Assembly: GCA_019914995.1 (NCBI GenBank)
Contig: CM034135.1
Location: 188,501-252,500, forward strand
From: Acanthochlamys bracteata
Taxonomy: Eukaryota > Streptophyta > Magnoliopsida > Pandanales > Velloziaceae
DNA length: 64,000 bases
Direction: 5' to 3'
The notes below the pieces were generated by a model. The model ran no database searches. It was given only the letters and a program-made list of their open reading frames with translations, and had not been told where the DNA came from. The position numbers and the translations under genes are program-made. Each line of letters begins with the position of its first letter. The stretch's first letter is position 1. This document shows, piece after piece, positions 1 through 64,000 of this stretch.

Positions 1-1965
1 TTTCCGGTAGTGGTGGTGGTAGGATTGTTGATCACAGATGATCCTGAAGAAGAAGGACTACTACCTATGCCTGCAGTGCTTGATGCGGATCCAGGATTCA
101 TGCCTACAGGATTAGGAGTGTTATTGTTGTTGTTGTTCACGCCTGTGTTCGCAGCTGGACTGAAGCCTGCACCTCCAGAACTGCACAAAAGATAAGTAGC
201 AGCTTTCATATTTGCTTTCTTGGTTATAGCTTTATACAGATTTTGATCTGAACACTGGATCTATGTATACCTCGATGACGGATAGATGCAAGTCGCAGTA
301 CCTATCAAAAACACCAAGCATGCTTTGTATCAGTAACGGTAATCAGCAACAATACGATCGTGTATCATGTTCTATGATCTGACTTGTATCGATTGACAAA
401 ATACAGGATGAATTCTTCTTACTTGGATTGGCATTGGCGAGCACGGCTGTCCCGCCAAAATCACAGCTTGTTGGCGTCGGATTCCTTTGATAGTAGTTGT
501 TAAAAGCATACGAAGCATGTGCCTGGAGAGTGTTGGGATTATAACAGCTACCTGTTACCTGAATAGGCGAACAATCAGCTCCTCCAATACCACAAGCATA
601 ATCAATAGCAAGCTGCAAAGCTTGATCGGTCACTCCTGTCTTAGCGACACACCAGCTCTGCCCTCCAACACTCGGTGAAACTGGAACGGCACTCGGTGAT
701 ACCGGAACCGTACCGGGATTACTAGTAGGTGTCCCGGAAGGGATCGTCCCGGGCGATTGAGGAATTGGATAAGTTGTAACGGGATTAGTTGTCACTGGAG
801 GAGTGACTGGAAATGCACTAGGAGGAGCTGTGATCGGAGTAGTCACAGGAATCGCTGGTGGGGTCATGACCGGATTGGGGTAAGGGTTTGTAGCAGGCAC
901 TGTTACGACCGGAGCTTGCGGGTTTGTGGGTGGATTGGTTACGGGTGTTGGCGTTGTAGGATTTGTGGATGGATTGGATAAGGGTGGTGCTGGTGTTATT
1001 GGGTTTGTGGGAAGAACGGTGACAGGATTGGTTCCTGGAACTGTGACGATATTGGGAGGGTTTGTGGAAGGAACGGTGATGGGCGGCATTGTTACAGGGT
1101 TTGTCACTGGACTGTAGGTATCATGGATTGTTGTTCTTGTTTCAGAAGCCCCATTGCTCAGCAGCTCTCTGCGTGACCAAGATGAAAAGATTGGAGGATT
1201 CTTGTTCTCCGGTATGCCCAGTTCTGCAGTAATGTCGATAAACAAACAGCGTTGGTACTCAAGAAAATTCAAGATGTAATCTTTTCAAGGACGAAGTGTA
1301 AAACATTATAACGTCAAGAATTTAGTTCTACTAACCGCATTGAGAATGCCAAGAATATTAAATCAAGCTCTACCGTGCTGCTGAAAACAGTTTTTCACAA
1401 GAACATATGAACAAATTGAAAAGGTAAACAATCAAACCTGATAGATGTTGTTTGGTTCCATTAAATTAGAAGAAACAAGCTGGTATTTCTACTATATATG
1501 TCTTTCTTACTTCTCCATTCTAGCACTACACTCTTTGTTTAATTTATTAATTAAAGCATCCCCTGGAACTCCCTACTACAAACACATAAAACTCAACTCA
1601 GTATCAACAAAAATAATCCTGAAATTTTCAGAAGATTGTAAGCAAAATTTGCACTTAATTTACTAAGAAGCTTCATTCAGATGTTTAAAGCAAATGGGAA
1701 TTTTAATTTCCTGATCAAATCATATGCTGCCTTGAAATTTTATAAACTAAGAACTGAAACCAAAGTACACAGTACATATATCCAAGAAAAAGAAATAGAG
1801 AGATTGCGTCTTTAACTAAAAGAAGAAAATTCAGTGAGAATATGAAAAGAATTAATCACGAGAAAGAGACTCACCTGAGCAGCAGCAGCAGCAGAGAGTA
1901 AGAGATGAGAAGATGAAAAACAAGAGAGGAGCCTCGGCAGCCAAAACTGTAGTGAAAGCAGCCAT
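1..1965 (-). CDS. X8-domain (CBM43) cell-wall/GPI-type protein, 3' partial
   Basis: Model: exon 1 1965-1875, exon 2 1223-398, exon 3 from 180 to beyond the window start; phases agree throughout. The protein opens with a hydrophobic, signal-peptide-like stretch ending in five consecutive cysteines. A long Pro/Thr/Asn linker of TNP-type repeats follows, then an X8 domain (SWCVAK, YACG, ADCS, GSCY, SCDFGG, SCIF) with six cysteines placed as in the family. The last exon is Ser/Gly/Asn-rich, as in X8 proteins that end in a GPI-anchor signal, but the anchor itself lies outside the window. X8 domains bind callose-type beta-1,3-glucan, and related proteins (PDCB) act at plasmodesmata or in the wall. 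The long TNP linker resembles Arabidopsis At1g79480 as I remember it. The exact exon 2 donor (398) was chosen on phase. Function beyond glucan binding is inference. Confidence 0.85.
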
Positions 1966-2269
1966 AGCGAGAGGAGAAACAAAAAAGATTTGAATTTCGA
2001 AGCTTTTCTATTTCTCAAGTACTGGTCTGAGCGAGAACTTCAGCAGCAGAGCAATGCATTGTGTTTGTTATTGCAGAAGAAGAAAATTGAAAGAAAGAAA
2101 GAGGAATCTGAAAGCAGGAATGGGTTTTTGTAGAAAAGAAAGAAAGGTTCTTGGGACAAGTTTAAAAAGTTGAGAGCAGCCGTAAGACGAAAAAAAAGAA
2201 AAACATCAACAAATGAAATATAGAACATGAACAAAGATCGAATCTTTGCTGCTGCAACTGTTCACCATG

Positions 2270-4830
2270 GGTTTGTATTAAAATAATAATCTTTATCCAT
2301 TCGTGCCAACTTTCTGCAAATTCTCAAGTCGAACAAAATCTATACACACTGTTCTTCACGGTATGTTAATGCGCACGTATATGCGTGCTCAATTAGCTCG
2401 TATTTCAAATATTTATAATTGATATTCGGAAAAAAAAATAATTAAAATTAAAATTTTTGAAAAATATGTTAAAAATTAAAAAATATAATTGTATTGAAAA
2501 ATATATAAATAAAAAAATTAAAATTAAAATTTCGTATGTAAAAATAAAATTATAAATTTTTATATAATTAAAATATATAAATTATTTGAAATTTAAAATT
2601 AAAAAAAAATAAAATTATGAACACGACTTAATGATCTTCGAGCTCTGTTGTCATTGTTCGTCAGTTTGGCTCCGGATTTATTTCAAATATATTAAAATTT
2701 TATTTTTGATGAATACATTAGAATGTATAAATATTTTAAAAGATTATTTTTAAAAAAATTAATTAAAATTTTAGGTACTTAAAATATACAATTATGATGC
2801 GTTTGATTAAGTATTTTTCAAAATTTATTTCTACATTCTATTTTATAATTTTTAATAAAATGTTTATAATATTATATATAATTGATTTTTTATTTAAAAA
2901 ATATAAAAAAAATTTACATATTATTATTATTTAAAAAAATAAAAATCATTTATTAAAATAAAATAAAAATAATTTTTAAAAGAATTCTTAAACACTTATA
3001 GAGTGGGTGGTGAAAGATAAGACTGCTTTAAATTAATCAGCTTTTTTTTTTTATAAAAAAAAATCTTTGAACAGAGTGCTGAGTCTGCAAAAGTTCTTTC
3101 TGAGGCATGTCCATGTGCTCTGCTTTCTCCGCATCTTATTTGTTAAAAAAAAAAAAAAAAAAAAATAAAAGGAAGAAGAAGAAGATCACCATTTTGTTAT
3201 CTTGATCAACGAAGCTTTATCATCCAAAACTCAAGTGGATCAGTGATGCACTCTTCGTTTTCTCTTTACCAAAAAAAAAACATAAAATAATAATAATAAT
3301 AAAAGTTTTCTAATTAGTTCTTAAGCATATTCTTGTTCTGCTGAGTGTTTCTTTGTATGACTTAGACTAGAAGGAACATGTACCGCCGCTAATAAAAGTA
3401 TCTGATGCATTCTTTCTCGGCTGATGTTTCTTTTCTTTAGCAGGAGGAAATTTTAAGATGTTCTTTCTCAAAATATTTGTAAAATTTCTTTTTTTTTTAT
3501 AATCTTATTGGAAAGTCGGTTTAAATAGATTTGAGTAGCTTTCAGTTTATATGAATGAGTGGGATACACGTTCATAGACTTTTGCATGCATGCACTACCT
3601 CATAGATTTGTCCGAAAGCAATGGAATAGATCAGTCTAATTTGTAATGTATAGAGTTAGTATGTTCTAATAAAATATGAACTAATTTAATAAGCTATAGT
3701 CGAATTAATATCGTAAATATATGAAATAATATTTAAATATAAAATGTTTCAGCTAATTTAAAAATGGATAAATAATTTATTTTGAATTGGACAAAATGAA
3801 TTTTATTTTGACAGAAACTTAATAGTTTAAACTTTTTAATAATTTTATATTAATTATATATTAGAATAATTATATATTTATAAGTAATAAATGCTAATTT
3901 TTAAAAAATTAGATAATTTTTTTAGCGCGGAACAGGATCATCAAGTTAAAAGCAACTCCATTAGAATTCAATTTTATGTTTAAATATAAATATTAAGCAA
4001 CCAATCTTGTCGTTTTATTGACACTTCAATAAAGTCACCAGCTCAAACTCAATTGCAGTTGTTGTATTGTTTAATAAGTTGCTGGATGGAATTTTATTAA
4101 GACTAGTTTCCATGTTCTGGTTGTTCTTGTTCTGTTTTCTTGATCATGACATTATATAGTTTCTTTCATTAATGACATTTAAATTCTGTGATTAGACTGC
4201 AATCACAACGATCCACCAAAAGAAATAGATTAAGAAAAACGAAACAGATCTCTTGGTAATCTTCTATAATTGGAGATTATATTAAAACTGTAATGGAAGA
4301 ACGGAAATGGTTACATGTCAAATTTTAGGGGGCGTTTGAGATTGCTTATGAAATAGAGCTTTTGTAAAATGAAGGGTATTTTTGTCCTTTTTGAAAAACG
4401 AGCTCTATTTTTTTTACTTCTAAAAAAATAATAAAAATATGTAATAAAAAGATCTCACTCCGTAGAATTTTTCTACACTTTCTAAATTTTTAAATAAATT
4501 TTTTATATATTTATAAAATATGTATTAAAAAACGTGAAATGGAGAATTGAAAAATTGGGTTAGGAGAAAGTAAAGCCAAACACCCCCTTAATAAATTTCT
4601 TGAGGTTCCCTCGAATCAGAAGCATGATTTTGCTTTCACAAAAAGAGGCAAGGTAGCGTTTCTTTTCAATAGATTTTAGGGAAAAAAAGATCTTCAGAAA
4701 TTTCATAACATTTCAATTAAAATTCCCACCAATTTTTTGCTGGCATTAATTTTTGGATACATCCAACTACCTGTATATACATGAAAAAAGAAAGATTGAA
4801 TCTTGTCAAGAATAAATCCTGTCATAATTG
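2270..4830. other. Gene-free AT-rich intergenic region
   Basis: No convincing coding region on either strand. It holds A/T homopolymers (for example the A run near 3145-3165), short TAA repeats near 3285-3303, and AT-rich stretches suggestive of decayed miniature elements. One such stretch at about 2797-2998 is bounded by TGATGCGTTTGA-like and TTAAACACTTA-like ends, too degenerate to call. A clear MITE is listed separately at 4328-4587. A TATATAC at 4773-4779 may belong to the downstream receptor-kinase promoter. Confidence 0.6.
4328..4587. mobile_element. Tourist-like (PIF/Harbinger) MITE
   Basis: A 260-bp AT-rich non-coding element. The left end reads GGGGGCGTTTGAG, and the right end on the opposite strand reads GGGGGTGTTTGGC, giving imperfect terminal inverted repeats. 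Both ends are flanked by TTA (4325-4327 and 4588-4590), the target duplication typical of PIF/Harbinger-type MITEs. The interior encodes no transposase, so it would be non-autonomous. Its interior resembles the element near 44.4-44.7 kb. Confidence 0.75.
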
Positions 4831-5095
4831 CTACTGATGAAAATACACGATAAAATAAATTCAGTGGTGTTGATTATCTATAGGTGCGTGCGTTTCAATT
4901 TGCTTCATTTCCACATTTCTCCATCTGTTCTTGAAATTCATCTGCTTCTTTCTTCTGCACTTCACTTCTCCGTGAAGAGAAGGAAAGAAAAGAGAAAAGG
5001 AAACTTTTTTTTTTGTTGAAGTTTTACTGCCCTGCGAAGCATTCAAATCTCTTTCTTTTCCACCTACTACTGATAACTCCACTTCGCCATCCTCG

Positions 5096-5097
<2 letters not shown>

Positions 5098-5131
<34 letters not shown>
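5098..5131. repeat. (CT)n microsatellite
   Basis: About 17 uninterrupted CT units in the probable 5' leader of the receptor-like kinase, upstream of the first in-leader ATG. Pyrimidine-rich CT tracts are common in plant 5' leaders and promoters. No coding role. Confidence 0.9.
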
Positions 5132-5133
<2 letters not shown>

Positions 5134-5168
5134 ATCCCCAAATTTTGTTCTTCTTCTTTCATTCAGCA

Positions 5169-5302
5169 TATGTCCACTTCTGAACCCAACTCTATTTTGG
5201 GTTTCATCACTAGAGGGGTTTTTCTCACCTTTGGTAGATCACCCATTTCTCAGCAAGACAGAATCAGCAAGAAATTTGAGGTATTTCCTGTGGAGAGCCC
5301 AG
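5169..5302 (+). other. Possible upstream ORF in the receptor-kinase leader
   Basis: An ATG at 5169 opens an ORF in the probable 5' leader exon. The exon can end at 5302 (CCCAG|GTATTG) or 5280 (TTTGAG|GTATTT), with the acceptor at 6155-6156. With the 5302 donor the uORF continues into the coding exon, overlapping the main ATG (6176) in another frame. With the 5280 donor it stops after 39 codons, before the main ATG. Either form could reduce translation of the kinase. The leader exon itself is inferred. Confidence 0.4.
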
Positions 5303-6175
5303 GTATTGTCGATTGTTATCATGGATTTGTGCTGAAATTTGGTTTGTTTTGATTTTCATCTCATGGGTATTTGTTTCTTGTGTAATTGAATGGACAGATT
5401 CAGAGTCTTTGTCTTAACCAGAATGAATGAAATTGTTAACCAATATGAAATGAAATTGCTATGCTGTTAATGCTGGTCTAGATTATAGATGACCTTGATG
5501 TATTGTTGGTGAGAAAGATTTGGTCTTGCTCTTGATGAAACAATGTTGCATGTGTGAGTGGTCGAGCTCCATGGGTAGCTATTTGGAGTTCTTGGTGGCT
5601 TACTTTTGTGCACGTGAGTCTACGATATCTCTAGCTTTGAGTTTTATGTCTCTTCAGTAGAGTTTCTACAATGCGTTGGTAACTGTCTGTAGTTTCAAAT
5701 AGTCATCTAAGCGAAAGATCAAGGTTCAAGCTCATCAACCAGAAAAACTAATCTGTAGGTCTGCAAGTAATATTTGATAGGGAGACCTTGGAGCTTGTAA
5801 AACGACAAAGTTGAAGCTCAATTGAGATTGTATTAACAAGCTACATTTATGTATACATATTAATTTGGGTCTAAATGTATCAGCAAACATTACTGCTATA
5901 AACTAACCAAAGGAAAAGAACTACTCCTACTATTTTGATGTGCTAGCTATATTAAGATGAAGCTCACAGAGCCAAATATATCCCTATCATATATATGCTG
6001 TGCCAAAGACATCACCGTGTAATTTGTTTTACAGATTTACATAATTAGCAGTTTTGCCGTCTGTTCTGTGAATGTGGAACTTTTGTTTGGTTGTTTGTTA
6101 GCAATGTTCTAATGTTATTATTTCCTTTAAGTATCCTTGTTTTTTTCTTGTTGCAGGAATACTGACACCAGAATT

Positions 6176-8552
6176 ATGTCCTCCACAGATACTTCTCTCA
6201 ATGAGCATTTATCAGGCAAAACAAATGTCTTTGGCCTAAAGATATGGGTTGTGATTGGGATAACTGTCGCAGTCTTCATTTTATGTGTTCTTTTGCTGCT
6301 AATCTTATATGTCAATATCCAGAGCAGGAAGAGGTCAAGAAGCAACTCAAACTTACCTAAAAGTCAAATTCCAACCATTTCAAAGGAAATTCAGGAAGTC
6401 AAACTTGAGCCGTTCTCAACCAGCAACTTTGTCGTACATGATGGAATTCTTCTTGCTATTCAAGACAAATACAGTGGTGAGGAATCTGAAAAGGTCATGG
6501 ACCAATTAGGTATACGAAGATCAATATATGGAGGCACGGGCAGTTTCTCAGGCTCCTTTCACGATATGGAAAATGATGGCAGCTTCTTGTCAAGTGGAGG
6601 AGGATCAGGAAACATGTTTATTCACAGGGCATCTTCACAATACCCAATATGTGCACCTTCACCTTTGGCAGGTTTACCAGAGGTTTCTTACCTTGGTTGG
6701 GGCCACTGGTTTACACTGAGGGACCTTGAGCTAGCAACCAACCAATTTTCAAAAGACAATATCCTCGGGGAGGGTGGTTATGGTGTTGTCTACCGTGGTC
6801 AGTTGCTCAACGGAACACAGGTAGCTGTTAAGAAGCTGCTCAACAATCTGTAAGTTGGAACTTCGATATTTCTTTTGAAAAGCTGCTAATAACTCATATC
6901 CAAGGCATCATGCTTTGCTTAGAGAGAGCTTTAACACTTCTCATTGCTCTTTAATTTCTTTAAATGTTCCAGAGGTCAAGCTGAGAAAGAATTTAGAGTA
7001 GAGGTTGAGGCTATCGGTCATGTGCGCCACAAGAACTTAGTCCGTTTACTTGGCTACTGTGTGGAGGGAACTCAAAGGTGTGTGTTTATCATATTTGTTT
7101 TTGTTTATAGAAAATTTCCCCAACATGCCTATACCATGGCTATTCTTTATTCTGTTTAAATTATAGCATGACATCCCCAGTTCTCTAAACGCAGTCTTCA
7201 TGTTGCATCTTAAATCTTCAGGATGCTAGTCTATGAGTACGTCAATAATGGGAACTTAGAGCAGTGGCTTCATGGAGCAACTAATCAACTAGGTTCTCTT
7301 ACTTGGGAAGCTCGTATTAAAATTCTCCTTGGCACGGCTAGAGCGTACGTTACTCTTTCTAACTTAGTGTTCTTCATTGTTTGAATGCCAAGTAGCTACA
7401 GCGTCATCCTCCTGTGTTTTATGTGCTGCTACGTTTTTTTCCTCAAGTGCAGAATTATTTATAAAAAACTTTCTTTACATGCTTTTACAGACTTGCCTAT
7501 TTACATGAGGCCATCGAACCAAAGGTAGTGCACCGTGACATCAAGGCTAGTAATATATTGATCAATGATGAATTTGATGCCAAAGTGTCTGATTTTGGTT
7601 TAGCCAAGCTCCTAGGTGCTGGCAAGAGCCATATAACCACCCGAGTCATGGGAACCTTTGGGTATATGACTTAGCTTGCTTCTTAGTTAATTGCCAACAC
7701 AACCACCTTGATGTTTTAAACAACCAAACTGATGACCTCTTGTAATCTTTAATTTCCTTTAACAGCTACGTAGCACCGGAATATGCAAATACTGGACTGC
7801 TGAATGAAAAAAGCGACATATACAGCTTTGGCATTCTTCTCCTGGAGGCAATTACTGGAAGGGATCCTGTTGACTATGCCCGTCCTGCGAATGAGGTTCC
7901 AAATCTTATTGTCTCATTCGTTTTACGTTTGTCTCTCCTTTTCCTTCTCTCCACATTTATTACTCGTGCTTCTTTGCACAGAATTTTCCCAAGTAAATGG
8001 ATGCATTCTTTCAGTGTGAAAATTGTTTTCATTCTTCTGACTAGTAACGTATGTTATTATATCCAGGTGAACCTTGTTGACTGGCTTAAAATGATGGTAG
8101 GCAATAAGCGTTCGGAAGAAGTGGTGGATCCAAAGTTGGAGCGAAGGCCATCAACAAGGGCACTAAAAAGGGCCCTTTTGTCGGCACTTAGATGTGTCGA
8201 TCCAGATTCAGAGAAGAGACCGAAAATGAGCCAAGTGGTGCGGATGCTGGAATCTGATGACCCAATGCCATGGGAGGTTTGATCCTTAAACAACTCCATG
8301 GTTCATGCTCGCACTAACGCATTAACAAGTTCCGCATAAACAACATCGTGCATACACAATACTGTTTTATTGTAGGATCGAAGGCATAGGAGGAGCCGAG
8401 GCAGAAGCAAAGACCTAGATTCTCAAAAGGCAGCAGAAAATTCCGACAACAAGAAGACTGATGCTTCTTCATCAGACAACAAGAACAAGAACAGCAACAG
8501 AAGGAACAAAGCATCATCATCATCCAACAACAACAACAACAACAACAGATAA
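6176..8552 (+). CDS. Receptor-like protein kinase, At3g59110/At5g18500 subfamily
   Basis: Exons 6176-6849, 6973-7077, 7222-7344, 7491-7661, 7766-7895, 8067-8276 and 8376-8552 give 529 residues. A short N-terminus is followed by one membrane segment (about residues 22-47), a Ser/Gly-rich juxtamembrane region, the subfamily signature [12 protein letters not shown], and a Ser/Thr kinase domain. The kinase shows [33 protein letters not shown] and APEYANTG, so it is predicted active (RD type). There is no recognisable extracellular ligand domain, as in this subfamily. The Arg- and Ser-rich C-terminal tail ends in a run of seven Asn codons from an AAC repeat and is probably disordered. An upstream non-coding exon near 4.9-5.3 kb joins at the acceptor 6155-6156. 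Subfamily placement is strong; ligand and pathway are unknown. Confidence 0.93.
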
Positions 8553-10064
8553 GGAATCTTCTGCGGGCCACTACTCTGTTGTTGATTGATATATGCAACT
8601 CCACTCATTTGTGCCATTCCATTCTATTCAAAGTTTTTTCTTTTCTTTTTTCCTGTGATGTAGAAATATTTACTGTATATGAACTTTACCTTGGCATGTT
8701 GATCGTAGTAAGACATCTTGTATACATACTACAGTACATAAAAAAAGTATAATATTTTTCTTATGGCTAAGTTATTAGATAATCACTCAACTGAACGGCA
8801 AGATGGAAGGCCGCACAGTGCGACTAAAACTCTTGAAAGATCATCGAGATCAATCAGCACAAGATCTGAATGGACGGTTATATGAATGACCGCACGGTTA
8901 CGACTACGCGGAAAGATGCAAATCTCTTTTAGGTAACCAACGGATCGATTGATAACGAGAGGACGGTTCTTCTAGTAAGAAAAATACCACACGATGAACG
9001 GTTCAGATTTCTCTGGACCACAGAAGTTCACACTCAAATCAACGTCGAGACCACGTTCTATCTCGTACTGGCTCTGCTCCCTCTCTCTCCCCGTTACTTT
9101 TAACGCACCGAAAAATCAAAACTTAAAAACGGACTGCGAAACTGAACCCTAAATTTGACCACACTTCGACCCATGTGGGTCCCACTTACTAAACTTCAGA
9201 AAAAGTGAAGGCCTTCTTTCTAAAGTTAGCTGTATTACTCGTGCTACAGAAACAGCAAACGTATCACCATGAGGGATATGACACGTGTGGATTCATGTAC
9301 ATTTAAATGTCCGATAGACGCGAAAAAGAAGTAGGGGATGAAGAATGAAATGGGTCGATTTTCTGGTCTTAAATAATTTATAGCTTTTCTTCTTCTGTTG
9401 TTATTTACTCGTTTTGTTTCACGCACAAACTCTCTCTCAAGAACAAACCAAAAAATATATTAAATAACTTTTTTGCTCTTGGTCGACGGCCGCCAGCGCG
9501 GGGAAATCGTCGGGAGATTCTTCTTCGTCTTCATCTATTGCTGACACTCGAAAAATTGAATCAATCAATCTTGGGTTTGTTTCTTCTCTTCTTGAAGTCT
9601 TCGTTCCTTCCTAGGTTGGTTTGCGTGCTTCATCAGCTTTTCGTTTGATTCGATTTTGGTTTGGAAAGAAAATACTTAGATTCCCTTGTGGCTCTCGCAT
9701 AAATTTTTGAATAATTGCTGATTTTGCTTAGATTTATCAGTGGAAGCTTAATTTTTTTGGGAATGAAATTCAAACCTTTGGAGTGGAGCTTGAGATTTTC
9801 GGATTAAAATCAACTATTGGAGCGCTGTTGCTGCTGGTGCTTTTGTTTCCCTGCTGCTGATTTGGTGACTGGCATGTGGGTATCTCTCGTTTGGGTTCAG
9901 GGATGCGTCGGAGTGATGTTTATGGACTTCTGGGGGTGCAGTGAAGCGGACTAGGAAGACTGGTCTTGTCTTGCTTTTGTTGCAACTGATCGAATATCGA
10001 ATAATAAGATTCTAGTAGCCTTCTTGGAGTTTTCCAGCTTACGAAAGAGACATTTTTGGGATCT
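8553..10064. other. Intergenic region and SPL promoter/leader
   Basis: Holds the receptor-kinase 3' UTR and then the promoter and 5' leader of the SPL gene. No coding region was supported. The leader probably starts near 9.4-9.5 kb in a pyrimidine-rich stretch and is long, with the first codon of the main ORF at 10065. Confidence 0.55.
9281..9288. promoter_or_regulatory. G-box palindrome upstream of the SPL gene
   Basis: ACACGTGT palindrome (core CACGTG, 9282-9287), about 0.8 kb before the SPL start codon. CACGTG cores are bound by plant bZIP and bHLH factors. Use at this gene is inference. Confidence 0.4.
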
Positions 10065-13000
10065 ATGGAGGCAAGGCTCGGAGGTGAAAACCCGTATTTC
10101 TTCGTGGGCGGGCCGTCCGAGTTGAATGGGCTTGGAAAGAAGAGCTTGGAATGGGATTTGAATGATTGGAGATGGGATGGTGAGTTGTTTCGTGCTAGCA
10201 GGGTTAACTCGTCGACAGCAGCCTGCCAGAGCAAACAGCTGCTTCCTGGGGCAGCTAATGGGCATGCTTCGAATACCTCGACATCTTGTTCAGATGACTC
10301 CAATGCTGGTCGTTTTGCAAATGGGAATGATGGGGAAGCAGAGAAGCGGAGAAGGGATGTAGAGGATGCAGATGAACCGTACCATGGGGATGGATCTCTG
10401 GCATTGAGACTTGGCGGGACTTCTTGTCCTGCATTGAATGCTGATCCTGCTGTTTTTGAAGGGAAGAATGGGAAGCGACTGAAAGCACAGGGGAACAATC
10501 AGAGCCGTTCTGTTTGCCAGGTTGAGGACTGTGGGGCAGACCTTAGTAGTTGCAAAGACTATCATAGGCGGCATAAAGTTTGTGAATTCCATGCCAAGGC
10601 CAGTATGGCTATGGTTGGGAATGCAATGCAGAGGTTTTGCCAGCAATGTAGCAGGCTAGTGTTCACTCACTATCTTTTCCTTTACCTTGAGCTCTTTTAA
10701 TCCAACTAGTTGCTGCTAATGCCTGGCAAGATGAAGGGTAAAGGAGGATCATGTGTGTTTTTTTTCTTTGTTATGAATGCATTGTTAGATCCCACTGGCT
10801 TTTTATTGTTCATTCATTTAATTATACTGCAATTATGGATATACATTGTCTTTCAGCTGAAAAGAAAGAAGAAAACCAAAAATTCGTTGCAGTAGGCATA
10901 TGTAATGTATGACATTCCAATCCAATTTGACATTCCTATGGACATTTACGTTTCTGATATTGGCAATTGTGAAGGAACTCTGATTGGCATTCTATACAAG
11001 TATTGTGTATGCATTTGGCGGGCGAGATATTTTATACTCTCTTACAGATTGTAATTAGAACAACAACATGCTCCATACCATTAGCAACAAATTGTAGTCG
11101 CAGGAGTTCCAATATCTAGATGCAATAGACTATTCTGAATTGACTTTCAGTATACTATTCACCTGTTCAGAGAGCACCTTTAACCTTTTTTTTAATATTA
11201 TACTTCACAAATATGTTGTTCAGGTTCCATCTCCTCCAAGAATTTGACGAAGGAAAAAGAAGCTGCCGGCGACGGTTAGCTGGTCATAATCGACGCCGGA
11301 GGAAGGCCCATCCTGATCCTTCCAATACTGGAAACTTGCTTGACAATCAAGCTGGTGCCAGTCTACTGATTAGCCTACTCAGAATTCTGTCAAACGTGCA
11401 ATGTAATTGCTTCTTACTTCAAATATTAGTAGATTATATAGTTGATGGCTCTGGAAGTCGTTTTCATCATCATCCGGTTCTAATATGACAATATCATTGT
11501 GCGTTTCTGTTACAATTGATGTTTAATGGGTACTTTTAGTCCTATACGACAATATCATTGTTTGTTTCCGTTACTGTTGATGCTCAATAGGTCCTCTCCT
11601 CTGCTGAAATTTATTATTAAATTACAATATGTTCAGTCATATTTAATTAATAGAACTATCTTTTTTTTTTATTAACTCATTTCAACATACTAATAGATTG
11701 ATCCCTGTATATACTCTAGTGGAACTTCTGTAAAAAGTATCTATTAGAAAGTTCTAGTTACACTTGCAAATAGTGCGCAATTTTTCTTTTACGCAAAAGA
11801 GTAGTAGTAGGTTCTCTTACTTTAAGGTTTTGCATATTAATTTTATATCTGAACTGAAATTACTGGCTTTATACTAATTTGTTGCTTTCATATAGTATGC
11901 AGTATTTCTGGGTATTAGTCATTACTTCGTTACTGATTTTCTAGTGTTGTATACGAAGTCCATAGCTCAATATTTTAATCTCTTGTTGTATATTGCACTT
12001 GCAGCTGGTAATTCTGGTCTGTCTAAGGACCAGGAATTTTTTTCTCATATATTGAAGAATCTTGCTACTGCTGCTGGGTCATATGATGCCAAAAGACTTT
12101 GTGAACTCCTAGAAACATCTCAGGATACTCATAAAGAGTCAACGTTTGCAGAAAAATCATCAAAAGAATTAACAGTGCATACTGATCCAGTACAAGGACC
12201 CATTGTGCGATTGTGCTCATCAGCTGAGAGAGATTCTAAGGCAGTTGTTGAAGGTATTCCAAAACACAGGAAACAGTTCTGTCAGTACTGCTGTAGCTAG
12301 TGAAGAATGCATTTGGAAATTGTCATGGTACATTGTGTGATTTTTCCTACAGGATCTGTTGGTGAGAAATCTAATACGAAGAATTTTGACTTGAACGATA
12401 CCTATTATGATGACTTAAAAGATGGTGATGGGTGTGAGAAGTCAGCTACTCCGCCAGATGGGGGATCTGGCTGGGCAGTACTAGATCCTCACCAGTCGAG
12501 CCCACCTCAAACAGCTGGTAACTCAGAAACCACATCTTCCCAGTCACAGTGTAACTCTAATGGAGATGTTCAGGTGAATTGTGATTTCTCATTCCCCTAC
12601 TTTCCTTCTGTCTTTGAAGTGGTGTCAGTGCTTCTTTGAAGTGCTCCTACTCTATGAAAAAGCTGTCTTCTAAACCTTTCTTTATTTGAATAAATGCAGA
12701 GTAGGACAGATAAAATTGTCTTCAAGCTGTTTGGCAAAGACCCTAGTGATTTTCCGTGCATTTTACGCTCACAGGTATTGCATTTCATTTAATTGCTATA
12801 TGACATGAGGCAGTATGCCACAGTCTGGTTTATGCTTTTCTTTTATATGGTTGACAGATCCTGGACTGGCTATCTAATAGTCCAACAGATATGGAAAGTT
12901 ACATCAGGCCCGGCTGTGTTGTTCTTACAATTTTCCTTCGCTTGACTGAATCATCTTGGGAAAAGGTTTGCTTGTAGCCTAATGTTCAATTATCTGCGTG

Positions 13001-15099
13001 ATTATGCTGTTCTGTTAATTCTGGTTCAATTTTTAATTTATGCCATATGTGCAGCTTGCCAATGACTTATCTTCCAGCCTTCATAAGATTTTGAGCATGC
13101 CTGGTGATGATTTCTGGAGGAGAGGGTGGCTGTATGCTAGAATTCAGCATCAAGCGGCATTCGTCTTCAATGGTACGCCATACCCTTCACCATTCTGAAG
13201 TTCAATGTTCTGTGATCCACAATGGTTTATTAAAATTTGGTGATGGTACTTGCAGGTCAAGTCATCTTGGATATCCCATTGCTTTACAAAACCTCGGAAT
13301 ATTGCAAGATACACTGTATCTCACCAATCGCCGTATCTCCTTCTACAAGGGTTAGCTTCACAGTCAAAGGCTTTAATCTAACTCCACCAACTACTAGGTA
13401 TATTTCACAACCCAGTACATATAAGAACTTAATGTTTCTATTTCTCACTCTATTAAATTGACTCTAAAATCTTTACATGGTCTGTACAACTCCTTCAACT
13501 ACACAATTGTCCTGTAATAAGAAGTTCATGACTTTCTAGTTCTCTCAGAAGTTCATGTCATGTCATTGTTTTTTGCTCTATTTATGATTATGCAGTTTGT
13601 TATGTGCATTCGAGGGGAAGTATTTATTGCAAGACATTACGCAAGCTTTGCACAGGAGCACTGATTATGAGAGTGAACCTCATGGATTACAAACTCTGAG
13701 CTTCTCCGCCTCTATCCCAAATGCATTAGGAAGAGGATTTGTTGAGGTGATAGTTGAAATCGTTGATGTTTTTTCATTCGAACATATGTCTCTGTAGGAT
13801 TTAACATAATGGGATTTCTCTTCCCAGGTTGAGGACACCTGTCTTAGCAGCTGTTTTTTCCCATTTATAGTTGCTGAAGATGATGTATGTACAGAGGTCA
13901 GACTTTTGGAAAATTCATTTACTGTGGTGCCAAGTGATGAAAATTTTGATGGAAAAGCGGAGTCTATAGGTAGTGCTCGAAAGCGTGCTTTAGAATTCCT
14001 TCATGAAATGGGTTGGCTATTAAGGAGGAGTCAGCTAAGATCTATGCACGAGAATGAAGATTCTTACACTTGTACATTTTCGCTGATGCGATTCAGGTGG
14101 CTTCTGGCATATGCCATTGAATGGGAGTGGTGTGCCGTCATCAAGAAACTTCTAGATATTTTATTTGAAGGAATTGTGGATTTAGACGGTGACTCTCCTG
14201 CTGAGGTTGCTCGATCAGAGCATCTTCTTCACACTGCTGCTCGGAGGAACTCCAGGGCTTTGGTTGAGTTTCTTTTGAGATACATGCCTCCTAGAGGTTG
14301 CTGGATTAAAGATGCTCCCAATCCTTTGTTTAGACCTGATCTGATTGGTCCATTGGGTATCACTCCACTTCACATTGCAGCGGCAACAATGAATTCTGAG
14401 AACATTTTGGATGCGTTGACAAATGATCCCAATCTGGTAAGCATCTTTAGGACTTTGGATCATAATAACTAAGGGGGGCTAGTGAGTGAAATTTGATTAA
14501 ACTATCTATGTGCACAATAATCTGAAGCAGATGTGTCAAGAATAATTGAGAAAATTTAGATAAGACTACTAAACTATTAAAAGCTGTTTTTTGGGCATTT
14601 AATTTCATGTGTTGGTCGATTGATTTTTGACATCTTTTGCATTGACTGGTAGCAGTTTGGGATAAAAGCGTGGAAGAGTTCTCGTGACAGCACTGGCTTA
14701 ACACCCAAGGACTATGCTCATTGTCGAGGTTATGATACCTACATCCAATCGATTCAGAAGAAAATTGATAAGCAGATGGACAATGCTCAAGTAGTCCTTA
14801 GTATTCCTGCTGCATGTGTCGCCCCTGATGCTGACTCCAAACAAGGACAGAGTCCTGCAAAATTGAATGGTTTTGAGATAGGAAGGAATAAATGGCCATC
14901 ATCTTGCAAGTCTTGCAGTCAACAACTAACCCGTCATCCTGTTGGTAGCCAGTTGTTCTTGTATAGACCAGCAATGCTGTCGTTGGTTGGCATTGCTGCT
15001 GTCTGTGTATGTGTGGGTCTGCTATTAAAATCTGCTCCAACTGTCGGCTTTTTGCAACATCCATTCAGATGGGAGGCGTTGGACTTCGGCACAATCTGA
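10065..15099 (+). CDS. SPL1/SPL12-like: SQUAMOSA promoter-binding-like factor, SPL1/SPL12 type
   Basis: Eleven exons: 10065-10654, 11224-11402, 12005-12253, 12353-12573, 12700-12774, 12858-12965, 13055-13172, 13256-13397, 13596-13746, 13828-14436, 14656-15099. The product is 961 residues, in the range of the large SPL1/SPL12 clade. The SBP domain starts near residue 149 and has both zinc sites ([26 protein letters not shown] joined to [14 protein letters not shown]) and the basic nuclear signal [13 protein letters not shown]. Ankyrin-like repeats ([28 protein letters not shown]) and a C-terminal hydrophobic segment (about 925-945) follow, as in this clade. The factor binds GTAC-core DNA. This clade is not known as a miR156 target, and I saw no target-like site. 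Exon 1 can join exon 2 in the conserved SBP frame only through a GC donor at 10655-10656. Confidence 0.95.
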
Positions 15100-16442
15100 G
15101 CAGCTGCAGGTCTAGTGGATGCTGCTGCTGATTATTTATTTACTGGGTTCTTGTTGCTGGGTTATGATGCTAACTGGTACTGTGAAACTGTTTCTGGATG
15201 GGCATAACATATGTGATGTACCGCACAGGGGTATATTACCATTTTTTCATAGTAACCATTATTTATTGGGGTCTTCCTACGAACAGGCTTCCTATGAGCA
15301 CCGTGTCACAAGTTGATGCTGATAATTCTTTTCAAAGTAAAGTGTTGTTGCAGCAGCTAACGTTTTTGTGGCAATTTGATGATGTTGATGAGTGCTGGAC
15401 TGGAGTAAAGAGTCTCTGAACGATCCACGGAATTTGGAATTTCTTCAGGAAAGTCTTGTAGTAGCCGGTGAGCGGCAAAATCTTGAGACACCTGAATGTT
15501 TAAAACGATGCAAGCAGAAGCAGCTTTTGCGACGACATGGAAGGAGTAGGCTACTTGAGTAATAAAACTAGATCCTTTTCTACTTAACACTCTTTACAGG
15601 TAAATTCTTGTCAGGATCTTTTTCTCTGTTGATGTATAAAAAATTATTGTATACTGTATTATGAATGTCTTGTTCAAATATGTAATCAGTTAGCAGCTGA
15701 GTTTGAACCTTTCATGACTTCTAAGTGTCATCGCGTAGACAGACTTTACCATTTTTTTGTAATAAAATTTTCAGTGAAATTACACTTAATTCCAACAAAG
15801 GTTAGATTTGGACGTTCTGTAATTTCACAGGTCCTTAAATTCAATCTGGAAATAAAATAAAAAAATTTTCTATCTGCTCTAGCTGTCCATTTTCTCCCAA
15901 TTGCAATATATTATCTTGGTTTCAATGGTTCCTTGCCTCGAAAGATATACAACAAAGGTTAGATTTGGACGTTATGTAATTTCACAGGTCCTTAAATTCA
16001 ATCTAGAATAAAATAAAAAAATTTTCTATCTGCTCTAGCTGTCCATTTTCTCCCAATTGCAATAGATTATCTGGTTTCAATGGTTCCTTGCCTCGAAAGA
16101 TATAAAACAACCGTTCTATTTATTGCCTCCAAAGGGATGCAGAAAATAAACAACTGTTGAATTCAGAGTCTCTATGATACTGAAACCAATGGAAGTCAAT
16201 TCCATACTGCATAAAGAATACTTCAAAACAAAACAAAAAAAGCTTCTGCCATAAGGAACACTCTTCTCTGTCTTCAGCACTTGCTTTGAAAATCTTTTTA
16301 CTGTCATTTACTATCGCCGATATTATCAAGCATCCAGTTCTGTATGCATGAAAAATTGTTGGCATAAGATGACATTTAAAAGCTGCAAATTAGTTAACCT
16401 CTCCTGCTAGCTTAGTTCAACATTGATCGTCTCGCAAAGCGG
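15100..16442. other. Intergenic region between SPL and ABCG genes
   Basis: Contains the SPL 3' UTR (to roughly 15.7 kb), then the tandem duplication listed at 15793-16104, then the ABCG promoter and leader. No coding region was supported on either strand. Confidence 0.6.
15793..16104 (+). repeat. 157-bp tandem direct duplication
   Basis: Copy 1 (15793-15949) and copy 2 (15950-16104) are adjacent and nearly identical. They differ by a few substitutions and small indels, for example GACGTTCTG versus GACGTTATG. Both begin CAACAAAGGTTAGATTTGG and end CCTCGAAAGATATA. No coding potential or terminal inverted repeats, so a recent local tandem duplication fits better than a transposon. It lies about 340 bp upstream of the ABCG start codon. 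Confidence 0.95.
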
Positions 16443-19400
16443 ATGGATCAGGTGATTGGAAGGGATGAGGTCGAATCTTTCCGTATGGAGATGCAAGAAT
16501 TAGGAAGAAGTCTACGCTCCTCATTTCGTCTTCCTGGCTCAGACGCTCAGAGAAGTTCCGCCAGATTCTCAGCAGCAGAACATGAGGATGATGAATACGA
16601 GCTGCAATGGGCAGCGATTGAAAGACTACCTACATTTCAACGCCTCAGGACGTTGCTGATCGACGACTACAACAGCGAGAATGATGGCAAAAAACCGAGT
16701 CAGAAGAAGGCGGTCGATGTTACCAGGCTTGGAGCAATAGAGAGGCGTATCTTTATCGACAGTCTCATCAAGCACATAGAGAATGATAACCTTCGACTGC
16801 TTCAGAAACAAAGAGAAAGGATAGACAGGTAAGTGACAGCTCTTCATCAAAGGCAGAATAAGTTTTTTGAAACTAATAAGTTTGATTGAGTACAGGAAAG
16901 CATCAAGCTATGACTTACAACTTCAACTTTTTGCAGAGTAAACGTGAAGCTGCCAACTGTTGAGGTGCGATACAAGAATCTGACTATAGAAGCGGAATGC
17001 CAAGTAGTTAAAGGGAAACCTCTACCCACTCTGTGGAATACTGCAAAAAGCATTCTTACTGTGAGCATTATCAAACTATCAATCCTTTGTTTTGTCATGA
17101 ATACATGTCAATTATGTTCCATAGGTCCTAGCTGTGCTTCAGATAAGTATTACAACAGTGAAAATATCTAGTTCTCATTACTTCTGCAACACTTTTCAGA
17201 TACTAATTAGAGTTTCAAGTGTCACAAAATTAAAAAATGTAAATGTGCTACATATTTTAAACATCAGTCAGCACATCTGTCACTAAATAATTGAACCATA
17301 AGTTATAGTAAACCATACCTACATCTTTTCTTCATGGTTTTTGATGGGGCCATTGCATCTAATTTATCACCACCTCTGTGAAAGCTAGGTAAATTAATTA
17401 AAATACTGGGTAAGTAGATGCAATCGCCTCGAATGATTGCATCAAACTATAGGTGCTCAGTATGTTAATTCAGTACCGTTCAACTCATTATACTGCACTA
17501 CTTTCTCTGTAACAGGGATTTGCAAAACTTCCAGGGATTCTAGAAGATGAAGTAAAGATAAGCATCCTAAGAGATGTCAGTGGTGTCATCAAACCCTCCA
17601 GGTTAAACCATTCACAAGAGAGATTCATTCTTTCAAAACCAAGCAAGCTCCTTAATGAAAGCCTATTGCACTATTTTTCTCCATAAAAGAGAACATACAA
17701 ATATCTTCATTCATTACCCTTAGAATAAAGAAGTAAACGATAACCAAAGTCAACAAAATAGTGAATCAAAAATTTGATAATAAAACATAGATCAGAAGAT
17801 ATTTTTCAGTACTCTGCAACTTGAATTTTTCACATACCTGGCCCTTGTATCAAACTCTTTTCACCCTGCAGGATGACTCTCTTGCTAGGACCTCCAGGAT
17901 GTGGAAAGACCACGCTTTTACTTGCACTTGCTGGAAGACTTGACAAGTCTCTGAAGGTTTCACAAACTTGGCTTTCCAAACATATGATATGTTAATACCT
18001 AGACAGAGCAACCAATTCATATAAGTCAAGCATGCATGAACATACCAGATACAAATTTGCAGGTGCTTGGTGAAGTTTCTTACAATGAATACAAGGTGGA
18101 TGAGTTTGTTCCCCAAAATACATCTGCTTACATAAACCAATATGACCTACACATACCAGAGATGACCGTAAGGGAAACTTTGGACTTCTCATCTCGCTTT
18201 CAAGGAGTTGGAAGCAGAGCAGGTAAGTTTTGCAATTCTGCATGTACCTTTCTTAGTTTCTTCCGTGATAGCAATACATGCAATTAATATGCAAAATACC
18301 TTTTCAAGAAATAATGAAGGAAGTGATCAGAAGAGAAAAGGAAGAAGGAATTGTCCCTGATCCTGATGTAGATGCCTACATGAAGGTAAATTCTTTATCT
18401 AAATGCTTCAAAACCATGACTATCCTGAAATGAGGAACACTGAGACAATCATACGAGTACATTGGCTTCTAATTATTGATAATTGATGTGGTTGAGGCAG
18501 GCAATATCAGTGAAAGGGTTAGAAAGAAGTCTTCAAACAGATTACATACTGAAGGTAATGCTTCTCAATACAGACATTATGATACCTGATACAATAAACA
18601 GCATGAAATGTGAAAAACCTAAATGTTCAATAAAACTCTTGATCCCTCAAACGACTTCATTACACTTACATTTTCTAAATCTTCTTCCTCAACAGATCAT
18701 GGGGCTGGATATATGTGCAGACATAATGGTCGGAGATGCCATGAGAAGAGGCATCTCAGGTGGACAGCAAAAAAGATTGACAACAGGTACTCATTAGGCA
18801 TACAGTTCTATAGCTATAGATGGCCATGTTCTACATATGTACATATATGAGTCTCAAGCAGATCTCTCAGGATGCTTTGTTGCTATGTTCTACTAGCTGA
18901 GATGATTGTTGGACCAACAAAAGCACTTTTTATGGATGAAATATCAACTGGGTTAGACAGCTCTACCACATTTCAGATAGTCTCTTGCCTGCAACAAGTG
19001 GCTCACATCACTGAAGCAACTATACTTATTTCACTTCTTCAGCCAGCACCAGAGACATATGAACTGTTTGACGATATTATACTCATGGCAGAAGGAAAGA
19101 TTGTCTACCACGGTCCACGTGAAACAATTTTAAATTTTTTTGGAGACTGTGGCTTCAGATGTCCAGAAAGAAAAGGAGCGGCAGATTTTCTCCAAGAGGT
19201 ATCTCGATAAACATCAACATCATAACCAGCTCCTACAGTAAGGTCTCTACAGATTTAGCTTACTTGTTTGAGTTCCTCAGGTTTTGTCTAAAAAGGATCA
19301 AGAGCAGTATTGGAATCGAAAGCAGGAGAAGTACAGATATGTTACTATAGATCAATTCCAAGAAAAATTTAAAGCAAGTCAAATCGGGCAAGCACTCAGT

Positions 19401-20725
19401 GCAGGGCTAGCCAAGTCCTATGACAACTCACAATCTCGTAAAGATGCTCTGTCTTTCAAAGCGTACTCATTGCCAATGTGGGATATACTTAAAACTTGTA
19501 CGTCAAGGGAATTTCTACTCATGAAGAGGAACTCTTTTGTTTACATATTCACACTGGCACAGGTATTCTTTGCTACTTACGAAAATTTTGTGAAACTATT
19601 AGCTTTCAATGGATTAACAGCGATTTCCTTTTGCACAGCTTACTATTGGAGCACTCATCACAAGTACTACGTTCTTACGAACTAGAATGGGAGTTGATCT
19701 GGTTCATGCCAACTATTATCTGGGTTCCCTCTTCTTTGCACTGATTTTGTTTTTGTTCACTGGATTTCCAGAACTGGCTATGACCGTTGCTTGGCTTCCA
19801 GTTTTCTACAGACAAAGGGATTTTCACTTTTACCCTGCATGGACATATGCACTTCCCAGTGTTCTCCTTAAACTCCCAATCTCGTTAATAAAGTCTTTAA
19901 TTTGGACGTCCATAGTGTACTATATAATTGGATATAGTCCAGAGGCAGGAAGGTACATACTTACCACAATCATCCACATTTAAGGTAGTTAAGAATAACG
20001 ACTGTGGCCAGCTGTAACATCTAAGTATCCATCCTCATTTAGGTTCTTCCGCCAGTTCCTCCTCCTTTTTTTTGTCCATCAGATGGCACTCTCCGTTTTC
20101 CGCTTGTCTGCCGCGTATTTCCAGACTCCAGTAGCGGCTACAGTTGGTGGTACAGTTGCAGCATTGATTATGCTCGGCTTTGGCGGCTTTATTTTACCAC
20201 GACGTAAGGCTTTTTTTCATAGATGAGTTAGTTATTCAGACAGTATGTGAATGCTATATACACCTTAAGCTCTCTACAACTGCAGCCTCTATACCTGGTT
20301 GGTTAAAATGGGGATTCTGGACTTCCCCTTTGACGTATGCAGAAATTGGACTGGCTACAAATGAATTCCTTGCACCTCGATGGCAAAAGGTTAAGTAAAT
20401 TATTTCCTATAAGCATCATTGAGTGTGATAAAATCATTATCAAGGCACACCTATTGATCATAATATTGTGACAGATATCCATGGGAAACATAACATTAGG
20501 TGACCAAGTATTGACGAGCCAAGGACTAAACTTCCGTGGTCAATTCTATTGGATATCAGTAGGGGCGCTGATTGGCTACATTGTTTTGCTCAATATTGCA
20601 TATACTTTGGCATTAACTTTCAAAAGAGGTAATTACATCTAGATTTCTGTTAATTTGACAATAACTGCACCCTCCTTTAGTTGACGACACAAGTAACTAT
20701 CTGTATACATTCATATATATGTATA

Positions 20726-20774
<49 letters not shown>

Positions 20775-23700
20775 AATATACATATAACAGGGCCCTTTAT
20801 AGAGCTCATGATTCGAGTCAGTTTGCAGGTTTGTTGGTAAAACCTTGCCTATGATGCAAGATTCGGATGCTCGAATTACACACACACACACACATATATA
20901 GAACTAATAATATGATCAATTTAAATTTACTCAAAATATTGCCCTCGTTATAAGAAAATGCAAGCATAAGATGTCATCATATACGCTTCCTCTTGAAAGA
21001 AACAAGCCCATCTTCAACAGATAAACATGAATTGACTAAAATGACTTTCCTTAGTGTAATCTATTAATCTCAACCTTGTTCTAGTTTTACATTCTTATAG
21101 AGCATTAATACCTGACTACTAACGAATTCTATTTCATAAGTTCCACATATATAGACATCTATCTTTATCATTTGCTGCGTGTTGCTTTTAATATATTCAA
21201 CTATAACAACACCATACGAAAGAACCACTGCCACATATGCTCATTGATACTCTCCTCTTTGTCACTTTGCTTGTTGCATCTTTGTTTTTCTTAGCTTATA
21301 TCCACTATCTTTAGCAAAATGAAGTAAACTCATTACATTTTTTTTACTAGTAGAAAGGCTTTTTAGTTGTTTAACAAATCAATACGAACTGACCTTACTA
21401 TGCTTTTTTCTTCATATATAGCTGTTGGGGCATCACGTGCGATCATTTCACGTGAAACTTTGAACAGAATACAAGGACAACCTGATCAATCAAATGGAAA
21501 AGAAGCAGCCTCAAATCATGACTCACCTGTAAGTTCTGGAGAAACAAAAAGAATTGGTAAGGAATATCTCATCTTTACCCTCCTTTTAGCTTGAATAGTT
21601 ACATACAATGTGTTTCCTTTACTGATAAATGACTCAGCTTTAGAACAATGTTTCCATTTTCTTTTTCCTTCCCATTTCTTATTAGGAAGGATGGTCTTAC
21701 CATTTATGCCACTAACAGTAGCATTTAAGGATGTCCAATATTTTGTCGACACTCCTCTGGTAAGCTTATAGACCCAATAATGTCAATTTTTAAATACATG
21801 AAATCAAGGGTTCTAATATCAATACACCTTACTCTACTATAGGAAATGATAAAACAGGGTTATGCAGAACAAAGACTTCAACTTCTCCATAATATCAGTG
21901 GGGCATTTCGACCGCGACTTCTTTCAGCATTGATGGGTGTAACTGGGGCAGGGAAAACAACACTGCTGGATATTCTTTCAGGAAGAAAAACTGGAGGTTT
22001 TATTGAAGGAGACATACGAATTGGAGGATATCCAAAGGTACAGGAAACTTTTGCTAGGGTATCAGGTTACTGTGAGCAGAATGACATACATTCTCCACAA
22101 ATTACTGTGGAAGAATCGGTAATATATTCAGCTTGGCTTCGCCTACCTTCTGAAGTGGATTCAAAAACAAAATCTGTAAGTAAAGCATACTATCTAACAG
22201 ATTGTTTGTAGATTTTTTAGCACATGAACTTAATGTGTTTTGATCTATAACATTTTACTAAACATAGAAAGATTACGCATGATGCTCAGGAATTTGTGAA
22301 GGAAGTTCTTGAAACAATTGAACTAGATGGGATCAAAGATTCTCTAGTTGGTTTACCTGGCATCAATGGTTTATCAACTGAGCAACGGAAACGACTAACA
22401 ATTGCTGTGGAACTTGTTTCGAATCCATCTATAATCTTCATGGATGAGCCTACATCAGGACTAGATGCTAGAGCGGCTGCAATTGTAGTACGTACAGTGA
22501 AGAATGTTTCTGAAACAGGACGAACAGTAGTTTGCACCATTCACCAACCGAGCATCAATATTTTTGAAGCATTTGATGAGGTAAGTAAGCAGTGCAAACA
22601 GATAGAAATTTAACAGCAGAGGGATTTACAGAAACATGGTTCAAGAAAATGAAGTACTCAAAATTAATTCCTACAATTTCATGAACTTACTCAAAAGAAA
22701 CTCGAGAGTAGTATTTTATCTTCTATCTCATTCAAGTTTCAGACGCATTCCTAGTCCCGCTTTAATGTTGCAGTTACTTTTGCTGAAAACTGGAGGAAGA
22801 ATGATCTATTCTGGCCCACTAGGTCACCAATCAAGCAAGATAATTGAATATTTTCAGGTAAGTGTCCAAGTCAATTTAATTTCTATATATATATAAGATG
22901 AATGCAAAAGGCACTTCTTTTCATGTAACAGAAAATCCCTGGAGTTCCTCCAATTAAAGACAATTGCAATCCAGCAACATGGATGTTGGAAGTCACATCT
23001 ACTTCCATGGAGAACCAACTTGGTTTAGACTTTGCAGAAATTTACAGGGAGTCTACTCTTTTTAAGTGAGTCTGAGATTTTAGACATGCATTTTTAAGTT
23101 GCCAACTTACAAAATTTTGGTTAAATTCATCAACGAACTTCTACTAGTTCTTACCAACTTTATTTGTTATTATGATGCAAACAGAAAGACTCAAGACATG
23201 GTTAAACAATTAAGCAACCCACCACCAGGCGCAACAGATTTAAAATTCCCTACACGTTATCCACAAAACACTTTTGGACAATTCAAAGCTTGCCTGTGGA
23301 AACAATACCTATCTTACTGGAGAAGTCCTTCATATAACTTGGCGAGGGTAATGCTTGCAGCTATTGTATCTGCCACGCTCGCGGTATTGTTCTGGAAGCA
23401 TGGCAAGACACTGTAAGTATTTATAAATCTTGCTTCTAATAGAGTTTCAGATACACATTCAATTTCAAATAAATTTCTAGTACGCAACTGAATGACTCCA
23501 TTATTAAAGACATCAACACGCTCTGGCTTGATAAATGAGCAGAAAACAGTATGTGCACTTAGGTCAATCAGTAACATAACTTAAACTTTAATGCAAAGCA
23601 TAGTTCTATGTGAAAGATGATGAACAAGCTATCAGAAGGAGGAGCTGCCAGTACAAATCATCAAAACTTTGACCAATATGAAAAGCTAGATAATAGCTTG

Positions 23701-25036
23701 TTTATTTGAAAAGGTAGATGTAATCAGATAGTACCACGTATCTATATGGTTCTTGTTTCTAAAGTGTTCACTATCTACGTTAATTACTGGCCCATACCAT
23801 TCTCACCTCTTATTTCTATCTCAAGGGACTCGCAGCAAAATCTCTTCAACATGCTTGGATCCTTGTATGTTATCACAATTTTCACTGGAATAAACAATTG
23901 TTCATCAGTGCAACCATTTGTTGCCACTGAGCGCACTGTAATGTATCGCGAAATGTTTGCGGGAATGTACTCCCAGTGGGCCTTTTCTTTTGCACAGGTA
24001 CAATAACTACACTAGCTTTGCCAAAACAAAGTACACTGACAAAGATTACTCTGATAGTTCACTATTTTACAAATGATTAAGTTTGCTAATCTTTCCAGGT
24101 GGTTATGGAGATACCCTATATAATTGTTCAAGCATTATTGATCACTGTCATCGTATACCCAACAGTCGGTTACTACTGGACACCTTCTAAGTTCCTATGG
24201 TTCTTCTACGCTATTTTCTGCATACTTACGTACTTCGTTTACTTTGGGATGTTGTGTGTTTCCTTCACCCCGAATGTTCAAGTGGCTTCGATAATATCAT
24301 CTTTCTTCTATCAAACAATGAATCTTTTCTCAGGCTTCATGATACCGAGACCAGTAAGTATCCTTTTCATTTTTTATTTTTACTGCTATTATTTTCCCAT
24401 TTAGTCACAATCAGAGACATCATCATGCATTTTCAACTTTCAATACTAAATATCATACTTCCATGATTGAACATAGTGAAGCATACTCAGTGATCCACAG
24501 GAAGGATGCAAAACATACAGGAGAACATGATAATATGCATGCATGTCTATTGTCTAGCAGAAAGAATACTAATTTCTCCAGTTTTTAAGAACTATGCAAA
24601 AGCAAGCAGCTAACATGAAACGCTAGATTTCGCCTTACAAGAAATAGCGATCTTTCGTTTTCTTTTTTAGAAGACAAGAATGGCTATCAAATTTCAGTCT
24701 TTTCACACGATCTTTTATGTTACTTTTCTGAGATCTACCTTAAAATTGATCAAATCTTCGGTGGTGCAGCAAATTCCAAATTGGTGGATCTGGCTCTACT
24801 ACTCGACTCCGGTTTCTTGGTCACTGAACGCCCTGTTCTCTTCACAGTACGGAGACGTCGATAAACAGATTCAAGTTTTCGGAGAAACCAAGTCCGTTGC
24901 TGAATTTCTGCATGAATACTTCGGCTACAACCATGATCTTTTACCAGTTGTCGCTATTGTTCTTCTTGCTTTCTCTCTCATATATGCTTGTCTTTTCGCT
25001 TACTTCGTTGGAAAATTGAATTTCCAGAGGAGGTAA
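16443..25036 (+). CDS. ABCG37-like: Full-size ABCG (PDR) transporter, ABCG29/33/37 clade
   Basis: 24 exons with GT-AG borders: 16443-16828, 16937-17060, 17516-17601, 17872-17956, 18063-18222, 18309-18385, 18501-18554, 18696-18786, 18897-19198, 19281-19562, 19639-19952, 20043-20203, 20286-20389, 20475-20628, 21422-21556, 21686-21759, 21843-22175, 22290-22580, 22774-22857, 22932-23065, 23185-23412, 23826-23997, 24099-24353, 24770-25036. The product is 1450 residues, the length I remember for Arabidopsis ABCG37/PDR9. Order is NBD-TMD-NBD-TMD. NBD1 has [17 protein letters not shown] and [15 protein letters not shown]2 has [17 protein letters not shown] and [12 protein letters not shown], plus the PDR C-terminus KLNFQRR. 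It is a predicted ATP-driven plasma-membrane exporter. Clade members move auxin precursors, phenolics or monolignols, and the substrate here cannot be read from sequence. No truncation or missing catalytic motif was seen. Confidence 0.95.
20729..20770. repeat. (AT)n microsatellite in ABCG intron 14
   Basis: About 21 uninterrupted AT units inside the intron 20629-21421. A shorter AC repeat occurs at about 20878-20895. Confidence 0.95.
20790..20895 (+). mobile_element. tRNA-derived SINE-like remnant in ABCG intron 14
   Basis: A tRNA-like head is visible: TTGGTAAAACC (A-box-like, 20834-20844), then CTTGC-CTATGAT-GCAAG (20844-20860), which can fold as a 5-bp anticodon-type stem with a 7-nt loop, then GATGCTCGAATTAC (B-box-like, 20866-20879), then a simple AC/AT tail. 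Such heads mark plant SINEs. The B box is diverged and no target duplication was established, so this is tentative. Confidence 0.4.
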
Positions 25037-25697
25037 TGCGGCATACCAGAAGAACGATCTTTTGCTGAAAATCTTATAAGACTCTGGAATCAAGACAAAG
25101 ATTAAAATTTCTTCCAGGATTTTTCATAGTTGGATCGAATCGAACATACAAAATAGAGAAACAAACCTGTTGATTCATGAATTCCTGATTGAAAAGAATA
25201 TTGAGTTGATCGAACCTAATACGAATTCAACTTTTCTTCTTCCAAGATTTAAAACATTAAACAAAACGGAAATTGAACAGCAAATAAACAACGAGATTTT
25301 TTACGCGCGTTAAAGATCGCGATTTCTTTGCGCGTAGAAATTCCGCGCCGACAAAAGTAAAACAAGTTAGAAATTTATTTATTTTCCAGTTTTTAAGTTG
25401 CATAATCGGACCACTTATAATTTGCAAACATGCTCTTCGATGATAAAATTGTTTAAATAGACCACATAATTTGGCTATTGCAATAAGGGTCTTTGTTAAA
25501 TATAATAGAAAAATATGGTCTTGTTGTAATTACCAAATAATGGTGTTCAATGAACCAGCTTGCATTACTAGTCCACAATGAGTTATTGCAAATAAAGGTC
25601 TTCATTAATTTTTTAGCAATTTAGGTCCTCCATTTCTTGATTAATACATATCTCATTCATTCTCTCCCGCGCTGTTTATGTTATCCAAGAAAAGAAA
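25037..25697. other. Intergenic region between ABCG and CAF2-like genes
   Basis: ABCG 3' UTR followed by the promoter and leader of the CRM-domain gene. AT-rich with a short GC-richer patch (about 25300-25350). No gene seen. Confidence 0.55.
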
Positions 25698-28559
25698 ATG
25701 CCTTCAATTCTCTCCGCCCTCCCTGGTGGCAGCGGCGCCGGCGCACTCTTCTCTCCGGCACCAAGGCATCCCAAAATCAACGACCCAGTACCCCAAACTA
25801 CCCTTCCTCTTCCTCTCCCCAAGAAAAAACAACGCCATCCCAGACAAACCGTTCCCGAAAATGCCCCTGCTGCATTGAAGACTACGCACAACTGCTCCAG
25901 CTACTACAAACCACTCCCCAAGAATTCCCAAAATTCCCCTGATGGAGCTGTTATATCCGCCGACGAGGTCACCGGACGGTCGGTAGTTGTTGGTGAATCT
26001 GGGTTATCGTATAGGCTCCCCGGTTCGTCGTTTGAGTTTCAGTTTAGTTACTCTGAAGTTCCAAAGGTTAAACCTTTGGCGCTCAGAGAACCGGCATTTC
26101 TTCCCTTTGCCCCACCGACTATGCAGAGGCCGTGGACTGGGAAGGCCCCGTTGCTGTCGAAGAAGCAGAAGGATGAGAAGAGGAAGAAGATTCGACTTGC
26201 TGGACCACTCGGTATTTATTGCATATTTGATAACATTGAATTAAAGTTGATTATTGGTTTTGTACAAAATAGTTTAAGGCATGTTTAAATGCAGGGAGCA
26301 AGGAAGGGGAAATGACGATGGAGATGAACGGAGGGAAGAGGGCGGTGGAGAATATGACTGATGTTTATGGGGTTAACTTGGATGGAAGGAGCAGGGAGGA
26401 GGTGCTTGGAGAGCCTCTAACGAAGGCTGAGGTACGAGTGCTCGTCAAGAGACATATGTCTAGTAACCGCCAGGTGAACCTTGGTAAGGTCTCAGCCTCA
26501 GCTAATGATGCTTTATACTCCTTTGGAGATACTGCATTTGTAGTAAGTTTCTTGGCGGTTTAGAGATGCAGTTTAGAGATGCATGCATTAGTATGAAAGG
26601 TTTCTAGTTGGTTTATCTCTTGTTAAAACATTAAAATATGAAAAAAATATATAAAGGAAGTATGGATATTGGTACTCTTTTGTCGAAGTAAGTAGCCTAT
26701 TTGAACTTGCCCAGTTGTGCCTGCTCATTAATTATGTTCTTAACATGACATTAATGAACCCAAAGTCGACTGCAGGCATAATTGGTTGCATTTCGTTTTA
26801 ACTTTGAGTTCATTTTTATTATGTTAGTGTCTCAAGCAACTTCTATGCTGTTGTGAATCGGCAAGTGTTATTACACCTGCCCTTATAATACTAATGGCAT
26901 TTACGCCTCTCACATTGTAGGAAGAGATGGGTTGACGCATAACATGTTGAACCTGATACATTCTCATTGGAGACGTGATGAGGTCTGTAAAGTTCGATGT
27001 AGAGGGGTTCCTACTGTTGATATGCGTAATATTTGCTGTCATCTTGAGGTAGTCGGCTTTGCTCTTTCAGAACCAGAATTTCTAGAAATTGCATTCTTTT
27101 GGCAAAAAGCATGCCTGTTCACCATTTGAGGCTTTTGTTGGTTCTGAGCTGTTATATGAGCTTTTGATTTAGGATATAAGAATCTTTTAGAATCATCTCT
27201 AGCTATGTGCATATCACGCTCAGTTCTATAATCCCCTTTATACTATAATATGCTACAACATGGATTTTCTTCTTCTTGCTGAACTATTTCTCAAATGTCA
27301 GGAAAGGACTGCTGGGAAGATAATATGCCGAGTTGGTGGTATTGTTTATTTATTTCGTGGAAGAAATTATGACCATCGTACACGCCCTAGATATCCTATA
27401 ATGCTTTGGAAGCCAGCTGCGCCTGTTTACCCAAAGCTTATTCAGGAGACTCCAGGAGGACTCACGAAAGAAGAAGCAGATGAATTTAGAAGCAAAGGGA
27501 AAAACCTTCTTCCAATTTGTAAACTAGGTGAGCTTGAAAATAAATTGTGTGTATCATGCAGTTATTATTGTGATTAACAAATCTATTGGTTGCTTCTGCT
27601 TTGAGAGTAGGAAGTATTTATTCTCATTGAAATAATTATCACCATTTCTCTTGCAGCAAAAAATGGAATTTATATTACACTTGTTAAGGATGTGAGGGAT
27701 GCTTTTGAAGGTAGTCCTTTGGTAAAGATCAACTGTCAAGGGATGCACGCGAGTGATTATAAAAAGCTTGGAGCAAAGCTAAAGGTGTTGGAGCATCTAA
27801 TGTAATTATTATCTTATGATCTTGCAAGCACAATTTGAACCTTTTAAGAATTCTGTTTGTGCAGGAACTTGTTCCGTGTGTTCTTTTGTCTTTTGACGAC
27901 GAGCAGATACTTATGTGGAGAGGCAAGGATTGGAGACCAAGATATGGGAGCACAATTCCCTCAAGTTCACAGCTTCACTTCACCAATAATCACCCTTCTT
28001 GCATTGAAGACTCAGGTATTGTTCCATTGTATTTGATTTCCTTTCAGTAAGCTTGCATAATCACTAATTACTTATCAATATGGTTCTGCATTGGGAAATT
28101 TGCGGGGAAGGATATGCATGTTCAAAATCTTCATTTGGAATATAATGAACTAATCTGGGTGCAGGACAACTTAAACCTTCCAATGGTGAAGCCATCAACA
28201 GAAAACAATTGCCTAACCCAAAAATGCAAACCTTGTGGAAGCGGGCTCTTGAGTCACAGAAGGCATTGTTGCTGGATGAGATTGAATTGACTCCTGATTC
28301 TCTGCTTGAAAGGGTTGAGGAATTTGGAAGAATATCACAGGCTGCTGAACATTCATATCCAGCACTCATTGTACCAAGTTCTACAGGAGACGATTCTGAT
28401 TCGTCAACTAATGAGGAAAGCAACATAGAGAATGAGGCGGATGCAGGTAGGGAAGATCAAGAAAAAGATCGTGAAGATTTTTCCGAGGAGATTGATGACT
28501 CGGTTCCTTTGGGTGGTTTACCTGTTGATGATTTGATAGCAAAGCACCTTGGGGGGTAG
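25698..28559 (+). CDS. CAF2-like: CRS2-associated factor (CRM-domain organelle intron splicing factor)
   Basis: Seven exons: 25698-26211, 26295-26483, 26921-27048, 27302-27527, 27657-27784, 27865-28015, 28165-28559; 576 residues, close to CAF2 rather than the longer CAF1. The Pro/Ser/basic N-terminus looks like a plastid transit region. The CAF-specific block ([38 protein letters not shown]) leads into the first CRM domain, which contains [17 protein letters not shown] second CRM domain follows, with [18 protein letters not shown] and [17 protein letters not shown]. The acidic tail ends [13 protein letters not shown]1 and CAF2 bind CRS2, a peptidyl-tRNA-hydrolase-like protein, to splice chloroplast group II introns. 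Mitochondrial relatives exist, so the organelle is inferred from similarity, not shown. The start was chosen as the first ATG giving a transit-like N-terminus. Confidence 0.9.
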
Positions 28560-29403
28560 GTAGAATGAGAATGGAACAGTCGCACGGTTTTGGTTACGCA
28601 ACAGTCACTTCCCAAGAGTTGTTAGCATATAGAATAATATCCTTGGCTCTTAGCAAAGGCACAGATGTTAGCAAATTGCAGCAAACCAAACACATTGAAA
28701 GGTACACAAATTGGATTCTTACAGAAAGAAAAACACAGGATATTGGATTTTAAGCCTATAAGATACACCACCATTTTATTCAACTTAGAAGTCAGTTTGT
28801 GCACTTGTAAGAACAATTCTGCGGGTTAACCACCAGTGCTGATTAACACAATACTACAATATCTGGTGTATATAATTGGATGATACATTGTAATAACACA
28901 GAGGTATAGTCCACTGCAAATTACTGGTATCTTGTTCAATGCTTTTTCTAATACAAAAATCTGTGAGAAATCTGTAAAAGCAGCAGCTGCTAGGACAAAG
29001 AAAAGGCAAGCCTCTTGGAGTTGATGATAAAGCTCGGAAACACTCCCAAGTAGCATTCATTCGGTGGGAAGAAAAGACTAAATATTATGTAGGGAAACGA
29101 ATATTCTTCTATTATTAAGTGAACGTTACAACACTCAGTCTTCCATCCAAAAAATTTTCTATAATAAGAATGAATTTCTTTCACTTTTCTTCTTCATCTA
29201 TGAGCACTATTCATAAATCAAATAACAGACAGCAAATTGTGAAGGAGAAAAACAGAACAACAAAAAAAAAAAAACAAGTAAACCCACAGGGCAGACAGCA
29301 GTAACAATTACTTCTGAGTCATTATGATCACCTTCTACTCCATTTAATCAAATACCGTATGACATCTGAATCCGTTGGTAATAAAGTTGAGAGCGAGCAC
29401 CTC
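28560..29403. other. Convergent 3' region between CAF2-like and SAMS genes
   Basis: Tail-to-tail spacer holding the 3' UTRs of both genes. Contains an A-rich run near 29260-29275. No coding region was supported. Confidence 0.55.
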
Positions 29404-30597
29404 TTATGCTGCGACCTTCTCCCACTTGAGTGGCTTGACGGTCTCCCAGGTGAAGTCCGGGTCGTCCCTTCCAAAGTGACCATAAGCTGCAGTCTTTAGG
29501 AAACGCCCGTTGCCACCCCTCTTCAGATCCAGGTTGATTGTGATCATTCCAGGCCTGAAATCAAAGCTCTCCTTCACAATCTTCAAGATCTCCCTGTCGG
29601 GAATCTTACCAGTACCATAGGTGTCAACAAAGACGGAAAGAGGCTCAGGCACACCAATAGCATAAGAAACCTGAACTATGCAGCGGCGGGCAAGACCATT
29701 TGCAACAATGCTCTTGGCAGCCTGGCGGACGATGTAGGCACCGCTGCGGTCCACCTTCGTCGGGTCCTTGCCAGAGAACGCACCACCCCCATGAGCTCCC
29801 CATCCTCCGTAGGTGTCAATAATAATCTTGCGGCCAGTGAGACCAGCATCACCGTGAGGTCCACCAATCACAAAGCGACCTGAGGGGTTAAGGTGGAAGA
29901 TGGTCTTCTCGTCAAGGTACTTATCAGGAATGACAGGCTTGATGACATGCTCCTTGAGGTCAGCAGCGATCTCATCATTGGTGACGGTTTCATCATGCTG
30001 GGTGGAGATCAAGACAGTGTGGACACGAATTGGGACCATGGCACCGTTCTCATTGCGGTACTCCACAGTGACCTGAGTCTTACCATCAGGACGGAGCCAG
30101 GCGCAGGTACCGTTCTTGCGAACTTCAGTCAAGCGAGCACCAAGCTTGGTGGCAAGGACATGGCTGAGAGGCATGAGCTCAGGGGTCTCATCAGTAGCAT
30201 AGCCGAACATGTGTCCCTGGTCACCAGCACCGATTTCCTCAGGACGCTTAGTGAAATGTCCATGGACACCCTGCGCAATATCAGGCGACTGCTGCTCGAT
30301 GTTAACAAGCACCTTACAGCTGTCGGCATCAAGACCAACATCGTCAGAAGTGAATCCAATTTTGCGACAAGTGTCCCGAACAATCTTCTCATAGTCGACC
30401 ACGGCCTTGGTTGTGATCTCGCCGAACACCATGACCATGTTGGTCTTCGTGCAGGTCTCGCAAGCGACCTTGCTGTCGGGGTCCTGAGCAAGGCAAGCAT
30501 CGAGAACGGCATCGGAGATCTGGTCGCAGAGCTTGTCAGGGTGCCCCTCGTTCACTGACTCGGAGGTGAAGAGGAAGGACTCGCTCTGTGTTGACAT
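29404..30597 (-). CDS. SAMS/METK: S-adenosylmethionine synthase
   Basis: Single uninterrupted coding exon of 397 residues, the usual plant length, with the catalytic signatures intact: [17 protein letters not shown] (ATP/methionine site), the hexapeptide GAGDQG, and the phosphate-binding GGGAFSGKD. The enzyme makes S-adenosylmethionine from methionine and ATP in the cytosol. SAM then supplies methylation, ethylene, polyamine and nicotianamine synthesis. The coding strand is markedly GC-richer than its neighbours, as is usual for highly expressed plant genes. An intron splits the 5' leader (30610-31083) and a TATA box lies at 31183-31192. The start ATG follows the acceptor by 12 bases. Intact, with no anomaly seen. 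Confidence 0.98.
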
Positions 30598-30609
30598 CTT
30601 CTTCTAGAT

Positions 30610-31083
30610 CTGTGTATGGAAATCAATGACGAAACAGATCAGTCAACCAAAAAACCAAAACAATTGAAGGCAATTGCTGATTAATTAACAATGCGGTGAA
30701 TGTAACACAGTTCATTATGATCTACAGTAACAAAAATTAGCTATTATACACAACAAAGTTCAATAAACTCGAAACGATGTCTTGAATCTACATCAAACCA
30801 GATCAGATCTAGAGCGGACAGATATGCTCAAATCAAATTCAGTAATCAGAAGATTTGAACTTAACGATCACAGATCTTGAGATTAGTATAGCTTGAAATT
30901 TCTAATTGAAAACAAATTAATTAAGCAAACTGGAATCACAGCATTAAACATGGCAAAAAAAAAAAAAAAATTCAAACAAACAAACAACTGCAGACTCAGA
31001 TTCACCAACTCAATCAGTGAAGAGACTTCCTAGGATCTACGAATGAAGAAACACTAGCAGAGAAACCGAGAGAGAACACAAAC
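30610..31083 (-). other. 5' leader intron of SAMS
   Basis: Donor CTACAG|GTTTGT (exon ends 31084) and acceptor CATACACAG|ATCTAG (exon resumes 30609) bound a 474-bp T-rich (on the gene strand) intron just before the start codon. Leader introns at this position are common in plant SAMS genes and often raise expression. That effect is inference here. Confidence 0.75.
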
Positions 31084-31182
31084 CTGTAGCCGAAAAATAC
31101 TTTGAAAGATCTCTCGAGGAAATTGAAATGAAAGGTTAAGAACGAGGGGCTTGGAATGAGAATGATACACGGTGGTATTGCG

Positions 31183-31192
31183 AATATATATA
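31183..31192 (-). promoter_or_regulatory. TATA box of SAMS
   Basis: On the minus strand this reads CCTATATATATTCG, about 100 bp upstream of the leader-intron donor. That places transcription start near 31150. A CACGTGGG G-box/ABRE-like site lies further upstream at 31269-31276. Confidence 0.7.
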
Positions 31193-31268
31193 GGCGCGTG
31201 ACTCGGTAGCGACTAATGGATCCGGATCTAGAAATCTAAGGGACCCGGTTAAATCTGGGCCGTTCGAT

Positions 31269-31274
31269 CACGTG
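31269..31274. promoter_or_regulatory. G-box (CACGTG) in the SAMS promoter
   Basis: CACGTG followed by GG, about 80 bp upstream of the TATA box. Such sites bind bZIP/bHLH factors, and CACGTGG is the ABRE core. Regulation by them here is inference. Confidence 0.5.
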
Positions 31275-31299
31275 GGTCTCTCCGGTTCCACCGGGAGTG

Positions 31300-33645
31300 G
31301 GTGAGAGACAATGACACGCCCCAACCCACTCCCACACACTTCTTCAAACATCCACTAATCCTTACTAGCCAATCGATCTCTTACACGTCGACGATATTGG
31401 TGGGGTCCACTTGTGATTGATGGTTGGTGATTGGTTAGTGGGGTAATGTGCGAGGATTGGAGATGTCGTCGGTGGAATTTTACCGGGTGTAGGCGGTGGC
31501 TACCTATTATATAAATTGTATTACCGGCTACTACAGGTTATATGATGAACATTCGGTAGCTGTAAATACATATATTACTCCAGCAAACAGCAACACTGTT
31601 CATAAACATTGTGAATAAATTAATTAGAAAGTTGTATATGCTGCCGTCGTTGTCGTTGCAGTAGAAGCATGTTCATTTATGAATGCCACGAAGCTGGCTG
31701 GAGACAGAAAGAAAAAATCTGTCTGGGAAATTAAATATAGTTGTTGTGGGTATGTAAGATATGTTTCATGTAAATTGTTTGAAAATAATTCAATCTGAAG
31801 ATTGGAAAAGTTGTTTCATTCATTTATAATTACTGGTAAGTTGAGGTCAGCGGTCAGGTTATCAGCCACCACCAAACCATGCATGACTAGTGAGCAGTAA
31901 CGGATAGAAAGGAAAAAGCTTAAATGTACCCGGTTGGAGTCCAGGCTAGATTCATACGCGCTCGTCTCTCGATGCACGTGCCCCGTGAGTCAACCCACCT
32001 TATAATAATACTTATTATTATATTTAATTTTAAATAATAATTAGTAAATAATACTTATTTTTAAAAAATAAAAATATTTTCTAATTTAAAAAATTTTTAT
32101 TTTAAAAAAACTGTCAAACGGTACTAGATCGGTGAATATGGCCCACTAAAAGCGATACCAGCCCATTAGCAAATGTATCCCATTAACTTTGGAAATAAAA
32201 GTATTTAAAAATAAAATTTTAAATAAAACTATTTTTAAAATATATATTTATTTTATTTTAAAAATGATATAATAAAATCTTATATTATATATTATTTATG
32301 TTGTTTCTAATATTTATTAAAATATCATAAAAAATTATTGAAAAATATAAAATTAAAAATTGAAATAAAAAGCAGTTAGAAAATTAAAGTATAAGGTAAA
32401 CCAGACACAGCAAAAGCAACAAGAAGGAGACATCAACCAACGCCCAGCATGATCATTTGTTCCTACAGCATCACTCCTACAAAGGGAACGAAACAAGATA
32501 TATACATCATTCGTTTACCCATACATGATGCAAATGCAAGAGCACAACAGGGTGGTTTTCTCCGGTATTTCCCCTTGCTTTCAGGAGAGGAAGTAACTCC
32601 ACATCTGTTCCATTCACGGCTAATATTTATGATGTTTTTAACTGTTTATGTACAGGCAAAAAGCTTCTTTTTGGCTTCCCAAGAAATGCCATATCCAACT
32701 TTTAGGAGTAACAGTTTTAAATTCGACGCATCTGAAGAATAAAATAGACCTAGCCGCTTTCCTGAGCTTACTTTAGGTAGGCGTCATGCATTTATAGCCC
32801 AGTCAGATAACAAGACCGTCAAAAGCTCTCCAAGACAACTCACCTTTGCTCTAATTGCAAGCTACCTTATCTTCATTTCCACTAAAGCTCTGCAATGACC
32901 TAGAAGAAACATAGTAGATATTTGTTAATACCTTGAAAGCCTTCTTTCTTAAACAAACACACGTGTAGTTAACTTGCAAAATAAAGTTTCTGATATTTTA
33001 TGTCTCAAGAAAGATGATAAATTTGCATCCAGGGGTAGTTTTTAAAGATTGTGACATTCACACTATGCTCATAAACAATAATAAGTTCAAAAGGAAGAAT
33101 GATAGCCGACACAAAGTGTCAAAGTTGGTCCCTCATGCATGGCTTCAGAAGTACCACCAAATATTAGACTATGGCAACTAATCTGCCAGGACAGCTACAA
33201 GAAGGATGTAAGAGACTAGTTGGTAGAAGTAAGTAGGAGATGAAACAGCCCACACAAGGTTTGGTGGACAAACATTGTTTTAAAACAGGAAGGCAACAGT
33301 CTTACAAGTCAAAAGGGCGATCGTTCCGAATGAATCACTAAGATCCCATTGAATATAGTACTACAAAAACTTTCTGAAACCAAGATCAATGTTACTTGTG
33401 TTAATTTATGACTTCGAAATAGAGAGCTGTGCAACTTTTGTAGGTTGTAGAAGAAAATTTCTTTATGAACCTTTCCTCAGAACCAGAAGTAACTGCCATA
33501 AGAATAGCACAAGAACTATTACTCTTACGCTTCATGACGTGAGGGCAGCCAAATTATGGAAAGTATCATCTGAAGAAGCGAGTATGCAATCGTTTTCCTA
33601 GAAGTAAAATCCATAAACTCATTATCATGAAGAGAGATTACCATT
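31300..33645. other. Intergenic region: SAMS promoter and TatB-like 3' flank
   Basis: 31.3-32.4 kb is distal SAMS promoter and AT-rich spacer with long A/T tracts (32000-32400). 32.45-33.65 kb is probably 3' UTR and downstream flank of the TatB-like gene. A 97-codon ORF at 32449-32742 on the plus strand has no recognisable domain and was not called. No RNA gene seen. Confidence 0.45.
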
Positions 33646-35343
33646 TTACTTCTCTGGTAGTTTGGCTTGAGCATGAAATTGTTTGGCATGATTTGCAACC
33701 TCTGCTTCCACTACTGCTTCCAAAATTATATCTGAACCTTTTGCCTCACCTAACAACAGAAAAGAGGGGAAGGGTTGTTGATAAGTCTCAAATAAAGGAC
33801 ACAATGGAGACGAGAAGAATAAATGACGGAAGATGAGAAAAAGAAACTGACAATGACAAACTAGAATATCATCCCAACTCATCAATGCAACACCTAAATC
33901 TGTTAAGAAGGCCTCTATAGTCTTAGGCTCCAAGCAATATGTTTCTAAACAAAGGATTCCTACCAAATACAAACATTTACCAAAAAGCGTGGATGCTACC
34001 AACCATGATATATCCTATGAAATATTAATGTCAAAGTAACATATAAAACAAGACGAGGATCCCTATTCCCTAAGCAATATAACTAAATATAAAGCTTAGG
34101 TTGTCCACTACTGAAAGGTGCTATCGCTAAAGCATGCATGTTGTGGATGGCATCTCAGTTACAAAGGAACAAAGACCTTCTAAATATAGTGAAGTGTACT
34201 ATTTTGATTATACTACTTGAGTTGTGTAAACAGCATATAAAGGTATAAGTAACACATTCACTAGCAATGACTAATTAGTCATCTGAATGAGGTAATAAAG
34301 TTTACTGCAATATCCAGAAACTAAAAACAAATCCCAAAAGGTATATTACCATCCCGTTCTGGAAGAAGCCCAGCACTCTCAGCTGACACTGGTAGAACAG
34401 TAAAGAGATCAACTCCATCAGATGTCTCCTCATTATGCCCGCTGCTTACTTGAGAATTATTTTGAGCGGTTTGGGCTGCAGCTAATTTTGAGTTAATGAC
34501 TGCATTGAGATTCATAGTTGCAGCAACTGTGTCCTCCAGCCGCAAGCTCTGTAAAAGCAATGCATATGAAACAAAAGCTTCAAAAAACTTTTTCACTTTG
34601 ATGCATTTTTGTAGCATGCATCAAAAACAAGCAGGAGGCAACCTCTCTGGCAATGCTTGCTTGTTTCGTAGTGATCATTTCTTCGTGTAGCGTCATACCT
34701 GATAGCATTCAATTGATCACTATAGAATGGTAGGCTGAAAAGTACAAGCATGTTTCAACATGAAAGGCACAAAAATTAAGACTAAAGATCAGAATAATTG
34801 AAAACCTATACTTGTAGATGGGATGGAATCAACCACTCGTGAGAGTGGGCTCATGCTAATGGTTGAAGCTCTCTGCACTTGGTACATTATATTCTGAAAT
34901 TTAAGGAACTCTTGTTTGATTTCTTGGGTTTCCTATTTCATCAAATATCAGAACGGTCACTCCATCTAAAAACCAAAAACTAAAATCGTGCTTTAGCTAA
35001 AAATAAGAAAATCAAAGACATAAGAAATTACTTTGGCAACAGTCGATTTATTTACAATTGAATCCGCAAAGGTTTTCCCTTTCATGAAGTAACCGACTCC
35101 TCTGCCTGTGATTCTTCCTGCCATCCTTGCTATCGCCGGCAAATCCTTCGGCCCTGTTCCAAAATTTTCATTTTTTTTTTCTAACTTCAAATACATTATC
35201 CTCTAATCCTTTGATCACCGAACAGATTTTCTAATCAAATTCAACAACAAAAACAACAACACTCAGAAAGATAGAGAGATACCGATGAGAGCAACAGTGG
35301 CGCCGAGAATAACAAATAACTCGCCGTAAGAGATTCCAAACAT
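33646..35343 (-). CDS. TATB-like (At5g43680-type): Mitochondrial TatB-like protein (twin-arginine translocase component)
   Basis: Six exons: 35343-35283, 35153-35032, 34932-34812, 34698-34643, 34548-34350, 33749-33646; all phases agree and give 220 residues. The N-terminus MFGISYGELFVILGATVALI is one membrane span with the conserved Glu, followed by GPKDLPAIARMAGRITGR, the hinge and amphipathic helix typical of TatA/TatB. A coiled-coil-like helix (KQEFLKFQNIMYQVQRAS) and a polar tail follow. It resembles, from memory, the Arabidopsis protein reported with TatC in plant mitochondria, where the pair would move folded proteins such as the Rieske subunit. It lacks an obvious plastid transit peptide, unlike Tha4/Hcf106. 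Exon 4 is only 56 bp and was found by frame; it is the least certain junction. Confidence 0.82.
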
Positions 35344-36533
35344 TATAAGCTCGCTCGGAAAACAAACAAAAAAGAAAGGGGAAATTTTTGTTTCTTCTCT
35401 TACCCGGTAACCGATGGAAACGAACAAGAAGAAGACCACGAAAACTAAAAACAAATATTTATTAGCCGATATTGTAACTATTAATATTATAGATCCTAAA
35501 TGCAAATATTTCGTAATTGTAATGTGTGGACTTCAATTCGTGAACATTGTTCTCTGAAGTCTGACACTATAAACTAATTTATAAACCTGGTATAAACCCT
35601 CTCACAATTATAGAAATGGTAATATATAATCAAATCCGAAATCGATCCAGAGTAAATGAATTCATATTTGACTTAAAATCGGATTTGGATTATTTTTGAA
35701 TCTATCTGAATTTAATCAAAACTTAAACGAGTTTGGATAGAATTTGGTTGTATAAAATTAACTCATTTAATACATATAATTATTTATATAATATATTTTA
35801 TTAATAATTAAAAAATATTTAAAAATAATATTAAAATTTAATTCAATTTAGGTTTTTTCTAAGCTTATTCTATTTTAATTAATCTCTTACTTAATTTATA
35901 GATTTTATCAAATTAATATTTTTTAAATATATAACAATTACTAATTTTTATATATTATTATTACAAATTAATTTTTATAATTTTTATTTTAATAATTTTA
36001 ATTATTAAATCGGTATATCTTAATTTGATTCAATTATTAAATATATTGGTTAGGATTGATAATTGTAATCTATATAAATATACATATCGAATTAAAATTA
36101 AAATTTTTTGATCCGATTATTATATGAATCAATTTAAACTGGACGAGTTAACTCTCCACTCACAAATACGTCCGATCTGATTCAAACATTGATTTGAAAA
36201 CTGGTTAATATGACGGATCAGAAGTCTCGAAGATTTTTGTTCATAATACCGAGTTAACCTGTAAGCTGGTTCAGGTCGGCCGGATCTTATGTGGTTGTTG
36301 CATCAGCTGTTTAAAGGCAAACTGAATACAACCTGTGTAGGACCTACATTGAAATAAGTTTAATTTGAGGTCTGATATTGGATTAAAACACTGTTGAATC
36401 CTTTTCCTACTAATGTAACTATTAAAGGATGATATTTCGATATTTGTAGTTTAAGGCCTGCTTTTGTAAATAAGTTTAATAAGCATGATTAAACCCTAGC
36501 CCGAATGTTGGTTGATCGATTTGTTTCTGATTC
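35344..36533. other. Divergent intergenic region between TatB-like and WDR6 genes
   Basis: Head-to-head spacer of about 1.2 kb. The middle (35600-36200) is extremely AT-rich and looks like decayed repeat DNA without clear ends. Promoters of both genes must lie here. No coding region was supported. Confidence 0.5.
36491..36498. promoter_or_regulatory. Telo-box upstream of WDR6
   Basis: AAACCCTA, 36 bp before the WDR6 start codon. Telo-boxes are frequent near the start of plant translation- and ribosome-related genes, which suits a tRNA-modification factor. Role inferred. Confidence 0.5.
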
Positions 36534-39500
36534 ATGGCGGAAGAAGAATGTCGGCGGCAACGGAGAACGGCGGAGCTCCGTTGTGGGCCCTACATCGGAG
36601 AAATCTCCGCTTTGTATTTCCACCATACGTCACCGCCGGAATATTCTTCTTCTTCTTCTCTTCCTCTTCTGCTAGCTGGCACCGGGTCCCACATTCTCGT
36701 CTATGATATAAACACCGGGAATCTACTCAACTGCTTCCAAGTCTTCGTAGGCGTTCGAGTCCATGGAGTTTGTGTCGGTAGTTCTTTGATTGCGGTGTTC
36801 GGAGAAAGGAATTTGAAGCTGTTCGCTGTTGATGGATTTGATTTTGTTGTTAAGTTGCCGAGGTTCGATCACTGGGTTCTTGATTCTTGTTTCCTCAAGG
36901 TAATAATAGAATTAACTTGTTGTTGGAGTTTGCTTTGTTGATGTTGGGTATTGGGACTATCAACTTTTCTTTTCTTTTCCTTTTCTTTTTTTTTTTTTTG
37001 GTGAATTTCAGGAAGATGATTGCCTTGCTGTGGGACTGAGTGACAACTCTGTTGCGATGTGGGATTTAAAAAGCTCAGCTTTGGTTCATAGAGTGAAATC
37101 TTCAGGTTTATTCTTGCTTAAACATCTAATCTTTTGTTTTTTATTAGTAACCCTTTGACAACGTGGTTATTGGTATTTGTAAGTTTCATGGAGTGACGCG
37201 ATTTAACATTTTTTTAACTTGGTCTTCAGAAAGGTGCTTACTTTATTCCATGCGGTTGTGGGGTGACAGCATTGATGCTCTCCGAGTAGCTTCTGGTACT
37301 ATCTACAATGAAGTGAGTCTTCTTGCTGTCCGTGTTTTAAGATTTAACATCTTCAAAATGTTGAGATACTAAAATGACATTTACTCTGATGTTGATAGAT
37401 AATTGTTTGGAAAAGTGAAACTGCTGCTTGCCTGATGGATGGGTCTGTGAAGCTTGGGTGTTCCGATTTTGAGCCTAGAGGCTGTTTGGATCAACAGTAT
37501 ACTGCTCTTCACTTGTATAGACTTGTTGGACATGAAGGTTCAATATTTCGCATAGTGTGGTCTCATGATGGCTCCAAACTGATGTCTGTCTCTGATGATC
37601 GAAGGTTGGTTTATTACTTTGGTTACACTATATCCTAGTACCATTAGGTTCCTGTATGTTCAGTGTATCTTTATGGCCTTGATTGATAGGGCAGTGCTCG
37701 TATATGGATGCTTACTGATAACAAGAATGTTTGTGATGGTCAAGGGGAGACATTTGGCTCTCATGTATCAGCAACTCTTAAGCTTTTTGGCCACAATGCT
37801 AGGATTTGGGACTGCAGTTTAACTACTTCTGTAAGTCGTTGAGATCTATCCAACTTTATGACTTTATTATGAAATTTTATCATTATATCCTGCTGCTTAA
37901 AGATGTGGTTTTGCTTCGACCAAATAAAATACTGTTCCTAGTTAATAATGTTTCTACTGAATTATCAGTTCCTATATACACTATATGTGCAATTAAATGT
38001 TCAAGGAGGTATCTCGTTCACTCATGACCCTGTCAGTAAAGGGACTATAGACCTTTTCCTTCTGATCTTCACTTATGAGATTGAACTTGTTATTTGTTTT
38101 GCCAAAAAATTCCCTCTTATTCAGGTAGTTGTTACAGCTGGCGAGGACTGCACGTGTCGTGTTTGGGGAGTAGAAGGCAACCAGTTATTGATGATTAAAG
38201 AACACATGTAAGTCAGCAACAGAAACGTTCTTTCCTGCTATTCTTCAGTTGTGATGAGGAATAATGTTTTAGTGGGCATATTAGCTCATCCATTTTGTTT
38301 TTATTGCAATTCTTTCAGTGGAAGAGGTATATGGCGATGTTTGTATGATCCTGCTTCATCACTGCTAGTGACTGCTGGATTTGATTCTGGAATTAAAGTA
38401 CATCAGCTTCCTATGTCATTAAGTGAGAGTTCTGAACCATACACGGTTACACCTGAATTACAGAAGGGTTCTGAGATTTTCACAATTTCCACTCATAAAG
38501 TGGCCAAGCAGCTTGGTCAGATGGACAGGTATTGCTTGTTTGCTTCCCAATCAAGTCTTGTATTTTTTGATGTAGATGTCATATGATGGTGGTTTTACTT
38601 TTTCCTCTGTAGTTCATACTTTCTTGCTTTAATTGCTGTTTGTCAACCTAAATCATATTATGGGCATTTGCTGATATTTGAGTTATATTTGTTTTCGGCA
38701 TTGTGCATCTTGCAGCAAGAGTGAGTATGTAAGATGCTTACGTTTCACCCAAGAAAGTACTCTTTATGTTGCTACTAACAATGGATATCTCTATCACGTT
38801 GAGTTATCGAATCCTGCCAACGTAAGATGGACTGAGCTAGCTCAAGTTACTGGAGGAGTGCCGATAGTTTATATGGATATAGTGGTTACAGATTCACCGA
38901 AACTTTATGAGTGTATTGCTCTTGGAGATGGTAATGGAAATGTGACAGTTGTGAGGATAATCAAAGGTCATTGCGTGCCTGAGTTATATTTTACTTGGAA
39001 GGCTGAAAAGGAGAGGCAACTTTTGGGGGTGTATTGGTGCAAATCGCTAGGCCATAAGTGAGTGTTTCTTTTATGGTTATTGCTGTATCATGTATGATTT
39101 CGATGATGTTATTAGATAGACTTATATATTTATGTTTTCTTATTTATGTTTTCTTTCCATGCAGCTATGTCTTTACTGCTGACCCTAGGGGTGTCCTCAA
39201 ATTGTGGAAGCTAAATTATACTGATTTTGATGATGAGAGCAAGGGCCCAAAGGTTTCTCTTCTTGCAATATTCGTGTCATTGTTCAGGACAAGGATTGTG
39301 TGTCTTGATGTATCAGTCAAAGAGGAGGTAAATAATCACTGTGGTAAACTAGTTTGCTAATGTTCCAATTGTATACAAGAGGTTTGAAATATTTGATGAT
39401 GTCTCTCTTTCTTGTCATTTGAAGTTGGTTTTTGTGACCTTGCAATTCAATACGAATGTAGAAATAACACTGATATTCTTACTCATAAGGACCTTGATAT

Positions 39501-42500
39501 TTATGAGAGCATGCTTTATGTGAATGATTTTATTTGTTTATTTATTATTACATAATTTGTAGTTGCCTATTGGCTTATTCTCATGCAGGTTTTACTTTGT
39601 GGAGACCAACGTGGAAATATCTCCCTCTTTCCCTTGTCAAATGGCATAATGAATCCTCATTCCAATGAGACAATGGGAGGTGTTCCTCCGTCCAATCAAT
39701 TTAAAGGAGCCCATGGTATATCATGTGTCACCAGTGTGTCAGTTGATGACACTGGTGCCAATCAAGTTGAGATATGCACGGTAAACTCTTAAGTTGTTGA
39801 CCTTTTAATTATGAATCAAAAGCGGTGGAGTATAATTGCTGCTCATCTCTTTTGCAGACTGGAGGAGATGGTTGTATTTGCCTTTTTAAATATGACCAAA
39901 TTCTGAGAAGCCTTGAATTCACTGGAATGAAGCAAGTAAAGGAACTGAGCACAATTCAATCTCTTTCAACTCACTTACCCTCCAAAGGAAACTTGATAGA
40001 AGGAGATTATGCAATTGGTTTTACATCAACAGATTTTATCATGTGGAACCTAGGGAACGAAACAAAGGTACTATCTGATTCTGAAGCAGATACCTTTGAA
40101 CCTCTTGCCTTGCAACATCTCAAGCGAAATGTTTAATATTTTTACCTTCGCAGACCCTAGAAATACCCTGTGGTGGATGGCGTCGTCCTTTTTCTTATCA
40201 TCTAGGGGTGGTGCCTGAATTCCAAAATTGTTTTGCCTATTTGAAGGTTGTTTTGTCATGCTTTTTTTCTCTTCCACTTATGTACACAACTGGCATCGTG
40301 TAGCTGCTTTGCAAAATGTTTTAGAAAGAATGTGGAAGCTTTCTAAGTCTATGAAATTGTAACATCTTCTCTTTTGTACCCATGAAGTTGTAACGTCAAC
40401 TCTTATCTTTCAGGATGATGCCATTCATATACATAGACTGTGGAAACCAATTCAGGAGAACCAGTTGTTTCCTCAGATGCTGCACATGCAATTTCACGGC
40501 AGAGAGATACACTCATTATGTTTTATATCCTGCAGAGATGAAGCAAGTCAGTACAAAGCTCACCATTCGTGGATTGCAACAGGGTGTGAAGATGGAACTG
40601 TGAGGTTAACCAGGTTTGTATTTCTTGGCTAAAATGGAAGCAAGTTGGATTTGCTTGTATCCGCCTCACTCACTGATATTTGCTTCAGGTATAATGCCCT
40701 ACATAAAGGAAGTTGGCAAGAATCCAAATTGCTTGGAGAGCATGTAGGTGGGTCTGCAGTGAGGTCAATATGCTTTTTATCAAGGATATATGTGGCTGGA
40801 CCTGCTCAAGAGATCGAGCTTCCTGAGAGATCATCATGCCAGCCTTCCTCGTATGTGAAAAATGATCATCAGTTACTGATATCCGTTGGTGCCAAGCAGG
40901 TTTTAACTTCTTGGATCTTACAAAGCAAGATATCACATGAAGTTTCTAGCCACTCTGGAGAGTCTCCAAAAGCTAAATACAAGCACCGCTCCTATGAAGA
41001 TGGCATGCCATCATTGTCCTTCCAGTGGTTTTCAAGTCATATGCCGCAAAAATCTTCAAGCGCCCATAGGAAAGTGCAAAGGTTCATAGAAAATGCTGAC
41101 AAAGAGAGTTGTGCTGGAAGTTCTGTATCTCCTACAAGGGTGTGGCCAGAGACTAGTTTTCAGTATCAGAATGAAAATGACTGGAGATACCTGGCTGTCA
41201 CTGGATTTCAAATAAAGCATCCAAATGAAAGGTTGGTTCTGCAACTCTTAAGCTGTGTCTTAGTTTGTTTCTGATTACAAAAGGAACAGGTTATTATTTG
41301 TGGTGCATCAGGTGTGCAGTTTGCTTTATCGTTGTTGCTTGTTCAGACGCTATGTTGACCTTGCGAGCACTTCTTTTGCCCTACCGTTTATGGTATGCTC
41401 TCTATCAAGGTTCTCGTTCTTGCATCATTTCTAGTGGTCTTTGCGAACAAGTTGGGAGTGATATTAATCTATTGTTTTGCAGCTAGGGTGTAGGGAACAT
41501 GTCCTAAGCTGGAGTATGTTAAACATGAGGGATTATTCCCACATTGGGTCCATTGTTGTTAATGATGATGGATTCCCTTTAACTTTGTTTTACTGGATGA
41601 TGCATGATTTGCAGTTTTTTAATCACAAATACAGAACTCGGCAAAGTGGAATGGTTTAGGCCACTTATTACATCATTATAACCTGACATTCAGTTACTTT
41701 CTTAGGTTTGACATTGCTACATTGGTTCCAACAAAATCCCCAGTTTTGGCAATACAACATGTGGCAATTCCTGCTTACATAAATTCTAGAGGTAAGGATT
41801 CTTTCCTCCATATTTTGGTGAAGCGGCGGATAGTTTTATTTCCTTTATTAACAAATGATAACACGGCTATACAAAATATATACTGCTCATCTTATTAATA
41901 TACAGAGGCTGTAGGAAGAATGGTTGATCCCATTATTTAAACAGGGTTGCTGCTAAGAATAGGCGGCCAGTTTAGGACTCTGAATGCTTTTAAATATGAC
42001 TGGTTGCTTTTATATGTGGATATTGTGCTATGTGTTGAAGAATTGTGTTGATATAGCTCTAAAGCTTGGAGGCACTTCTTAAAATATTGAATGCAGTAGA
42101 CTTGCAAGCTAATTTAATCCATGGATGCAGATACCATGCCAGAAGTACATTTCATTATAAGTGGATCTACAGATGGAAGTATCATGTTCTGGGACCTTTC
42201 TTACACTGTTCGAGATTTTATGCAACTTGTTACTGATTATGAACCAGAGAAGTGCGCGAACAACCAGATACGACCTAGAACCGGAAGAGGTAGTCAGGGG
42301 GGAAGACCATGGAAATCTTTGGGAAGCCACTTATCCCGTAAGGGTCAAAAAGCTCTTCCAAACATAGCTAAAGGTGGTGCAGACTTCAACAGGCAGAATG
42401 AAGATAAAATTGCTTCGACGGATTTATGTATCCAAGGAAGTGATTACATGTGCAGGCAAGATAGTCCCAAAACCACAAGTTCGACAATGCTAATTGAAAC

Positions 42501-43415
42501 AGAAAGGACTTCAGAGTTTTTCTCTTCAGGAGTTCGTGAAATTAAACCATTACACATCGTCGAAGCTGTTCACCAGTCAGGTGTGAATTGCTTACATGTC
42601 TCGGTTTGCAAGGTTACTCCATTTTCAGAATCTGAAACTGGATACTGTATTCTAAGTGGTGGGGATGATCAAGCAATTAAGTGCATAGCATTTGATTTGG
42701 TAACACAAGTTACTCCTTGTAAAGTATCAGGTATATCTGCATTTATGGAAGTGAGTGTGCGTCTGAAGCATGATTTATCTCGGAGAATTTGTTTTGCTGA
42801 TTGACATTGGACGTTTCTCAGGAGCAGGTTCAGATACAAGATGTTCAAATGGTAGCCTTAACAATTATGATCTTCGAATAATTTGTTGCGAAAAGGTCGA
42901 ATCAGCTCATAGCTCTGCAGTTAAAGGTAAACTATGATGTTTAAATTTTAGATCGGTTATGCATAAATTAAATGATATGTGGACGTTACCCACTTGATCA
43001 TTCGCAGCAATATAGAAGCCCAACTTGTGTTTAAGTTTTGGGTTCACCTTCCTCTAATTATACTTGTTTTTGGTTTACTGTGTAGGGATCTGGACTGATG
43101 GCATTTGGGTTTTCTCTACTGGTCTTGATCAGCGAGTAAGATGTTGGCAATTAGATGAGTACTGTAAACTCAAGGAGCACTCGCATATTATCGTGAGTGT
43201 ACCAGAGCCAGAAACGTTGGATGCAAGAGCTTGTGGACGGTAGTTTGTCTCAACTTCCTTTTCCTCTAGTTTCCCTACATTGTTCTTTGTATTAAAAGAA
43301 CTTCATCCATGTGTAAACAAGCATATCTATCAATGGCAGGAGCTTATACCAAATTGGAGTAGCTGGAAGGGGCATGCAGATGGTGGAGTTCAATCTATCT
43401 GCTGATTCTGACTAA
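36534..43415 (+). CDS. WDR6-like: WDR6 homologue (WD40 protein, tRNA 2'-O-methylation partner)
   Basis: Twenty exons: 36534-36899, 37012-37105, 37230-37312, 37399-37604, 37695-37830, 38125-38207, 38319-38528, 38716-39057, 39165-39327, 39589-39780, 39858-40067, 40154-40246, 40414-40613, 40689-41231, 41312-41392, 41706-41791, 42131-42730, 42822-42926, 43086-43239, 43340-43415; 1340 residues. WD repeats run through the whole protein (CLAVGLSDNSVAMWDLK, SDDRSARIW, VVTAGEDCTCRVWG, SGSTDGSIMFWDL, STGLDQRVRCWQLDEY). The order and the motif GRGIWRCLYDP match the WDR6/Rtt10 family. In yeast and mammals this family partners the Trm7/FTSJ1 2'-O-methyltransferase on the tRNA wobble nucleotide; that role is assumed here. 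It lies head-to-head with the TatB-like gene. Exon 17 (600 bp) carries a family-variable polar insert. Confidence 0.9.
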
Positions 43416-43794
43416 AATTAAAATGGTTTGTGTTTGTACTCGATATCAAGTCCGCAGCAGGCCTCTTTACATCCACAGGAGTTCATCAGATTTATTTCTT
43501 GGCTTTTTAGCAAGTCTCATACCCCCATTGTGATCAAAGTGTTGAGGATTTCTTTGCTTTGAAGTCTTTTATACTTCAAAAGTTTCGCATATGCACCACA
43601 CTTGTAGACATCAGTAATTTTTGCCATCAAGTTATCCATTGCCTGTACTTATGTTTGTTTGTGGATTCATTGACATTGTGCGCTTCCATTGTTCTGCACT
43701 TCATATCAGGAGTTTGCAGAATTCTTGTAAACGGGGAGAAAAGTTCAAATCTGTATAGTGCTTTCAATAGCACTATTGCATTTGATAACTAGTT

Positions 43795-44196
43795 TCATTT
43801 TCCAGGGACAAAGTTGCTGGCATATGCCCTGACGTTATTGCTCACAGGGTCTGCAAAGAGAGGTTCCTTTCTGCTGGCGATGGCCTGAAAAAAAGAACCC
43901 GAACATGGAGAATTTTGTGAGCGAGCCTTCCGTTCTTGATCTCCTTCACCTTCAACTCCGCAAACGCTTCCGGATCATACGCCAACTCCGAAGGATGCCT
44001 CTAGGGTACAACGTGTTGGTCACTTCACCGACCGGCGCGCCGCTATACCGACACGGCATCCTCAACGGCGCCCATGAGGATGGCCTGACATGCCCAGATT
44101 GCAGGAGTGCTCTGTGATCTTACGCATAGTGAAACGGGGTTAAATCGTTGATTGCGAGCCAGACTTGCCGGCTAGTGAAGGAGAAGATAGAGCCAT
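43795..44196 (-). pseudogene. LHCB1 pseudogene: LHCB1-type chlorophyll a/b-binding protein pseudogene
   Basis: Read on the minus strand, the relic starts at 44196 with MALSSPSLAGKS, an LHCB1-type transit peptide, and soon hits a stop, then FTMRK, the end of the LHCB1 transit region. It then jumps, in another frame, to AIWACQAILMGAVE of the third-helix region, then [11 protein letters not shown], then [19 protein letters not shown], then FSMFGFF. It ends [19 protein letters not shown] and stop (43797-43795), the usual LHCB C-terminus. Several frameshifts and stops break it, and most of the middle of the roughly 265-residue protein (helix 1, stromal loop, helix 2) is deleted. LHCB1 genes usually lack introns, so duplication and retroposition cannot be told apart. 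The stretch is GC-richer than its surroundings. Not expressed as a light-harvesting protein. Confidence 0.9.
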
Positions 44197-44420
44197 TGTT
44201 GCAGAGAGATTTTGGGAAAGCCAAGGCGATTCGAAGAATTTCCTAGGAAGCGGGGAGAGATTTTCTAGGAAGAACTGGTTCAGAATTATGAAAAAAAAAA
44301 AAAAAAGAATTCAATCTATTAAAAGTTTAGAAATATTTTTGAAAAATATAGTAGCTGGCCGCTCATTAATGGGATTCGTAATACCGCGTGTAACAAAACT
44401 AACCGTGTTTTTGGCTGGTA

Positions 44421-44661
44421 CGGGTCGTTTAGGAATACTTTATAAAATAAAGTTTTTTTTTAAATAAAAAATATTTTTTTTAAAAATAAATATTATTATT
44501 TTTATTTAAAAAAAATATAATAATAAAAAATTTTATTTCGTAGAATTTTTTATAATTTTTAAATTTTTAAATAAATTTTTATATATTTTTAAAATATATA
44601 TTAAAAAATATAAACTAAAAAAAATTGGAAAGTATTTTTTGAAAAGCTAGACCAAACCGTG
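44421..44661. mobile_element. Degenerate MITE-like element related to the one at 4.3 kb
   Basis: The block from 44539 (CGTAGAATTTTTTATAA) to about 44610 aligns with 4461-4535 of the first MITE, sharing AAATTTTTAAATAAATTTTT and the following A/T pattern. The outer ends (CGGGTCGTTTAGG; on the other strand ACGGTTTGG) are diverged inverted repeats. The target duplication is not clear. It sits between the LHCB1 pseudogene and ATG8. Confidence 0.5.
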
Positions 44662-44904
44662 TAAGACATTCTGATCCGATTAATCTGTCCGAATAAAGAT
44701 AATGGCAATTCTGGTGAATATTGTCAAAGTTTAATGGCAAATTACGTGTAGTGTCTAATCGTCTTTAGAATTTCGGTTATTGCTTCGGTTTTCAAAAGAA
44801 ATAGAGAGTCGCCTGCGTGAAAGAAACCTGTTTGCGGTTTTGTTCAAATTCTCGGAAATTCTTCTCTCTCGGTTGTTATTCGATTGAAGATTTGGGTGAA
44901 GAAA

Positions 44905-46540
44905 ATGAAGGCTTTCAAGGAAGAATTCACCTTCGGTGAGTTGGATAAAGTGTTTCGATTTTTTCGCTTTATTTTTTAATTTTTGGGATTAATTTTTAGT
45001 GCAAATTTGTGCTTTTATTCTCCTTCCTGATTTGAGAATTTTGGATTCTATGTGCAGAGGAGAGGAGGGATGAATCGAGGAATATCGTGGCAAAGTACCC
45101 TGATCGAGTGCCTGTAAGTTGAAATTTCATAGCTGAATCTTTGATTTGTAGGTTTTATTTTGGTTATTGCAAAATCAATCTCTTTTTTAGGAATTATATG
45201 CTTTTGAAAAGTTTTATGGAGCTTGGGAATAAAGTTCTAGCCAAAAACTATGATTTTAGAGTTAATTTCAGTATATGGCGTATAGTAACTAAAATTTAAG
45301 CTAATCTGAATAAGCAATGAGCTTGGTGTTTGATTTAGTGATGAATTGTATCGGAAAATTGACAGCGGTGTCGTTATTGAGTGAAGAGTCTTAGGCTCTC
45401 AGCTAAAATTGAAATAAGAATGTCTATTGCACCATTCTTCCAACACACTAAGATCATATATTCTGTAGTTTTATATTCAATTGTTTTTTGGAGCTCACCA
45501 GGATAAGGAAGAGAAATTGTATCTGCTTGTGAATATCTGGGAGAGTTTGTAAGCTTTGTGGGTTGATATGGTAATTGGTTGAGGTCTGCATTTCTCCTTG
45601 ACATTTGAAGCTAAATAATTGGATATCTGATAACAGTTGAAGCTAGAAGCCCTTAAATGTTCCTTGACGACGATGCTGGATGTTCATTGTCAAGTACTGT
45701 ACTTTGTGTATTTGCTTGGTTTTCTAATTTCTGCATTATCATTTCTAGGTTATTGTTGAAAGATACGAGCGAACTGATCTTCCGGAGATGGAGAAGAGAA
45801 AGTAAGAACTGAACCCAATGTCTGCTAATATCTTTAATTTTCAGATGCAAATAGATGGCTTTGGCCTGCGCTCTTATTTGTTTCTGACTTATGATCAGTT
45901 TGTATTTTGTAGTGCTGTCGTTCCTTTGCTTGTGTAGGTTCTTTCCTGGTCTTATGAAGCTGTTACAGCAATTTTCAATCGGTAGTATAATGATAATAAG
46001 TTATGATGATGCATAACTGGCAACCCAGTTATTATTATTTGTTATAAGATATATATGGCGGACAAGATTATCGGTGTCCGTGTATCCACATCTCACTATG
46101 TTGGTGTGTGCCTAATTTGTGTTTTGGGTATCACATCCTTGGGATTGTGCTGTTGTGGCTATAGTTTTTACCTGTTTGCGTGATCTCTCTCCATGTTAGT
46201 TCCTGATTATTGGATGCTATTGCACGCTTTCCATTTTGGCAGATTCTTGGTTCCCCGCGATATGTCTGTCGGTCAGTTCATCCATATTCTGGGCAAGAGG
46301 TTGCATCTGACCCCTGGGAAAGCTCTATTCGTGTTCATCAAGAATACTTTACCTCAATCTGGTAACACCTCTACGTCTCGTCTGTTTAAGTCTGCTTTTA
46401 GACCATTTGAATTTGTAGTAGTTGAATGGATTTCCTTTCACCTTCGTCCAGCTGGCGTCATGGATTCCTTATATGAGTCTTACAAGGATGAAGATGGTTT
46501 CTTGTACATGTGTTACAGCAGCGAGAAGACATTCGGATGA
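44905..46540 (+). CDS. ATG8i/h-like: Autophagy-related protein 8, ATG8h/ATG8i type
   Basis: Five exons: 44905-44935, 45058-45113, 45749-45801, 46243-46361, 46452-46540; 115 residues. Starts MKAFKEEFTFEERRDES and contains PVIVERYERTDLP, the block FLVPRDMSVGQF and FVFIKNTLPQS, and it ends YMCYSSEKTFG. This is the ubiquitin-fold membrane tag conjugated to phosphatidylethanolamine on autophagosomes. The protein ends at the conjugation glycine with no extension, the hallmark of the plant ATG8h/i clade. It should therefore not need ATG4 cleavage before lipidation, only for recycling. The hydrophobic pocket residues that bind AIM motifs appear conserved. Intact. Confidence 0.97.
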
Positions 46541-46930
46541 CTTCCTCCTCGCAGTTGAATTGAATCGAATTGTAACTGATGTTGTAATACCTCTGTTAAC
46601 ATCTAGACAAGACAAATTCTCTTGTACATACAGCAATGTTGCTTCGGTCGTGGAGCAATGTTCAATGTAAATATTGGATTCTAATAAGTTATTCAAAATG
46701 CAAATGTAAATTGCAAAAATTGTTATCGTTTACAGTCTGTTGTTTGGATTAAGTGAATTAATTATTTTTTATTATTTTTGTTTGGTAATGAATTCATAAG
46801 ATTAATATGGAGTAAAATTTTTCTCCATTAATCTTTCATATGCTGTGGCTCATTTTATTGTAGTAGTAAGATATTAAAAACAAAGGACCGTATGTTCGTT
46901 CTGTGGTCTGTGAATCAGTATTGCAGCTCC
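46541..46930. other. Spacer between ATG8 and EMC5 genes
   Basis: ATG8 3' UTR and flank, AT-rich. No gene seen. Confidence 0.5.
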
Positions 46931-46989
46931 AGCCCAAATCCAAGCCCAAACTTCAAGGAGCCCTAGCCTTCGCCTGAGCCCAAAGCCCA
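46931..46989. promoter_or_regulatory. Cluster of AGCCCA (site II-like) elements upstream of EMC5
   Basis: Four AGCCCA copies at 46931, 46943, 46977 and 46984, 100-155 bp before the EMC5 start codon. AGCCCA/TGGGCT site II elements bind TCP factors and mark many plant housekeeping promoters. Function here is inferred. Confidence 0.55.
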
Positions 46990-47049
46990 CGCTCCTCCTG
47001 CTTCTTCTTGGCTTCGATCTCTGAAATAGAACACATCCCCGGAGAGCTT

Positions 47050-47054
<5 letters not shown>

Positions 47055-47085
<31 letters not shown>
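47055..47085. repeat. (AG)n microsatellite abutting the EMC5 start codon
   Basis: About 15 AG units whose last base is the A of the EMC5 ATG (47085). The repeat is leader sequence, not coding. Confidence 0.9.
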
Positions 47086-47088
<3 letters not shown>

Positions 47089-48740
47089 GAGTTGGATTCG
47101 TTGTTGGAGTGTTCGGCGGTCTTCTTCTCGCCCATGCCGCCTACGCAACAATCCAGTGTTAGTTCAATATTACGAGCTTGGATTTTTTCTTTTTCTGTTT
47201 TTCAAGGAAAAAGATTAGATTTCTGGGGTATTAGTTCTCATGTTCTTTTGTAATGCAAAATTTGTTACAGACAGAGGTGTGCTGAAGATCATGGAAGAGG
47301 AATTCACAGGTCCACCCATGCATGTATGTATTGCTCCCTCCCACAGATCCCCAACAAAATCCAATCTTTGTTTTCTATAATCGAATTAGCAGTATTGATC
47401 TCTGTTGAATTGAATGAACGTTTGATTCTTTTCTTATTAGGATTGATTGATCGGTTGGTTTCTTATTGAAGGTTGTCACTGAGTTGCTTCTGGGATTCCT
47501 ACTCTCTGTCTGGGCTGGCCTTGCCGTGCCTCAAAAGTTCCTCTCCATACTGCCCCAGTCTGATGAAAATAGGTAAACCCCATCATCCCGCCCCCTGCCC
47601 CTATCCCCCAAAAAAAAATTTCAGTGAACTGTAGAAAAGCATTAGATGCAATTGGAAGTTCATTAGCGGGTATGTAAAGCATCACAAGGACATCTATGCA
47701 GTAGGAATTTCAGTTTTACTAGCATCTCAATCTACTTGGTTATTGATGATGATTAGGTGTTTTTTTCTGGAATGGCTACATACAGTTTGTGGCTTTCCTT
47801 ATGGATTTCTTTGTTAAGGATAGATGCTTATTTACTTTTGAAGAAGATAGTGGTTGGGTATACCACAATGGATGCTCACTAATAAGTTTGTTTGTGTGAA
47901 GATAAAAGTGATACAAAGTCATCAATTAGTGAGTTGATGACTTGGGCAATGTGAAGGTAATGATGCAAAATGATGTTTCGCTGAGAGGTGAGTTGGAGTA
48001 TGCGTGTAGATTGCCAAATTCTTGCTGCAAACTATGTTGAGATTGTCAAGTAGTTGCAGTTTGCTGCTTTATCCGACAAAGAAATTTTGCCTCAAATCTT
48101 ACTATGAGATGTATGGTTTTTTCTCCTTGGCAAGTTGGGGTTTTTGATTGCATTTTATCTTGGTAAATAGGCAGTTTGTATATGAGGATGTGTATTCTTT
48201 ATTTTGTTTAATAGGAGTTCCTACTAGTTGTTGATATGGTTCATGTTTACCAAACAGCTATAGCACTTGAACCAAATCTTTGGATCTTGAAGAGCAAAAG
48301 AAAACATGGTATTTTAATAGAACTGTAAATGTTGATGCTGGAGATCATGTGATGCGGTTGATCTGAATTCTAGGAGAGTCGAACTTATCAAGTAGCTGGT
48401 CTGTATCTTGGAAATTATTTTCTAACGTGATCAGAGCATGGCTTTCCTTAAATACCTTGAATTTCTTCTGGAAGATGTGGATGGATTCATATGGTTTGAT
48501 CTATTAGAAATTACATTGAAAGACTTATTTTTCTATTTCTAATCTTGTTATGCTTCAAGAAATGGCATGCATATAAAAACATCAACCACATACTTGTGCA
48601 TTACTTTGTATAATTCTCCTGATGATACTTGGTTGTCTTCATACAGGGTGGTTTCATTACCGGAAAATCTGGACTTCATGATCTTCAACCATCGTGCGAG
48701 AGTGTTGCCACTCGACAAAGAACTAAGACTTCAATCCTAG
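47085..48740 (+). CDS. EMC5: ER membrane protein complex subunit 5 (MMgT family)
   Basis: Four exons: 47085-47157, 47271-47323, 47472-47572, 48647-48740; 106 residues, the family length. Two membrane segments: MGVGFVVGVFGGLLLAHAAY and LLLGFLLSVWAGLAV. Family motifs are YRGVLKIMEEEF between them and LPQSDENR...LDFMIFNHR at the cytosolic end. EMC5 is a core subunit of the ER membrane complex, which inserts moderately hydrophobic and multi-pass membrane proteins. The older name, membrane magnesium transporter, reflects early transport data. The third intron is long (about 1.07 kb) compared with the coding length. The start codon is the first ATG, directly after a GA repeat, and is supported by exact family match of the N-terminus. 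Confidence 0.93.
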
Positions 48741-49351
48741 AGATCATTCTTTACAGCATTAGCGAAACTCGACTTGCGTGCAGTGATTGAATTTGTAGTA
48801 ATAGTAGTAGTAGTTCAGCTTTTCTGTTTCCGTCAAAGCTGTAGGTGTTTTCATATCATAAATAGTGATTTTAAGCTTTGCTGTAATTTAAGTTGAAGTC
48901 GCATAACATGACTGTCTTCACTTCATCGTGTATTGTATTTAACGATTCCTGTGAACACAGGATCAACTAAGGATGTGGCGTATTATTCATTCAACAAGAG
49001 CTGTTACTATTTCTTCATGTAATCAATTTATAACCTGAATTGACCTCACACTTAAATGTGGCGAGGCTTTTAGTTGGTGCTTATGTTGTTGTTGTTATTT
49101 CCTGAAAAGTTCCCTTTTATTTTGATGAGGCTATCAATGAGCGTTAATCAAATTTCAAAAAACATTAGAATTCTTCTCCTCTGTTTCAGTTTGCCGCCAC
49201 AAAGCAACGACAGCAATATCAACAATAACCCTAAGAAACCGAAACAACAGCAACAACAAGCTGCAAGCAAGCCAGAAATACGAACCCTTTCTTTGCTTTT
49301 CTTCTCTTTATATTTCCTTTGTTTCTTCTCTGATCGATCAACCAATCAATC
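48741..49351. other. Intergenic region between EMC5 and the DUF1639-like gene
   Basis: EMC5 3' UTR, then promoter and leader of the next gene. The leader includes a CAA-rich patch (49230-49262). No gene seen. Confidence 0.5.
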
Positions 49352-50085
49352 ATGGCTGCCGTGAATCATCATCATCACCATCACCGCCGTGCTGCTGCTT
49401 TGATGATGCCGATCATCATCCGAGGACCACGGTCTCATCGGAAACGACTCCACAACTTCGGTGACGTGTTGTCGTCTTCTGTTCACTGGTATTCCAAAAC
49501 CATGCGCTGCATGAAACCACTTGCTTCATCTCAAGCAGAAGAAGAAGAGCATGATCATGATCAACGACAACAAAATTTCCACCGTTGTTCTTCTTCTTCT
49601 TCAGATGAAGATGACAACTTTTTTTCACCGACCCCATTAGAAGAAGAATCGCTGTATCATCTTCATCCTCGTCAGACCAACGATGCTATGATCGCTGATC
49701 CAGAGGCAGCAGAACCCGAAGATATTCCTTCTACTGCCGCTGCTGCCCAAGATGCTTCGATCTTCTCGAGATTGCGGCCGAGAGGTTCAAGCGCAAAGAG
49801 ACTCAAGGCGAAGCAGAGAATCGAATTATACGTGACGCTCTCTAAGGGAGAGATCAATGCTGATTTAATCAGACTCCTCGGGAAGAAACCCTCCGGCAAA
49901 CCTAAGCGGCGCTCCAACGATGAACAGAAGATCATCGATGTAAATCAATCTGTCTCTGTTTTTTCAAGAATTTTTGTTTGTTCCTTGTATTGATTTTTTT
50001 TTCTTTTATTTTTTCTGCTTGTTAATTGCAGGCAATTTCTCCGGGATCAACGTTACCGGCGACGATCCGTCCAAATCGTTACTGA
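49352..50085 (+). CDS. DUF1639-like plant protein of unknown function
   Basis: Two exons, 49352-49939 and 50032-50085; 213 residues. The N-terminus is low-complexity, with six consecutive His after MAAVN, and the middle is acidic and Ser-rich, probably disordered. The C-terminal block ELYVTLSKGEINADLIRLLG, KPSGKPKRR and QKIIDAISPG follows the pattern of DUF1639 proteins (LS-x-EEI-x-D-x4-G-x-x-P-x-x-RPKKR...QKQLD-x-x-x-PG), although the usual GLWL after the PG is replaced by STLPATIRPNRY. No enzyme motif, signal peptide or membrane span. A basic KPKRR stretch might direct it to the nucleus. It converges tail-to-tail on GFS12, with 321 bp between the two stop codons. Family assignment is from pattern memory and moderate. 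Confidence 0.65.
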
Positions 50086-50406
50086 ACTGCCCGTCTGATC
50101 ATTCAAGGTTATTCTTTTGCACAGTTTTTCTACAAGAAAAAAACAATTGCAGAGCTATAGACTGCTTGCTTTCTTTATCAATTTTGGAGCAAAAAAACTT
50201 CGTAACATGTATATCCTTCTACTGAAATCAAATTGAAATCCAACTTCTGCATATTTATTCTTTTCTTCGAAGAAGAACTCATAAATTATATGCACATTAC
50301 AGCTTCAAAATCACTTGGTAGTTTTTCTATTCAATTTCATGTGTACTCTTTTCATGAAACAAACTGAGAACTGAGAGGATTTAGATGTATCTGTTATCTG
50401 CTAATA

Positions 50407-53400
50407 CTAGGAACAAATCTTCAAATAACCGTCCTCTGTCCCCAAAAGAAATAATCGCGAGAAGGGTAAAATGCTGATTGTTGAAAGAACTGACATGTTT
50501 CTGGCTCCGCGATCAGCTGAATACAACTTCTGCGGCGTGATACGTTGCTGCCCACTCTGATTGATATCAGAAACAAATTATAACCCTTAAAAGAGTATTT
50601 AAAAAGAGCTAGAAAAAGAAAAAAGAAATACGTAAAAGGAAAGTTGCACTTTACCTCGTCTGATGAACTTGTAAGAGAGGCTAAGCCAATCTTATCTCTC
50701 GAAATGGATATTACATCTTGACCCCAAACAGAGAAACTTGAGATGCCATCCAGATGACCTCTGAATTCATTGAAATGAGGTTCAGGGATCCTGCAATGAC
50801 GTGCCAACAGTAACACAGGATCATTAACTGGCTGCTTTGAGGCTTCAACGGGCATTCTCTATACTTTGGGAAGTGCCAACAAAAACACACAAAAAAAAAA
50901 AGAATGTTCTCTTCTTCATAGCACATAAGGTAACTATTTAAGGATTGGATATCACGCAAAACTGTTCTGAGATAACCAGATCATAGTTAGAAAAGAGTGG
51001 CACCTTCGCAAGTCCCAGACTTTGAGTGTTTTGTCCAAAGAGCTAGATACCAGCAAATGATTCTCTGGTGATTCCAACTGCATAAGTTAATAGTTAGCAG
51101 AGGGAATCTGAAAGTAGTTAAATCGAAAAGATATACCAACAGGTTGGCTTTCTGGACCACATGCCTTAGTAATATAGCCATCATGTGCTCGCCAATGAGC
51201 AACTATAGTTCCACTCCTTGCATCAAGCAATCTACAAAGGCCTGAGCTAAAACTGGACGCTATCCATGATGGTGAACTTGGCGGTCCATATTGTTGAAAC
51301 TTCTCAGACCCACAAGAGCATATGGCTGATACAAGAGATGAAAAGGACAGATCAGCTGTGTCCGTCTTCCATATGTGCAGCTTGTGTTCTTGAAGAGTGT
51401 CAATGAACCTATGTTTCACACATATAAGATATATAACAACCCTATCATTCAAGTAGTACATATAGGCTAGGGTCTGGACATTAGCTGACCCTAGCTTATA
51501 TGGGAAGAGATACAACACCTAGCTTAGATGCTGCAAGAACATGTACATTACCTGATCGAGCCATTTCCGATCCCAGCTACAAGCTTGTTAGTAGAGTGCA
51601 TGTAATGCACGCATGTGTATAAGCTACCACTGAATGAATTGGACAATATCCCGCCTGATAGTATGCTAGGGTTCATTTGCTCTGTATTATCTTTTGTTGC
51701 ATGCGGGAACGTTGATGCCTCAGCATACCTTGATAGGAGCTTCCCGGTCTGACCATTCCAAATGTGAATGGTACCATCACAGGAAGCAATCCTTCCGGTT
51801 AAAGACAGAATGCAAATAGAATTAACAACCTGCAGATAAAATTGTCAGCGAGTAAGTCACAAATTTTAATAAAGGTATGTTCAAATGCAATAATTACAAG
51901 CAAAAGCAAGTTATATGACCAACAAAGATTCAGGTCTACGAGACTCATAAATAATTAAAAGCCATCGCAAAAATATATGATGCATCAATTGCGGGCACAC
52001 ATCACAGAACTATGTTACCGCTCACTGAGGAAGGCTAAAGTGTACTAAGATAGAACTCGTTGTTTGATAAAATAAACCACAACGTCATGAACCCCTAAGT
52101 ATTCTCCAGAATTATCATCCTTTAACATCACTACCTCATAGAAGTTTTGACAGAAAGAATCTGACCTCATCATGGCCATAATAACCAGAGATGCAATTCA
52201 TCCTAGGAAGTTCCCATTTCTGGACGCTCCCTTTGAATCCAGGACCAACACCTCCAGTATACACTGTGCACTCATCATGGCAAGCAGCAATTGATCTTAG
52301 TGCTCCAGGATGGGCACGTACAGAGTCTAAAATTGATGCCTTAATCTTCCACGGTACTTCATCTTTCAGTCCCACATTGCGGCCAACAAAATCTGTCCCA
52401 TCCCAATAAGATGCAGAACTAGGGAACCAAAACCAAGGCTCACGATTTCCAAGATCTGAATTCACCGAATATTTTGTAGATGCTTCTTGATAAAGTTGAT
52501 CTGATTTCTTAGGAGCCACCATATCCATGCCACTTTCAATCTCAACTTTCCCTGGGATATAATCAGATTGAGAGAATTTTGGAAGAGAGCTTTGTTCCTG
52601 ATTACCATTATTGGAAGGTCCCGCCATTGGTTCCCACTGATAAGATTAGACATTTAGTGGGTATGAATAGGCTTGAATAACAAAAGGATGCAATCAAATT
52701 CTAGGTATTAGCTAGAACTACCTTCCACCCATATGAGCGCTGAAGAATTTGCTCCAGCATGAACCACACTGAACAGCACATACGAAGTTTATCAACTCCA
52801 ACAAGAGATGCAAATGAGGGGTATAATAGCCGCCTGAAATTAACCAAACTGAATATTAGATGGTGCTTGAGGCAAGAGACCCAGTCAAATTACAATAGTG
52901 AGCTTTTTGTTTTATACAATCATTTAACCTACACCAGGTCTGTTCTGCTCCGCATAGTGTCACCTTCATACAGTTTTGGTTCGGATGTCTTCGAGTTCCA
53001 ACCACTAAAAGTAGATGCCGAGGCTGGTGAAAAGGCCAAATCGTCAAAAAGGTCTCTAATTTGTGGCATAACATACAGAACTGTGTACTCTGGCCCAATG
53101 TTTTTACAAACTGCAAGGAGCGTGGTTGCTGCCACCTGATAAAAACCATAGTAAGACTTGTGTTGATGCCAAGGCTAAAGCGAGATTGCACGATATATAA
53201 ACGCTAATCAAATGTATGGTGTGGTTGTGTATGTATATAATAAAATATGTTGAAGATTAGCAATGAGCAAGAGAAAAAAATACTGCCTTAGTCACTTGGA
53301 GGTCCAGGTGCGACTGCATAAGAACCTTTACGTGGAGGCAGTTTTGTTCCTGTAAGTGAAGCAGTTCAAGAATTAGTAAGAGCAAGCGCCACCTAAGCTG

Positions 53401-56400
53401 CTCATGAAGAGCACTTTTAATATCATAATCCACAGAAACCACCTAGTAAACCTTAATCAGCTGGTTCACAACAACTTGTGTGGGCAAAATTGAAACAAGC
53501 CTATCCAAAGCAGTAAAACAATCAATCATGGCGAGAGAACTCCAACTGCGAACTGGTTCAGGCTTATTCATATTTGAAATATCAATACATGAGATGAGGA
53601 CATTCCTTAATAAAGGCAAAACCTGTCTGATGATGAAATTTTCTCCAAGATGGCCACCTGCCCATTGAATAGCCTCAGTTAGTGAGTTGATGCATTGACA
53701 GAAGAGTACTACATTCATGAAGACCAAGCAACTAAGAAGACAGTGTACTCAATACCAATTCTGACCACGACGTCAACCCCATCAGAGCAAAGACCTTTCC
53801 CAAAAGAATGGATTAGCGGCAAGATTGTCTAAAACATTTTTCTGAGTTAATATTAACCCAAGATTGTTACAAGCACCACTAGATAAATCAAAACAGCAAA
53901 TGTTCAAATTTTGACTCACTTGATGTACTGTAATGGGAATTCCAAGCTCTTCACTAGAACCAATAAGGGCCACAGAGGCAGCAGAAGTAAATATCCTGTT
54001 AGGAGAATTGGTAAGACTTGAAATTACTAAGGGATGTAACTTCTCCAGATATTTCTGCTTTCCCAAGTGTTTCTGCATTTCCTGCAAGAAGGAGTCCTGA
54101 AGAAGATATACCTTCAATTTTGAAAATTCAAAACCCTGCAAGATGCATCAATGAATACGTCATATAAGGCAGTTTGTTCATCTTCAGTTCAGCGTAGACT
54201 TCTGAATTAAAGTATAAGCAAGTTGCATGCTATCATAAGGAAAAGAAAACGCATCTCCAGGAAATATTTTCTTACTCCACCTGTAAAATTTTCTGAATGG
54301 CAGGCAAAATTAAAGTTTCTGATGCTTCAGGCGTCAAATATCTCAAGAACTCCTTTAGTAGAAATAGTGTTGATTCAGCCTCTGCATTCGACAGTGGTGA
54401 TAATATCAGAGGTAAGCAGTAGCAGGCACAAATTTCCACGGCAACTTTCCCCATTGTCCCAAGAACTCCCTTTTTCACAAGCTTTGCAGAATACAAAAGC
54501 CGGTTTCCAGTTTTAGCAAGCATTTGAAGCGGAGCGAGAAACAGATAGGCAGATTTGACTGACGGTAGAAAGTATCCCGACTCCGAAAGACATTTTGTTG
54601 AAGGTCTCCTGGTAAAAGGGGAAAAAGAGAGACATTCAAAACATCCTATTCTGATGTACTCAGCTAAAGTTCATAAAGGTGATATAACAATAGAAGTTTA
54701 TGATATATAGTGTGTGTGTGGAACAAAAAATCTAAGGAAAAGGACAGAACTAGTGTAAGGAAACAGCAAATATAGACTCTTTGTGAAAAGAGCAGATGAA
54801 AAACTTAGTCGACCAACAACAATTAATTGAAATTATATTAGTTGGGGCTTTTACCTTTTCCAATCCTTCTGGACGGAAGCTTCAACCAGAACAGCAACAT
54901 GAGGTGGAAGGTCATGCACTAACTCTGGCAGATCTCCACTATCTCTGTATAAAGCTAGAGAGACAGGATCAAAGAAAGGTCTCTTCAAATAAATTTCTGC
55001 CAGAATGCAGCCAAAAGAGAAAACATCATCTCCAACATCTTCAGAAGCAACTGTCAAGGAAGATGACATGTTTCTCCAATTCAATAACTCTTGAAAGTCA
55101 ATCGCGCCACTATCATCAATATGAAAAGATTCAAGCAGGCCAGATAGATCAAAAGGAGAATTCATAAAAAACCTGTGTGATTGCTCTGAAATCTGTGACT
55201 TCAGATCTCCACCTTCAAAACATTTATAAGATGAGTTACCATTGCTATAGCTATAAAATGAATTTAAACAGCGAGCTTCTTCCCGAAAGGTAGTTGCTTC
55301 CTCTAATGCCTCCATGTAGCTAGCCTGTGGTAGTAGACAACTACCTGAAGTAGAATTCAGTGGATTAGTAACATCTAAAGCCAAACAGGAGTCCGCTCTG
55401 CTTTTGTTATCCTGTGCTTCATTATCTCCTTGTTTGCTGTAATTACAAGAGCTAGATGTTACACCTCGTCGAATTGGATGTGATTTATGGAAGAGCTGTC
55501 TTCGTCCCATAGATCTTGGCCTTGATGGATCTGATACCGGTAGCATCACATTCTTTGCCATGGCAGAGGCTTCGCCTGAGAGCTTGTAACCAAAGGTTAT
55601 ATCAATCCAATGATGAATGTTCTGTGACACACGTTTGCTTTCTAGAGCTTCTCGGTGAAGGGATATGAATTCTTCAGGTGATGCAGCCCAAGAAGGCACC
55701 GCGAGATCACTCATCCCTGAATGAACAGAAGTGAAAATTCGAGGATCGCTATAAAACTCGGGAATGCACTCATCTGGTGTCCATTGATAAAGTCTCTGCA
55801 TGTTAGATGGATACTCGTTTGGTTCATAAACACTGCGAACAGCAGAACGTAGAACTTCCAAAGGCAGTCTTCTAGCTTTATAACTGCAAACAGCTAGCTC
55901 TGATAGGCATTCATCAGAAATGTGATGGGGAATCTCTGATGTTGAGTACGTGAAGTCCAATTGTTCATCACCTTTTGCCAGCCTCCATTTGCTTTTCTGG
56001 AGGTCCCTCCAACCACGCTCGGAGTTTTCATCAGGTCTAACGCTGAAGTCTATAACCCAAGGCATTACAATGTGGAATGCATGATCACCCCACCTTCTCC
56101 CAGCTAGTCTGTTTAGGACTAGAAGGTACTCGTAGTTGCTCAGTTCACCTGTCCACCACCGCATGAATTCAGAACGCCAATCTTTAGAAGTAGACAATTT
56201 CAGATCAGCAAAAAGAGCCTGACAAGGGCAGTGCTCTGTGCAGCAGCCTGTTCCTGGTCTAGATACCATTTTCTCTTTTATGGCACGTATGTCGCTCAAG
56301 TTTAGAGAAACCCAGAATGAATCATTAAGAAGTATATTTGAGGGGCATATATTTCTGTGCGCAATTCCCAAATTATGCATGTAAGTCAAAGCTGCAAGTA

Positions 56401-57640
56401 TTTGGTAGACCAAGAATCTAGTGCGCCAATCTAAATCCAAAGCTCCAGGACTGTAGTGCAAAATATTCTCCAGAGTGTAAGAAGCCTTAGGCTGCAACCA
56501 ATAGCTGTAATCAGGTGTTTCTAGAAACCCCAAAATGGGTAATATGTTAGGATGCCTGATGCTACAGACATCATTTTCACTATATGCAGGCAGGCCAAGC
56601 ACATTAAGAAACTTCAGACCAGACTGCTGCATCAAATCTCCATCGGCAAATAGATTCAACGATGACATAACAGAATCTTCCGTTAAACAAGATAAGTAAT
56701 TGGTGACCAATTCCTTAACCCTTGAGTAGAAATCCCTCTTGACATTTGTAACAGGAACCAACGATGAAATTATACTCAAACAAGAAGCTTCAGTGTCATG
56801 TTCTCTCCTCTGACTTTTGCCATCTACACCTCCAAGTACGCACTCATCACACGCTCAATTCCAGATACAAAAAAAAGTAACTTTTGCAAGAAAGGACCAA
56901 CAAAAATCAAATGTTTTCGTAGATAAGCCCTCCAGACTATGGTATCTTTTTACATTGGAAAATAACTTGTTTATAGGTTAAGAATAGTTTATAGGTTTAT
57001 AGGTTAAGAATTGCAAATAACTTGTAATTGGAACCATATTGCAAAATTAATAACTGTAACTACCTGAAGAATTTTCAGCAGCTTGTCCTCGGCTGCTGCC
57101 ATAAAAAAGTTAATGGAGAAAAATGTTAGTAACATTGTTCAGCAGTTGAAAATTTAATTAGAGAGAGGCGGTTTAAATAAATTCGGTAAGTAGTAATTGG
57201 ACCAACATGCCTGTTAGCAATTCCCAGCAGAACAAACTGAGCGGAGAGTTGCTGTTGTTTATCACTGAGTCATTTTATCGAACATATAACAGACATATGC
57301 CCAACAATGAAAAATTAGCAAAGGTCGACGAATGATGAACTCGTAAATAAAGATAGGATAATGTAGCAATATGTGTTACCTTGATTGAATATCAGGTCCT
57401 GCGGAGAGGGAGATCTGTGGTGACAAAATCGATCGATTCATTATTTGCTGAAATGGAAATTGAAGTAAAGGATTTGTTGTTGATGATGATAATGAAAACC
57501 TGGCAGAGCGCGGCGGAGGAGAAGGGAAGAGGCTCGGAGGAAGAGTACAGCGGGCGGAGAAAGACGATCTCCGGTGAGATGTCTTCGTGGATTCGGCGCT
57601 CCAAACACTCCCAGCAAATCGCCGTCGCCGTCCTCGGCAT
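50407..57640 (-). CDS. GFS12-like: GFS12-like protein (pseudokinase, BEACH and WD40 domains)
   Basis: Eighteen exons: 57640-57500, 57447-57380, 57264-57211, 57095-57064, 56823-54855, 54608-54281, 54135-53920, 53828-53756, 53657-53452, 53349-53296, 53135-52933, 52833-52722, 52636-52166, 51829-51552, 51408-51165, 51077-51004, 50790-50655, 50556-50407; 1602 residues. A Cys-containing N-terminus (ICWECLERR) precedes a kinase-like part whose catalytic loop is AHRNICPSNILL, with Asn for the catalytic Asp, and there is no DFG. A BEACH domain follows at about 317-527 (FMRWWTGELSNYEYLLVLNR, LYQWTPDECIPEFY, HHWIDITFGYKLSG). Kinase C-lobe motifs then resume (DVFSFGCILAEIYLKRPFFD; RPSTKCL at about 757). 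A helical repeat region and C-terminal WD40 repeats (DGTIHIWNGQTGKLL, LLVSSSLDKTLKVWDLR) end the protein. Arabidopsis GFS12 acts in vacuolar protein trafficking and suppresses the related BEACH protein BCHC1. Two junctions appear to use GC donors. Exons 1-4 are less certain. Confidence 0.88.
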
Positions 57641-57648
57641 CACGTGAT
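57639..57648. promoter_or_regulatory. ATCACGTGAT palindrome at the GFS12 start codon
   Basis: Perfect 10-bp palindrome with a G-box core (57641-57646) that overlaps the first two bases of the GFS12 ATG. If transcription starts downstream it is only leader sequence. A regulatory role is speculative. Confidence 0.3.
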
Positions 57649-58157
57649 CTGCTCTAGTGCTGCTCTCTGCTGCAGAGCGCACTAGAAGAGTGGCAGAATG
57701 AAGCTTCTCTGCAGTGTAATTAAATTGACCAGAACCAGAGCTCTTGAGAGCGTTTTCCTTCACCAGGATTTAAAAAAATTCCCCAAAAATTTTTCATATA
57801 TTAAAAAAAAAGTTATTCAAAATATTACTGTATCAGATCGATCTAATTTTTATATAATTGATTGATTACTGTTGCTTGTAGTCTTTTTTCTTAATGGATT
57901 TGCCTCACATCTTACAGCAGTTGACAGTTACATTCAAGCATATCCATCAGTAGAAAAAGCTGCAATCATGTAGTTATCTAGAATAGAAGATAAAATGCAG
58001 TCTTGCAGAAGACTGAAATGAAATAAATGTCTACAGAAACGCAAACAAATAACAACGTTTACGAGGTAAAAAAACTTATGACATGAAGCAATATCCATTA
58101 TTATCGTACACAGATGTGTATTGTTCTCTCGTAAGAAAATGGAAGTTAAATTTATAT
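57649..58157. other. Spacer between GFS12 and ACLA genes
   Basis: GFS12 leader and promoter, then 3' UTR of ACLA on the same strand. Includes a T/A-rich section at about 57770-57900. No gene seen. Confidence 0.5.
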
Positions 58158-61100
58158 CTATGCTTCCGACATGACGCAGTCGATTGCTTGTTTGCAAATT
58201 CCAGTCATTGTTGCCTCAGGTCCATAAACCTGCAAACACCCACCAAAAAGAATATGCAGCTTTAGAAAGACAGATCTTTCAAACAGACTGGAATCCTACA
58301 AGAAAAGAAGATCAGGAGATCTAAGCAAAAAGACGTGGGAATGGAGTTGCACACCTCTAGAGGAACGCCGAGTTCCTCACCAAGTGCTCGCATCTTTGCT
58401 AAACCGGTCTGATAATTTGGTCCACCTCTTCGGACATAAATATGCATTCTTGCAGCCTTCAGTTTAGATTCCTAATACGGTAGATAAATATGCTGTTAGC
58501 CTTTGCAGCTCTCAGAATCATGGAGAATTAACATGGATACCATTATGATAATGCACCTTTTCTCTTAAGGCACGAATAATCCCACTGAAGGTTGTAGCAA
58601 CGTTAGTAAAGTTGGCTATGCCACCACCTATAAGAAGAGCTCTCTTCCGACCATCAGGATTTGCAGTAGCACACTACAACAGATCGGAAAGGGTTACCAC
58701 ACAAAAAGATTGCAACAGGTCAAAATAGGGAAGATGAACAAGCCAGCTCTTACATCTAAAACAACTCTGGCATACTGCAAGACCTCATCTTCATTGGGAG
58801 CACCACTGTACTCTGCATAGTTTCCAAGTTCTGATGCATAGCCCAAATCTCCAACCTAGTAGTTCGAGATAGTCACATACTAGTAAAAATAATGCACATC
58901 CAGAAACCATAAATATGTAGCTAGGCCAATTGGCACACATACTGTATCAGCATATATGACACTAGCACCTCCACCAGCAACCATTGTCCAGATTCTCCCC
59001 TTGGGATTCAGAATGGTAAATTTGAGAGAGGCACTTGTCTGCATATACAGGACGACTTCATTACCATTATGATGACATAAAACAAAAAGAACAAACCAAT
59101 GCAAAGAGACATGTCGGCCTAAATACATGCTCTATACATCTGAGGAGCAGACACCACTAAATGCAAGCTTGTTCCGTTGGCAGCCATCTATGGAACTTAT
59201 ACTAGCAAGGAATTTTCCTGATTTATACAAGGCATGTAGGCAGCAGCAACTCAATATTTCTACAAAATTAGAAATAAAATACTTTTGTTCTAGGAAAAAT
59301 GAAGCGTTTCTGTGCAAATAAAACTTCAGAATTCTAAACTACATGAAAGGTCACCAACATAGAAATATAGCCATACAGATTTATAAACTATTATTGGCAT
59401 ATAGATGAATATCTTAATTTATAAGGAGAAAAACAGACCTTCTCGTCCAAAGCGTGAATAAAGCTCTCTGCAGGACTTAGCACCCTGCCAAAAGGAAGTG
59501 GAAATTCTATATCTCCCCACCTGCAAAAAAACAAGACCTATCATTTTGAGATTTCAGACTGAAAGTATATCAAAGGAGACACTTCTCCGACTAAGAAATT
59601 ACTTCTTGAAGTTCTTGAATGCAGCTGTATCATCCAATTCTCCTCGCATATCCAAGGGGTACGGCTCCCCATTGACTATTGTAAACGGGTTCATCTCAAG
59701 GAAGGTGAAATCAAGGTCTAAAATTCAAGAAGGATAAATTTAAGTTAGGAATTACAATATTGGGGTAACTGAAATACCAGAATCTGTTAAAAAACATAAT
59801 CTCGTATGCTAAAGGATGTGCGAGTGATATTGTTGTTAAAAATGTGTCTGGCATCCTTTTGATACATAAGATTCCTCCCACAATCTTTAAATCATTGGCC
59901 TATCTCATTAAAGATATTACAATCAATAGGTCTAAGGAGAGCTAAGAGCATGAGAAAGCATTATATACCTTGGAACACAGAAAAAACACCCTTTATGAAA
60001 TCCCCTATCTTTCCTCGTACCTGATCAATTGTGCCAATGTAATTAAAAGCAACCAAGATGCATTCAAAATAACAAAAAATGATAATACAGGAGCCTAATA
60101 TTATTTTAAGAAAAATCAACAAGAATATTTCAGGTTATTGAACCAGCCATGCATACATTACTGTTTCCATAGAAAGCATGATAATGCATAGCACAGGTGA
60201 TATATTATAAATCAAAATAGTCAGACATATGTAGCATTTGGCTTACCTCGAGAGGAAGAGTTGCAATCAGAGGAGCACATGTCTCTGCTGTGAAGGGCTT
60301 CTCAGTTGGAAGGAATATGGTCTTTACCTGCAATATGGTAACAGTAAATGAACATAAGTTTGCGTGGAAGTTCTGACCGAAAGCTACTAGCCTACTAGCA
60401 TTTGTATACCTTATCCCAATTTTCCTCGATCTCTATTCCTCCACATTCAGAGAAGCTGATAGTGCAGCCTAGTCTCTCTGATACAATCGAGAGGTAGTAC
60501 TCTTGGTCATGAGGAACAAAGGGCTCGAGAATAAATGTTGTAATAGGAGCCTTGCAACCACCCATCTCAACCTAATATAAGTGAAATAGTGTACAATCAA
60601 GGAATATTGTTAGTAGAAGCACTATTTGCGAAAAAGAAGTTTAGCATCAGATTATCTAACCTCTACTCCAAGACGTTCTTTTACGAACTGGGCGACCTGG
60701 GCCATGTCCAAGTTGAGTGCTACCAGGCCACTCTTCCCACGTTTTCCAAACAGCATATCAGGCTTGACAACCAATTTCATGGACGACAGCCATGGGTTAT
60801 TGTTCACCAATTCATTAAAATCTGTGGCTTCTGTGACCTAGGACACATTAGGCAGCGAATGTTATCTCTCTCACAAGATATCATCGTAAAGCTGAGATCA
60901 AATAGGTAGTCCTTACTTTCTAACTGATGAGGGATATTTTTTACATCAGATCACAGCATCGACAAGCTAAAACTAGAAGTGGTAATACATTGACTAGGCA
61001 ACCATCAGTAGATTCGGAATCTAACAAGTATCACGAAGGATAACTGCTGACATGTAGGACAATCCTCGTCAATAGCATGAGTAGTGAACAGTCACATTTA

Positions 61101-61510
61101 AAAAAAAGCATCACCAGAACACACCACGTGTTTGATTAAAGAGCAAATCCAGAGCTTAGTTTCCTAAGTATGTCATGATCAAGTTAGCGATCCGTAATCC
61201 GTAACCAAATTTGCAAACGAAGTAAGTGACCGAACTCAACCAAAAACAAATCTAGAGTTAAAAAAGCTGGCTCCCAATCGTAACTACAACATTTTCAAAT
61301 CTCGAAATCATCCTCCATTACTCAAATCATTTTTTCAAATGGCAAATCAACATGGATTCAGCTTATACGAAAACGAACCTAGAGCTCAAAGATCTCCATC
61401 AGACGAATTACCTGAGCAGAGAGGATCTGTAGATCGATTGCTGCAAGCCGCTTGATGTGTTCCTTGAGCAGTCTCTTCGAATCATACTCCCTGATCTTCT
61501 TCCTCGCCAT
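58158..61510 (-). CDS. ACLA: ATP-citrate synthase (lyase) alpha chain, subunit A
   Basis: Twelve exons: 61510-61412, 60837-60661, 60571-60410, 60327-60247, 60020-59969, 59717-59603, 59520-59439, 59038-58943, 58855-58754, 58673-58557, 58471-58355, 58229-58158; 423 residues, exactly the plant ACLA length. Starts [18 protein letters not shown]. The ATP-grasp/CoA-ligase-type parts include [20 protein letters not shown] and the acidic FLEMNPFT site, followed by the CoA-binding-like section with [21 protein letters not shown] and [20 protein letters not shown]. With ACLB it forms the cytosolic hetero-octamer that turns citrate, CoA and ATP into oxaloacetate and acetyl-CoA for waxes, sterols, flavonoids and fatty-acid elongation. 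It is head-to-head with the methyltransferase gene. It resembles succinyl-CoA ligase beta, but the N-terminus lacks a mitochondrial presequence. Intact. Confidence 0.97.
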
Positions 61511-61801
61511 TACAAATCTCTCAAATTCAGAACCAGATCGATAAAAAACAAAAAAAAAAAAAAATTCGAGACAGATAACGAATGAAATGAAACAAGTGAG
61601 AACAAAGAGATTTGAAGGAGAAGATTGAGGGGTAGCGCTTGGTGGTAGATGAACGAGTTTGGTAGTTGAAGGACGAGGATTCAATAGTTAGCTCGCTGGG
61701 TCCCGCTTCCTCTCTAACTAATATAATCGTAACTTTTAAGCCAAGAGTCTCGCTCAAACTTAGAACACCGTACACGTAAAGCTTATACCATTATTAATAT
61801 G

Positions 61802-61809
61802 ACACGTGT
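61802..61809. promoter_or_regulatory. ACACGTGT G-box between ACLA and the methyltransferase gene
   Basis: Palindromic ACACGTGT (core 61803-61808) in the 626-bp divergent spacer, nearly midway between the two start codons. A likely bZIP/bHLH site by motif only. Confidence 0.45.
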
Positions 61810-61852
61810 ATAAACTCAGAAGCGGTAGGTATTAGCCATTCTCTTGTTGAAT

Positions 61853-62014
61853 TGGGCCTTTATAGATGCTCTTATATGGGCCACAAGTAAAGCCCATACG
61901 CATTTCTTAACGAACCTTTATACCTTCCATAAACATGACACGCGGATTCTCTTAATTTTAAATGGGCTGTTTTTCTTTAATGGGCAAGGATAAATCGGCC
62001 TTGCATAGGGCCCA
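61853..62014. promoter_or_regulatory. Dense site II (TGGGCY) cluster in a divergent promoter
   Basis: TGGGCC at 61853 and 61877, AGCCCA at 61891, TGGGCT at 61963, TGGGCA at 61981 and GGGCCCA at 62008: six copies in about 160 bp, on both strands. Site II elements bind TCP factors in promoters of growth and housekeeping genes. Because ACLA and the methyltransferase are divergent, both may be driven from this block; proximity favours the methyltransferase. Confidence 0.6.
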
Positions 62015-62136
62015 TAAGAGAAACTATAATGGGAGAAAATTCTAGTGTCTAGAGTGTGAACCAGATAAAGAAGTACGAAGGAATCAGAGAGAGACCGGCG
62101 ACCGGTGATCGCCGCCGGAGAAGAGCTGCCGAGAAA

Positions 62137-64000
62137 ATGACAGCTGGAGGACAGGCGTACGGAGAGCCGTCTTACTGGGATCGGCGTTACCGTCAAGACA
62201 AAGGACCGTTTGATTGGTACCAGAAGTACGCAGACCTGCGTCCGCTCTTCGATCTGTTCATACAGAGATCTCACCGTGTTCTTCTCGTTGGTTGTGGTAA
62301 CTCTAGTAAGTTTTTATTTAAATCTTTTATTTTGAGAAACGAATGAATCTTTGGGTAGTAGAAACATGGGTAAAGTTTTGATCTTTGTTAGTCAATTCGA
62401 TTGAAGCATTCATTACTTCCGTTGTTTGCCAAAATGTCGAATTGGTTCGATTGAAATGAATGGTTGTTTTGAAACTAGAAACGGGCCTCTGCTTGGGTCG
62501 CTAAAGTTTTGATCTTGGTTAGCTTCATTGAAGTGTTTTGGTGCTTGTCAATGAGCTGTATTAATGTTTTGCTTCTGGGTAGCTGATGGCCTCTATAGAA
62601 TGTTGGTGAATCTGGGAACGGGCAATGTAGCTGGCATAAAGTTTGGGTCTTGTTAGTTCTTGTATAGTAGAGTTGTTAAGTTGTGAGCACCTAGAATCCC
62701 ATATAGATATCCTAATCCCATTAGCTGGTAACTCATTTGCACCTAGTTAGGCAGCGATCGACATTTAGTTCCCATTAGATACCAGTTTTGTTTTCCATAT
62801 AAACTATTTGTCCTGCAACTTACGTGCACATGTGTATTCTTCTTGGATATACCTACGTGACCAGATGGATTTTTATCTGAAATTTGATTCCAATTCACTT
62901 CTCAAACCATTGCTACCAGTTTTTATAACTTTCATGAGCTGTTTCGATGCTACAACTTTGGTTTGCATAATAGATCTTGATGCTAAGCTGTAAGTTACTT
63001 TCTGAGTCTTGGCAGAGATTCTCTCTAGTTTCTTATCTGCTTATAATTCCATTTTGACATGAAAACGACGAAAATAAGCAGCCCTTGGAGAGGATATGGT
63101 TAATGATGGCTATCACGACATAGTTAACACAGACATTTCGTCAGTGGTTGTTGAAGATATGCAGAAGAAATACCAAGATAAACCAGCACTTAAGTGTATG
63201 TGATTTGTTTAGATTGGAAAGGAAAGAAAAGTGTCTTTCTTCTATGAGCTTGACATTGAAAGTTTTACTCTGTGCTTATATGCAGATCTTAAAATGGATG
63301 TTCGAGATATGAGTGATTTTGAATCTGGTTCCTTTGATGCTGTTATTGATAAAGGTACTGGTTGCAACAATCTTGTGCTATTTATTTCTTCTTTGAGTTC
63401 TTTGTGCTGATATGGAAGTTTATATTCTATGCAAACTTATCCATTTCAGGAACTCTGGATTCTCTAATGGTGAGTACCATATAACTTCAAAACCTTTTTC
63501 CTGACAGTCTTCTAATGAGTTTAGAAATTGATCTGTAGTGTGGACAAGGTGCGCATCAGAACTCAAAGAAGATGCTCGAGGAGGTTGGCAGGTAGATATC
63601 AATGACTCAGATCTCATAATTATGGCCTTCTTAATATATTAATAGGTTGTGTTTGTGAATTTGTAGGGTGCTCAAGGATAAAGGAATTTACATCCTGGTA
63701 ATTATGTATATTAGTTTATTGATTATCAATAGCATTTCTACCTGTGTGATGGAGCTGCAATCTCTAACTGATTTCATCTAAAGCTCAGATTACATATGGA
63801 GACCCGAGCTACCGTTTATGTGTATTGAAGGAACCATGCCTTTGGACCATCAATTTGCATGTAATAGGTTGGTGAAAATTTTCTAAAAGATGTACTCAGT
63901 GTTCTTCGCCAAATTATTACGGAAAATGAGCATATCCTTACTGTACATTATGTTTTAGAATTCCTTCTGCTTTATATTATGGGACTTGAAGGAGTCTGGT
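62137..64000 (+). CDS. SAM-dependent methyltransferase, EEF1A-lysine methyltransferase 4-like, 3' partial
   Basis: Exons seen: 62137-62305, 63082-63195, 63286-63354, 63450-63469, 63539-63591, 63667-63697, 63789-63867; the rest lies beyond the window. The start MTAGGQAYGEPSYWDRRY and the PFDWYQKY block match the EEF1AKMT4/METTL13-N-like family. The SAM-binding motif I is LLVGCGNS, followed by acidic motif II (IVNTDIS), DVRDMSDF...FDAVIDKGTLDSLM and VLKDKGIYILITYGDPSYR. In animals, family members methylate lysines of elongation factor eEF1A; the plant target is not established. One exon is only 20 bp (63450-63469), but phases across it agree. The first intron is about 780 bp. The start ATG is the first in the transcript after a short leader and fits the family N-terminus. 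Confidence 0.87.

Follow-up and report, generated by a model that had tools for sequence, protein, structure and literature searches.

The minus strand between a gene named WDR6 and an ATG8 gene carries a relic that, judged by its homology and lesions, is an LHCB1 pseudogene. It is probably, with a chance that we put at roughly three in four, an LHCB1 gene that belonged to an old paralogous segment and decayed in place. The homology, the lesions, the deep divergence from intact genes, the scarcity of changes at codon positions 1 and 2, and the gene order in common with other segments are direct observations. The window, i.e. the whole stretch of 64,000 nucleotides that was analysed, corresponds to C10:188501-252500 of Acanthochlamys bracteata (C10 being contig CM034135.1), and searches of the plant's own genome covered 195.5 Mb in 557 contigs.

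Homology and lesions of the relic

The query was a nucleotide HMM of the five LHCB1 genes that are intact in the same genome, two on C12 (C12a and C12b) and one each on C13, C14 and C7; the coding sequence (CDS) of each is a single open frame. At E<=1 the window contains exactly two nhmmer matches to this model, both at the relic, on the minus strand and colinear. In 21 control sequences (the window reversed, and 20 shuffles of it in two-base blocks), no match to the model was obtained at E<=10, the best score being 0.9 bits, and the relic embedded in shuffled sequence was recovered with unchanged scores. The relic has the following parts:

44204-44118 (envelope to 44209), minus strand: remnant of the LHCB1 transit peptide, CDS ~8-112 (nhmmer, 20 bits, E 1.1e-6; alignments to the C13 and C12a genes)
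44116-44118, minus strand: deletion junction, with ~357 bp of the LHCB1 CDS (~112-470 of 807) absent (nhmmer)
44116-43795, minus strand: C-terminal remnant of LHCB1, 338 nt, CDS 470-807 (nhmmer, 196 bits, E 7.8e-60), ending in NFVPGK-stop

The initial annotation had described a broken LHCB1-type gene running on this strand from its transit peptide to its exact C-terminus, and both ends were found: MALSSPSLAGKS is readable from the ATG at 44196, and SNFVPGK-stop terminates at 43795. Since this ATG aligns to the second methionine of MAASTM, LHCB1 homology begins slightly upstream of it, at 44204. The transit peptide is LHCB1-type, with the motif MALSSPS.AGK, which distinguishes LHCB1 from LHCB2 (the C12b gene differs from this motif by two residues); the remnant breaks off at the remains of the VTMRK motif. 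A free-gap alignment of the relic with the C14 gene scatters the transit region, long gaps being cheap, and was set aside; the alignments to C13 and C12a agree with nhmmer. The LHCB1 pieces are spread over all three minus-strand frames and match in one colinear order, the outcome by which a translated search was expected to support the pseudogene. One of the five minus-strand pieces matches PF00504 in Pfam (E 9.3e-5), and the other four give no PF00504 match at E<=1; the relic is one of 41 PF00504 matches in the plant's own genome. A DNA search of that genome gave 11 matches besides the relic itself: eight are ~330 bases long and 67-69% identical to it, and the remaining three are short, with identities of 81-93%.

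Since the transit and C-terminal pieces abut, a single deletion of ~357 bp joins the transit region to the third helix; inspected by eye, its junction shows microhomology of at most 2 bp. Alignment to the intact genes places seven small indels in the last third of the relic (about -1, +5, -7, +4, +1, -11 and -7), and the internal stops are one TGA and two TAG. With these frameshifts, stops and large deletion, all of them anticipated in the initial annotation, the relic has neither the one open frame nor the three membrane helices of a functional LHCB1 and cannot encode the full protein. Sequence analysis gave no sign of present function for it.

The relic was also correctly described as richer in GC than its surroundings. 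In 200-base windows within 43800-44199 the GC content is 0.51-0.565. Towards WDR6, from 41000 onwards, it is 0.345-0.455, and between 44100 and 45100 it is 0.11-0.445. The overall value of 0.54 is like that of the same part of the intact LHCB1 genes (0.53-0.57). An AT-rich repeat adjoins the relic at 44420-44660; among the matches listed it occurs at more than 30 other places, mostly at 80-85% identity.

Divergence and age

Comparison of the relic with the intact LHCB1 genes at fourfold degenerate sites gives differences of 31/53 (C12a), 34/55 (C13), 28/52 (C12b), 35/51 (C7) and 34/55 (C14), a range of 0.54-0.69, each count being small (~50 sites). Reference values among the LHCB1 genes themselves are 76/132 for C12a/C13 (0.58, the oldest split), 50/146 for C13/C14 (0.34) and 47/140 for C12a/C7. 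The depth of the relic is therefore about that of the oldest LHCB1 split and exceeds that of the pairs from the large-scale duplication (0.34). Even for C12b, the closest LHCB1, the difference of 28/52 over the last 342 nt exceeds the 50/146 of C13/C14 over the whole CDS (Fisher P 0.02). On these counts, the line of the relic is old.

Fourfold sites alone place the relic no nearer to LHCB1 than to LHCB2, and the nearest gene is the LHCB2 on C4 (27/53); the corresponding counts are 31/54 for a broken LHCB1 copy on C20 and 25/46 for a broken LHCB2-type copy on C6. The relic is nearer to LHCB1 (29-31/210) than to LHCB2 (36/210) when codon positions 1 and 2 are compared. In a tree of 342 columns it groups with the LHCB2 pair, with a support of only 66. 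As for the two broken copies themselves, the one at C20:3776347-3776850 has a 1-base deletion and stops, is 97.6% identical to C12b over the CDS, and has a flank that matches C12b at 74% identity over 2.4 kb; it may be recent, or older and homogenised by gene conversion. The one at C6:10686323-10686649 has a gap of ~112 bases in the CDS and groups with the C4 LHCB2 with support 99.

Among codon positions 1 and 2 that are invariant in the five LHCB1 genes, the relic is altered at 17/175 (CI 0.058-0.151), a count obtained under four of five alignment gap settings, the loosest of which gives 11/159. For calibration, K4 is 0.41 for the SAM synthetase pair on C10/C15, 0.32 for the first exon of the kinase on C13/C14, and 0.45-0.46 for LHCB1 pairs; half of this range (0.32-0.46) gives a neutral branch of ~0.16-0.23 since the large-scale duplication. 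The change of the relic at positions 1 and 2 amounts to about half (0.45-0.65) of this per-branch fourfold divergence, and the upper limit of its CI is about the low end of the branch. Since this change is only about half of the post-duplication branch, constraint probably ended after the large-scale duplication. These comparisons suggest that the relic lineage was probably under constraint long past its split from the other LHCB1 genes.

Gene neighbourhood and alternative readings

The gene to the left of the relic owes its name WDR6 to the initial annotation; its WD40 matches are weak and extend also to other WD40 proteins. Two more distant genes of the window link it to other LHCB1 loci:

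346-1284, minus strand: exon of an X8-domain gene (Pfam X8)
6131-8279, plus strand: exons of a protein kinase gene, which we take to be receptor-like (Pfam kinase match)

The order X8 - kinase - LHCB1 is common to C10 (188.8k/194.6k/232.3k), C14 (3547k/3533k/3526k) and C13 (4166k/4186k/4203k), so that the X8 gene and the kinase are neighbours in both the segment of the relic and the paralogous segments on C13 and C14. Orientation varies, the X8 gene being inverted on C10 and the LHCB1 on C13. The best two of 31 non-self matches of the window X8 gene are C14:3546837 and C13:4166530, which lie 20-37 kb from the respective LHCB1 genes, beyond the kinase; on C14 the kinase paralogs and LHCB1 are separated by 4-7 kb, on C13 by ~15 kb. 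None of the other genes of the window had a match (E<=1e-4) in either of the 40-kb regions surrounding the C13 and C14 LHCB1 genes, and the 20-kb regions surrounding the C12a, C12b, C7 and C20 LHCB1 loci contained no match to the kinase or to the X8 gene. Two neighbours of the C14 gene that were searched matched themselves alone and were thus uninformative. A kinase paralog on C8 outscores those on C13 and C14, and C8 is without any PF00504 match, which counts against decay in place. A likeness of the 3' flank of the relic to C14 past the stop was discarded, the alignment being gappy and the C13 and C12a copies examined not reaching so far.

Of the 31 X8 genes, six have one of the eight LHCB1/LHCB2 loci no more than 40 kb away, as against a mean of 0.08 when placement is random; with duplicate pairs counted once and the two C12 loci treated as one, the simulated P(>=3) is 0.00015, for a 40-kb limit that was picked after the hits had been seen. 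Further X8-domain genes within this distance of LHCB1/LHCB2 loci are at C4:65529, C6:10674301, C14:3529808 and C13:4192219. More speculatively, and as an idea that we would rate as doubtful, X8 genes and LHCB1/LHCB2 might form an unusually old neighbourhood that survived several duplications; the relic, dying late on a heavily thinned segment, would then have a history of long constraint followed by loss, in contrast to the rapid excision that is commonly described for gene duplicates in plants.

The homeologous segment C15:140-178k is collinear with the window through the kinase, an SBP-domain gene, an ABC transporter and the SAM synthetase. The relic interval itself has been lost from C15: after a scrap of WDR6 at 168.6k, collinearity resumes at 175.0k, and one weak match at 170.7k (54.8%) is out of order. 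Apart from the scrap, no counterparts of WDR6, ATG8 and BEACH were found in C15:168781-175019 (tblastn E<=0.01; blastn E<=1e-3). As this interval is deleted, residence of the relic before the C10/C15 duplication cannot be read there, a further point against decay in place. Elsewhere in the window, a repeat of ~270 bp at 4319-4603 has more than 30 copies among the matches listed at 94-97% identity, and is possibly a recently active miniature transposon.

For decay in place, we propose the following course: (i) a duplication predating that of C10/C15 and C13/C14 would have left more than one ancestral segment with LHCB1, X8 and the kinase, (ii) the LHCB1 genes on C13 and C14 would have stayed intact, while the C10 copy would have worked for long and then lost constraint, and (iii) one deletion of ~357 bp and several small indels would have broken the C10 copy, the other intact LHCB1 genes remaining. 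The gene would thus have been resident at the site before the large-scale duplication and lost constraint after it, presumably through redundancy. Alternatively, a DNA segment or a retrocopy of LHCB1 could have landed between WDR6 and ATG8 and decayed there; we regard this as unlikely, even though the GC content of the relic stands out from the flanks and the C20 copy, so close to C12b, could be a recent duplicate. However, the relic has no close parent among the intact LHCB1 genes, given its fourfold differences of 0.54-0.69, and the X8 - kinase - LHCB1 order is shared. Nor is there any A/T run of at least 8 between 43401 and the stop, where an old tail could nevertheless have decayed; the sole such run within 43401-44420, 16 A at 44291-44306, lies 5' of the relic. 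The fairly recent arrival from a GC-rich gene that had been proposed initially is not supported, given the lack of a close parent among the LHC genes compared (28/52 to 35/51 for the intact LHCB1 genes and 27/53 for LHCB2, as against 50/146 for C13/C14) and the common gene order, and for the same two reasons we prefer a resident gene to a recent insertion.

Two other readings concern what the locus might do at present. The initial annotation had pointed to an open reading frame (ORF) that could be mistaken for a small gene:

43905-44117, plus strand: 70-codon ORF antisense to the relic, confirmed

Its 70 open codons are what would speak for a real gene whose likeness to LHCB1 is incidental; we give this next to no credence, as the 94-aa open stretch around the ORF has no Pfam family at E<=1, the longest antisense open stretches in the five intact LHCB1 CDSs reach 136-244 aa, and the opposing minus-strand LHCB1 match has E 7.8e-60. 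In addition, the stretch matches the C13 LHCB1 gene read in antisense (E 3.7e-5). As had been suspected, the ORF is most likely no gene, and appears to be a by-product inherited from LHCB1 codon usage. It is very improbable, too, that read-through from WDR6 transcribes the relic in antisense and makes it a source of small RNAs directed against LHCB1. At 43930-43954 the relic is identical over 25 nt to the LHCB1 genes C12b and C14, and WDR6, whose open stretches are on the plus strand, is directed towards it, but the 25 nt fall in a well-conserved motif and we found no further pointer. For annotation, the plus-strand ORF should stay unannotated, and the relic would be listed as the LHCB1 that an old paralogous segment has lost.

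Comparison with known systems

LHCB1 is the major antenna protein of LHCII and belongs to PF00504; the relic shares its transit peptide, third-helix motif and NFVPGK terminus, without encoding the full protein. In soybean, most duplicated LHC gene pairs are reported to have undergone whole-genome duplication (PMC9820578). Among the papers listed by a literature search on Lhcb1 pseudogenes, none has an LHCB1 pseudogene as the subject of its title, and a search that combined Lhcb1 with light-harvesting, gene loss and whole-genome duplication gave no paper.

In maize, short direct repeats are inferred to have flanked the deletions in lost duplicates (Woodhouse et al. 2010, PMC2893956). The fractionated paralog pseudogenes of maize, as they are described there, resemble the relic in that one duplicate was lost in situ, partly by deletion, with fragments still recognisable; unlike them, the ~357-bp deletion, with its microhomology of at most 2 bp, has no clear repeat signature.

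In a survey of gene loss after duplication in plants, excision is reported to dominate and relics to be rare or very transient (Yu et al. 2020, PMC7775554). The C15 stretch that corresponds to WDR6-LHCB1-ATG8-BEACH, almost traceless, is alike in this respect, whereas the relic on C10 is still readable, perhaps because its constraint ended late. Set against this rule, the relic would be a modest exception and a readable example of the late loss of a duplicated antenna gene.
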